This document shows, piece by piece, positions 1 to 64,000 of a stretch of 64,000 bases of DNA. The DNA lies in the NCBI GenBank assembly GCA_015680905.1, contig CM027378.1:5146001-5210000 (forward strand), read 5' to 3'. The stretch comes from Coptis chinensis. Its lineage: Eukaryota > Streptophyta > Magnoliopsida > Ranunculales > Ranunculaceae. The notes under the pieces are model-generated. The model did not search any database. It had not been told where the DNA came from and saw only the letters and a list, made by a program, of their open reading frames with translations. How positions within the stretch are numbered: position 1 is the first letter of the stretch; each line of letters opens with the position of its first letter. The position numbers and the translations under genes are program-made.

Positions 1-375
1 TTCTTGCCTCACAACCCTGAAATTTTTAGGTGGAGCCACGAACTATAGTAGCAACAAAGCAGCATTAAAAGCATCGGCGAGTTGAAAGAACACTCGAAGT
101 CTCAGGCGGCTCTATGATGACTTCCTTTTGAAAACCTTTTCCACCCTGTACTCAAATCTCCTGATGAGCTTCTCCATAGTTTCCACTTCTTGTTCTTATT
201 ACCACTAACCTTCTCCTTCACAAAACAAAATATCCAAACCTTAAAACTCAGTAAACAAACAAAAACAAGAAGAAATGAAACAAAATGAGAGTTTTTTTTT
301 CCAGCTTACTTGGTCATCTTTTTCTGGTTTTTTCACACCAACTATTGATTTTAGGCATTTCCCTGAAGCACCCAT
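1..375 (-). pseudogene. IQD (IQ67-domain) calmodulin-binding family gene, N-terminal exons, decayed, runs off left edge
   Basis: The minus strand starts with ATG at 375 and reads MGASGKCLKSIVGVKK..., the characteristic start of IQD proteins. Exon 1 (375-310, 22 codons) ends at a GTAAGC donor. Exon 2 begins near 216 after an AG acceptor with a lysine-rich stretch followed by the IQD signature WKLWRSSSGD. Toward the left edge the segment APPKNFRVVRQE, which normally precedes the IQ67 calmodulin-binding region, is readable. The IQ motifs themselves lie outside the window. IQD proteins are plant calmodulin-binding scaffolds linked to microtubules and the plasma membrane. The copy looks broken: relative to the family, exon 2 has an extra A near 181, a stop at about 104-102, and further 1-2 nt indels near 30-50. 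It could be a pseudogene or an assembly with indel errors; the single-nucleotide nature of the changes allows both. Confidence 0.72.
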
Positions 376-730
376 TGTTAAAAATCAGTTCTTTGAGCTG
401 ATTCCACCTTCAAAACTTCAAACAGAGAGAGAGTGTGTGTGTCCTTTCTCTTCGACCCGACCCTTCTATATATATATAACACGAGATTAGTCAGGAAGTA
501 AGAGAAAGAAAATAAGAAAGGGGAAATTTCAAATACCTAACCTGATTTCAACATAAGGCTGGAACAATCGGAAGTCTCAGATTAATTACGAGCTTTCACG
601 GCTATCGTCTCTTTCTCAATTAAATCAGTAGCATCTTCGAGCGTTATTCTAGGCACATCTCCTTTTTCTTCACCAGCAAAGATAAAAAAACCCTAACCTA
701 ACCCAGCGGCTGTGAGAGAGAATGAGAGGT
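376..730 (-). promoter_or_regulatory. Probable 5' UTR and leader region of the IQD gene
   Basis: Upstream of the IQD start the minus strand has a CT-rich leader with a CACACACTCTCTC tract near 425-440, and a TATATATATA stretch near 465-478 that could be a TATA element or part of an intron. Further up, 548-730 looks like a 5' UTR exon (CTCTCATTCTCTCTCAC, then GGGTTAGGTTAGGG) ending in a possible GTTAGG donor near 545. IQD genes often have a leader intron. No transcript evidence is available, so the exact start is a guess. Confidence 0.35.
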
Positions 731-814
731 TTTCTATTTTGACATACCGATGGCGATTTCTTTTTTGTTTCCCTATCTTTGAAATTTCGAAGTTGTTTTG
801 GTTTTTTGGATTTG

Positions 815-980
815 TAACACTTCTCCAACGCTTTTTAAGCGTTAGCAATTAATTTCGGAAATTCACTCAAATAAACCAACGCTTTACAACATTGATTTAG
901 CGTTGGCAATTTACTAACTGTAAATAAACGTTGCAAAGCAAAAAAGGTGTGTGTTGCAAATATCCTATTATGGTGTAGTG
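815..980. mobile_element. CACTA (En/Spm)-type terminal fragment
   Basis: The segment ends in ATGGTGTAGTG, which read on the minus strand is CACTACACCAT, a CACTA-type terminus. Inside it are several subterminal copies of AACGCTT/AAGCGTT in both orientations (near 829, 879 and 900), the usual transposase-binding-repeat layout of this superfamily. The matching opposite end is not in the window, so the element is truncated or continues to the left. Confidence 0.45.
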
Positions 981-1515
981 CTTGTTGCATTAAATTGAAC
1001 AAAAAAATTACCAAAACTGTGTAAATATATATATGCAAATCTATATTTACATAGTAACTGACCTATGTAAACTTAAATTATCCATTGAACATTTGACGTC
1101 AAGATAGACCAATATTTTCTCTCAAGCTTAGATTTTCTAAAATGAGTATCTACAGTTAAGGTACGAAATTTGCCAGACAAGTAAAGTGTCTTTTCTGACA
1201 TTTTTGTATTATTTCAGTACTATAGAAAAATTGACATTGTGATTTGTGAGGGGTCGATTTCCCCCTTGTCGTGTTAAATATGTAAACAACTGCTTCTTCA
1301 GTCCGTGCCCTCCGGTGATTAGAGGCTCTTAAACTCGATCTTAATACTAGAAACTAGAAAGAGTCAACAACAACAACTTGCGGCATGCACCTAAGTCAAA
1401 CATCATGCATGTATGCAGTGACTTTATATATGGAACGTACATAGCACTCTGTCTGAAACAAACGAGACCAACACTATGTAAATATATATTTACATAGTAA
1501 CTTAAAATAAAATTT
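981..1515. other. Spacer downstream of the Ulp1-family gene
   Basis: No gene is recognisable. A perfect 26-bp palindrome centred on ATATAT lies at 1473-1498 (arms ACTATGTAAAT / ATTTACATAGT), and a related, looser TTTACATAGTAA motif lies near 1045-1056. The final Ulp1 exon with the catalytic Cys (DCG motif) should lie here but was not seen. Confidence 0.4.
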
Positions 1516-1522
1516 CACTTAC

Positions 1523-2142
1523 CAACATTTCAGCATCTTCTAATGGAATGTATTTCTTCTTCTCGTAGTTCCTTGGCCTTAAAGAGTCATGGTGCGTCCA
1601 TTCCCAATTCAAAGTATCAACATGAAGCAAAGTCCAGTGATAACCATTTTTGAATTTTCTTAACTTGGGACTATTTATGATGAAAAATAGATGAGCGACC
1701 TTGTTGTCGAACTGTTTTAGGACATCTGTGACATAGACTTTCATGCCTTGTTTCTGGTTATCTCTTAAAGCCAGCTACAACAAATAAGAACAACACCATC
1801 TTCATGCCTTGTATGCATATTCAGTTGAATTTACATATTCAACCCGATGAATTAAATTACATGGAAGATGCTTACCCATGCAAATGATGAGAAATGGAGA
1901 CACTTTGGTGGAGAAGATCTAATTAGCTTTTTCACTTCCTTAGAGAGTTGGAAGTGCACGTACCAATCAATGATCTACCATAAACAGTACGAAAAATTAC
2001 TAAATTGCAAGTTTTTTCATTTCAAAAGATTTGAGTAATCAAAAGATTTACCTTGTCACTGATAAAGAAGTTCAACATCAGGTGGTTCACGTGTTCCCCC
2101 TGTATTTTCAAGTGCATTTGAATGTCCATCCACGCAATTGTA
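1523..2142 (-). pseudogene. Exons 4-6 of the Ulp1-family gene: C48 peptidase core
   Basis: Exon 4 (2142-2052) reads TIAWMDIQMHLKIQGEHVN; exon 5 (1974-1876) reads IIDWYVHFQLSKEVKKL; exon 6 (1774-1523) contains GYHWTLLHVDTLNWEW followed by HHDSLRPRN. In Ulp1 peptidases the HW motif supplies the catalytic His and the later DSL supplies the Asp. The following Gln and Cys (in a xDCG motif) should lie in the next exon, which is not visible before 980. Without it the enzyme would be inactive. Exon 6 ends at a good GTAAGT donor, so the gene did continue at one time. Confidence 0.66.
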
Positions 2143-2231
2143 CTGCAATATGCATACATGATCAAAACAATTTGTGCAATTACATAGACGATAAGAAAAA
2201 CTTACAAATATTTATGAAAAGTAAATTTTAC

Positions 2232-3223
2232 TTCTGGTTTGCTTTTCTGAAAAAACTTTCCACCAACGGCAACTTCTTTTTATCAAGTAGACTCCACAGC
2301 TTGGTTGAATGTGGTTTTGACATAGACTTTCCTACGGGCGGGGGTGGTGGAGTCTCGAAATCATCTGCATCAATCACTGGTTCATCATCCAATTCAGCAA
2401 CTTTAGTATTCCTTTTTTGCTTCTTAAGATTTCCGAACTCATATATTGTTGATGTTTTCTTCATCCGCTCCATTTCTTTCACTTTCTTAACCATCGAGTT
2501 AGGTTTTCCCTCACCTCTTTCCTCCTCCTCCTCATCTGACTTTGTCTCGCTGCTTTCCTCTTCTCCATCCAACTCGGATTCTTTCTTTTCAGCCAACTCT
2601 CCACATGTCTCTTTCTCAGACAACTCTTCCTTTTCAGCCAACTCTTTCTCGGACAACTCAGATTCTTCCTTTTCAGCCAACTCTCCATATGTCTCTTTCT
2701 TAGACAACTCTTCCTTTTCAGCCAACTCTTTCTCGGATAACTTGGACTCTCTTTTGCCCTCCTCTTTTTCGGATTCTTCCTTTTCAGCCAACTCTTTCTC
2801 GGATTCTTCCTTTTCAGCCAAATCCACATCTCTGTTCTCTACCCCTTCAACCATATCTACATCTCTATGTTCGTGATTTTCAAACATATCTTCTAGACTC
2901 TCTTCACAAACTATTCTCGTCAGTCTACCAATTTCACCCCTTAAATCTTTACTAAGTTTCCTCAACTCTTCATTCTCCCTCTTCAACTCAGCATTTTCCC
3001 TCCTCAAGCTTTCAGCTTCACTTTGGTGGTGTTCAGGGTATAATGCCTCTTTCTCTTCCTCGGCCAGTTCTAATTTTACTTTGATGTTGCAATTAGGAAC
3101 ATTTTCTAGCTTGAAAGTTTTTGGTACTTCATCCGCTAGTCGTTCCATCGACCACTTTGCAATCCGTGGGAAGCAAGTCTCGCGGACTGGCTCACAAAGT
3201 TTCACATGCTCACACAAAAAGTA
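2232..3223 (-). pseudogene. Exon 3 of the Ulp1-family gene: acidic, coiled-coil and repeat region
   Basis: The exon opens with YFLCEHVKLCEP and FPRIAKWS, the end of the PMD-like domain. It then has a predicted coiled coil (SLRRENAELKRENEELRKLS), then an acidic Glu/Lys/Ser tract built from repeats of AEKEES, SEKELAEKEE and similar units at about 2580-2830, then a Pro-rich patch (TPPPPPVG) near the end. The repeats are encoded by imperfect DNA repeats, so tract length may vary between alleles. The tract probably forms a flexible linker before the peptidase domain. The exon ends at GTAAAA after ...FFRKANQ. An overlapping open frame on the opposite strand is a by-product of this repeat. Confidence 0.62.
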
Positions 3224-3719
3224 CTGCACATAACATGTAAATTTGTATTAGCAACATTTTCATATAATTCTTTTTCCAACATATGACATATGACATCTGC
3301 ATTGGATATGTAAATTTCAATTTTCATATGCAAATATAGATTTTCATATGTAAATTTCTATTTTCATATGTAAAATTGTATTTTCATATCTAATTTGCCG
3401 ACTAACATGAATTCTGGCAAAAATAATGTTATGCTAAAAGTAAAACTAGATCTCCACCAAAAACACTGATTGACTGATCAATGATAAGTTTATAATTGGC
3501 GTTGTACAAACTAGATTTTCAGGAATACAGACCCAGTTAGGTGACAAAATTTTTAGATTTCATCTACAAATTTGAAGGACCAATCCAGAAAACATCCATC
3601 TTAGTTTATATCAAAAATTACATAAACATGAAAACATGACTATGAAAACATCTTAGTTTAATTTCATCTAGATTTAGTTTAATTTCATCTAGATTTAGTT
3701 TATATCAAAGATTTGTCGT

Positions 3720-3990
3720 GTCAAAAAGATTATCGACTAAGGAGCTTTTGCAAGCTAGATCCATTTCTCGCATTCGATGAAGGAGAGTTGAAGCATGTTC
3801 CTAAGACTGGAATACAAAGACCAATGCTCAATGATAATGCACTCAAAAGTCTGATTCATGCCATCATTGCAAGTTGATACAACAGGAAGTACAGACATGA
3901 AAATTGCAAGAAAGATGAACCAAGAGGATGACACTATCTTTCTCAAAGTACAAATTGCTGATAAAGATGGTATGCTACTGTCTAATTTCT
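3720..3990 (+). other. Possible gene-fragment exons antisense inside the large intron (unidentified; weak SUMO-like tail)
   Basis: Within the 1.1-kb intron between exons 2 and 3, the plus strand has a stretch that reads like protein: LDPFLAFDEGELKHVPKTG near 3750-3810 and, in another frame, EDDTIFLKVQIADKDG ending at a GTATGC donor-like site near 3970. The second piece vaguely resembles the first beta strand of SUMO (LKVK.QDG), but fewer than 20 residues match. I cannot name the gene; chance is possible. Confidence 0.2.
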
Positions 3991-4339
3991 TGTTCTTCAT
4001 TTGTATTTGTAAGCACTTTTTCAATTGTTTGTGGAGAACATAGAAAATCGTAACAGGTTCCAAAGTCTATAAATATATATGTACGATATAGCTTCTAAGA
4101 GTGCACTGTGCTTACAGGCTCTGTCAGGAACATATATTTTCCATTTGACTATGAAAACATGACTATGCATATGTGAAAACAAAATTACATACGAAAACAG
4201 ACGTGTTATTATATTACCAACATATGACATATGACATCTGACACATGCATATGCAAATGCATATTCTCTTTTATCATGTGAGGTGATATATGCTATGAAA
4301 ATATAACTACGCATATGTCAGAAAACAAACTAAACTTAC

Positions 4340-5033
4340 CAAAAGCTGAATAATGCATCCTGAAATTTTGAACGGACTACTGCTATCCCACTTTTGAATT
4401 TTTTCAATCAGTTTTGAGTGAACTGAGGCAGCCCATGACACACTCCATATAGCTTCCAAAGTCTCAACATGCTTTGGGAAGGACCAAGCTATTCCACTCG
4501 CACCACTACTTACAAATACTGTCATCACCAGAAAAATGACGAGTAGTCTCACCACATCTTCAATGTCCGTAGGGTCTGTTGAATCTATAATCTGGTTCAA
4601 GATTTCTTTTACAACCGTTGTTGTTATCTTGTTAACTCCAGAGAAACGTCTCAACAGGAATGGTGATCCAGAAATAGCTTCGTCTATTCTTGTTCCTGAC
4701 TGGAAAACAACAACTTTCCCCATCACCGGAAGCCCAAAAGTTTCTGACCACATCGGATGGACATAAAGACACAAACTTACTTCCTATCTTAAACTTTTGC
4801 CTCTCCTTGCACCAAGTCGCTAACAACTTTATAATGATGTGGCTTAGTTTCTCTAACATTCTACTATCGACCTTTCCATCGACAAAAACCATAAACAGAT
4901 GACCAAAAGGAGTTTCTTTCATCTTGGTGATATGAATATCCCTAATTCTTCCCTTCAAATCTTGTACAAGCTTTAGCATTAGCAATGCAGAAGAACGAAA
5001 TACCTTGTTAGAACCAGTAAATTTTACGTCCTG
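4340..5033 (-). pseudogene. Exon 2 of the Ulp1-family gene: DUF1985/plant-mobile-domain-like region
   Basis: This exon begins after TTGCAG and ends at a clear GTAAGT donor. It reads KETPFGHLFMVFVDGK and FKIGSKFVSLCPSDV, matching the DUF1985/PMD pattern (pFGhl, then F.iG..v.l.psDV). In the adjacent frame it continues with FGLPVMGKVVVFQ and, further on, SGASGIAWSFPKHVETLE and a VSWAASVHSKLIEKI-type helix ending GCIIQLL. The switch of frame around 4750 means one base has been lost or gained. The spliced junction GCIIQLL to YFLCEHVKLCEP fits the family pattern of GC..lLq..yEH. Confidence 0.6.
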
Positions 5034-5036
5034 CTG

Positions 5037-5165
5037 CAATACAAATTTCGAATATGTAAATACAAATTCAAATATGTAAATACAAATTTCAAAAGATGAC
5101 CAAAATACAAATTTCAAAAGATGACCAAATACAAATTTCAAATATGCAAATACAAATTCACTTGT
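5037..5165. repeat. Short imperfect repeats of an AAATACAAATTTC unit
   Basis: Several copies of an A+T-rich unit (ATGTAAATACAAATTC and variants) follow one another at the 3' side of the first intron. Similar CATATGTAAATTT units recur in the next large intron at 3310-3390. They suggest local slippage-driven expansion of intron sequence. Confidence 0.5.
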
Positions 5166-5178
5166 GAAAATACGAATT

Positions 5179-5181
<3 letters not shown>

Positions 5182-5233
<52 letters not shown>

Positions 5234-5254
5234 GTGTGTGTGTGTGTGTGTGTG
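5182..5254. repeat. (CA)n directly abutting (TG)n, self-complementary microsatellite
   Basis: About 24 CA units (5182-5230) are followed without a spacer by 12 TG units (5231-5254). The two tracts are reverse complements, so the junction CACATGTG is the centre of a potential 24-bp-arm hairpin. The tract lies in the first intron of the Ulp1-family gene. Confidence 0.9.
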
Positions 5255-5449
5255 AAAATGCATATTTATATCATAAATTAAGCATTTTCACCTTAGATTT
5301 CGTTTATTTACAAACAAAATTGAAAAAAAAATATGATTTTTACCTTCGATTTGGTCTTTTTTTATTAGTAGTTGATTTCGATTTGGAAACTTTCGATTTT
5401 TTTTTTGTTTTAGTGGGTGTTTCTCTCTTATTTTTGGTTGTTTTTTCAT

Positions 5450-6003
5450 TTTTTGCGGGATAATTAGGGTTTCAGGGAAGAGAAAAAGCGGAGAAGAAAG
5501 AGATAAGGTAAGTTTGAGATCTAGGGTTTTATGTGTGGGGGGTATTTTGGTCTGTTTGGGTATTTTAAAAACATATGGGGTTTTTATGGGTTTGTACGTA
5601 ATGAGGGGGTTTTTATGTTGGTCATGTATCAACCAGGGAGATTAAACCCAAAATCTGGATTTTTCTTTCCTTTATTTGATTTGTTCATTGATTCAACTGG
5701 AAGCATTCTTACAAATTTGAGTTTATGTCATGAGCAGTAGTGTTGATTTTGACCAAAAACCAACTTCATGACTCTGTCCTTACTTGTTAGAAGACGACAC
5801 TACAATGACCGGTTTCCGCAGGAAGGGTGGCCCAAGATTATCGGGAAAAAAAAAAGGAAGGTCGGCCCAAAAAATGGCTTTCTAATAAATTCAAGAAATT
5901 AATTTAACTCCATAATATAGTACTCCTAGCTTGTCTATTTCAGCAGAGTTTTGTTGCCGAGAGCTCATAAAGAGATTAAGCCAGTAGGACATTCTAGAGT
6001 AGC
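5450..6003. other. Upstream flank of the Ulp1-family gene
   Basis: Minus-strand 5' UTR and promoter sequence is likely at 5450-5530 (AAACCCTAATTATCC, then purine/pyrimidine-biased sequence). No distinct TATA element was decided on. The remainder to 6003 has no recognisable feature. Confidence 0.35.
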
Positions 6004-6006
6004 TAA

Positions 6007-6490
6007 GGCCAAGTCCAATGGTTTGGTGCGCCATCACACCAAACAACAATACAATAGTGTATACGGTTAGTGGGTTAGTGTTTGAAGACCCAATGGTTAT
6101 CTCCAATTGCATAAAAAAAAAAAAAAATAAAATCACACTCTCCAGCCCATTGACAATGGCGTACATAAAAAAAAATAAAAAATAAAAAATAAAATCACAC
6201 CTCCCTAGCCGCCACCGCCAAAGGCGTATGGAAAATCATTTTTTCTTCCCAAAATAATGGGGATACAAATGTAATTCACCAAAACAAAAGATTTTGAAAA
6301 TAAATTTGGTCAAACAAATTTTCTAGCCGCCGTTCCTACTGGCCCGTGCAGACAATACGCTATATCGTTAAAACTGGCGGTATAGATAGGTAAACTTATA
6401 CCAATAACGTTGGCGAGTTAGCGTTTTGACGCACCATTGGATCACAATTTCCGTTATATTTAGTGTTTTACCGCACCATTGGACTTAGCC
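6007..6490. mobile_element. Tourist-like MITE (PIF/Harbinger), 484 bp
   Basis: The inverted ends GGCCAAGTCCAATGG (left) and CCATTGGACTTAGCC (right) are nearly complementary and are flanked on both sides by the trinucleotide TAA (6004-6006 and 6491-6493). A 3-bp TAA/TTA duplication is the hallmark of PIF/Harbinger insertion. The interior is A+T-rich and non-coding. Confidence 0.8.
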
Positions 6491-6493
6491 TAA

Positions 6494-7040
6494 GTGATCA
6501 ACTACACTATTAGTTTCCCTAAAAACATATATAACTGCAATTTGTTCATCGTATGACCAAGTTCCCATAATTGTCACTGTATTTTTAGGTATTCGATGGC
6601 ATTTGTTGCTGCATTCTTGATGCCTGAAGCTACTAGTTACCTATTTTTTAGCCTTGTTCTGTATTGATCTGCATCCTGTTGAGTATTGCTAATAGCTCCA
6701 GTTGTAGCACATGATTCGAATTAAAGATCCTAAAGTCAGCTTGGATTTCTATTCTCGCATTTTCAGGATGTCGTAACTTATTTCCTTCAGTGAAATATTG
6801 TTTGCTCAAATTCTTGCTTTTAAGTTGTTGTTTAATCAATTGACGACGATTATGTATTCCAATAAAATTAGCCTGAGATAAAATTAGCCCAAGGGATGGT
6901 CAATGTGAATGTGCACTTCATTCAAGTCACCATCCAAGTCCCATTCGAGTTGCACTTTCGTTTAATCAAGAGCCAAACACATTATTTTTTTAGTGACTAA
7001 AAAACAAAATGAAACAAAATGAATTTCTCAATTTTTTAGT
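6494..7040. other. Spacer with no recognisable feature
   Basis: Unique-looking A+T-rich sequence. Short open frames lack similarity to any family I know. Confidence 0.4.
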
Positions 7041-7142
7041 CCAAACGACCCAGCCATGTCATCCAAGAGAGTCTCCAAACGACCTAACTATATCGTCTTG
7101 GAGACTGCCCAAACGACTCAGCCATATCGTCTAGCTAAAAAC
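7041..7142. repeat. 34-bp tandem repeat, three units (first cluster)
   Basis: Three adjacent 34-bp units start at 7041, 7075 and 7109, each beginning CCAAACGAC and continuing with a variable (C/T)AGC(C/T)ATGTC core. Degenerate AAACGAC copies continue to about 7315, mixed with a GAGTGTACACTCAAACG palindromic motif. Confidence 0.8.
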
Positions 7143-8151
7143 CCGAGAGTTTTGTCTCAAACGGCCCCTGCAGACCGCTTGAGTGTACACTCAAACGGCA
7201 AACTCAAACCGTTCAAAGAAAAAACTCGAAAACTTTGTCTCAAACGACATGACGAGACTATTTGAGTGTACACTGAAATGACATAGCGAGACCGTTTGAG
7301 TGTACACTCAAACGACCTCGTAAATTTGATTGAAAGTTCATCACAGTGATATATTGAAGTCGTTTGGGTCTCATTACACTTTTGATTTTAAGGACTTGAA
7401 TTTGAAGGGTTTTTAGGGTTATGAGTTTTGCCCTTTAGGAAAGAAGAACAATTGAGTTATGGGTTTTAGCCCTTTATACTCTTACTTAAATGAGTTTTCA
7501 TAAATTTAGAAATTTAAAAGTAAAACCATTTTGAAAATTTGAAAGTCACAATAACCAAAATTTGAAAGTGGAGCTATTTTTAAATAATTAAAATTTTGAT
7601 ACATTTCAAAGATGTTTGAAATTTTGATACATTTTGAATAATTCAGTGAAATATGTTTGTAATTAAAATTTATTATGTTAGTACGAAATTTGTAAACCCT
7701 AAACTAGTCACAATTGAAAAAATATAAAATAATAACAAGTTTAGATATAAAACAAATTACTATTTTAGATTTTGACATGTTTGATTATATTATTGTAGAT
7801 TTTGGCATGTTTGATTACATGTTTTAACTTGGTCATACACAGAACATATAAGGAGTGAATGTAGTTGTGTTGGTGCATCTAATTGTGTTGTTCCTAATCC
7901 AATTTTTTAAATCAGATTTCAATTTTACTAATTTAATTGGGGTGTGTTGATCGTTAATCATTGCTAATTCAATTTTGCTGAACATTGTTTAAATAAATTA
8001 TTATAGAATTATGGTCGATTAATGATTTGTATTATAAAAATAGTGTTTGGTGTTTATGTATAAAAGAAGTGGAATTTGTGTTTGGAATTTTCATTGGTTA
8101 ATCAAGAATTCCATTGGTTTGGAACTTCTCAATTTTTTTGGTATACGTAGT
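7143..8151. other. A+T-rich spacer between the two 34-bp repeat clusters
   Basis: Degenerate repeat copies extend to about 7315. After that the sequence is A+T-rich and I see no coding signal. Confidence 0.4.
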
Positions 8152-8287
8152 CTAAACGACCCAGCCTTGTAGCCCAAGAGAGTGCCCAAACAACCCAGCT
8201 ACGTCGGTCAATAGAGTCCCCGAACGACCTATTAATGTCGGCTAATAGAGTGCCCAAACGACCTAGCTACGTCGGCCAATAGAGTCC
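8152..8287. repeat. 34-bp tandem repeat, four units (second cluster)
   Basis: Four units of exactly 34 bp start at 8152, 8186, 8220 and 8254 (CCAAACGACCTAGCTACGTC type). Both clusters are preceded by TCTCAATTTTTT, so the flank was duplicated together with the repeat or both derive from one larger family. Confidence 0.8.
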
Positions 8288-8740
8288 AATGACCCAGTGG
8301 TGTAGTTTGGGCTCGGGTTCTAAATATTGTCGATACCAAATTGTAGTTGCAATATGTTAAATGAAAGTTTGCAACATTAAAATTGTAGATGCATTCAATC
8401 AAACAAGAGTTTTGTATTCATTCTAATGAATGCTCTCTCGTAGATTCATTCAATCAATCAAGTGTTTTGCATTCTCTTGTAGATTAATCCATTCAATCAA
8501 TCAAAAATTTTACATTCATTCTAATGTGTTTGTAAATGTTTATTCTTCATCTTCATTTCATGTTCCATTTAGGATTTTTATTGGGTTTTGATTGAGTATG
8601 AAAAGAGTAATGAGTAAATGAGAAGCTTGAGTATTTAATGTAAGGTGAAGGGCCAAAAGAGTTGGGCAATAACAGGTTACCTTGATGAGTTGGGTGGTAC
8701 CCAACACAAAACATTTTATTTTTAGAAAATGGCAAACTTG
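8288..8740. other. Spacer with short TTCATTCAATCAATCAA repeats
   Basis: Several loose copies of a CATTCAATCAATCAA motif lie at 8390-8525. Nothing else is recognisable. Confidence 0.35.
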
Positions 8741-8760
8741 TAATATATATATATATATAT

Positions 8761-8968
8761 ATGACACTATATAAAATGTGCAAGACATTATATAAGCTGC
8801 GCAAGACACTATATAACAAGTCCGTAAACGGACGTCCGTTTAAAACTCACATTTTAAACGGACGTGCAAGACATTTTAAATCTCGGCTTTTAAACGGACG
8901 TCCGTTTTACGGACTTGTTATATAGTGTCTTAGCAGCTTATATAATGTCTTGCACATTTTATATAGTG

Positions 8969-8972
<4 letters not shown>
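8761..8972. mobile_element. Foldback / Micron-like MITE with 85-bp arms inside TA repeats
   Basis: The left arm (8761-8845) and right arm (8888-8972) are reverse complements with only about three differences, separated by a 42-nt loop. The arms contain a nested palindrome, AAACGGACGTCCGTTT. TA repeats flank both sides (8741-8760 and 8973-9042), so insertion into TA or (TA)n is likely, as reported for Micron-type MITEs. No coding capacity. Confidence 0.75.
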
Positions 8973-9036
<64 letters not shown>

Positions 9037-9043
9037 TATATAT

Positions 9044-9078
<35 letters not shown>

Positions 9079-9081
9079 TTT
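8973..9081. repeat. (TA)n followed by (TTTA)n microsatellite
   Basis: A long TA run extends from the foldback to about 9042 with one interruption, then passes into TTTA units to 9081. Confidence 0.9.
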
Positions 9082-10470
9082 TGGGGTAGCCCAATGCAAT
9101 TTCATGAGTGCCCAATTAAACTACATTCTTGTTTCTTATCTTTCGTGCCTTCTAAAAAACACAACCGAGTACAAATCTCGAGAATTCTCTGAGCCCTTGC
9201 TACTATTTCATATATACAAATTTTCTTGGAGCTAAATAACATAGATCAAGCGATGAAAAACCAAAACCCATAAAATTTATTCATCCCCAAAACTGAATTG
9301 AAGCTTTTCAATTCAATTGTTCATTCAACATCACAAATTCTTTTTCAAATCAATCCAATACATCATTTCAATATCAAAAATAAGTTTTCAACCCGATTCA
9401 GTCTAATCAATTAGATCACTGTTTTGATTCAAGTTCTAATCACTTGAATCTATTCAAATCATTTGAAGTTGTTCTAAACACTTGAATTTGTTTTCGATCA
9501 AGCTTTTGATCAAATACTATTAAGAAGCAAGATGAATTCACTCACAAATATTGGGAATTTTGTACCAATTAAAGGATAACTATATTCTATGGCGATCACC
9601 TTTTAATTTATTCCAATCATCAGAAGCAATGATTTAACAGGGTTTATAGATGGAACCTCAATTCGTCCAAACGAATTTCTCATTAATGAAGCTAGTGATG
9701 AAACAATAAATCCTTGTTTTTTTTACAAAATGGTAGTACAAGAAATAAATATCAGAATCTGCTTATCTGGCTTATTGCCACTATCTCAAAATCACTACTT
9801 CCTTATGTTGTTGGAGCACCTTCAGTGAGTGTTCTGTGGACTACTCTAGAAAAACGATTCTCATCTATTTCAAGGTCTCATAAACTTCAACTCAAAGCTA
9901 AGCTTCAATGCTTGATCGAAGAAATAAAGGTATTCAAACTATCTCTGAATTTTTGCAACAAATAAAGGAAATATTAGATAACCTTGCTACTGTAGAAAAT
10001 CCAATAGAATAAGAGGATTTAGTGATAATGCATATTTTAAATGGCTTATGTTAAGCAAGAATTTACTAAACTAAATACTAATGCATAAACACTAATACAT
10101 AATCTAACAAACATGTGTTTAAATCAATACTCTCTCTCTCTCTCCTATCACGTAATATAGATCTAGTAAATGTTCGAATCCACTGTTAAACTATAACGAC
10201 TAAATAGAATTCAACTAATTAAATCAAGATAAACAATGGTGAGAGTAATAAATTATTTGAAGGATTTCTATTCTATAATTAAACTAATGATTATATTCTT
10301 AATCTAATTTAATTAAGCAATAAAAATATGATATGAAGAATGAAAAGAAACTAAAGAGTGATAATTCACCTAATGATTTATTTCATGCCAAATTCAAATT
10401 ACTCATTGAAAATTAATCTTCTTGAGGTTTTTCCGTAATGTTCTAATCTAAAGCCTCAAACTTTATTATC

Positions 10471-10606
10471 ATTTTTATTTTTATTTTATTGGTAAGACTG
10501 TTTTAAATGAGATCAGTAATTTTTTGATGCTGACGTGATTCGAGCCCCAGACTTCTGGTATCAACACCCAAAGGTTTTACCGACGTTACTAGTCGGCACC
10601 TGCAAT
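10471..10606 (-). mobile_element. SINE-like element, about 136 bp
   Basis: On the minus strand the element starts GGTGCCGACTAGTAACG, contains a box-B-like GGGCTCGAATC preceded at a suitable distance by a box-A-like TAGTAACGTCGG, and ends in an A/T-rich tail. It is flanked by a 9-bp direct repeat TTTATTATC (10462-10470 and 10607-10615), as expected for LINE-mediated insertion of a tRNA-derived SINE. Confidence 0.65.
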
Positions 10607-10960
10607 TTTATTATCCCTAGCAACAACTTACATTTCTATAGTCATTGTTGCTAACATGTAGGATAATTACAACTAAACATCTCTGTTCTAATCATAACAA
10701 TCATTGGTTTAATTCAATATACACTTTATCTCTAAACATGCATAAGAAACTAAACCTATTAAAACATACACAATGAATAATTATAATTTAACAATACTAC
10801 AAGAAAAAAAAAAAGCTTTATATCACTATTAAACAGTGACAAACAGACAAAAAGTCTTTTCTCACTGTTTTTTTTTTCCCAAAACCATGATGGAGTGGGG
10901 GTCATTTATTTTTTTTCCCAAAACTGTCACAAATATTTGTTCCAGACTAGTCTGTATCTA

Positions 10961-11175
10961 CCATAAAAAATGGTAACAACTGCTAAAAAACCATCACAAC
11001 AAATCATATCATTTGTGACGGTTTTAAATAAACGGTTATGCATTCATCCTTTTTAACAGTCATAAAACCATAAAAAAAATGGTAACAACTGCTAAAAAAC
11101 CGTCACAACAAATCATATCATTTGTGACGGTTTTAAATAAATTGTTATGCATTCATCTTTTTGAACAGTCATAAA
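10961..11175. repeat. 107-bp direct tandem duplication in the CACTA subterminal zone
   Basis: Two copies start at 10961 and 11068 (CCATAAAAAATGGTAAC...), each with the palindromic pair CATCACAA / TTTGTGACGG around ATCATATC. They are likely amplified subterminal repeats. Confidence 0.7.
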
Positions 11176-11244
11176 AAGTACCATTAGTTATGACGGTTTG
11201 GGTAAAACCGTGATATGTATATTTTTTTTTTATTAAAAAAAGAA

Positions 11245-11249
<5 letters not shown>

Positions 11250-11304
<55 letters not shown>
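11250..11304. repeat. (TA)n microsatellite
   Basis: About 27 TA units immediately left of the first MITE copy. Confidence 0.95.
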
Positions 11305-11305
<1 letters not shown>

Positions 11306-11679
11306 GTCGACATACAGAAATGACATACGGAATTAACATACGCAATCCTACCTACCTACATAATGAACTAAAAGCTGATTTTATGGAGATGTGATCTCCA
11401 CAACATGGAGATCATCTCCACAAAAAATCAGCTCCTTTGAACATGTCTAACCCTACCAAAAATTGAGTTCAAATTAGAAATTTATGTGACAGTCCAGAAT
11501 TTTAACACTTTTTTGACAAGACTAGACACATCCGATTAAGTTGATTTTTTGTGGAGATACTATCCATGGTAGGGAGATAATATCTACCAAAAATTTGCCC
11601 TTAGAGCAATGTGCAAGTCCGCTTTTGGATTGCGTATGTCAATTCAGTATGTCATTTCTGTATGTCGACGTAGCCAGCC
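11303..11679. mobile_element. MITE copy A with about 50-bp terminal inverted repeats
   Basis: The left end TACGTCGACATACAGAAATG is inverted at the right end (CATTTCTGTATGTCGACGTA). Smaller inverted motifs lie inside (GGAGATCATCTCC). A duplicated right-terminal segment (11680-11721) follows before copy B. No coding capacity. Superfamily not determined, because no clear target duplication is visible. Confidence 0.65.
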
Positions 11680-11721
11680 ATGTCAATTCAGTATGTCATT
11701 TCTGTATGTCGACGTAGCCAG

Positions 11722-12096
11722 GGGCTGGCTACGTCGACATACAGAAATGACATAGGGAATTAATATACGCAATCCTACCTACCTACATAATGAACTAAAA
11801 GCTGATTTTATGGAGATCATCTCCACAAAAAATCAGCTCCTTTGAACATGTCTAACCCTACCAAAAATTGAGTTCAAATTAGAAATTTATGTGACGGTCC
11901 ATAATTTTAACACTCTTTAGACACTCTTTTGATAAGACTAGACACATCCAATTGAGCTGATTTTTTGTGGAGATACTATCCATGGTAGGGAGATAATATC
12001 TACCAAAAATCAGCCCTTAGAGCAATATACAAGTCCGCTTTTGGATTGCGTATGTCAATTCAGTATGTCATTTCTGTATGTCGATGTAGCCAGCCC
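11722..12096. mobile_element. MITE copy B, same family as copy A, head-to-tail
   Basis: It begins GGGCTGGCTACGTCGACATA and ends with the inverted form ending AGCCAGCCC. Its interior is nearly the same as copy A, with a short extra segment and a deletion in the left third. The end is followed by the palindrome CCGTATATATATATACGG. Confidence 0.7.
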
Positions 12097-12370
12097 GTAT
12101 ATATATATACGGGACCCGCAATAGACTACACACCTAAATAAACTACATACCTAAATATGATCCATTAAATTTCAAGTAACACTTATATATATTGCTAATT
12201 TCATTGAAACATTCCAATCCCCTTTTAATAACCAATATATATTTGTACTTAATCGTAAAACATAATTAAATAAATAACACATTTCCCATCTAATTCATAT
12301 AAATATAATCAGCCTAATCCAAATCTAAATGAAAAAATAACCTAATTTCGTCAAAGTCAATCACCAACAT
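12097..12370. other. Spacer inside the CACTA element
   Basis: A+T-rich; nothing recognised. Confidence 0.4.
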
Positions 12371-13850
12371 TGATAAGTGCTCAAAAAGTACAATTTAACC
12401 CTCGATTATGCCTCTTGTTTAGCCATCTTAGTGGACTAATAATGTTTGTAAGTTATGTTTTAAGATCTACAGGTGAAAAAGAGAGTTTTGTAGAATATTA
12501 GAGAAAAAGGGGTAAAATGGAGCAATTCGGAGCATTAAGGATCACATGGGAAGCCCGTGGACAATCATGGAGAAAGCCAAGGAATTGAAGCTATTAAAGA
12601 TGCGACTTGGACCTATTTTAAAGCCTATTTGGAAGCCCAAGGCCAAAGGATTTGTTGCTTGGACCAAATCCCGCAAAAGAGGATAAAAGGATAGAGCAGA
12701 AAAGACAAAATAGGCTTACGCATCTGGGACGCATGGATCGAGCGTCCAGACGCATGAATCGACACTATAGCCAATTCCTTCTCAGTTTTGGAGACGAAGT
12801 TGGACTCTGAAAGAAGTTTATTTGTATTAGGAAACAAATGACGGTTTGGAATGCTTCTAGAGCTCATTGTAACCCTTATAAATAGAGGACCTAAGTGCCT
12901 CATGTAGATGGCCAATTCACTTATATTCTTGTCTCCAGAACTTAAGGCAGAGAGAGATTAATAATAAAAAATCAGTTTTAACTAGCTGAGTCTTAATAAA
13001 TTAGTCTTTCTAGTCTTATGTTCTTCGACACTTCTTCTTCTCATTCTTCGTGTTCTTCCTTCTTTATGGAAGGCTAATCTTCTCCTTCAAGGGAGGAGAT
13101 GAAGCCAGTGCTTAAGGTTTAATGATTCTTCTGGTTCATGGTGTTCTTCAATCAAGTTAGTTCTTTATGTTTTTAGTTATTAGTTCCATTGCCCACACCA
13201 GGGGATGGAAGTATAGAATAGGGTTTATGTTTTGCAATATTAATATCATGCTAGTGTTCTTTACTTTTCTTCTAGTATAGTTCTTTAGAGTTAGGGAAGT
13301 ATTCTTTGTGTTGCCTTAGAAGGGGTAGCTCAGGGAGTGGCTGCCTAGGGGAAGTATTCTTTGTGTTTGCCTTAAGTGGTGATTCATTGAATGGCCGCCC
13401 TATTAGGAAGTACTCCTTGATGTTGCTCTTGGTAATACATTGAATGGCTGCCCGAGCTTACATAAAAGGAAAGAAGATATTAATAGCATAAACATAGGAA
13501 CAACCTTAAGTAGAGTTAATTGTTAACGATGTTTCGTCCAAGAGAGCATCGGCACTTGCTCGATTACCTAATTGTAGTCTACTTGTAAGAACAACCATGA
13601 AGCAGAAGGTCATAGATCAAAAGTATTGGTGGATTCTAATCTCTTGAATTCCCTCTCTTATAAATTCTCAATAGTTTAGTTAATTTAGTTTAGTTTAGCA
13701 TTAGAATCTAAATCTCTATAATCATAGTTTTTAATCCCTTAAACCCCATTTCCAGTCCTGTCCTTCACATAACATACACTTAAAAGTGGAACGATACCAT
13801 ACTCATCCTTTACTTATTGAGGGATAATTAGGTTTTGATACGCTTCTATT
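12371..13850 (+). mobile_element. LTR-like segment (probably Ty3/gypsy), solo or truncated
   Basis: It starts TGATAAGTGCTCAAAAAG, a common plant LTR start. It has a core promoter (TTATAAATAGAGG near 12877) followed by a non-coding, polypyrimidine-rich leader, and includes three imperfect repeats of a GGAAGTATTCTTTG...GGCTGCC unit at 13296-13455. The right boundary (near GTTTTGATACG, about 13845) is estimated. No internal coding domain follows. Old fossil. Confidence 0.45.
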
Positions 13851-14260
13851 TGTTCAACGACCATCATCTATCTACATCATTCATACACCATCTACACACA
13901 AAAAGGAGTGAGTGTCAAACATATGAACAAATTGGACAAATCCACAACACTTTCCCAACTGGTAGTATTCATTCCTCCAAAGGAACCCCAAAATCCTATC
14001 TCACATCTTTTAACATACTAGCCCACTTGAATCCTGCAATTGAAAAGAGGTGGTGACACTCAATATAACTTGATATAAAATAGTCAGTAAATGCACCGAT
14101 ATACAAGGTAACCAAGTAATCTAGGCATGCACAAATTATATATAAGATATTTCTTAAGGATTTAAAGTAAATCATTAGTAGGTATGATAGTTGAATGCAA
14201 AATAGTTAACTCAAGATCATAAATACCTATGTGAATAAGTAAAATTGCAACTGTTAATAT
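13851..14260. other. Spacer with no recognisable feature
   Basis: Short open frames only; no family resemblance seen. Confidence 0.35.
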
Positions 14261-14263
14261 ATC

Positions 14264-17090
14264 TATAGCGCCCCGAATTTTTTAGACAATTGAATATTTA
14301 GATAAAAGAGCTCGATCCAAATATTCAATCGTCTAATAAATCAAGACGTGAGCGGGTTCGACTCACATGAGTCCAACTAGAACTAAAGTATAAAACACCC
14401 TTTGAACATCGCGTTCAAAGAAATTTCAACAGAGTTTCCTCTGTATTTCCAACATTTCATAAAACCTGTCATAACCTGAAATTCAAATAGTATACTTCCA
14501 TTTAATATATAAAAAACCTCAGCCGTAACCCAACTACTAAAAGATATATTGATTCGTGGCACCAACTACTTAACCATCTCGACAAATGCCAGTAAAATCA
14601 AGTAGTTGCAGCGCCCCGAAACCAATTCAATCTCTTACTCTAGATCGGTCTTTCACACTTGGAACACTCATCAGTGTCATAATTTCTACCTAATGGATGC
14701 ATTCTAATAAGAATTCATTTTTAAAGACAGTAAAGAAATCATAATTTATTACAACACACACTTAGAAGGAATAAATTTGAAATTAAAATAAATAGGTGAA
14801 GGAACCGTTGTATCACTCAGAGTGCGCTTCATTCACGTTAAATTGTTCTTAACTTGCCCGTATGCCTTTTCTTGTCTTATGGAAGCACCTGTTCATCCCT
14901 GTGAAGATACTCCAATGCTCAATGTTGGATACGTAGTCAATATATAATAATCAACTTGAAATGAAATTGAAAACAAAAGACAAGATTAACACATACCTTT
15001 AGCTACTTAATACTACTTACCGTGTTCTTATGAAATATTTGTAAGTGTATCAATTACCGGAATTTCATTAAACACGTTAGCAAGCAATGTTAATCAATAT
15101 TACCAATAGATTTAAATCATGCCCAAAACGTACGAATATAATTTAACCAAAATTTATTAATACTAAAACAGGTTAAACACTCGACTTCCTTGTACAAGGG
15201 ATAGGGGTTTTCCTATGAAAGCGGCTGAGCAATGTGGGTGCCTACGTACCCTTTTGGGATCAAGCCAGTCGTAGTTCTCTTATTGATAAGGTGTTTCTAT
15301 AGGAATGGATTAAGCCATTTTCGATGAGGAAGCCGGTATGGGTTCCTCACTCATGTTCTAATCATGTAACGTCCACTAATTGATTCTCAACCTTGAATCT
15401 GTATTCTACATGTACGTCACTTCACTTCTAATCTTCAAGTTTCCCCAAATACTCAATCAAACAAACAACTCTCAATACCAATAAAAGAATATTAACTTAT
15501 TTTTATTCGAACTAGCCAAAAATATAATTACGCGAGAAAAACAAACAACAAATTACACGTGGCCTAGCGTTGTCCCTAGCAAATGGCATGAGTGACTTGG
15601 ATGCGGCCTGGTATATATATATATATATAGTTTAATTCCTTGGGTTCAATCTATAAATTACTAGCGCACCCTTGGCCTTAATCTACTATATGAATAATCC
15701 ACCAAAGTATATAGACTCAAGCTCCTTGCCGCAAATAGCAAGTTATTAAAAGCCAACACAAAGAGAAACCCAGTCTAACTATTCGTACCTGGTGTATGGA
15801 CACCTTACCGTTTACATTCTTGAAAGTGTTTCGAAGACTAGGTAGACCTTGAATTTGGGAGTGGTAGGTGTTGTTCATGTACGCCACGCCCCCACCCAAC
15901 TGTTCCTCAAATATTTAGCCTGGAGAACAACAAGGGAAACTTCCACCCAAAACTCATCAAAAGTCACGAAGTCGCCTTATCGATCTATCCAAGCTTTCCC
16001 CCTCTAGCTTCGTGTCGAGTTTTCCTTTTTCGCTAGTAAAAAAAAGAATCGGACCTCAAGGACACCTCTCCTGTCCGCCACCTAGCACCTTAAGGTTTAT
16101 CCTCCCTCTCCAGAAGCCAGCCATACGTGGCTAACTAATAAAACAGACCCCTAGCCTCCCCTTCATCACTTCGTGTCTATCCCATAGTTAAAGGCTAAAG
16201 CCTTATTAGTAGCTCATGCCCAACTCACCCAATATAGCTAGGCCCAAAAAAATAAAGCATTACCAATATAATATAAAGGCCCAACATAATAACAAGCCCA
16301 ATACAATACACATGCCCAATATAAAAATAACCATCAATGAAAAGCTCATAATCCTCAAAGTCCGCCAATAATAAACGTTAAAACCCCGCCATATATCTAC
16401 TAATTGACTGATGGTTACAAACAATAAATTTACATTAACTTTGGAAATTACTGCGTCAAATACCCATACCAAAATTTGTAATTATTAGAATACTTAAATA
16501 AAACAGATACCAACACTCGTCACCCACATCAGTCTACACCAATTATTCTATAGTAGCACTGAACTAACATATAAAATGACTAAATTGCCCTTAGTGAAAT
16601 TCCAAGTCATTACAATATCTAAGGGGTAAGTCGACCGAAACTATTTGAAACAAACTACAAGTCATTATAAGCATCTTATAAGAAACCCTGATATCGCAAA
16701 CAAACAATCTGTCAATTGTTAAGTTAAACCAAGATAGACTTAGGTCCAATACCCATTAATTGTTCTTGGGGAACACATGTACAACTCAAACCCTTTGTGA
16801 ATAACTCAAACACTTAATTACAACCAAGTACAAAGCTCCTATATATAAATAAATAAACATACTGCCAATGCTTTAGCCTACCCCAAGGAGATGAAAAAAA
16901 ATGTATATGTACACTTTAATCAATTTTAAGTGCCTAAGAGTCGAAAAGTAAACTACTAAAATTCATTATCAGTGTAAGTATATGAACGATAAAAATTTCA
17001 GTTTGAACAGTCTAACCTGTTAGTTTTGTAGCTTTTAGCACAGACATCGACAAGTAATGAAACTTGGTTCACTTGAATGTAGACTCGACG
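14264..17090. repeat. Unclassified repeat region with GCGCCCCGAA motifs, possibly a long LTR fragment
   Basis: GCGCCCCGAA occurs at about 14269 and 14611, a motif often found at the start of long plant gypsy LTRs. Another stretch near 15235-15260 (GGTGCCTACGTACCC) resembles sequences common in plant retroelement leaders. I could not find paired ends or coding domains, so the class is left open. A short TA run lies near 15612-15630. Confidence 0.25.
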
Positions 17091-18999
17091 GGGTAACGTG
17101 TAGGTAGCGGAATCCCAGCTTGAACACGACTCAAACTTTCTGTCTGTGCACACTGCTAAACACAACTACTATCACTTTTGCTAGTAACATCACCAAATAT
17201 CAGCCTTTCAAATAGAGACTAATAGCATCAACTTGGTGATGATGTCCACTGAAATATAAGAAACATTCTACAGTAGAATCATCATATAAACATGGAAACA
17301 AAAGAAAATAATCATCATATAGAGAAGTATAGTAACATAAACAAAAGAATTATTGGGAAAAAAAAAAAGTACATAGTAATTAAGAAGCACCTAATATTCA
17401 TAAAGGGCCAAATTCAAGTCCTTGTTCAAAGAGCACAACCATGAAACTACAAGCAACAGAAATAGATTCCTTCTTTACTTCCCTGACCCTAAACAAAATG
17501 ACATAAGAGCTTAAGCTAGATTCCAGGCGACCATCACCTATTTCATATCACCAGGACTTAGGTAGCATCCAAATATAACAATTTATATATCTCTATTTTA
17601 CATAATGACATTTTTTATTTTACTCACGAGAAACACTACCATGGCAATTCAAACGACAACATAATATATACAAAAGGAATATTCATACCACATGAACACC
17701 GGTGAATTGAGACATAAGAATTCCAGTTTTAATTTGCTTCTGAAGAAGTTTTCCAGCTCTACAACTCTTCAACCCTATCTTATGTTATAGTTTGTAATAC
17801 AAACAACAATCATCTTACCAACACTATACACATTGGTTGATTGTGCAGCTAAGTTTGGCACCAATTGAGGTTGCCCACTAGAGATATACCCGAATTTATT
17901 CCGTGTCGAGTAAAGATAATTGGAAATACCCGAATTGATGTGAAGAGAAATTTGGAAGCTGAAAAAAAAAATATAATATGTATAGCAACTTGGAATTTAA
18001 AATATACCATTTTTATCAGAAACTAAACCCTTGAAACCCCAATTCTAAACCCTAACAACCCAAGCATGCTATATTATTGAAATTGAAAAACAATTAATGG
18101 ATATTAAAGGGGGAGAATGAGAGAGACAGAGAGCTCTAAACTTGTTCGCCTTGCTTATTCCTCCGCGACTCCTTTCAATAAGCAATAGGTACCTTCAAGT
18201 ATTCATCCCAAACAACACTGCTAGTGGTGAACAACAAGTAATTTGATGCCAACCAAAGCCAAATAAAATAGTAAGGTCTTTTGCGACTTTGTATTTTGCC
18301 TTCAAATTATTCCCACCGACTTTGGTGAACCCATTTTCGGTGAGATTACTATCTAAAGTCTACTTAACCACCACATCCAAAAATATCACATAAAAGGCGT
18401 TGTTCCAATTTGCACGTCCTTTTCCAGAAATGGTACCTTTACCCATCTATATATAGTGACAACAACTAATGATACGTGTAAGCGAAACTTCTCAACATAT
18501 AGTGATGTTGCAAAGTGATTAACAACCATATAAGTAGCAAGTGAAGAAAGGATTATATTTGAAACTAGTTGAGGCATGGTGTACAAACAATGACCAATAT
18601 ATAACTTAATAGTTGCATGAGTATGATATGTTTAACAACTATAAAATTAGATAAAAGTAAGTCACACAATATAAGACTTGCCTTTGACTTTCTCCGTTGA
18701 AAGGGCGTTAAATGTAGCTTACACGAAGTTGTGCAGGCAATGGGGCTTCTTGAATACTTTCACCTGAAAAAATTGTATACTATGTCATTGGAATTTTACA
18801 AAGAAGACAATGTCTACAATGTCAAAATCATTATGCAAATGGAACAAACACGCTAACCAGCGTCCACACAAACATGAAAAAACAGACACATACATTTCTA
18901 AAGGCTACAATATCATATACACTGGCCTAAAATTTGAATGCTCTGACATCTAATTTGAATGGTTGACTAATATTAGTCTACTAACATGTTCATAAGATT
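17091..18999. other. Low-information interior of the CACTA element
   Basis: No domain or repeat recognised. Scattered motifs such as ACCCTAACAACCC near 18050 and a purine-rich GAGAGACAGAGAG near 18120 could be leader remnants of captured genes, but this is not supported further. Confidence 0.3.
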
Positions 19000-19680
19000 T
19001 CAAAAAGAACAGGGGGATTTTATGTAAGAGTGGATCGAACTGAAATAAGCCCCAACAGGATCGTAATATGAAGAACTCAGAGAGAAGAAGCTACTTCTAC
19101 TAGTGAAAATAGAGCTGGAGGCCATCACAAGGCACAAGGTACAACGCACACATTCTGTTTGATAAACAAAAAAAAGTAGAAACCAATAGCAAGTACACAG
19201 ATAGAGAGAGATAAGTGGGCGAATTAGAAGCGATCCAAATCCAATAACTGACCTAAACCCCCAATTAACGCAATCTCTCCATTGCATCAAACCCATCCAA
19301 AACAAACCTCTACACCATCGGCCAATGTCAATCGATTAAAAAAAAAGTCATATTTCAACATCAATATTGCATTTATGAACATACTTGTTGTTCATCAGTT
19401 ATTTAGTAGATAGAAATTGATCAGATTTTGTACCGTTAGAAATCGAGCTCGAGATGCCAAGTGAGTGAGACTTGAGATCTAATATAAAAAAAATCTCGAC
19501 TTGAGGTGATTTAATAATTAGTGGTGGAGGCGAGAAGAAAGGGCGGTTCAGTGGGGGAGAGAGTGCGACAGTGAGTAGTAGTAGCCTAGGGTTTTTTTCT
19601 TTTCTTTTAATGGGCGAGAGATAACCAAAAAATTTGAGCCTGAAATTTTGAGCGGGTTGGAAAACTTTTCGAAACAAAAA
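19000..19680 (-). other. Possible captured gene leader / first-exon fragment
   Basis: The minus strand at 19590-19440 reads like a plant 5' UTR: AAACCCTAGGCTACTACTAC followed by CTCTCTCCCCCAC, then a serine-rich open frame. CACTA elements commonly pick up gene fragments. No protein family was recognised. Confidence 0.2.
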
Positions 19681-22600
19681 TTGTCACAGTGAAATTACAA
19701 ATTCACAACATTTTATGGCACAACAAAAGTTTTCGAATCCAAAGTTAGTGGGAGACAGAGGGAGGTGAGAGTGAAAGTGGCTGTGTCGTGTTTCAAAATT
19801 AGTTGTTTTTTAGTGGAGTTGTGGCACGCTGGACCAAAAACTAGTTGGGTCATTTGGTCAATATGTAACTATTTTAGTAAAATAGTCACAAATAGTTCTC
19901 CACACATATACACCTTCTTTAGGGAAAAAAAAACCATTTGCGACCGATTCGAAAACACACGTCACTAAAAAAAAATTAAAACATTCACAAAAACCCTTTT
20001 CTGCCATTTGTGATCATTTCGAACAAAACAATCACAAATAACATTTTAAAACAGTCACAAAAAGCTTTTTTTCTACTAGTGTCTATTCCTCATTAGGTTT
20101 CATAATCACTTCCTCTAATTGGAGGATTAGCCTAATATCATTGGAATAACCACAAGAATATGATTAAAAGAATACATTGTGTTATATGGAAGAAGAAAGA
20201 TGGAAGCTTTTTATTACTGGTGAAGGAAGGAAATGATAATGGTGGTTAATTCTAATTCTAACGCTAAAAACTAAACTAAAATTGGATAATACAATAGATG
20301 CTTAGACTTCTAGTTAACCACTATTTTTATAGAGAATAGATAGGGTTTTACATGTTGTGATCTAAATTATATCTCTATATAGGTTCATAGGTTAAAATAT
20401 TTCACTAAGGTCCAATAATCAAAGTCCAAATCTATAGTGTTTTACTGTTGCACCCGTTTGGTTAACTTATACTGCTCCAAATGGGTCAAGGCCTAAACGA
20501 TTAGAAATCTATTTCCGAGCCGGTTATTTTAATATAAAATGGGCCTCAATCAGAGCTCTGAGTTCAAAGATATGCTCAGATTGACTTTCACTTAACTTTT
20601 TTTACTTGGACTTTTTCAGGACTTTTTCTTCATAAATCTTGGCCTTTCTCCATGGTTTTCACCTAAGAATCAATTTAGCTTCTTTTCACGCACAAGTGAA
20701 ATCATTTCAATACTTATTCAACTCCAAAGCCTAAAATACGCAAAAGCAAGTAAATAGTGATAAACTTACATTATTAATAACATAATTGGCTTAAATGAAA
20801 TACTATTATGGGGTTTAAACTACAATTTTGGATGCTTATCAGCTTACCTGCTGAGTATGATTCGTTTTCTACTTAAATAAGAATTATAACTAAACCTGTA
20901 ACATTAGATGAACTGCATGGCCGGATTGTTGTTAATTGAAAAGTTAAACATTAAAACAAGACATAACAATGTGGTACACATTAAAGTAGTAAATCAAGCA
21001 TTTTCTCTTATTCATGCGAATGGTAATAACCGTGGTGGTTACAATGAAACTAGATATAGAGGTGGTTTTTATGGTGGATATAGAGGTAATTCTAATTGTG
21101 GATATATAGGTGGTAATAATAATGGCTATTGAGGTGGTTCTAATGGTTATAGAGGAAGAGGAAGATCTACCGGTTCTTATCGTATTAGAGGTGGCTTTAT
21201 ACAACAATCTTGTTCACAGAACAATCAACAGTTTACTGGACAAAACAAATGTCTTCAGTCAGGACCACCTGGATCAAGGCCATGCACTATGCTATTGATT
21301 GTTATGATCGAATGCATTATGCTTTCCAAGGAAAGATTTCACCACCAAAAACACTCAAGGCAATGGTTGCAAGCAAAAACACTCAAAGTAGTGGGGCATC
21401 TACTTCACAAAAGACATACTACAACTCAAAATCTGGATCACAGTATGATCCTAACAAAGGGTCAAACTGGTATATGGATGGTGGTGCTTCCAATAACATG
21501 ATTGCAGATATGGGTAGCTTGAGCTATTCTAACGCATACTATGGAAGAGGCCAGGTCACAGTTGGAGATGGACAAGTTAAGTCTAAATATTGCTAACTCT
21601 GGTAACTCTACATACTCTACACTCTTCTAGTTCTAAATTCAAGTTAAATAATATCTTTCATATTCCAAAAGTATCATAGAACCTTTATTTATTTGTTCAT
21701 AAATTCACAAAAGACAACAATTGTTCACTTATATTACTTCATCTCATTTTTATGTCAAAGATAATCACACACAAGGGATCCTTTTCCAGGGACTCAATAA
21801 ACAGTCTTTATCTTATGCATCTTTCACAATCAACCAAACCATCTCCACCTCATACAACTTTCATTGGTGAAAGGTCTACATCTAGTAATTGGCACCAAAG
21901 ACTTGGTCGACCATCCTGCAAGTTCTATTTTTCAAATATGGGAATAACATTTGTAGCTCTTGTAAGTTTGGGAAAAGTTGTCAACTTCTCTTTGTATTGT
22001 CAACTTCAAAAAGTTTGCACCTTTGCAATTACTACATGTTGATCTTTGGGGGTCCAAGTACTGCAATAAGTACTCTTGGTTTTAAATATTATGCATCTAT
22101 TGTTGATGACTTTTCTAAATATTATAGGTTGCTTCCTTTATGTCTCAAATCTAACTTCTATAAAGTTTTTCAGCATTTCAAATTACAAATGGAAAATTTG
22201 TTGGATAGGAAAATCAAGATTTTTTAGATCAGATGCTGGAGGAGAGTTTACATGGGATGTTTTTGAAACCATTTTACTAAACTCAGGAATAAAACACCAG
22301 TTTAGTTGTTCCCACACATCACAATAAAATGGTGTGGTGGAGAGAAAGCATAGACACATAGGCTGATTTGAGTAGAACTTTGTTCTCTCAAAGCAATATC
22401 CCACATTCATATTGGATAGAAATATTTCAAACTTCCATTTTTCTAATCAACGGGCTTGCTGTCAAGAGTTTCAAATTACATTTCACCATATGAAAGACTA
22501 TTTCATAAAACACCCAACTACATGATTCTAAAAAGTTTTGGTTGTGTTTGTTACCCTTGGTTGAAACCTTACACCACAAACAAATTTCAAGCCCATAGCA

Positions 22601-23445
22601 AAGAGTGTCTTTGTAGGCTATAGTTTAAATCATCAAGGTTACAAATGCTTAGATGTTAGTACAGGTCACATCTACATTTCCAGAAATGTTGTTTTCAATG
22701 AAAATGTTTTTCCATTCAAATCTTCTACGTCATCTAGTCCACATCATGTTTATATCCAATATGATTCATTTACAATCCCATTATTCATTTCTTTAACTTC
22801 TTACACAAAATATAATAAAATTTCATTCAAAATTCCACAATTATCTATCATACATCCACAACCTACACAAATCTCTCAATCACTTCATATAGCACTTGTT
22901 AATGCACCTACTACAACATCTATGCATGTACCTACTTCAGTCATTCCTAATTATGCACACACTTCAACACAAATTACTCCATCTCGACCTCTTTCTACAT
23001 CAGTGATACCTCCAACATCAAAACCTGTTAGAAGAAGAAAACAAGTTCCTCAAGCAGTTATAGCTAGCAGTCATACAATGACAACAAGATTCAAATATGG
23101 TACAGTAAAAAAGAAAGCTCTACACTCTGTAAAGTAACCTCTACCTCAAAGCTACACAGCCACAACATCAACTTTACCATCAGTTCCAAGTTGTTTCAGT
23201 CAAGTAATGAAAGATGCAGGGTGGAGGAATGTGCGCAATGAGAGAAGAATTTAATGTTTTGCATAAGACAAATAGTTGGAATTTAGTGCCATTTACAAGG
23301 CAAAATGTTAGTTATTGCTTCAAAGTGGGCCTTTAGAGTAAACCAAAAAGCTAATGGTACATTAGATAAACTCAAAGCAAGACCAGTGGGTAAAGGTTAT
23401 CACCAAAAGCCAGGAGTTGATTTTGGAGAGACATTTACGTTCTAT

Positions 23446-24668
23446 TAAATTGTTGAGTACTTGTCGAGCACTCACCGAGTACTCCGTACTCGGTACCTAC
23501 CTGACCAGTGCAACACATTATTCCCCATGAGTGATCGGGATCAAAAAATCACTAGGAAATCAGTCGATTTGTCGATTAATAAGTGATCGGGCTCGGGCAA
23601 GTTAGTCGTGTGGAATCAGGCCTCACATAAAAAAGAAAGCTTTATTTTTGGCCCGCGACTAAACAGTTAACACCAAAAACAAATTTTGGGCTTTGCCTCC
23701 AGGTCTTCTCCACTCCAGGTATGCTCTTCACTTCTTCTCCATTCCCCTTAAATCTTCTTCTTCTATTCTTTAATCTTCCCTCACTTCTTCTCCTCCCCCA
23801 TCAGTTCTTCAGTTCTTCAATCTTCACTCACTTATTCTCCTCCTTTTTCTATCCTTCTGTCCTTCTCATTCTTTTTAAGTTATGTTCTTCACTTCTTCTC
23901 AAGCATTCACTTTTATATCCACTCTCTTATTCACTTCTTCACTTCTTCTCCTCTCCTTTTTTTATTTTTTATTTTTAATAGTCCACTCAAAGTTGACTGT
24001 TTAGTGTTTACCAATTGATTTTTTTTTAAGAGATATCTTCAAGAGCTTCGAATGAACCATCTATTGGGAGTGGTGCTGATGCCACAACAATAACAACCTC
24101 AATGAAAAGGAAATCAGATGATATAGCATGAGAATGGGCCGGTGAGTGTAGGGACCCAAATAATAGAAATTTTGTTTGATGTTTGTTGTGTGATAAAAGG
24201 ATGTCTAGAGGGATAAATCGGTTGAAGGAACATCTAGTTCATAAGAAAGGGAATGTGACGTCATGTCCAAATGTGACCATAGAGATTCAAAAGAAAGTCA
24301 ATGCAACGTTGCAACAAGTAATTGATTAGAAAGAAAAAGCTTGATAAGATATAATTCAAGGTATTCTTGAAAGACAAGATGAAGATGTTGATGAAGTTGA
24401 AGAACAAGAAAATTTTAATGGTGGTGGTAATAGAAGTCAAGGTATTTCCATTGGTGGTGCTAAGAAAAGAAAAGTCATCGACAATGTTAGAGGTCATCTT
24501 GATCGATTATCGCCAACCGATAAAATGAAGCAAATCATTTTGGATAAAAACAACCCTCACAAGCAACTTTTGAAGAAAATAGCATGGAACAAGATAGCAA
24601 AGTGGGTATACAAAGTGGGATTAGCTTTCAATGTAGTACGCCCACCAAGCTTTACGAAGTGGGCATAG
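23446..24668 (+). pseudogene. hAT transposon, 5' end and N-terminal half of transposase
   Basis: Left of the gene, 23446-23600 has the ATTAATAAGTGATCGG / TCGATTTGTCGATT motifs seen in subterminal regions of plant hAT elements. From about 24102 the frame reads MKRKSDDIA, EWAGECRDPNNRNFVWCLLC, then DKRMSRGINRLKEHL and KKGNVTSCP: a BED zinc finger (CxxC...H) of a plant hAT transposase, followed by VRPPSFTKW near 24640, the usual start of the next conserved block. One W is replaced by a stop (near 24129), more stops follow, and the catalytic and dimerisation parts are missing, so the element is dead and truncated. A CT-rich leader lies at 23706-23965. Confidence 0.65.
23706..23965 (+). repeat. 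Polypyrimidine (TTCTTC/CTCC) tract
   Basis: 260 bp almost entirely of C and T, upstream of the hAT transposase start. It may be the transcript leader of that element. The long open frame across it is a composition artefact. Confidence 0.7.
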
Positions 24669-25956
24669 TTTGAATTTTTTTGGAAAATCAAAATTACGCA
24701 GTGGCATAAAAAACAATTTTGGTTTTTCAAATGGATGGAGCCATTTCAAGTGGCGCAGAATGCTCAGTAACCCCACCACATCACATGTCAATTATATTTT
24801 TGTTAAAGTACTACACTATCCCTACTAATTCAATTTTGAGAAAAAGATTATGCGGGGCAGTTTTGTTTTTTTGAGTTTTGCTTGTTTCTAAACTACAATG
24901 TTCAATTGGCGCAATTTTTTTTTTCAAAACCACTGGATGCCATTTTCGTACCTCTATCCTTAAGTACTTTTTTGAGGTTTTGTGGATACAAACCTAAAAA
25001 CCATTGGACTCAATCTTAGGGTTTTATTGGTGGTCTTCCCGTCTCCCAACCACTCCCATTTAACACCACTCTAATGAATTTGTACTACACTTCAAGTGTC
25101 TTTTATAGTATACTAGTCTCTATGCACATGTAGTCACACGTATTTTTCTTTCTCAAAATATGGGCGGGTAGAATTTATAAATTTGCCCCGTGACATACCC
25201 TATTCACACATCTTCTATGGACAAATTACCGTTTTGCCCACAAAAAACAAATTTGGAATTTGGAATATTATCATTTTGCCACTCCCAAAAGTCAAAAAAA
25301 TAATAAAAAATCGTAAAATTAAGAAATTGCCACTGTGAAATCACAAAATAACAATTTTGCCACCCTGACAGAAACAAAATCTACTATTACACAAAACAGT
25401 AGATTTGTGTCCGTCATAGGGACAGAAATATCATTTATCATGTTAAAAAAACACTTTATGACACCTGTCAAACATTGAGGGTCATTTTTGACAAAAAATA
25501 ATAAAGTATTAAGCAAAATTACTTATTTACCCTTGTGACACAAAATCACTATTCCTCACATCCCATATTTTTCTAATATAGTAAGATATATATGCTTTGC
25601 TATCTCATGGAGTCATGGTGTTGCCGCTTACGGCTCATTGGTTAGGGTGGAAAACTGAAGAAGAAAAGGAATGTCCAGGTTAGAATTCCTTGAGAGATGC
25701 ATGACAATTGAGAGGACTAAAAAAAATTAGACCATGCAATTCTTATACTGTTTAGGCCCAAGCACTAATACAATTACATAGGCCTAAAGAGGCATGCATG
25801 GATTTTGGTTTGCGCTGGTCATCATTAATACTTTGGACCGTGATTAAAATATCAACAAATCCCATAGATTAGTTGATCGGAGTTCATTAATTATTAGACC
25901 CAGACTAGTTTGGTTTAACATAATACTTGCATTATCACCTAATAAAAAAAAGGTAC
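24669..25956. other. Spacer between the hAT fragment and the Harbinger element
   Basis: A+T-rich, with repeated phrases on TTTTGCCAC / CAATTTTGCC at 25220-25380. A phrase ACCATTGGACTCAATCTTAGG near 25002 resembles Tourist-type ends, but no partner end was found. Confidence 0.3.
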
Positions 25957-26373
25957 TTAGAGCGTCTCTAGGTGGTAGTATCACCTCCCAATTTCTCCAA
26001 ATTTGCTTCCAAAACTCGGAATTTCGCAGAAATTCAACTCTATGTGGAAGCAAATTCGGTCATATCACCTGTCTAGCTGCATCCTTGGAAGCAAATATGG
26101 GATTTCAGATGTGGATGTGACACGACATTGGTAATGTCGCCCCAAATTTTTTTTGACTTTGACAAGCACTCCGCGCCATTACTAATGTCATGTGCTCCAA
26201 TGGGAAAAAAACGGGCAAAAAACGACTAGAATTCGACATCTATATATCTACACTCATTTTAATTCCTTATTCATTTTACATATACTCAACCCAAACATTC
26301 TTATCAAACAACTCAACAATTTCACATCAATCCTCAACAAACAACACACACACACATTGCCAAAAAATAGATC

Positions 26374-27707
26374 ATGAAGTGTATGAGCTTTTTCTCTTTC
26401 AATCTTCATTTTCATCTTCATCGTCATCTTCTTCTTCATCTTCTCCAGCGGAAGACTCGGTACGTAGATAGTCTTGATGAAGAATTTGTTAACGTCATCC
26501 CCCTTATAAATCACAATTTGGTTGTACTTGCACAAGTACATGCTCCGAAGGCACCACATGGTGGTTCAAAGAAGGGTCAAAAAGTGAAACATATAAACCA
26601 TGCTTTGACTTTGGAAATCTTGAAGGCCAACTACTTTGACGATCGTCCTATTTTTCCGAAAGAGAATTTCAAACGGCACTTTCGTATGAAAAAATCTTTA
26701 TTCCTTCCCATCTTCAACGATATTCAGACTCATTTTAAGTATTTTTTAGCCTAAATTTAACAATGGTGGTAAACCTGGGATAAATCCTTTGATCAAGGTG
26801 GCTGCAGCTTTGCGTATTCTTGGTTATGGTACGGTGGCTGATCAAATTGACAATCAATTATACATTTCCGAGCAATCTGGAAACCAGGCATTGAGGCATT
26901 TATGTGATGCAATTATCAAATTGTACGGTTCAATCTACTTGCGAAGGCTAAGCATTGTAGACACAGAACGTTTGCTTGCACATTCTGCTAAACGTGGATG
27001 GTCGGGTATGTTGGGAAGTATTGATTGCATGTATTGGGAATGACATAATTGTCTAACTAGATGGCAAGGTGCTTATAGTGGTCGTTCTAAAAAACCATCT
27101 ATTATTTTCAAAACGGTTGCAATCGAAGACCTGTGGATATGGCATTCTTTCTTTGGGATGCCAGAGTCACACAATGACATCAACGTGTTGAACAACTCGC
27201 GCGGTATTTGAGCATGTGATCAATGGTACTTCCCTACCTGTTTATTTTGATGTAAATCATCCTAGCTACAATATAGATTATTATTTAGCTGATGGTATCT
27301 ATCTTGACTATGCGGCATTTATATAAACAATTTCAAAACCTAATGCTCTAAAGACAAAGTGGTTCGTAACGATGCAAGAAGCTGCAAGGAAAGATATTGA
27401 AAAAGTTTTTGGGGTTTTGCAATCTAAAATTAGGATTTTGGCAAAAGCTTGCAAATTATAGCATGTGGAGACAATGGGTACTTCTATCAGAGCATATATC
27501 ATATTGCACAATATGATAATCGGAGCTAAGAATAAAAATTATGAAATGAGGAGATACATTCCTGATCCAAAAAGGCAACCACATATCACACCTACTCGGG
27601 AATACTATATTGAGGGGATTCTACGAGTTCAATCAAAGACTATGCATGATAGACTCAAAAGCGACCTTGTCGAGCATCTATGGAGCATTAGGGGTGACCG
27701 ATGTTGA
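26374..27707 (+). pseudogene. PIF/Harbinger DDE transposase, decayed
   Basis: Family blocks appear in order: NYFDDRPIFPKENFKRHFRM (near 26625, the usual FRM motif), VAAALRILGYGTVADQID (near 26800), GMLGSIDCMYWE (near 27010, first catalytic Asp), WIWHSFFGMPESHNDINVL (near 27130-27190, second Asp), ARKDIEKVFGVLQSK (near 27380, catalytic Glu) and IRAYIILHNMII (near 27485). So the DDE triad positions are all still readable. The frame is broken: a shift near 26755, a W-to-stop change at about 27042, and further shifts before 27465. The true start is uncertain; the His/Leu-rich beginning at 26374 may be upstream sequence. A nuclease that cuts and pastes the element, inactive in this copy. Confidence 0.85.
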
Positions 27708-27875
27708 TTGTTGTAATTTAATTTAATTTTGTAGATGCATGTTTCTTCTTAATCATCAACAAACAATGTTAATTAATTTCTATTTAATTTAAACTAACAT
27801 ATATTTATAGAAAATAAAAGTTTATTCATATTAAAAAATATATATTACGTTACATAGTCATAAAAAATAAAATGA

Positions 27876-28358
27876 TTAATCACTCTTAACTTTTTCCATT
27901 ACAGCACCAAACCACTCACATTTTCCACACACTAAACACTTCAATAGATCAAGACCTCTTCCTTCAAGGTTCACGAACTTTTTCAGCACTCTAACGTCAT
28001 CACAACCATTTGGGCATGGTATCTGTGCATAGGGGCAATACCTATACCAATGATCATCCTCGCCACAACACGTGCATATCAACAAACTGTCTCCCCATAT
28101 ATATATATGCACCATTTCAAAAATCTTACTTTCTTCACCATCTTCGTTACAGTTTCTATATATGAACATATAACCTTGGCAATGTGGTACTTTAGGACAC
28201 CTTGCATTCAGATACTTGCATGATAATGCAAGGTATTTTCTTGAGGTGCAAATTTGGCACCTCTCTTGATAGAGTGTATCAAAATAACATGATTGTTGAG
28301 TTGATTCGCTAACGTTGGTATGTTGGCTAGTTTTTTGCAATGATGAAGAAGAAGTCAT
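27876..28358 (-). CDS. Zinc-knuckle plus GRF-like zinc-finger protein carried by the Harbinger element
   Basis: Open frame of 160 residues from ATG at 28358 (the frame stays open to 28490, but the upstream part runs into the terminal region). After a Ser-rich start come a Cys-rich block (CQICTSRKYLALSCKYLNAR), a perfect CX2CX4HX4C zinc knuckle (CTCCGEDDHWYRYC) and a GRF-like finger (CPNGC...KKFVNLEGRG...LKCLVCGKCEWFG) near the C-terminus. Such fingers bind nucleic acid, usually single-stranded. It lies tail-to-tail with the transposase and is unbroken while the transposase is decayed. The usual second gene of plant Harbinger elements is a Myb/trihelix-like protein, which I do not see, so this may replace it or be a captured host gene. 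Function in transposition is an inference. Confidence 0.6.
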   Translation of the reverse strand: MTSSSSLQKTSQHTNVSESTQQSCYFDTLYQERCQICTSRKYLALSCKYLNARCPKVPHCQGYMFIYRNCNEDGEESKIFEMVHIYIWGDSLLICTCCGEDDHWYRYCPYAQIPCPNGCDDVRVLKKFVNLEGRGLDLLKCLVCGKCEWFGAVMEKVKSD

Positions 28359-28649
28359 GGTAAAATGAAATGGTTGTGGAGATAGTTTTGGAGTGTGGGG
28401 TGAGAATGAAGCAATTTGTGAAATTTGTACATTTTTACTCGATAGCACGCGACATTGGTAATGGCGCGCGATAGTAGTACTAGTGCGCAATATTACTAAT
28501 GGCGTGCGTGGTAGACCCTACATTCAAATATGCGTCCGATATTTGCGACCACCTAGAGTTGGTCAAAATTTGCGTCCAATTTCTTCAAATTTGGAGGTGA
28601 TACTACCACCCTAGAGATGCTCTTAAAATCATATCTTTTGCAGGATGAA

Positions 28650-28650
28650 C

Positions 28651-28684
<34 letters not shown>
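28650..28684. repeat. Poly(A) run just outside the Harbinger element
   Basis: About 34 A residues, 25 bp beyond the right duplication. No associated retroelement was recognised. Confidence 0.85.
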
Positions 28685-28685
<1 letters not shown>

Positions 28686-28892
28686 AAGTAGATTTCAATA
28701 GATACAAAATTTAATCAATTAATCAAATGTGATAAAAAAAAAAATCTCTCAAAATCTGGATTCATTCAACTCAAATATATATTCGTACCTAGACAAGTTC
28801 CATGAAGGGGACAATGTATGTTAAGTTGGACAATGTCAAAAAATTGGATCGATCGAAAAATCGAGTTGCATGAGGGGGAATCTTCACGAAGC

Positions 28893-28978
28893 ATGATGAG
28901 AGCCAATTATTTAAATCATCAAAAGCAATCATAGAATGATGAGAGCCAATTATTTAAATCATCAAAAGCAATCATAGA
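28893..28978. repeat. 43-bp tandem duplication, two copies
   Basis: The units start at 28893 and 28936 (ATGATGAGAGCCAATTATTT...) and are identical, so the duplication is recent. Confidence 0.9.
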
Positions 28979-28979
28979 A

Positions 28980-29590
28980 ACAACGCAACAAGACACAGAT
29001 AAATATATAGATGGAGTTGTGTATCTAATTCAAAAAAGAGTCAAATAATGACACCCACCGGGATACATGGGACTATTTCGGTGTTCAACCCTACAACACC
29101 AGGTTGTTGGGGTGGCGGATCGTGGACCGTGGACGGTGGACCTTTTGATAATTTGCTTACCTCTATAATTTCATTATGCCACGTGTCATTCAAAGTGTTG
29201 TGTAATGAACAATAGATTGCCACATTGCCAACCTCTATCTTTTATCTCTACATTTGAATGCAATGAAAATTTTAAATTATTTTCCTAAGTTGATTAGTGT
29301 TTACTTCAGTTAGGAATTGAAGTAGGAACGTAAGAAGTTAAGAACTACTAAACACAGAAAAGTTTAAAGATCCCTAACATTGCTAAGGGTACTCCTAACA
29401 TTTGAATACTCTTTGGTAAATCAATAATTTTGCTAGGTAAGCGAAACATATTAATAAGATGAAGGTGAACACAATTGAGGAGTGGGTTGTGACAGATCCA
29501 CACTTCACTCAAGTTACAATCAGTTTGTCAACTGACAAATTACCATTAGTGCTAAATGGAAGTATCATTAGCTAAAGCGATAATTTTACA
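28980..29590. other. Spacer with no recognisable feature
   Basis: Nothing recognised apart from short open frames. Confidence 0.4.
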
Positions 29591-30345
29591 AGTCTGGATG
29601 TTTTCACCTTGTAAGCCAATTGGGTTTTCCATCTTCCACTCTTCTTAAGTTGTCGAGTAATCTGCATCCTTGATTTGCAGCTTGGTCTGCCGAAAAGTTC
29701 ACTTCCCTCTAAGTTGAAGTGATGAATTTTTTTTTAATATTGTCGAGGATATACTTCCATCTGTTGGAGAGTTGCCATGGTAGTGCCAAAGTGTCAAATG
29801 CTTTAACTGCAGCTTCTGAGTCACTTACAATCCATACATCTAGCCAGCCTTTCTCAATAGCCACCTCGAGTCCTACAATTGCTAGACATTCTGCCCAGTA
29901 ACTAGTATGCCTATGGTAGACAAGTAGAAAATCTCCATTACAGTTTTGATATGTGGCTCCAACACCAGCGTCTCCTGGATTGGCTCGTGAACCACCATCT
30001 GTATTGATCTTAGTGGTTGGTGCTGTTGGTGGAAGCCATTGCGTGCTTCAAATTCTCGGGGCATTTCTCAAATGCCCTTTAATTCCCCAGAAGCTAAGGA
30101 TGTGGATGTCATCATGGTTCATGTGAGCTTTGGAGAGATGTGATGCAAAAGATGCGACTTCGGATTTGTTGAAAGCATTTAGAGATATTAAGCTTCGTGT
30201 CTTCAAAGACAATCTTGTTACGATGCTTCCAGATAATCGTCATGGAACTTACGATTGTCGTGTTCCAAAGGTGTTTGATGAATGGGCTGTTGTGCCGTGA
30301 GAGCTTCAGTGCATCGAGAAATTCATTTAAGGTATTTTGGTAAAG
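29590..30345 (-). pseudogene. LINE fragment: 3' part of ORF2 with RNase H domain
   Basis: The minus strand reads TDGGSRANPGDAGVGATYQ (near 30010-29950), then AECLAIVGLEVAIEKGW and VWIVSDSEAAVKAF, a typical plant LINE RNase H (DG, E, D positions visible). Upstream, at 30240-30130, lies a WKHRNKIVFED motif that precedes RNase H in these elements. The frame has stops and shifts, and neither RT nor a poly(A) tail is present, so it is a truncated fragment. A host RNase-H-like gene of LINE origin is the alternative. Confidence 0.65.
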
Positions 30346-31165
30346 ATTTTTCCTAACATTTCACAAGCATGAATTACTTCGTCCCAAATTAAATGAAAGC
30401 TACACAGACAAGAATTCTTAAATTTACAAAAAAATTGATGGACTGAAATAAGAAATTTTAACTAATTAATATACAATTTACACAAACGATACTTTTCAAT
30501 ACTTAGGTACTTCGGAGTAGTTTTTAGAAATCGAAGTTTCAAGTTTTCCAATAAAATATGTATCTATTGTTCTACACATATATCCATCATATATATGTTT
30601 TCGATAGGTGCTTTTACTACTTAGTAATAAGATATACAATATTACAATAGTGGTATCAGTATTCAGTAACACACCTCGATCTCGTAATTTCTGGTGTTGT
30701 TTAGATGCTTTTGTAGAGCATGGCAAAAAATACCGCCTTTAAATTGTTATATAAACTTTGAGGTTCGATATTGATTATTGTAGTAAATACCCAAAAATTT
30801 CACCACTAGTAGAACCCTGATAATTTAATACGTGACGTGATAAATTAATTATGGCACTTATATAATAAAAAAAATTGGTTCTGATTTGGGCCAGTGGACT
30901 AAATTAATAATTTCACTAAATTTATAAGATAATAAATTTCAAAGCAGTCCCTGTGGAGCTTAGTGGAGCCCATTTATTATATAAATTAATAAAAAAAAAT
31001 ACAAATGAGGCGAAATATTATGTCTTCTTAAAATATGATCGAGTCCAGTGTTACTTGTCTTGTGGTGAAATTTAAGTCAAGCTGAATCTTAAATAACAAG
31101 GATCATGATCACATTGATACATAGCTATTTCCTAAAACTAACATTAAAACCTAAGAGAACAAGTT

Positions 31166-31217
<52 letters not shown>

Positions 31218-32587
31218 CTTTAACACCATAGAAAATATTTCTAGAATAAATTTTGAAAATTCATAAATATTTAGATAAATTAATAACTATTTTATTTTGT
31301 GGAAATATAACTATTAATTTACCGATTAATTAAAATCTCACTTAATTAATAGATTTTGTATGGTCCCAAAGGTATTAAATTATCGAAGTTCTACTTTAAC
31401 AATTTTCGCCTTGACATGATTTCATACATAATAGGCATACAAAAAATAATGGTCCAATATACCGAAGGAAATTCATATTTCATATTGTTGCCTTGATGTG
31501 GAGTACCCAATATTTATGATTTCAAATGGAATCTTAGAATTCCGTCAGATATTTTGGTTTTTGAAAAAAAAAACGAAAAGGATTTGAAATTTTAATATAG
31601 GGTTGAAAGTTACTAATTTTGAAATATGTTCGGAATAATCGGAATTCTAGGCAGAATTCGGGTTTTTCAATAATTGGGAATTTCAAAGATTTTGAAATCT
31701 CGAACTATGGGAGTACCAACACCTGGAATTTGCATTACACTAGGGTATGCTCGTGCCTACGACCCACTAGACCTCGACGCTGCAGCACTACCCCAACAAC
31801 TTGTCGCGCCTTCGGTGCAAGACCAGCCACGCCTTTAGTACAAAACAACTCATCGCGCCTTCAGCGTAAGACCAGCACACTTGCCCATTATTCATAAGCC
31901 GAATAATATTAATTAGCCAATTGTGCAATACTATGTTAAATTTGGAGGCCCAACATTATATGGGCTAGCCCAACAGTTTATAAGCCCAGCCACAATTGTT
32001 GACTTTTGACTGATTTTTGGATATATTACATGGTATTGATTACATTTAACAAAATTGCACAAACCCTCTAAACACTTGGATCTGCCAAGTCATATTTTGG
32101 TGATAATGATTACCTATTATTAGATGGAGCATTTTGGCCCCACACTTTTATATTTTGTTAGATAGAAAGATTACATTCAACAAATGCAATATATGGAGGG
32201 CTGAAATGCTCAATGCAACTCTTGTGATGTACATCTATGATATGATTGGTTGTCGGTGCATGAACAATATAGGTGTATATAGGCTGAACCTAGAGATCTT
32301 ATATTATCCGTCAAAATCGATGAGCCGTTCATTGCCTCTATGATTGGTTAAAGTTTCAAAGTTGGTCTTTTTAACTTTTGCCTTGAAGAGAGGTGGATGA
32401 GGTCACCATGCAAAGTGAAACACTCCTTCTGGTACATTTCTTCCCGTTTCTTTTATTCTGCACTGCACCAAAAACTCGTGTTGGAATTCACAATCGCGAT
32501 GTATGTGGATGAAATTTTGAAGATTTGAAATATTGCAAAACAAATTGAAATTTGTGGCAAACAGCCAAACAGACTAAAATTTAGAAT
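30346..32587. other. Intergenic spacer
   Basis: A+T-rich, with a TA microsatellite at 31168-31214. A C-rich patch at 31740-31880 has three loose copies of CGCGCCTTC(G/A)G(C/T)G(C/T)AAGACCAG. No gene recognised. Confidence 0.4.
31168..31214. repeat. (TA)n microsatellite
   Basis: About 23 uninterrupted AT units. Confidence 0.95.
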
Positions 32588-33290
32588 AGTTTCATCTTAT
32601 TTAAGGGCAAATAGGTAAATTAAGATTTAGAATATATTGCGCAAGCTGTGACTTCCTATTTTGCTGAGATTGGGTTTACACGTATAATAGGCTGGGATTC
32701 AGCTTGGAGCGTTTTGAGGGAAAACCTGTTTGGAGCAAAAAATCACTCCATTGGTTTTCCTCCAAGGGCTCCAAACCAAATCTCAACCATACACGTTTCA
32801 ATCTCATCCCAGTAAAATAGGAGGTGACATAATGTTTTCATACTCATGTACCATTTTACCCCAAATGAAATGAAAAGAAAGAAAAAAAAAAAACTCTATA
32901 ATAAACCAGAGCATGAGGTTTTTCTTGATCTACGACTAATCCACTCTTGATTTCATGTCCACAATTGATAATTCTCCATTGATATTGCTTCACACTAACA
33001 GAGATTACTTGAAAGCTAGTTTTATTCACCCTCTCACCTAGCAATCAATTAACTAGAGAAAGTCAATAAACATATGTATTAATGTATTCTCACTCAATTG
33101 GGTTTCTATTTCATGTTGCAGAAGAAAAAACACATTAAAGAGTCCACTTTCATAGTTTCATCTTACTTAAGAGCAAATAAGTAACTTAAGATTTAGAATA
33201 TATTGCGCAAGCTGTGACTTTCTATTTTGCTGTGTAAGGCTAGGATTCGGCTTGGAGGGAAAAACCGCTTAGAGAAAAAAAATCACTCTT
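32588..33290. repeat. Pair of about 125-bp direct repeats, 565 bp apart
   Basis: The blocks starting near 32588 and 33153 share TAGTTTCATCTTA(T/C)TTAAG, then TTAAGATTTAGAATATATTG, CGCAAGCTGTGACTT and GGATTC(A/G)GCTTGGAG, at about 85-90% identity. Between and after them, inverted GGGCTCCAA / TTGGAGCCC phrases recur (32767, 33345 and 33726), suggesting decayed MITE copies. Confidence 0.6.
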
Positions 33291-33864
33291 GAAATACCAA
33301 AATATAGAGTGATTTTGCTCCTAGCAATATTTCCTCATAGGGCTCCAAGCCCAATAAAAAAGCAACACATGTCTATAATATTTTGAAATCCAACTACCAA
33401 TAACCGCCTTTTTCTAGACTTACCAATTTACCATCGTCAAAATTTAAAGAAAAAATTTAAAATATTTGTTGAAAAAATAGGAAATGATATTTCAAATGTG
33501 TTTTTTTTTTCATCTTCAATGTCGACTCATGAATAGAGTGATTCCCTATAAATCTTTTTTTATTAGGACTCAAATGATAATTATTGAATTTTTTTTATTA
33601 GATAAAAAAACTAAAGAAAGAATTGTTGGCCAATATTTTAAGGGTAAAATCGAAAGTGCAAATCTAAAGAAATATATTGCTAGCTAGATCTCCCATATAG
33701 TTGATAAGGTGTTCCTTCTTGATTGGGCTTGGAGCCCTTGGAAGAAATATCGCTGAGAGCAAAAAATCACTCCAATATATATATATATTTCATTAACTTC
33801 ATACTACACTTTTTGTTTGCGCCCAATCACCTATTTAGTGACAACATTGTACAAGATAGTAACC
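33291..33864. other. Spacer with decayed MITE-like phrases
   Basis: AAAAAATCACTC and GGGCTTGGAGCC motifs recur in both orientations. No complete element could be bounded. Confidence 0.3.
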
Positions 33865-33872
33865 CTACTATA

Positions 33873-34210
33873 CAGGGCATCTCAAGCCATTTGGTGGCCC
33901 TAAGCGAAGTTCAAAAAGAAGCCTTCTGCTATTGATTACACTCACTTTTTGTAGAAGAAATTAAAAGTTTTTTGTTGGAGAAGTGAAGGTAATTTTGGGT
34001 TTGCTTGAGAATGTAATTGCATTTTCTTGTGTTCAATTCAATTAATGTTTTTTTTTCAAATATTATTATATAAGTTTTTAACTATTATAAAAATAATAAA
34101 AAATAAATAAAATCCGAACCACTGAACTCGTGTGGATTGAGTTGGGGCTCTTTGGACTGATGTGCCCTAAACAGAACTACCTATTATGTTATAGGGTTGA
34201 GCCGACCCTG
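33873..34210. mobile_element. hAT-type MITE, 338 bp, with 8-bp duplication
   Basis: The ends are CAGGGCATCTCAAGCC and, inverted, CAGGGTCGGCTCAACC. Eight-base flanks CTACTATA (33865-33872) and CTACTGTA (34211-34218) match at 7 of 8 positions. The ends resemble those of the larger hAT-type element at 48536, including the following G(G)CCxTAxGCGA phrase. Confidence 0.75.
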
Positions 34211-34218
34211 CTACTGTA

Positions 34219-35350
34219 TATGTAGACGGTGCAGTGATAGCTCTAGAATGTCATCATAAACTTTTTTTTTGCACATTGAAATGATGAAATGCACTGTAAT
34301 TAAGCACTAAGCATTATGCACTTATGCACTAGAGTGCTGACTTTATACTGTTGGCTGCCAATGCCCAATAGACAATAGTACTATGTTAGAAAATGGACCA
34401 TATATCCCGATGTATATATATGAGCAATATCAATGATATATAGTGTTGATATTGGGCTATTGGCATGCGTATGTATGCCTAATTAAGAGCAAGTCCAATG
34501 GGATGCTATATGGATTGCTAAAGGTCATATAGTATCCCAAAAACCAAAATGTTCAAAGTTCAATTGGACTGCTAGAAGGCTCTTAAATTTGGTTGATGTG
34601 ATAAACTCAGTTAAATTTGTAGTATTGTCTAGTAGCTACATAATATGTTTCGGGAGAAACAGTACAGTTTCTGCCGTCCGTGTGTTAAATTTCGACGGAT
34701 AGCAGAAACTGTGTCGTCTGTCCAAAAAAATTTAAATTCAATGCAAGTTTGCAACTAATGGACGGACATCAGAAAATGTACCGCCCGTATCCCTTTAACA
34801 CTTTTATCTTCAACTTTTTTACATCTCAAATTTAGTTGGACAACCAAAAATACTTCTATTGGAACTGATTTTGAGTTTTTTACATCTCAAATTACTGGAC
34901 ATATGGTATGCAGTTTAGTTCCAAATACAAAATCCTAAATTTTATTGTCCATCGTTTCGATTCAAAAATATGCATTTAGCAGTCACTTTAGCACGTACTG
35001 ATCGAGGTCAAACGGTGTGACAAATTGACAATCTGATATTTCTCTAGTTGAAATTTTGAAATTGGATTATGGTCTTATATATCGCAATATATATGCCAAT
35101 TTCCACTCATTAAAATCTCGACCTCAGCTCATGTGGAATTACGTATGGCATCATTCTTGGTGGTGAAAACAAAACCCGAGGCGCAATAGTAGTTTTTGGA
35201 TTACTTAGTCAAGCCAATATAGCAGTACTTTTTATACAGCCTGTAATGAACAAAGGCCAGGTTGGCTTGTGACCATCAGCACTCCATTCAAAATGCATCT
35301 ATGCCAACGACAAATTACGACATACTACATACTACATACTACACAACAAC
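34219..35350. other. Spacer upstream of the PADRE gene
   Basis: A phrase TTAAGAGCAAGTCCAATGGG near 34481 resembles a Tourist-type left end, but no right end was found. A GTTTCTGCCGTCCG...AGCAGAAACTG inverted motif lies near 34664-34710. The distal promoter of the downstream gene is presumably within 34900-35350. Confidence 0.35.
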
Positions 35351-35354
35351 TCCC

Positions 35355-35361
35355 TATAAAA
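35355..35361 (+). promoter_or_regulatory. TATA box of the PADRE/DUF4228 gene
   Basis: TATAAAA lies 68 bp upstream of the start codon, which leaves a 5' UTR of about 35-40 nt, short but normal for this family. Confidence 0.55.
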
Positions 35362-35422
35362 TTGTAGCACCTCTCGATCCTCACTCGGCAGTGCAAATAA
35401 GTGCAAAGTCCAAAGAGCAAAT

Positions 35423-35929
35423 ATGGGCATATGCAGCTCTTCTGATTCCACTTCTATTGCAACAGCTAAATTAGTATTTCAAGATGGAAAGCTTCAAGAG
35501 TATGCATATCCCGTGAAGGTTTCTCAAGTGTTACAAAAATATCCAAGTTACTTCATATGCAACTCTGATGAAATGGAGTTTGATGATTTTATATCTGCTA
35601 TCAGTGCTGATGAAGTGCTCCAACCGGGTCAGCTATATTTTGCATTGCCTTTAGGTAGATTGAAATATCCACTTCAAGCTGAAGATATGGCTGCATTGGC
35701 TGTTAAAGCAAGTTTGGCACTTAGCAAGAGTACTGGCGGTGCATGTGTAACCGAGGGAGTGGTTCCTATTGGATTTTCAGCGTATGATAGAACGACAGTG
35801 CGGCAACGACAAGTGGACAACACGAATGGTGGTGATGTAGATAATAGAATGGTGGTGAGGAGAACCAAAGGTGGTAGTGGTGGTAGAAGGCGTAGTTTTT
35901 CGTCTGACTTGAGTGCTATTGAAGAATAG
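35423..35929 (+). CDS. PADRE (DUF4228) domain protein, 168 residues, intact
   Basis: A single-exon gene that begins MGICSS: Gly2 with Ser6 fits N-myristoylation and Cys4 may be palmitoylated, as is common in this family, so a membrane-associated location is likely. The PADRE domain covers roughly residues 15-95: KLVFQDGKLQEYAYPVKVSQ, YPSYFICNSDEMEFDD, LQPGQLYFALPLGRL, then EDMAALAVKASLAL. The C-terminal part is probably disordered and basic (GGSGGRRRSFSSDLS), again typical. PADRE genes respond to pathogens and abiotic stress in other plants; the biochemical role is unknown. Length and layout match the family and there is no break. An upstream ATG at 35262 is in another frame and would lie upstream of the TATA box. 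Confidence 0.93.
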   Translation: MGICSSSDSTSIATAKLVFQDGKLQEYAYPVKVSQVLQKYPSYFICNSDEMEFDDFISAISADEVLQPGQLYFALPLGRLKYPLQAEDMAALAVKASLALSKSTGGACVTEGVVPIGFSAYDRTTVRQRQVDNTNGGDVDNRMVVRRTKGGSGGRRRSFSSDLSAIEE

Positions 35930-38315
35930 GGTAATGTAGGCCAACTAAGCTAGAAAAATTTAATGGATGTGTCGGATGTAAATATATAATGCAGTTTTTG
36001 AGAGATTAGTGGGAGTTGTTACTTATTAATTAGTATACCATTTATCATTTCGCATTATGAATTGATTACAAAGCACGTTGTGCCATTCTTTTTCCAGTTT
36101 ACATTCATGCACGAATTAATTAAACTTAACAATTTTAAAGAAATAATCAGAATAATTGGTGTGTTCTGCACTTCTACTAAACTAAGTTGAATTAAGATCG
36201 ATAATGAAGGACAGCTAAGCTAGAAAGTTGGATGGGGTGGGGTACTTTGTGTAAGGAATCCAATTCTTTGGGTACTAACGTTTGTTGTTTAGTAGTCATC
36301 TATAGCATTTCGTGATTTGAAATTAAAGTGTGCTGTGCCAATTTCATCGCTATTGTTCATGCATGATCGAACTGGAACCAATTAATTCGGCAGTATACCT
36401 ACTAGTCTACTACCAAATAATGCCCGTTTATAAGGCATACAATTATGTTTACCAGCTCTTGCAGTATTAATGTACCAAATTTAGAACGTACTGTCGAATT
36501 TTGTCACGTACAGCAGCGTATTATACAAAAAAGAAAAAGGTGTATTGTTACATCAATTTGGATAAAGTTCGTGATTAAATGAACAGAGAGGACTTGATAG
36601 GAATTGAGTACGACTTTGAACTAACACTTTGAAACATGATCGATACAATCATACAAGGACCGGCCATGCATTACATAATCGCTTGATTGGGTCAATTAGC
36701 TAGGTTCGAAATATTAATACCCTTGTATCGATCGGGTTCCTTAAGCCGCGAGCTCCCGTATATCAATATATTTAATTTAACATAAACCTAGCTTTAAAGA
36801 AGTGGTAAAAATGTTAAGGTTTTGTCGTAATACCGAAGTATGTTTTGGATATTTTTCTTATCTAAAAAATTATTATGGATGTTTTGATTAAGGGATATTG
36901 TGTGACCATGACGGATGTAGATCTTATAAATTTAGTTTAGGAGGAAGGTGGAGTAAAATGAAATCAAATGGGGATGCATGGCATATTGGCATCATGGCAG
37001 CGAAAATGCAGACACACGGCCAGATACTATGGCGTCATCTTTGGTAGTGAGGGGAGAAAAGAGGACAAAGTGATGAGATATTCCAACAGGAAGTCAGAAC
37101 TCATCAGAATTCAGAATTCAGAATTCAGGACATATGATGGTCTGATGGAGAATACAGCTGGTGGGCAGAGAGAGAGGGAGGGAGGGAGGGAAACAGTCAA
37201 GAATCCTAAGTTGCTTTGTATGGTAGTGATGACATGTTGGCAGCCAGGCAAACGGGTTTTTCAGATCAGAAATCACAATCTGACTGACATTCGTTGGATC
37301 ATTTGGTGTTTTTATAGTAAAGGATATGCGTACTGGACTACTGGTAAATGAGCACGCTTACACAATAGTAGCAATGAGCTAGTTGTATGAGACTCTCATG
37401 CCAACAGCTGTTTTCAATATGTTTAATTATTGATCATGATTTCCAGTACGTGATCTTGAGTGGGTTGTTAAGTTGCCCCACAATCTTGAATTCTTGATTT
37501 GCATCCATCAGAGTATCAAGATTCAAGACTGGTCAACAGCAAACTAGAAAATGTCAATGATATCCACTGATGTTTTGATGTGTTATGAGGTGCCAGCATG
37601 GACACATTGCATGGACGAGTCACCAACCGAGATGGCTTTTTCTGATTGCCACTGATTTATTATAACAAATCAACAGCAATGCCACTATGCCAGTAAGTAA
37701 GTGAGTATGGAATTGAACGAGATCAGGTAAGGTGTTGCAATCTAACAAACGTAGGAATATGGTCTCTATAGGCTATACATTTATGTTTGAGAGGTGATTA
37801 TTCAAAAGTTTTGAGAGCGATGATTCTCCTAGCTAGGGCCTAGGAGTGCTTTTGTAGTTTTATGTGTTTTTTAAATTTTTGCGATCAAAAGTTTGCGCTT
37901 TACTTGTAAAGTTGCAGATTCCATTGATCCACTACACCAATTCTTGAGCTCATGGTTGTGAGCCACTGTTTTCTTTTCTTCTTCTTGAAAATAAAGTTCG
38001 AAGTGAACTTATTTGATTGATGGAGTAGTCTTGGTTCCCTGAACCAAACACTGTCGTCAATATCACCAAATTTGTGAACCGATTGTCCATTTGATTGCAT
38101 CATGAAAGTGACCAAGTTGCTAGCTGCGCTATAACGCTAATACTCTATAAGCATCAAGCATGCATAGTAGCAATGCAGAGGATCTGTATTTTACTTACGG
38201 ATTTTCTAAACATAATGATCCGATCATATTCGTCTTTATATTTGAATTTGACATCACATTTGTATTTTTAAATATTATGTACTTTCTTTATCATGAATAT
38301 TGAATTAGCCCTATA
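35930..38315. other. Intergenic spacer downstream of the PADRE gene
   Basis: The 3' UTR and poly(A) site are probably within 35930-36010. The rest shows no gene. An open frame of 127 codons at 36968 has no recognisable domain and contains AGAATTCAGAATTCAG and GAGGGAGGGAGGG simple sequence. Confidence 0.4.
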
Positions 38316-38441
38316 CCAAAAGTGAGCTGGGCTGGCCCTCAATTTTTCAAGCACAAATTTAGACTCATACACATAAATCCAAAAGTGAGCTGGGCTGGCC
38401 CTCAATTTTTCAAGCACAAATTTAGACTCAAACACATAAAC
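38316..38441. repeat. 63-bp tandem duplication, two copies
   Basis: The units start at 38316 and 38379 (CCAAAAGTGAGCTGGGCTGG...) and are nearly identical. Confidence 0.9.
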
Positions 38442-38893
38442 TGAATAGGAATTTCGGCTTCAGTACCAAGTGAGCAGTAATTTTGGTTGTAGGACAAAAA
38501 TGGGTTGACATGGACAACTATCATTAATAATTTCGGTTTAAGGAAAAATTAAACAGACTGACGTTTTCATATGTGATTTTGTACTTATATATGTGAATTT
38601 GCATTTACACGGTATTTTTTGCAATTGAAGAAGTTTGTAAATTTGTATGACTAATGTGAATACAAATTTACATTGCCGAGGTCAGCCTTGTTTTTGTACT
38701 AAAACTGAAATTGCCAGCCATACGTGCCTAAAACCGTAATTCCCAACTAATTTTGTACTATGGGCTTGATCAATGATTTTTCAAAAAGACCCATACAATG
38801 GCCAACTATTTTCAAAGCTCTAAACAGACTTATTGCCTTATTGGGTCGATTGTCAATGAGCTAAAGAAGTGACTACTCAAAATGTTGTGTAGT

Positions 38894-38895
<2 letters not shown>
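38442..38895. other. Spacer with no recognisable feature
   Basis: A few ATATGTGAATTTG phrases like those in the Ulp1-gene introns; nothing else. Confidence 0.35.
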
Positions 38896-38927
<32 letters not shown>

Positions 38928-39041
38928 ATAAAAACTTCATAGATATATTTATATTAAAACCTGCATAATAGCATCCGGAGAATACATATAAAAGTCCGTT
39001 GGTCCATATGATCTAGCCGGTCCAAACTCATTGACCAAGAA

Positions 39042-40614
39042 TTATCGATTCTGAAGTGGTTCTAAAACAAAAGCGAAAAAGAACTTAAAGAGGCATGAAT
39101 GCTTTCTATCATAGCATTCAGTCAATTTGAATTTTTTAGGGCTCCATCGAGGAATCCTAGTAACTTCTTTCTTGGTGCCTTCAAAAGTAGCTTCCACCGG
39201 TATATACGCACTCGCCAAGTTCATCGCAAACTCGGTTTGCTAACAAATGTGCTTCAGTTTTTGATAAAGCTCTACTCGATCGCGTGAGGCTGCTGACAAT
39301 ACACCCTCCATTCCAGTCTCTAATAATCACAGCAGACACACTTGTTTTCTTAGCACACATAAACAAACCAGTGTAGTTTACTTTAACCTTACCGAAAGGA
39401 GGAGCAACCCAATTCTCCTCTATGCAAGGTAAACCAACCTCAAGAGATATATCAGAAACGTCACTCTCTCCAGTCGTCCACTCTTGCCAAGCATAGAAAG
39501 CTTTCTCTAAGACAGAGATAAAGTTAGGTTTCATAAAGCTAAACCTACACTCATTTCGATGCCACCATATGTTGTACATAAGAGAGAAAGCATATAGAGA
39601 TAAATTTTCATAACTGCTGTCTCTACTCCGAAAGTAATTAAACCAATTTTGTGTTTCAAAAGCATCACAATCCACCCTTAAACCCAGCCAAGAGGAGAAC
39701 CAGAGCCTGGAAGTCCAAGGACAAGTAAAGAAGAGATGTTGGAAGTCCTCGACATGATTATTGCAGAAAACACAACAGTTATCCACAGGAACATGATGTT
39801 GCTCAAGAGTAGCCCCAGTAGATAATAGATTATTTGCAATTTTCCATAGAAAAAGTTTCACTCTTGCAGGAATTTTCAGCTTCCAAATAATCATAAAATC
39901 ATGTGATTGTTGAGCAGAAGAACACTGGCCAATATTACTTTCCAGCGCTTTAATAAAATTGAAAGCAGATTTCACGAAAATCTCCCATTAAGCTGCGGGG
40001 TTCCACATCAACTTATCTCGAAGAAGATGGCCTAGCATAGCGATACTCACAATAGAGTTTAGAACTAGACTAGGAACCAAAGCACGGAGTCCCACACAAT
40101 CCCAAGAACCATCGGGATTAATGAACTCATTAACAAGAAGATTAAGATCCACCAAAGGTGGCGAGAGGCACCACCATGTCAATCGAGAGCATGGTTTATC
40201 CATTACCTTAATCCATTGATCAGTCCAGAATTTCACAGAAGCACCATCCCCAATACTCCAGATAGCCCCCAACTCTACAAATCGTTTAACTTTTTGTAAA
40301 CCTCTGCAGATAGGAGACACCCCAGAGGAGGGGTTAGCATGATTATGAAGAGTCAGATCTTTCTCATACTTGGCAAGCATAAGATCACTCCATAAAGATT
40401 TCTCAGAGACAACCTTCCACAATAGTTTACATAGCAGAGCTAGATTAAAGAGATGAGAATCTCTAAACCCTAACCCCCCCTCAGCTTTAGGCATACATAA
40501 CTTATCCCATGTGCATAAATGAATAGCATTACTATCAGCATTATTCCACCAGAAATTACGACAAGCTCTATCCATTTTAGAGGTGATATCAAGAGGTAGA
40601 TAAAAGGCAGACAT
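39042..40614 (-). pseudogene. LINE no. 1: RT thumb, zf-RVT and RNase H region
   Basis: 40614-39988 carries the DRACRNFWWN and KAEGGLGFRD motifs of the thumb. 39975-39181 carries zf-RVT (IWKLKIPARVKLFLWK, CVFCNNHVEDFQHLFFTCP) followed by RNase H, whose first catalytic motif reads VNYTG rather than the usual VNxDG, so the Asp is lost. The C-terminal end shifts frame near 39220. Confidence 0.78.
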
Positions 40615-40619
40615 AGAGT

Positions 40620-42411
40620 AAATAGGTTTTGCCTGGGCAACAGCCTGAACTAGGATAGTCTTACGCCTTTTGGAAAGCAGTTTTTCCTTGCCAATTTGAG
40701 ACGACCCTGCATACCTTATCCAAAAGAAAACTGAAGTCTTGGATTTTTGATGTCGAGAAAATAATGGGAGAACCCAAGTATTTATCTCTCACGGACATAG
40801 GTCTCACCGAAGGGGTATGCATAATAGCTTCTTGGGTGTCTCGAGAAGTACCTCCACTAAAAAGAATAGCGACTTATCCAAGTTCACCATCTGACCAGTG
40901 CCATTACAATAAAGGTCCATAATCTTCTTGATTTTGTGAACTTCAAAAGGGGAAGTTTTTCCAAAAACAATTAGATCGTCAGCATAAAGCATATGTGAAA
41001 CACTAGGTGCCCTCCTCGAGATCTTAATGCTAGAGATATCTTGTGCAACTTGGGCCTGAAGAAGAAGTCTTGACAAGGCCTCGGTGAGAATGATGAAGAG
41101 ATAGGGGGACAAGGGATCCCCTTGTCTAAGTCCCCTCAAAGGTGTGATAGTCCTAAGGGGAGACCCATTCAATAAGACATTATACTTCACTGTAGATATG
41201 CAGAATTCCACTAGAGTTATCCACTTGCTCGAGAAACCCAGTTTAACCATGATAGCAAGAAGAGCTCCCCAATCAACTCGATCATAAGCTTTCGACATAT
41301 CAACTTTAAGAGCAAACAAACCCAGCTTATTCTTCTTAGCCCTTTTTATCTTATGCACAATCTCATGAACCACTCCTATATTATCCCCAATAGATCTTTT
41401 TGGGAGCAAAGGCCCCTTGATTAGGTGAGATAAACTTAGGCAATAAACTCAACCCTATTTGCAAGGATCTTAGAAATAACCTTGTAAGAGACATTACAAA
41501 GGCTAATAGGTGCAGAATGAGAAGTATGTGAGGGGCAATCAATCTTAGGAATCAAAGAAATGTAAGTTTGATTGAGGTATATTCCAAACCCGCCAAGATT
41601 GAAAAACATTGTACCATCCTAACTAGATCCTCCCCAACCGGACGCCAATACTTCGATAGAACATTGCGGGGAAAGCCATGTGCCCCGGAGCTTTCAAACC
41701 ACCCATACTCTTCAACACCTTTCTAATCTCAGTTCTAGATGGACATCTAGTTAGAGAATCATTCTCAGAGATAGAGATACAAGGGTCAAACAAATCTAGG
41801 ATGATATCAAGGGAAGGGAGAAGAGCTGAATTTGGTGAAGGTCTGAAAGTATCCTCAAAAGATGAAATGAACTCTTGCGCCACTTCCGATCTAGAAGTAA
41901 CCCAAAGACCGGCTTCAGTCTGAATTTTGTCAATACTATTCCTTCGCCTTCTGAAACTAGCATTAGAATGGAAGAATTTAGTATTGTTATCAGCCTCCAA
42001 AACCATAGAAGTATTTGAGTGCTGCTTCCAATATGATTCCTCCTTTTTGTACAACTCCAAGATATGTTCCTTTATATTTTTAATCTCCACCAGCACGAGA
42101 TCAGAAACGGGGCCAGCCAAAAGAGAAGAGAGAGCAGATTCAGCCTCTTTAATTTGAGAAAAGATATTCCCAAAATAAGTTTTGTTCCAAACCCTCAAAG
42201 AGGATTGCAGCTCAACAAATTTAGAGTTCAGAATGAATGAAGGAGACCCATGAACATGAGTCTGCCAACAATGCTTAATCACCTCCATACAAGAGGGGTC
42301 TTTAGTCCACATCTCATGAAACCTAAAGGGTTTAGGGCCACTATCCACCTTCCCAGAAACATAAACAGCTAAGGCAACATGATCAGAAGAAGGAGTAGTG
42401 ACATGATCCAA
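40620..42411 (-). pseudogene. LINE no. 1: linker and reverse transcriptase
   Basis: The linker (42411-41650) ends with TEIRKVLKSMGGLKAPG. The RT palm is read at 41409-40804: FALKVDMSKAYDRVDW (motif A Asp), LRGLRQGDPLSPYLF (motif B) and HMLYADDLIVF (motif C YADD). Between 41623 and 41410 frames are broken, and the region after 40804 is shifted. The catalytic residues themselves remain. Copies DNA from element RNA at the nicked target; inactive here. Confidence 0.82.
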
Positions 42412-43101
42412 TCAAACCCGGAGGAAAGAGATTTAACCACTCAACATTAGCAACAACACGATCAATCCTCTCCCTTATATTAGCAGCCCCTAATCTATTA
42501 TTAGACCAAGTAAAAGCAGGACCATGATAGCCAAGATCAGCCATCTCAAGATCCTCCATCAGGGAAACAAATTCATCAATATACCTAGAGGGTGTGGAAT
42601 TCCCACCCTCTTTTTCAGACAAACTAGAAATGGCATTAAAGTCACCCAGAATCAACCAAGGCCCAGAAAGAACATTTCTCAAATCTCTCAAATAGTTCCA
42701 AACAACAATACGTTTATAAGCAACAGGATCTCCATATATAAAAGATACATGCCATGAAACATTCGAGAGATAATTTAAAAACGTACCCGAGATAGCATTT
42801 TTATTCCCATCCACCACTGAGAAAGAAATGTTATCCTTATAGAGAAACGACAAGGCCCCCACTTCTTCCAACGGGATCAACTGCAAACACTTGAGGATAC
42901 TTCCGGTTTATTACGTACATGCTTCAACTTCTTATATAATAATTTAGTCTCGACTAAAAATAAAACATCGGGATCAAACTTCTTAACTAAAGCTAACACA
43001 CTACTGAATGGCCTCGGAAAGAGCCCATTCCCCGGCATTCGGGATATAATCATGTCCGCCCGGGTAAACTTCCAAAGCCCAACAAACTCACAATTATACA
43101 A
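42383..43101 (-). pseudogene. LINE no. 1: AP-endonuclease domain
   Basis: The frame reads VKKFDPDVLFLVETKL near 42995-42950, then (after a frameshift near 42880) SWHVSFIYGDP, WLILGDFNAISSLSEKEGG (catalytic GDFN) and NIRERIDRVVANVEW. The final SDH motif, expected after this, is found in the next frame at 42392-42384 (TPSSDH), so a shift separates them. This domain nicks target DNA to prime reverse transcription. Confidence 0.8.
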
Positions 43102-44511
43102 CTACAAAGAAACGGTTACTCAGGTACAGTCTTAGTAGCATAGGCAATTATTGAGCAACCGAAATCTTCTCTGTGCCAACAAATACACACCCCTACTAAC
43201 CCACTCGTCTTATATCAAGAAAAACCACCAAGACAAACTAAAATCAGCACCCATACAACTCAAAGCCTTGAACAAGAAACCACAAAACCTAAACTGATGT
43301 AAACTCAGAAAGAATCACAACATAGGTCACACCGGACTTCTCGAAACTCAGTAGGAATAAAACTTCAATCACTTTCTTACCACCATCCAGAAAGTTATTC
43401 TCAAATTGATTGCAACGGAAATATCAAGATCTTGTCTCTATCTCTCGATTAATCCGCAAAGCAACATCATCCAAAATTGGTGTTTCATGAACTCAGACAA
43501 AAAACCCGGAAAGAACTAACTTCGCATGACCAGAAAAATCTCTGCTATCAATGGAAATCCCCTCACTTCATCGATTCATCCCCCCCAAACAAGCAGGAAA
43601 TCGATTAATTAAGGCCTCAATTCCTCTCTGCAAAGCAATTTGTACCTCGTCAGAACCCGATGTTTTTCTCCCCAAAATGCCGCTGATGCCATCACACGCA
43701 AACAAAAGATACATCTCCACTGCAAACATATTCAGAAATGAGGAGAAGCTGGAAAATCAATAGCAATAGACAAATCGGGGAGACCCTCGCGATGGTGAAA
43801 GAAAGTGATTGAGTGAACTAGCCGATCGGAGCGAAAGCATCTTCTTCTTATATAGACTAATCCGAGTTGGCCCGAAAATGATCGAGTTGGCTGGATATGA
43901 TCGGAGATGGCTCTCTTAAATCCTAACTTCAATTGTGTCTTTATATGCTAACCCACATCATCACCACCAATACTTTGCCGCAAAAGAGAAGCAAAACTGG
44001 ACGACCGGAATCTTTACATAGTTGGCCTGAATCTCTCCGAAATAACTCACAAAGGGTCAGAACTTTGGGATTCTCTACCACCTTAGGCAGGGCACCGCCA
44101 TCACACTGAGAAAAACGGGGAAAAAATTGCAAAGTTGTTTCCTTTCTAAAGCTCATACCTTTTTACTACAGATCTCGATCAATAAGAAAGCTGGAGGTAG
44201 CTTGCCACTATGACCATCCTACTCAAATACATACAATTTCCATAATTCAATAGTAATTATATGTTTTTTTTTGGCTTGGTAAGGTGAAAATATATTATAG
44301 AAAAAACAAAAGAATGGTTCTGAAAGCTTGCCGAAGCAATTTCTTAGTTACAAGTTCATAACCATCCATAGATATATTCATCTAGGAGGCATTAACATAT
44401 TCTACTGAATTGCTCAAATGGGCATTCCGATTTGAGTAGCCATATCCCAATGCCAGAAGGCCCTGGACTCCCAAACATTGCTCCGTCCATGTTGAGCTTC
44501 ATGGTGTTTGG

Positions 44512-46115
44512 TTATAGAGGAATCCGAACATAAGTCTTCAGTTGAGGTGGTGCAGTTTGTACTTGACTGAAGCAATTTTGGATAGCCCTAGGAACTACAT
44601 TATTATAACCCAAAATGAGATTAAGCTTTGCTGAATCCACCAGAAAATGAGCATGCCTAATCAGCTCTCTAGGAGAGAACGCTAGCTTAAAATAAGCAAA
44701 GTTTTGTTTAAGAGATATTATCTCTTGCAAAAGATTGAGTAGACTCCAAGACAAATCCGAATTGCCTTCATTAACAACTTTCATTAGGTTGTGGCAGTCT
44801 GAACAAGCAACTATCTTATTTATATCCGAGTGCAGCACTTCTTCAAGCCTGAGCTTCAGTGCTAGCAGCTCTATTTCTTCCTTTGAATCGACTTTGAAGT
44901 GCTTGCTTACTGCAATGGTTTTGTGTATATTCCACTGGTTAATAGTCAAAACAGCACCAACATCTCGATCTACTAAAGAGATCAAACCCACCATCAGAGC
45001 AAAGCATGAAAAGATCATTGATATGTAGTTGTGGAATTAAATACTTAAGAATGATAAGGGGTTTAATGGATAGGATCGAGTTTTGAGCTTGAGAAAGAAT
45101 CTGGGAAAAATCAAGATCGAGGATTATAGTTTGGGTCAAATATGAGATTATTTCTATCAAGCCAAATAAAGTAAGCTACATTGGCCAAAGTAGTAAGAGA
45201 GGCTAAGAAATCCTCATTATTAAGACAGTTGGAACATATTTTATTGATCACATCTTACACCCGGAAGTGCCTATCCCAGGATTCAAAAGACAAAGCTAAA
45301 GAAGAAGCAAACCAGACTCTAATAATCTTAGGATCGACAAGTAAAAATAGCATGCTCAATAGATTCGACACTATCATTACATCTAGGACGTACAACAAGA
45401 AATATCACAAATATGTCGACCATATAAAATCTTCCTAGTAGGCAGAATAGATCTCGATCATAAGTTTCCACATAAAATTTTTAATCCTTAAAGGAGAATG
45501 CAATTTCCATATAAAATTCCAAGATTTCTTTAGAAAACCATGGCTATTACTAAGCTTAGGTATAGAGGACTGAGAAAGAAACCAATTGTAAGCAGATTTC
45601 ATAGAGAAAAGACCATTCTTTTCTACATACCAAAACAGAGTTTGAGATGTGCTGGATGGGTGAATCTTAGTTTTAAAAATCTCCTATTGAATATCCGGAG
45701 GGAACAACAGACTAATAATATCAATATTCCAAGAAAAAGTAGTTTGATCAATCAAGTCAAATACATAGGAATAAGTATTATCGTAAGGTTTTGAACCAAA
45801 AGGTTTTTTATATGGGAGGGATGGGATCCAATTATCCTCCCAAATATCAATGTTAGAGCCACTAGAAATACGCCAACAGGGAATTAACGAAAGATCATTT
45901 TTTACCTTAATAACATTCTTCCACAACTTAGAAGCAGATTTTTTAGCCTTAGCATTCAAAAAATGAGTGTTACGGAAATACTTATCTTTTAAAAGCTTTA
46001 CCCATAACAAGTTTGGTTCAGACATTATCTTCCAACAAATCTTGGAGATGGGATTTATTTTGGGAATAAGAGTGCCTGAACCCATAGCCCCCATTACTTT
46101 TTTTTTGTACAACAT
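44512..46115 (-). pseudogene. LINE no. 2: thumb, zf-RVT and RNase H region
   Basis: 46115-45684 has KICWKIMSEPNLLWVKLLKDKY and IWEDNWIPSLP. zf-RVT pieces lie around 45580-45350. RNase H reads KEEIELLALKLRLEEVLHSD and ACSDCHNLMKVVNEG, and ends with SPRELIRHAHFLVDSAKL, where the family has Re.N..AH.LA. Several stops interrupt. Confidence 0.75.
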
Positions 46116-46559
46116 TGTTCCCAGCTTAACATGTGTATCTTATTGTTATCAGAATCATTAGTACCATACCAAAAGTTAGCATTAATCATATCTAAGGTAT
46201 TACAGAATTTTTTTGGAAGAAGATTAGTTTGCATAGTATATATAGGGATAGCAGAGACCACACTCTTAATGAGAGTACCCCTACCCGCAAAAGAAATGAG
46301 TTTATTCTTCCAGGAGGTAATCTTAGAAGAAACACTGCAAAATCCGAGAAGTACTAATAGTATTGGCCGGGACTAACATGATTAAAATCAATACCTAAAT
46401 GCATATTATTTGAGTTTGACAAAGGTATCTTAAGAATTCTAGAAAGAAGTTTTTTATGCTGATTATGAACATTGTGACTAAAAAGAATAGAAGATTTATG
46501 GAAGTTTATTTGTCATCCAGACAGAGAGCAATAGTCATTCAAGCAATCAAGGATAGTAT

Positions 46560-48050
46560 GAGTTTCCTTAATATTAGCTCTAATAAAAATAAAACAGTCA
46601 TCAGCAAACATAAGATGTGTGATAGGAGAAGAGTTTCAAGCAATACATATACCATGCACAGATTTAGTTAATTGAAGAATAGAAATATGTCTAGAGAGGT
46701 ACTCAGAGCATAAAACAAATAGAAAGGGAGAGAGGGGGTCTCCTTGTCTCAAACCTCTGGAGGCAATGAACTTACCAAAAGCAGACCCATTAAAGTTAAT
46801 GGAAAAGGAAGAAGTAGTAATACAAGTAGCAATCCAGTCGATCCATTGTTGACAGAAACCAAAATGCTTAAGAACTTTAAACAGAAAGGGCCACTCAATT
46901 TGATGAAAAACTTTATGCATATCTAACTTACTAGCCATACATTCTAGGACACCTTTTTTCTTTTTAAATTTTTGAAGAATCTCTTGTAGAATAATGGTGT
47001 TATCAGAAATCTGTCGATTTTATTAACAAAAACAGATTGATGCGGAGAGATTAAAGAAAGCAGGATAGGCTTAAGTCTGTTGGCCAAGATTTTGGATATA
47101 AGTCTGTAAATAATATTACATAAACTAATAGGACGAATTTCTTTTAGTTGGCTTGGGTTAGGCACTTTGGGTATCAAGGTGATATTTGTATGATTAAAAT
47201 ATTGAAGAAGAGAATTATTTAAAAAAAAAATGATTTATGACATGAAAAAGATCATTTGTGATGAATTCCCAGTTATCTTGGTAAAACAGTGGTGTGAAAC
47301 CATCGGGCCTTGGTGCCTTACATGGTTCCATAGCAAACAGAGCAACATGCAACTCATTAATGGTTAAAGGCTGAATCAGATGATCATTATCACTACTACT
47401 AACAATGCTAGGAATATAAGGAATACAAGCAGGAATATAGAGGGATTACTAGTATGAAACAGGGAACTAAAAAAATCAACAATGTTCTTATCAATGTCTG
47501 TTCTAGTATAATACCAAATATCCTGCTCCGATTTAACACATAAAATCTCGTTAGAGGTTCTATGGCTGTTAGCAGCTTTATGAAAAAACTTTGTGTTGCT
47601 ATCTCCTAAGGTTAACTTGAGGTATTTGGATTTATCTCTCCAAAAATAAGCTTCATGTCTAGCATTAAGTTCTTGAATCCTATTCTTAATCTCATTTTCC
47701 AAAGCAATAGTATTATAAGTAGGATGAGCAATTTGAATCTTACTTACAGTTTGAAGAAGAGTTTGTATTTCAAAATCTAATTTTCGAAAGTGATTTTTAT
47801 TCCAAAGACAGACTTTTCTGTACAGAAAATATATTCTGTAAGAAAGCTTGAGAGGTAGTATCAAAATTGAAATCCCAACTGTTATGAACAACTTCCTTAT
47901 ATGAAGGGTCCTAGTCCAAGCAGATTGAAATATGAAAGGTTTTTTAGATTTGTATAAAAAACAATGAGACTGTGATCTGAATGAATGAACGGTAAGGTAA
48001 ACAAGGTGTGTGGCGTTTGGGAAGTTGGTTAGACCAGAATTGTTGATCAA
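46560..48050 (-). pseudogene. LINE no. 2: linker and reverse transcriptase
   Basis: The linker has NTKFFHKAANSHRTSNEI (near 47590). RT begins with IPKVPNPSQLKEIRPISLCN (47170-47110), then KLDMHKVFHQIEWPF (motif A; the second Asp region is altered, K..H in place of KAYDRV), ASRGLRQGDPLSPFLF (motif B) and THLMFADDCFIFI (motif C, FADD, near 46610-46570). Frames change near 46940 and 46640. Divergence from LINE no. 1 shows it belongs to a different L1 lineage. Confidence 0.78.
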
Positions 48051-48230
48051 AATTTTGTCAAGTCTCTCTTATTTTGTTAAACTGAAAAGATTTTGGTTAT
48101 TAGTCCATGTGTGTGTAACACCCGCAAACCCGATGTCAGTGAGCTGGGCAGTGTTTATCAGAGAAGAAAGTTCTCTAGAAGATTTGGTATGTTGGAAAGG
48201 TTTGCCAAAATTTTCCCAAGGATTCTGCAT

Positions 48231-48535
48231 CTAATTAAAATCCCCAATGATGAACCAATCATCAGAGATGTTATGACTCTGAGTCTTGAGATGGTTCCAG
48301 AATAACCATCTGCCCTGTGGTTGAGGTGGTGCGTAAATGAAGGAAATGAACGTATTTGTGGGATTGTGAGAAGAAATCAAAACTGCATGTATAATATTTT
48401 GTGAAGTAAAAAGGATTTGAAGATGAATTGTGTCAAACCAAAGTAACCATAAACCACCGCTAAGACCACTTGCGCAAACTTGCTTTAGTCTCCATAACAA
48501 AACAAATGTCGAACTTATATACATTATGTTGTTTG
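48231..48535 (-). pseudogene. LINE no. 2: endonuclease, main part
   Basis: Reads SGLSGGLWLLW, SFIYAPPQPQGRWLFWNHL and DDWFIIGDFN (catalytic GDFN). Its upstream part continues on the other side of the hAT-type element at 50550. Confidence 0.78.
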
Positions 48536-49439
48536 CAGGGCTGGCTCAAGCCAAAATGTGGCCTTAGGCGAGGCCATAATTTTCCTAGGCCATCTATAAT
48601 CACCAAAAAAAATTCACTATATATTCACAATTTTATTATAAATTAAGAGCGAAAATCTAGTATCATGACTCAAATCGAACGAAAAAATGACAAGAACGTA
48701 ACCAAATAAACATCAAAACTATAAATAAATAAAATAATATATTCATATTGAAATTAAAAAAAAAATCAAATTTCACAAAAACTGTGAGTATTAGGTGATG
48801 AATTGATGATTAACCGTTTAGAACTCAAAAGTGAAATTGACAAATGGTTAAACTTGAAACAGGTGAAATAGAACAAATGAGAGAGAAAGATTTAATGAGA
48901 GAAGTGTAATAACAATTTCTTTAATTAAGACAGTTTAATTAAGTTTAATTAAGAGAGGGAAAGAAAATACATAGAATGTGGAGATTCTTTCACTAAAAGT
49001 GGGATTTCCCATTTGTTTTTATTATTCAAATGAAACAATTTGATTAAATGAGCACACTCATACAAAAATTGAAATTACTACGCGCTTGTAGCCATTGGAT
49101 TCATATTAATACATCGAGATGTCATTTGTACGGTGGACTATTGGATTGTATACACTCCACATTAATTCACTCCAAAATTTAGTGCGTGGATAGAAAACCC
49201 ATTTGTAAACAAATTGACTATCATATCATTTTTTGGTGTTTTTTTATTTATAAAATTAGGTAATAAACAAATATGTGGATAAATTAGGAAATATGGGTCC
49301 AAATTTGAGGTCTTAGGCGGAGTCCGAATTTGTTCACCAGAACTTTTGCGGATAAAACCTACCAACGCCCCTAGTGGGCCACGTGTCCAGCAAACAACCT
49401 ATTATTTTTTTCATTTTTTTTTTATTTTAATAAATCAAT

Positions 49440-49660
49440 TACTTAGAAATAAAAAGAAAATCAATTTTTCCCAAGATTCTCTTCACAAAACCCGGCCGTT
49501 CTCAGACTTCTCTTCCACACATAGTTCCCTCCAACTTCTTTATCTCTCTCCGTTCCTCTTCTCCATTAGCGGTTTAAAACCAAAGCTTTCTTTCTGGCAA
49601 CAAAGGAGCAACTCGAGGAATACAATTCTTTGTAGGCAACTCTCTTTTTGTTATTTAATA
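49440..49660 (+). other. Leader-like CT-rich segment inside the hAT-type element
   Basis: CTCTTCACAAAACCCGGCCG followed by CTTCTCTTCCAC and CTCTCTCCGTTCCTCTTCTC looks like a plant 5' UTR, perhaps of a captured gene. No coding exon was recognised downstream. Confidence 0.25.
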
Positions 49661-49859
49661 ATGAGTAAGCAACTCTTTAATTTGAAACAAAGAAAAAACT
49701 GAAATATACAATGACGAGTTGAATTTTGAGGCAACAGGTGATGTAATCAGGACGCTGTCTGGATTTGGTTCTTTACTCATCTTAGTTTTCCTAAAGCAGC
49801 ATCTGGATAGTGATGCACGACAAACTGGAATATACACATAGCCCATTTCTTTTGTAATA

Positions 49860-50260
49860 CAATATGAGAGAAAAATAGTACAAAATTTAACGGAATATCC
49901 CACTGTCCAACATTTCATTAACAAGCCGCAGGGCTTCTTCAGACCTGCCTATCTCACAGAGACAAGTGATGAACATTGAATAAGTTCTAAAATCAGGATA
50001 TGGTCCTTCCAGTTTAATTCGGAGAAAGACGCTCCTAGCATCGGAAACCATTCCGTGGTTCATATATATCCACAAATCAGGGTAGAATAACTAACAATGG
50101 TTGGCTCACAACCTTCTGTTCTCATTTTCTAGAAAACATCCAAAGCTTTTTCAATCTGTTTGTCCTTAAAATAATGAACCATTAAGGATGTATGTACAGG
50201 GATTGTGCGATTAACACTACCCTGCTTCATTTCATCCACTTTTGCCAAGGCCCGCCTCCA
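49860..50260 (-). pseudogene. PPR protein gene, C-terminal fragment
   Basis: The minus strand reads KMRTEGCEPTIVSYSTLICG (near 50140-50080), then GMVSDARSVFLRIKLEGPYP, TYSMFITCLCEIGRSEEALR and LVNEMLDSGI, i.e. parts of about three 35-residue PPR repeats. Pentatricopeptide-repeat proteins bind organellar RNA in plants. The first repeat is cut by stops near 50135 and 50065, and the C-terminal tail shifts frame near 49895. The fragment lacks the N-terminus and most repeats, so it is a captured, non-functional piece. Confidence 0.7.
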
Positions 50261-50361
50261 CTTTCTTTGCTTTGAAGTGGGAGAGAGAGTGGCGTATTTT
50301 TTAGGTGAAAATATTAGGAAATCTTTATTTCCATGTATATATTGTATTAATTTTGTTTTAG

Positions 50362-50407
<46 letters not shown>
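50362..50407. repeat. 46-nt poly(A) run
   Basis: Uninterrupted A run next to the right inner inverted arm. Confidence 0.95.
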
Positions 50408-50409
<2 letters not shown>

Positions 50410-50542
50410 AAATTAATGATAGGGTTGTTTGCTGGACACGCCACTAAGAGCGTTGGTAGATTTTACCAGCAAAAGTGCATGTGAACAAATTCGGACTCTC
50501 TTAGGCGGCCGCCTAACTCGCATAAGGGTTGAGCCGGCACTG

Positions 50543-50672
50543 GTTGTTTGAGTAAGTAGCCTACTGTAGAGGGTTTTTTACTTCCACTACAATTCCAAGA
50601 ACATATTTTTATAGATGGGGTGGAGGCATGGAGTGAAATTATGAAGATTATTGTTAATGAAACAAGGAACAA
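50543..50672 (-). pseudogene. LINE no. 2: endonuclease N-terminus, separated by the hAT-type insertion
   Basis: The minus strand reads KICSWNCSGSKKPSTVGYLL, the usual start of plant LINE ORF2 (WNCrG motif). The frame passes through the 8-bp duplication and resumes at 48527 with NVYKFDICFVMETKASLRKW, giving the expected METK motif, so the two halves were contiguous before the hAT insertion. Confidence 0.85.
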
Positions 50673-50690
50673 AAAAAGGGCTATGTGATT

Positions 50691-50962
50691 ATTCCGTTTC
50701 TCCCTAGCACTGAATGACTGAAAATGACTACTTAGGTGGCATCCACGACATCATTTTTAATTGGTTTACTTCACAATTGCTTGGCTAGTAAGCAACAACC
50801 TCCTCTCGTTTATATAAACAGGTTTTACTTTTCCAAGAAAAAAAGAAGTTTATTTACGTTTTCATCTTGAGGCTCAACTTTATTTTCTGACAAATTACCA
50901 ATTTACCATTCAAAAATTTACAGAGTCCATTGCTGCAATTTTTTTTATAAATTAGAAATAGG
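50691..50962. other. Spacer between LINE no. 2 and the small Harbinger MITE
   Basis: No recognisable feature. Confidence 0.35.
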
Positions 50963-50965
50963 TTA

Positions 50966-51078
50966 GAGTGTCTCTGGGTGGTGTTCACTTCAACTGGTGC
51001 AAATGTGTGAACACCACTTTGAGTTGGATTTTCGGGTTATTTCGGCAATTTGGTATTTGCTACCACCTAGAGATGCGC
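50966..51078. mobile_element. 113-bp PIF/Harbinger MITE sharing ends with the 25.96-kb element
   Basis: The ends are GAGTGTCTCTGGGTGGTG and, inverted, GCGCATCTCTAGGTGGTAG, close to those of the 2663-bp Harbinger element. TTA flanks both sides (50963-50965 and 51079-51081). The interior holds an inverted TGTTCAC / GTGAACA motif. Confidence 0.82.
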
Positions 51079-51081
51079 TTA

Positions 51082-51477
51082 GGACTTGGGTTGAGATTAT
51101 TGGCTAAAGGTTTTGTTGGGGTCACTATGCTCGATTGGCAGGCTCAGTTACTTAACCATATTAAGGTGGGACACCTACGTTGGTCCAAGACGGGCATTTT
51201 CACTGGACTTTACAGTGGAAAGATCCAAATCTGACCCAGCCCACCCACTTCACCCCGAGAAAGCACATCACATGGGCACATGCAAATGCTGAAAGTCAAC
51301 ACCCTCACGTGCCGTGATCTATGAATGCAGTCAATTACCCAATTAATTAAAATCGGTTTTCGAAACTGTCCAGGAGCGATATATGCAATTAAAATCGGTG
51401 ATTAATCAGTGTTTTAATCGGTTATATTGGAGGTATATATATCTATATCAAAATCTATATCTATATCTATATCTATA
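51082..51477. other. Spacer left of the Helitron array, ending in TATATC repeats
   Basis: No gene. A (TATATC)n tract at 51439-51477 leads directly to the first Helitron-like unit. Confidence 0.45.
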
Positions 51478-51929
51478 TCTTAATATTAAAGCTTTCATAA
51501 GGAGTATTTTTCAAGCTCTATTAAAATTCCACGTCATCTCCTATTAAAACGGGAATTTATCTATTATTTGAAAAACGGGAATCTTTTTTTACAACGAAAA
51601 TTGCTCCCCTACTATAACGGGAATTTCTCTCCTATTAAAACAAATTCTAGCACTTCTAATTAAAGCGAGAATCATTCTCCTATTAAAATGAGAATTCCTC
51701 ACCTATTGAAAAGGGAAAATCTAGCATATCTAATTAAAACGGGAATTATTCTCCTATTAAAACATGATCTCTTTCCCAATTGAAAAAAATGGGTTTTTAA
51801 AACTTAATTAAAACAATTTGTTAGAAAATTAAAACGGGATAGCGACTAAAACGGTAGTCCCAATTTTCTAAAAAAAATCTAAATATTTTTAAAAGAGCCG
51901 GTGCATATATGCACGGGCCTACAAGCTAG
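51478..51929 (+). mobile_element. Helitron-like unit 1 (A-type end)
   Basis: Starts TCTTAATATTAAAGCTTTC; ends GCACGGGCCTACAAGCTAG. The hairpin loop is slightly longer (CATATATG). Confidence 0.75.
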
Positions 51930-52328
51930 TCTTACTATTAAAGCTCCCACAAAGGGTATTTTTCGAACTCTATTAAAATTCCACGTCATCAACTTAATAG
52001 TTAACTTAAAACGGGAAACTCTTTTCCTTTTAGAATCCAACTTCAAACGGGAATCTCATTTCTTTTTAAAACCAAAACTCAAATAGTGGCATAAAAACTC
52101 TTTATTTTCAAATTAAATTGGTATCCCTCCCCTAATTAAAAAACACAGGTTTTTAAAACATAATTAAAACAATTTGTTAAGAAATTAAGACAGGTTTTTA
52201 AGACTTGATTAAAACAATTTGTTAGGAAATTAAAATAGGTTGGCAACGAAAATAGGAATCATGATTTGTTATGATTGTTGAGCAAATTTTTAAAAGAGCC
52301 GGTGTGTATGAACGGGTCTACTTTCTAG
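51930..52328 (+). mobile_element. Helitron-like unit 2 (B-type end)
   Basis: Starts TCTTACTATTAAAGCTCC; the 3' part has the TGATTGTTGAGCAAATTTTT type and ends GGGTCTACTTTCTAG. The hairpin is weakened (GTGTGTATGAACGGG). Confidence 0.72.
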
Positions 52329-52791
52329 TCTTAATATTAAAGCTCCTATTAGAGGTATTTTTCGAGTTCTATTAAAATTCCACGTCATCTCCTATTAAAA
52401 CGAGAATTTCTCTCTTATTTGAAAAACGAGAATCTTTTTTTTTACAACAGGTATTCATCTCCTATTATAACGGGAATTCTTCTCATATTAAAACAAATTC
52501 TAACACTTCTAATTAAAGCAGGAATCATTCTTCTATTAAAATGAGAATTCCTTCCTTATTGAAAAGAGAAAATTTAGCATATCTAATTAAAACGGAAATT
52601 ATTCTTCTATTAAAACAGGATCTCTCTTCCAATTGAAAAAATAGGTTTTTAAAATTTAATTAAAACTTCATCTAAAACAATTTGTTAGAAAATTAAAATG
52701 GGTTAGCGACTAAAACGGTAGTCCCAATTTTCTAAAAAAAATCTAAATGTTTTCAAAACAGCCGGTGTGTATGCACGGGCCTACAAGCTAG
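52329..52791 (+). mobile_element. Helitron-like unit 3 (A-type end)
   Basis: Starts TCTTAATATTAAAGCTCC; ends GGGCCTACAAGCTAG. Internally closest to unit 1, with the same order of TCTCCTATTAAAACG-type motifs. Confidence 0.75.
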
Positions 52792-53133
52792 TCTTAATAT
52801 TAAAGCTCCCACAAGGGGTATTTTTCGAGCTCCCACAAAATTCTACGTCATCTCCTATTAAAAAGGGAATTCCTCTTCTATTATAACGAGAATTCTTACC
52901 CTATTAAAACAAATTCAAACACTTCTAATTAAAGCGGGAGTCATTATCCTATTAAAACAAAATATCTTTTCCAATTGAAAAAACGGGTTTTTAAAATTTA
53001 ATTAAAACTTCATTTAAAACAATTTGTTAAAAAATTAAAACGGGTTAGCGACTAAAACGATAGTCAACGGGTTAGAAAAAAAATCTAAATGTTTTCAAAA
53101 GAGCCGGTGCGTATGCACGGGCCTACAAGTTAG
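52792..53133 (+). mobile_element. Helitron-like unit 4 (A-type end)
   Basis: Shortest unit. The end reads CTACAAGTTAG, so the CTAG has become TTAG. Confidence 0.72.
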
Positions 53134-53517
53134 TCTTAATATTAAAGCTCCCACAAAAGTATTTTTCGAGCTCTATTAAAATTTCACGTCATCTCCTATT
53201 AAAATATAAATTTCTCTTCTATTTGAAAAGCGAAAATCCTTTTTTACAATGGGAATTTCTCTCCTATTATAATAGGAATTATTCTCCTATTAAAACAAAT
53301 TTTGGCACTTCTAATTAAAGCGGGAATCTTCCTATTAAAACAGAATCTCTCTCTCAATTGAAAAAGTGGGTTTTTAAAACTTAATTAAAAATAATTTGTT
53401 ATAAAATTAAAATGGATTAGCGACTAAAACAATGATCCCATTTTTCTAAAAAAAAAAAACTAAATGTTTTCAAAAATGCTGGTGCGTATGCACGGCCTAC
53501 AAACTAGTCTTAATATT
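53134..53517 (+). mobile_element. Helitron-like unit 5 (A-type end)
   Basis: Starts TCTTAATATTAAAGCTCC; ends GCACGGCCTACAAACTAG. The hairpin has lost one G. Confidence 0.72.
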
Positions 53518-53907
53518 AAAGCTCCCACATGGGGTATTTTTCGAGCTCTATTAAAATTCCACATCATCATCTCCTATTAAAACGGAAATTCCTCTCCTAT
53601 TGAATTTTTTTTTAGGCACTCCTAATTAAAACAGGAATCATTCTCCTATTAAAACAGAAATTCTTCATATTAGAAAAAATAAATTCTAGCACTTCTGATT
53701 AAAACATGAATCATTCTCTTATTAAAACGGTATCTCTCCCCCAGTTAAAAAATGGATTTTTAAAACTTAATTAAAATAATTTGTTGAAAAATTAAAACGA
53801 GTTAGCGACGAAAATATGAATCACGATTTGTTAGAAACTATATATAGTTACAATTGTTGAGCAAGTTTTTAAAAGAGTCGGTGCGTATGCACGGGTCTAC
53901 TTTCTAG
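53518..53907 (+). mobile_element. Helitron-like unit 6 (B-type end)
   Basis: Same 3' type as unit 2 (AATTGTTGAGCAAGTTTTTA; GGGTCTACTTTCTAG), followed by TATATATA host sequence. Confidence 0.75.
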
Positions 53908-54657
53908 TATATATATAATAGTATAATCATACCAAATATTTCTAAATAGTTATATGAGATACAACAAAAAATATCAAATTTTCATATTCACATCTAACTA
54001 ACTCAATTTTGGAGCATTACAGAGATGTCAAACACAACAATTAAATTAAATATTTAAAGGAATAGGAGAGAGAAGCGATAATATATATTAGAAAGATAAT
54101 ACAATAATTTGTATATTTAACTTTCGTTAAGGCGGGAAAAATAAGCAAACTCTCAGCTTTGTATGTTGATTATGTTTTTTTTATTATTATTACAGTTTAA
54201 GATTCCAATTTGTTAATTTTACGTATTTTGTTAGGTCGAGAACCGATATTTTTTTTTTCTTTTAACGAGAAATTGGTCATCTTGGCCGATTAATTAATCA
54301 ATTCGGTGATTCGGTAAGAAAAGTTTAAAAATCAGTAAAAACTAATCAGTTTACAAAGCCGATATATGACTATTAATCGCCGAGATGACAGATATTGATA
54401 ACATAGTCAAATAGTCAATTACTTCTTCTTTATAGATTTTCTTAAGACTCCCAATGCCCACGAGAACATGTCGTGGTAATTACTTGAGATTGTACACATG
54501 TTACAATCATCGAGTTACCGAGCACCATCAAGTATTTAGGATATTACATAATTCACCGTTTCACACAATTAATAATGTTAATCATACTCAACTTTTGAAA
54601 TTCTTGTGCACCTATGCACAATCAACAGTGTAGATTGAGTAGTGTCCCAGACCATTG
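53908..54657. other. Spacer between the Helitron array and LINE no. 3
   Basis: A+T-rich; no recognisable feature. Confidence 0.4.
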
Positions 54658-54711
54658 TTTTTTTTTTTTTTTTTTTTCCGATAAACTTGCATACCATATA
54701 TTAGTTAGAAC

Positions 54712-55880
54712 TTACACCCACATTGGAACAAGGTTTGCCTCCACCACACATTTGGGCAGATCTGTTACAGATAACTGATGCAGTCCCCACTGAGCAAGTT
54801 GGTGGGCATCATCATTAACATTCCTACTTATCCAGTTAAAGCTAACCGATTCTAAGTTACTACAAAGTCTTGTTACAGCAAAATGAATGGCCTTCAGACT
54901 CCACCTACATCCTCCACCATTATAGAACTGGATTATCTCTTCACAATCTCCTTGGATCACATAGTTGTAACTGCCCAGATAGCACGCCAACAGAACTGCT
55001 ACTTCACTTGCTACCATCTCAGCCTCCTCAGGACTTGTTGCGTTAAACTTCCTAACAGCTGCTCCCACCACGTCACCAACATCATTCCAAGCCATACACC
55101 CAGCACTCGCAGCTCTAGTGGTCCTGTGAAAAGCAGCATCAAAGCGTATCAGAATACTGTTATTGGGGATAACTGGAAACAAGGTATTCAGCTCATTAAT
55201 TGGAATAGGAATGTTAAGGGGATTAGGAGGAGCTTCTCTGAAAGCTTTGCAGCAGCTTGCTGTGATAACTGAGCACTTTCTAAGAAGCCTTGCTCTGCTG
55301 GGGATCCTATGTTCAAACTTTGCCTCATTCCGAGCTTCCCAAATTTGATAAAGCATCACACAATAGTATACTCCAGCTTGGTTGATATGCTCCTCTCCAC
55401 TCAAGCACCACATCATAAACTGATCCACCCAATCCCTGATAGTATTATCACTATCATTTTGCATACAAACTCCAAGGTTCGAGCCAAACCAGACACTCCT
55501 GATTCCATGATACTCCAGCAGAAAGAACATGCAAAGTCTCCATGTACCTTTCTTTCCATTAGTAAGTCCCCCATGGGTAGGCCTCTTTTATAGACCTTCC
55601 ACAGGAACATTTGGATATTAGCTAGGAGACTTGATCTCCAAATTCTAGAGATAGTTCTTTGGCTGAAACTGGAGGACTGCTCATCCCAACTCTTTTGGGT
55701 TAAAGAGTGATAGGCAGTCTTCACAGTAAAAGCCCCTTTTTTATCTCCAGACCAAACCATCTTATCTTTTTGAGCACCCATAGGCCTCACCACCACCTCT
55801 TGTATGTATTTGCTGACAAAAGGTGGAAACATCTGATTTAACCTTTGGACATCCCACTCATTGCCACTGGGTAGGAACAA
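54712..55880 (-). pseudogene. LINE no. 3: zf-RVT and RNase H
   Basis: zf-RVT: FTVKTAYHSLT, LANIQMFLWKVYKRGLP and GDFACSFCW. RNase H (frame 55530-54712): ILIRFDAAFHRTTRAASAGC (first Asp), EEAEMVASEVAVLLA (Glu), VIQGDCEEIIQF (second Asp) and WISRNVNDDAHQLAQWGL (His region). The RNase H looks complete to its stop at 54712. The two frames overlap at 55413-55530, so a shift joins them. Confidence 0.85.
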
Positions 55881-56023
55881 GTCAGCTATATGTGCAAACT
55901 TAAGATCTGGGTGCTCAATTCCCAGTTCTTGTAAGGTAATAGGCCTGCTATCTTTGCAAAGCTAGGGATCCTGGATAACAGAAGTGGTTAGCCCATTACC
56001 AATGTTCCAAATGAGCCCCCCAC

Positions 56024-57575
56024 TTATAAGGTTAAACACCTTATGTACTCCTTTCCAAAAGTAAGAAGTAGTTCCAGGAGGTTTAAGCACATCCCCAATC
56101 TAGTTTTTGCTATAAGTACTAGTAAAGACTTTAGTCTGATCCATAAGGACTCTAAGTCAGTAGCAGCTTTCCAAGGCAGCTTAGCAAGCATAACAACATT
56201 CATATCCCTAGTTTTACGGAAGCCTAAGCCTCCCACTTGTTTAGGTTTACACAACTGCCCCCACCCAATGGTGTGGACACTATTGGACTTCTGAGACCCA
56301 TTCCAGAAGAAATCCCTACATGCTTTATCAATCTTATCACAGGTAGATGCAGGAAGGAGGTAGGTAGACATGACATATAAGGGGGTGGCCTGAGCCACAG
56401 CTTGTATAAGGGTAGCTCTCCCAGCCTGGGAGAGCACCTTAGCTTTCCACCCCTTCACTTTGCCATTGATCCTATCCACAAGATAATCAAAGTCCTCTGC
56501 TTTTTTCCTGGATAACATGATAAGGACACCCAGATACTTGTCCTTTGGATCAAACAACTTCATTCTCCATATTTTTTTTTTCTGTTTTAACTTAACTCGA
56601 AATCTAACATTTCTGCTGAAAAAAATGCTAGATTTGTCATAGTTAATCAACTGACCAGAGGCCTCACAATACTCCTGTAAGATAGTCTTAAGATGCCTAC
56701 TATCTTCAGGAGTAGCTTTTGAAAAGATAATCAGGTCATCTGCATACAACAGATGAGAAATAGCTGGAGAGTTCCTTCTGATTTTTATGCCTTGGATCTC
56801 TCCCCTATTTTCAACTTGTACAAGCAACCTAGATAAGGCTTCATACACCATAATATACAGATATGGTGACAAAGGATCCCCCTGCCTCAGGCCTCTTTCA
56901 AGAATAATTTTCTTGAGGGGGGGGGGGGGGTGGGTCCATTTAACAGAACCTTGAAGGATACAGTAGTAAGACATTGCAACACCAGATTTCTCTAAGGAGC
57001 ACTAAACCCCAAGTTTTTAAAAATGTCATCAAGGAAAGACCACTCTACCCTATCATATGCTTTTTCCATATCCATTTTCAGAGCCATCCAACCACTAGTC
57101 TTAGTTTTCATATGTTTCATGTTATGAAAAGCCTCACAGGCCAGCCCAATGTTATCCCCTATACTCCTCCCCTTAATAAAGGCTCCTTGGAAAGGGGATA
57201 CAATCTTGTTAATGTGACATTTCAGTCTATTAGCCATTATCTTAGCAATGATCTTATAGCTGAAATTGCACAGGCTAATAGGTCTGAATTTGGCCATGTG
57301 ATCAGGATTAGACACTTTATGAACCAAGGCAATACAAGTTTCATTAAAACTAGGATTCAGACTACCAGAGACATAAAAATCTTGGACAAAAGCAGTAATA
57401 CTTTCTCCAATTATATCCCAGTAGTCATGATAGAAGATACCTTGGAACCCATCAGGCCCAGGAGCCTTAAGCTTCCCCATCTTCCTCACCACTTGCCAGA
57501 TATCATCAGCAGAGGGTACAGCAGTGAGCAAATCATTATCTCTATTAGTAATAACAGGCTTAAACAGTTCCAAAA
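56024..57575 (-). pseudogene. LINE no. 3: reverse transcriptase
   Basis: 57575-56992: KMGKLKAPGPDGFQGIFYHD, FRPISLCNFSYKIIAKIMAN, KGRSIGDNIGLACEAF and ALKMDMEKAYDRVEWSFLDD (motif A). 56974-56024: ERGLRQGDPLSPYLYIMVYE (motif B), SHLLYADDLIIF (motif C), then thumb motifs DKYLGVLI and KVKGWKAKVLSQAGRATLIQ and QVGGLGFRK. A poly-G/C stretch near 56918 (12 G) sits at the one clear frame change between the two parts. Catalytic residues are intact and breaks are few, so this is the youngest of the three LINEs. Confidence 0.88.
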
Positions 57576-58056
57576 TGTTATTATTTCGACCCCCACCTAC
57601 GTGGCAAACGTCCATTAGTAGGGGTCTCTATTTTATTCATTTAATCAACAGGGCTAAAGCCCAATTCGCAATATCATGGATCAATGTACAGGCCCATTAA
57701 CTCATGTGTCTAAGGCTGAACCTTAGCCACATGGCTTGCCACCAATATACGTTGATTTATGTCCAGATTCATTTCTCATCAAAGAGATAGTTATCAGTTG
57801 ACAGTTATACTCTATCACAATTACTCAAGATACAAGATTACTTGAGCTACAAGGACTCTCTACTCTACCTCTATAAATATCAAACTATTTTTCATAAGGA
57901 ACTACGTGGAAACTTGATCCCTAGAGAATAGATCTTGGGTACGTAGGCAGCCATTATTTGGTTCAGTTTCATCTCCCCCAACATCAAAATCCTCTGTTTA
58001 TTAGTGCGTTCATCACCATTGCTCTCGTTGTGTTGAAGCAGTTTACTGCCGAAACA
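57576..58056 (+). repeat. 5' LTR of the gypsy element, 481 bp
   Basis: It starts TGTTATTATTTCGACCCCC and ends CTGCCGAAACA, giving the TGTT..AACA inverted ends of an LTR. A core promoter may lie near 57880 (CTCTATAAATATC). The LINE sequence stops exactly at the TG. Confidence 0.75.
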
Positions 58057-58059
58057 TAA

Positions 58060-58078
58060 TTGGCGCCGTCTGTGGGGA
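58060..58078 (+). promoter_or_regulatory. Primer-binding region of the gypsy element
   Basis: TTGGCGCCGTCTGTGGGGA begins three bases after the LTR end. This sequence is conserved just after the 5' LTR in plant Tat and related gypsy elements and pairs with a tRNA 3' end. Confidence 0.8.
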
Positions 58079-61000
58079 AAGAGAATTCATTATCACGTGA
58101 AACAATCAAGATGGTAAGCACGAGAAGCAGACCAAATAGTCAACATATTCCTCCTACTAACAAGAATCGCAACCCTCGAAATTCAAATCGGCCGATGCAT
58201 GAACCGTTGAACAATCAAGTTGCTCTTAGAAGTAGGATCAATTCTCAACATCCGATCAGAAGAATAAGAACCGCCACCGCCTCCGCCTCAAGGAAAATTA
58301 CAAGTGCCGCCACCCTTAACAGCCTTTGCAACAAGAAAATCGACAAGTCAATAATCCTCCATGCGGTCCGCCGTCTGTCCATGTCGATCCTTTAGTTGAC
58401 ATGGATATGGACGTGGACATTACTCTCACGCCAACTAGTGGAAAAAGTGATAGTAACAGCCAATTCACCCCTAATACGGTTGAGCGGGAGTTACGACGAG
58501 TCAAAAATTTAAATAGGAATTTGAGAAGGAAGCTGGCAAAGAGGCAAAGGCCGGTGGACGATGTTGCAAATTCAACAACATCAAGGCGACCACGAAGGGA
58601 CGCAGGCCATTCCAGTGTATGGGACCGTCTTGACGATCCACTTCGTCGTCCTCAGCAACGTGCTATTTCTCAAGCACAATCAACCAGTGCATACTCTAGG
58701 AGTAATGACCCCTATTACCCGTACTTATGGGGAGAATCGGATTGGTAGGGATAACTACTACCCTAGACATGTCCGATCTCAAAGGGAAGATTTACCTCTG
58801 AGAAGCAATTTCATGGAAGACCGCCGTCCGAGATATGTCCGACATGACTGGGAAGGCGAGCATCCCAGACAAGAGCAACAAAACATGGAGAAGTGGTATA
58901 ATTATTCCAACCACCCGGCCAAGGGTGACTACCGGCCTATACAGGCTGGTTACAGGGATAGACAAAGACAATCACCGATCGGAGCTGATCGTGCGTACCG
59001 CCAAAGATCTCTAACTCCAATAAGAGATAATGGAAGGTATCCTTCTCCACATGGGCACGACCAGGGGCGTCCAGTTGTTCGAGCCAATACTTTAACTCTA
59101 ACAGAGCAACAGCTGAAAGAGTTGATTGCAAAAGAACTTAACGATAGAGAGTCAAGGGATGTAAGAATGAAAAACTTGACAGTCAATGATGGCGTACTTG
59201 ATAAGTTTTTGGTCGACATTCAAGAAGCTTACCACCATCCCGACTTCAAACAACCCGATTTTGAACTTTATGATGAGTCGGAAGGAGATCCTGGCTTGCA
59301 TGTTCTATCGTTCAAAAATAAGTTGGTGTTATGGGGAGGAGATGATCCGCTCATATGTAAGCTCTTTCCATCGACTCTAAAGGGAGAAGCATTACGCTGG
59401 TTTAGTGAGTTGCCTTCAAGATCAATTCACCAATTCAATGAACTAGAAAATCAGTTTGTTAATCGTTTCCGCCACAATTGCAAGACGCCAAAGGATGTCG
59501 ACTCGCTTCTAAACATCAAGCAACAACGTGACGAGAAGTTACGTACTTTTGTTACTAGGTTTCGAAAGGCAGCAGCAGATGTTCCAGAAGTTTCTGATGG
59601 GATGCTTCTTTTCGCCTTTAAAGAAGCATTATATTATGAAAGAGATAGAAGTTCGAACTTCATTGTAAGGGATCTTTACCACTCTCTAATTAAAGATGTC
59701 CCTAAAACTCGATACGATCTGTACGTTAGGGCTGAACAACACATCCGTATCGAGGAGAACCTATCGGCGAAAGCAGCAAGGGACAAAGATATTCGGAGTA
59801 AAGATTTTTCTGAAAGCAAAAATTTTAAGCCGAAGCAAGGACAGTCAGATCAACAACATAACGATGGAAAGAATGACAATCAGAAGCAAGTCAATTTCAA
59901 TCATGATGGAAAAACTCTACGAGCTAAAACCGACCCATTTCAATGCCAAGTACTCTGTTATATATGAGAAGTTGAAAAGTGGGAATCTTCTTTCCCCGCC
60001 GTATCCACTTTCAGAAGATACCAAAGAGACAAGGGGCAAAGCCTTGTGGTGTAAATTCCATAATGACTATGGCCATGAGACGTAACTTTTGTCTCTCTCC
60101 GGGTCGGATTCAGAAATTAGTGGAGAAAGGACTTTTGAGCGAATATCTTACGAAAAACTCTCAACAGATTGTCGCAACTTATGAGCATGTCATTAATGTT
60201 TCCCATTCTCATGTTGAGTCTCTTTCCAAAAGTCGAGTAAGAATCAAAAGCGTTTGAAAGTTAGTTATGTTGGTGAATTTAACCGTATCAACAAAGTCGA
60301 TTTTGTCAAAGGAATCAGACCGAGACTTCGAAGAAGAGCCCCTCCGATTCATCGATGATGATCTCTTTGGTGTATATCACCCTCACTATGACGCAGCTTA
60401 TAATTTTCTGTGTCTATAGGTGCTTCGTGTTCAACGGGTAATGATCGACCACAGGGGCCACTTCAGCGTCATTTTCAAAGTGGATGTTATTCTCGGATGC
60501 AACTTTGCGAGGGTATGATCATCGCCGAAGACAATCCTATCATCGGTTTTGCGGGACAACATCTTCGCCGGTTGGAAGAATTACCTTACCAATCAAATTA
60601 ATGAACAAAGAAGTTGAGCTCGATTTCTTATTGATGGATTTGTCGATCCCACTATAACGTAATTTTGGGCGTAGATTGGATACATTCCATGGGGTCTGTA
60701 GTCTCCACATTTCATCGGTGTGTCAAGTTCCCATTCTCGGGCATATTTGCAAGGTTCAGTAGTGACCGGTATCCGCCCATTCTGTCATGACAAAGCAATG
60801 GATGACTATAAAAATCTGAAGTTCGAGGTAATACGATCCTTGCAAGTGCCCCCAAGATAAGTTACAGTTGCCGGCGTGCCCTCTATCTATAATATTGAGG
60901 CTCATGTGCAAGGGGCCCGACAGTGGATCGACTTTTGGAAGTGCAAGTAGGAGATTCAAGCAGAAGAAACCACTTTTATTTCCGCTAAACTTTCGCGTAG

Positions 61001-64000
61001 AACAACAAGAGTTGGTTTCCTTTTACAAATGAAATAAGCGTATCTTTGCTTGGAAAATTGAGGAAATGCGGGGAATAGACCCTTTTCATTTTTTGTCATA
61101 AACTTGACATTGATCCAAGTTTTAGGCGGTTCGCCAAAAACCAAGAAGAATGGCACCGATCGAAGCTCAAAGTTAAAGAGGAGATTGATAAGCTACTTGC
61201 GGTTAACTTTATCCGACGAGTTACTTACCCGAAATGGCTTGCTAATGTCGTCGCAGTGCCAAAAAAGAACGAACAAATCAGAATTTGTATTGATTTTACA
61301 AACCTTAACGCAGCTTGTCCGATTCATCCGTATCCATTGCCACGAATTTCCGAACTAGTGGATGCCACTTCGGGATTCCAACGCCTATCTTTCATGGATG
61401 CTTCTTCAGGGTACTACCAGATCTCTTTGAATGTTGATGACCAAGAGTTCACCGCTTTCATTACCGACCAAGGCATTTTCTGCTACACTGTTATGCCTTT
61501 TGGTCTGAAAAATGCCGGTGCAACCTACCAAAAGCTTGTCAATACAATTTTTTCCGATCTGCTGGGGATAATAATGGAGACTTATATTGATGATATAGTC
61601 GTTAAATCAAAGATTACTGGTGATCATCTTTCCGATCTTCAACTTGTTTTTGATAGGCTTAACAAGTATAACATGAGACTCAATCCCGCCAAATGTTCTT
61701 TTGGCCTCTCTTCTGGAAAATTTCTGGGATACCTCATGACTCGTAGAGGTATTGAGGCTAATCCTGATCAGATACGTGCCGTTATTGATATGTCATCACC
61801 AAAAAATAAGAAGGAAATTCAACGGCTTACTGGTCGGCTTGCCGCTCTTCATAGATTTATTTCTAAATATTCCGATCGTTGTCATCCCTTCTTCCAGACT
61901 TTAAAAGGGGCGGCAACTTGGAACATTGATTGTGAGATGGCATTGCAACAACTGAAGAAATACTTGATCAATCCTCCTATATTGACAAGTCCTTCAACGG
62001 GTCAACCGATTGGCATGTACCTAGCAGCTACAACTCAAGCCGTTATTATTTTGTTTTTCGTCGATGATGGTAGACCCGTCTTTTTATCGAAGAAGACGTT
62101 AACCGGAGCTGAGTCTCGTTATTCAAAGATGGAAAAAATGGCACTTGCATTGGTTCATGCCACTCGTCGGTTAAAACCATACTTCCAGGGGAGGTTGGTC
62201 AAAGTTTATACTGAGTATCCCTTACGCAAGATCTTTTCGTGAATGCCGCGAGGAATCAAGCAGATTAGCCGAATGGGAAAGTTATCTTAGTGCATATAGC
62301 ATTGTCTTTGAAAGTCGTACTGCTGAAAAAGGACATGTTCTAGCTTCTTTGATAGCTGATTTTCCGATTGATGATTCTCCTATTGACAATTTCTTGCGCC
62401 AAGAAGAATCTATGGAAGACATTCTGCCACCAATAACTGGGGGCGACGAAGACCAACTTGCAAACGCAATTCCTAATCCAATTGACCTATGGATTGTTTA
62501 TTCAGATGGCTCCCATAATAAATCTGGGTCTGGAATTAGATGCGTTTTTGTTAAACCCGGCGGAGAGAAGATTGAGAAATCTGTGCGACTTGGCTTCGCC
62601 GCTTCAAATAACGAAGCCGAGTATGAGGCTGCCGTTTGTGCCTTGAGAACAGCTTTGAAACTAGGGGCGCGAAAGCTCCAGTTATACACTGATTCTCGCC
62701 TTGTAACCAATCAGTTTGGCGGGTCCTTTGAAGCAAGAGATGACCGTATGGCGGCTTATCTTGGTTTGATACATAGCCTTGCTCGACAATTTGATAGCAT
62801 CTCTATCACTTAAAGACCCCGAAATGACATACGTCATGCTGATTCATTAGCTTATCTATCCGCCACCGTTAGAAGCGAAGAGTCAAGACACATCACTGTG
62901 GAGTTCCAGAAAGGGCCAAGCATTGACTTTACCGAAAAAGAATTGCATGACTTGTATGTACATGAAAGCAATTACTTGTTTTGTTTATGACGCAAAACAA
63001 ATAAAAATCGACCCACGTATAATCGCACCAATCATGACTCGGAAGCGGAAAAGAGAGATGGAAAATTCACAACATGGCCATACTTTGGATCTTCCATTAG
63101 AATCTGTAGATCCGTTTGTTCCTCCTGAATTCGCTCCCGAAACAGATAGTGAGTTGGTACATGAAGCAGATGATAGTTCTGAAGTTCCCGATATGATACT
63201 ATCAGAGCCAGTGATAATCTCCGATGCGCAAGATTGGCGTCTACCTTATATAGACTACTTGCAAGGTTCTTCGCTTCCGCCAGAACCAAAACTCGCTGAA
63301 AGAATCAAATGCAATCCATGGAAGTTTTTGGTGATATATCATCGCATCGGAAGTTTACACTTATATCGAAAAGGCTCGGACTTAAACCCTATGTTGCGAT
63401 GCCTCTCAAAACAGGAAGGACTTCAAGTTTTGGAAGAGATTCACTCCGGCTTATCGGAAGCCACTCCAAGGGCTTAAGTTTAGCTCATAAGGCTATGACC
63501 ACGGGGCTATTGGTGGCGGAGATGCAAAAGGATGCAAAACACCTATCCGAGAGGTGTGAGCCATGCCAAAAGCACGATAATATGAGTAAACTACATTCAT
63601 CGAAGTTGCATCCCATGCTAAGCCCGTGGCCATTTGCCAAATGGGGCTTAGACATTGTTGGTCCTTTATCTAAAGCTCCGGTAGTATAACGATTCCTTCT
63701 TGTGGCAACCGACATTTTACCAAATGGGTAGAAGCAAAGCCTTTGGTCCAAATCCATGCTTCCAACGTCAAAATGTTTTTATGGAGAAATATTGTTTGTC
63801 GTTTTGGCATCCTCGCGGCACTTGTATCGGATAATGGTAAACAATTTGATCTTTGAAGAAATTCGCATGGGTTGCGGCTAATTTGAAGATACGGCATAAT
63901 TTCCGCGACCTTATCATCCATGAAAGTTAACGGGCAGGCGAAGCCACCAATAAGGTGATTTTGGCCAACTTAAAGAGGCGTTTGGCGCCAAAGGAAATTG

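Follow-up and report, generated by a model that had tools for sequence, protein, structure and literature searches.

Tandem Helitron units in Coptis chinensis and a predominant joining site inside the resident 5′ end

Tandem Helitrons at centromeres were reportedly described by Xiong in 2016. Tandem arrays and head-to-tail junctions of Helitrons are treated in passages on plants and bats (PMC5876387; PMC10095026), where such arrays are cited in support of rolling-circle amplification (PMC5876387). In maize, a single pair of large unrelated elements is arranged, as are the units reported here, with CTAG directly followed by the TC of the next element, and passages of that paper already discuss a G/T junction and canonical A/T insertion upstream of the resident, weighing consecutive insertion against rolling-circle repeats (PMC2267711). 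Helitrons with several termini are also described; like the units below they are stacked and may later move as one, although the passages concerned describe no preferred joining base, which is present here (PMC3288121). Unlike the maize pair, the array considered here belongs to a family of small elements that forms hundreds of junctions and favours an inner site, and unlike the plant and bat arrays its units are not locally amplified. Tandem Helitrons are therefore already known, and what is new is the sharp joining point: in the open-licence literature, surveyed mostly at the level of titles and passages, no account was found of copies favouring one base within a resident 5′ end.

The window, by which we mean the whole stretch of 64,000 nucleotides analysed (C2:5146001-5210000), carries six non-autonomous Helitron units of 342-463 bp at 51478-53907, all on the plus strand, head to tail and with zero spacer. 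U1 (51478-51929, 452 bp) has an A-type tail and ends in CTAG, and U2 (51930-52328, 399 bp) has a B tail and is a member of a uniform 399-bp sub-family, hereafter B399. Three further units with A-type tails follow, namely U3 (52329-52791, 463 bp), U4 (52792-53133, 342 bp), which ends in TTAG, and U5 (53134-53507, 374 bp), which has a weak hairpin. U6 (53508-53907, 400 bp) has a B-like tail, yet is not B399, and is followed by T53908. All six units start with TCTTA, then A or C, then TATTAAAGC, and each CTAG or TTAG end is followed by T. The preliminary description had read the locus as six spacer-free units with 5′ TC, 3′ CTAG (one TTAG) and a following T, and with 3′ tails in the order A-B-A-A-A-B; this reading stands, since the coordinates are contiguous and the same exact junction, CTAG/TCTTAMTATTAAAGC (a slash marks the joint), occurs 418 times in the 935.6-Mb genome searched and 0 times in a reversed control, so the array is not a product of chance. 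The array had also been placed between A and T. On the left, however, A51477 is not the outer edge but the last base of a hexamer tract (51442-51477, plus strand; TCTATA, TCAAAA, then TCTATA four times), which we read as 5′-terminal hexamers contributed by the first unit and by residents that preceded it. The outermost candidate boundary between host and element would be A51441/T51442, with A51477/T51478 as an inner joining site.

Two end classes turned out to be too simple a scheme. U1, U3, U4 and U5 are 83-90% identical to one another and U6 is 76-78% identical to these four, while U2 shares 62-67% identity with every other unit, U6 included. Although U2 and U6, the "B" pair, have a common 3′ tail, they belong to different sub-families, being 66.8% identical over 377 aligned sites. 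B399 comprises 19 further sampled copies of 398-410 bp with 88.5-94.0% identity to U2, many of them chosen for likeness to the window, and U6 lies outside it. The 3′ hairpins that had been attributed to every unit are borne out in part: folded as single-stranded DNA and compared with shuffles, the last 40 bases of U1, U2, U4 and U6 give z of -2.2 to -3.0, whereas the signal is weak in U3 (z -1.3) and absent in U5 (z -0.5). Inside the units lies a degenerate 23-bp minisatellite around ATTAAAACGGGAATT (window 51536-51763, 52388-52570, 52851-52909, 53192-53295 and 53625-53728), which makes unit length vary.

Unit starts preceded by A number 677 genome-wide (control 0). Among 45 chains recognised in fetched loci, which were picked for junctions or similarity, 16 have one recognised unit and 15 have two, while chains of six to eight units number 6, so a six-unit array is not exceptional. 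Dispersed single copies, which the preliminary description had proposed looking for, do exist in the fetched loci. They carry the TC and CTAG ends that had been named as their boundaries, but mostly start six bases further out, at A/TCTATATCTTAATATT.

The majority of dispersed copies start with TCTATATCTTAATATT preceded by A, whereas array-internal units have no hexamer, the inner TC being their first bases. In 20 C1 starts picked as lying outside listed arrays, 3 of which turned out to have more units behind them, the six bases 5′ of TCTT are TCTATA in 15, TATATA in 3, TTTATA in 1 and TTTAGA in 1. A copy at locus L075 is nested in a sister unit, and its flanks, when joined minus the hexamer, align gap-free with L051 over 178 bp at 87% identity; when the hexamer is kept, a 6-base gap appears. 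This pattern shows that TCTATA is part of the element and that insertion took place between A and T, in this one nested case without target duplication. A comparison of L047 with L070 agrees, but is weaker and has many gaps. The exact-hexamer element is preceded by A in 13 of 15 starts, and T follows 33 of 35 intact tails. Two maize Helitron 5′ ends, printed in a passage as TCTATACTAT and TCTATACTAC, begin TCTATAC (PMC10095026). The assignment to Helitrons is thus upheld by canonical plant features, namely 5′ TC and 3′ CTAG in the six units and in dispersed copies, and by A/T insertion without duplication.

The position at which copies meet is strongly biased. The dominant form, TCTATA/TCTT, in which joining is at the inner A/TC of a resident 5′ end, accounts for the 418 exact junctions, compared with 37 of TCTA/TATCTT, 19 of the outer head-to-tail form CTAG/TCTATATCTT (the A/TCTATATCTT site) and at most 13 of TCTTAA/TATTAAAGC (reversed control 2), the patterns being unequal in length and the longer ones somewhat undercounted. 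In the host, 13 of the 15 starts with an exact hexamer have TA immediately upstream, and TC follows only 1 of 28 last units (7 tails followed by a recognisable unit start set aside), which argues that the resident inner A/TC is not merely a typical host target. A preference for TA/T fits the inner and outer sites equally, and the dominance of the inner site is not explained by it. A different arrangement was seen at the start of L085 (C1:42776344), where a unit start abuts a sister unit's 5′ end in inverted orientation (GGGAGCTTTAATA/TCTTAATATT), head to head and with the hexamer absent.

The junction positions (418, 37 and 19) together with the mixed sub-families suggest that joining took place repeatedly at a single site within the resident 5′ end, and we consider it probable that the array was built up from separate non-autonomous Helitron copies stacked at the inner A/TC. 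A first copy would insert at an A/T site as TCTATATCTTAATATT...CTAG, and later copies, those of other sub-families included, would join at the A/TC six bases inside the resident 5′ end (TCTATA/TCTT), the incoming CTAG meeting the resident TCTT. The left edge would then again read TCTATA/TCTT, which would restore the site and let the array lengthen on its 5′ side. In this scheme a Rep-helicase transposase would recognise the resident 5′ end, and the incoming copy's own hexamer may be brought variably or be obscured later. No gradient of age was seen along the arrays, the divergence of first units (0.065, n=21) being like that of the rest (0.069, n=39; p 0.96), so it is junction geometry that suggests a 5′-ward order of joining. 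We tentatively hypothesize that the transposase uses the inner A/TC as a site-specific, nic-like attachment point to which it joins CTAG ends, even those of another family, which would make residents self-regenerating landing pads. Relaxases recombine at nic sites and offer a parallel to such an attachment point. If repeated joining at one site is the true course of events, the meaning of tandem Helitrons as proof would change.

Another Helitron family meets the same base. At L043 and L048 a different Helitron-like element has its 3′ end directly at the inner joining base, and at L042 another unrelated tail does so, together 3 of 72 junctions under a lenient filter; by exact pattern, a foreign Helitron 3′ end is found at the joining base in 8 places (control 0). 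Between L043 and L048, the foreign elements resemble each other at about 76-79%. Beside them stand, in L048, a unit 84% identical to U2 and, in L043, another unit, which matches the second unit of L048. The same foreign family before different units is the expected outcome if copies join repeatedly at one base, and L043 and L048 were rejected as one mobile composite because the foreign element adjoins different units in each. Separately, L043 (3122-6001) and L044 (2046-4536), about 150 kb apart, have units and right flank in common at 92-97% from the inner TC onward while their left sides differ, as a duplication or a one-ended event might leave them. The two were not used as a before/after pair, the left flank of L044 being largely high-copy repeat; this flank was absent among matches near L043 (40 candidates scored).

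A full element joined at TCTATA/TCTT would leave one hexamer upstream, and the tract in the window holds six hexamers, one of them degenerate, for six units. Among the first 100 listed starts, 11 had an exact double hexamer, and a CTAG/TCTT junction followed in 8 of these versus 14 of 89 others (p 0.00018), a test that overlaps the loci that suggested the hexamer idea; the unused part alone gives 2/3 versus 6/36 (p 0.10), and double hexamers in a further region give 6/15 against the first baseline (p 0.038). Where upstream bases were read (75 starts), exact doubles occurred in 6 of 17 arrays versus 3 of 58 starts elsewhere (p 0.003), and a lenient count gave 7 of 17 versus 15 of 58 (p 0.24). 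Median tract length is 17 bases in arrays versus 10 in others (p 0.034), with no significant trend against unit number in 20 arrays (rho 0.40, p 0.083), and hexamer count matched unit number exactly in 6 of 34, no better than when permuted, which, like the missing age gradient, weighs against stacking in its simplest form. Leftover hexamers mark some joinings. L045, L049 and L054 each have a single hexamer and at least two units, and such arrays call for hexamer loss, joining without a hexamer, or block insertion.

The relationships among units bear on whether one source or many supplied the arrays. The preliminary description had leaned towards several events over amplification of a single copy, and the sample agrees: for 65 sampled A-type units, with the comparison limited to their ends, the difference is 0.120 in 49 within-array pairs versus 0.116 in 2031 between-array pairs (p 0.80, 600 permutations), 16 adjacent pairs differ by 0.123, and the nearest relative lies in the unit's own array for 1 of 47. 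There is no local amplification in this sample. The A units that precede B399 cannot be told apart from those that follow it (p 0.60), with both indel types present, and those preceding B399 range from 343 to 529 bp with mixed indel type. B399-like 5′ ends are preceded by TA in 41 cases, 5 of which are junctions of the rarer kind and about 11 from a neighbouring sub-family, and by AG in 38; their excess at junctions (41/38 versus 677/418 overall) is not significant (p 0.07). Satellite DNA, understood as tandem-only and locally homogenised, does not fit the dispersed single copies or this lack of local homogenisation.

We prefer site-focused stacking of mixed sub-families to concatemers, with block transposition as an unlikely contender. 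Under block transposition, a few founding tandem junctions would have arisen, blocks would have spread by read-through of internal CTAG, and recombination would have shuffled the units. The predominance of a single exact junction form would follow, the single-hexamer arrays L045, L049 and L054 resemble one block insertion, A-B-A orders are seen again at several loci matching the window, and passages on maize describe multi-terminus Helitrons derived from nested ones (PMC3288121). However, the A partners of B399 are mixed, and distances in 15 A-B399 neighbour pairs are uncorrelated (r -0.16, p 0.76), although the near-star phylogeny leaves this test little power. The foreign element of L043 and L048 is joined to different units, and within the sample no two unrelated loci were recognised as sharing an identical multi-unit block. 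In 11 pairs of B399 and the following unit, one divergent member included, a weak correlation (r 0.46, p 0.046) speaks against the stacking of separate copies.

That the arrays are rolling-circle concatemers, in which copies made from one circle, their 3′ end linked to the inner TC, integrated in tandem, appears improbable. A passage of PMC5876387 takes tandem arrays as traces of rolling-circle transposition, a joint at TC is expected of an end-to-end circle if the inner TC is the 5′ end, and the single-hexamer arrays would be accounted for. Against this, units differ as much within arrays as between them, arrays mix sub-families and the same base is met by a foreign family. Exact TCTATA stands at 15 of 20 starts picked as non-array, with neither it nor a TATA-like form in 1 of 20, and a hexamer on nearly all such starts argues against the inner TC as the end that usually moves. 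Neither full end-to-end junctions (19 versus 418) nor near-identical units (nearest in own array for 1/47), the hallmarks of a concatemer, characterise the arrays. Insertion of each new copy at G/T right after the resident's CTAG, one option raised in a passage on two adjacent maize Helitrons (PMC2267711), is very improbable, because it should leave the incoming outer end as CTAG/TCTATATCTT. The preliminary description had offered two routes, a terminator skipped on the rolling circle and insertion next to the previous CTAG-T; as written, both predict CTAG/TCTATATCTT and neither is borne out by 19 such junctions versus 418 of CTAG/TCTT.

Matches to Helitron_like_N number at least 157 in the genome and 0 in 14 control genomes. 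An autonomous Rep-helicase partner with these ends was not found in the part of the match list whose positions were compared by eye. The array is flanked on both sides by minus-strand open reading frames with reverse-transcriptase-like motifs, LINE-like by eye (window 39181-42886 and 54712-57615), and further open reading frames on the plus strand (window 58561-63477) resemble, by eye, the gag and polymerase of a gypsy-type retrotransposon.
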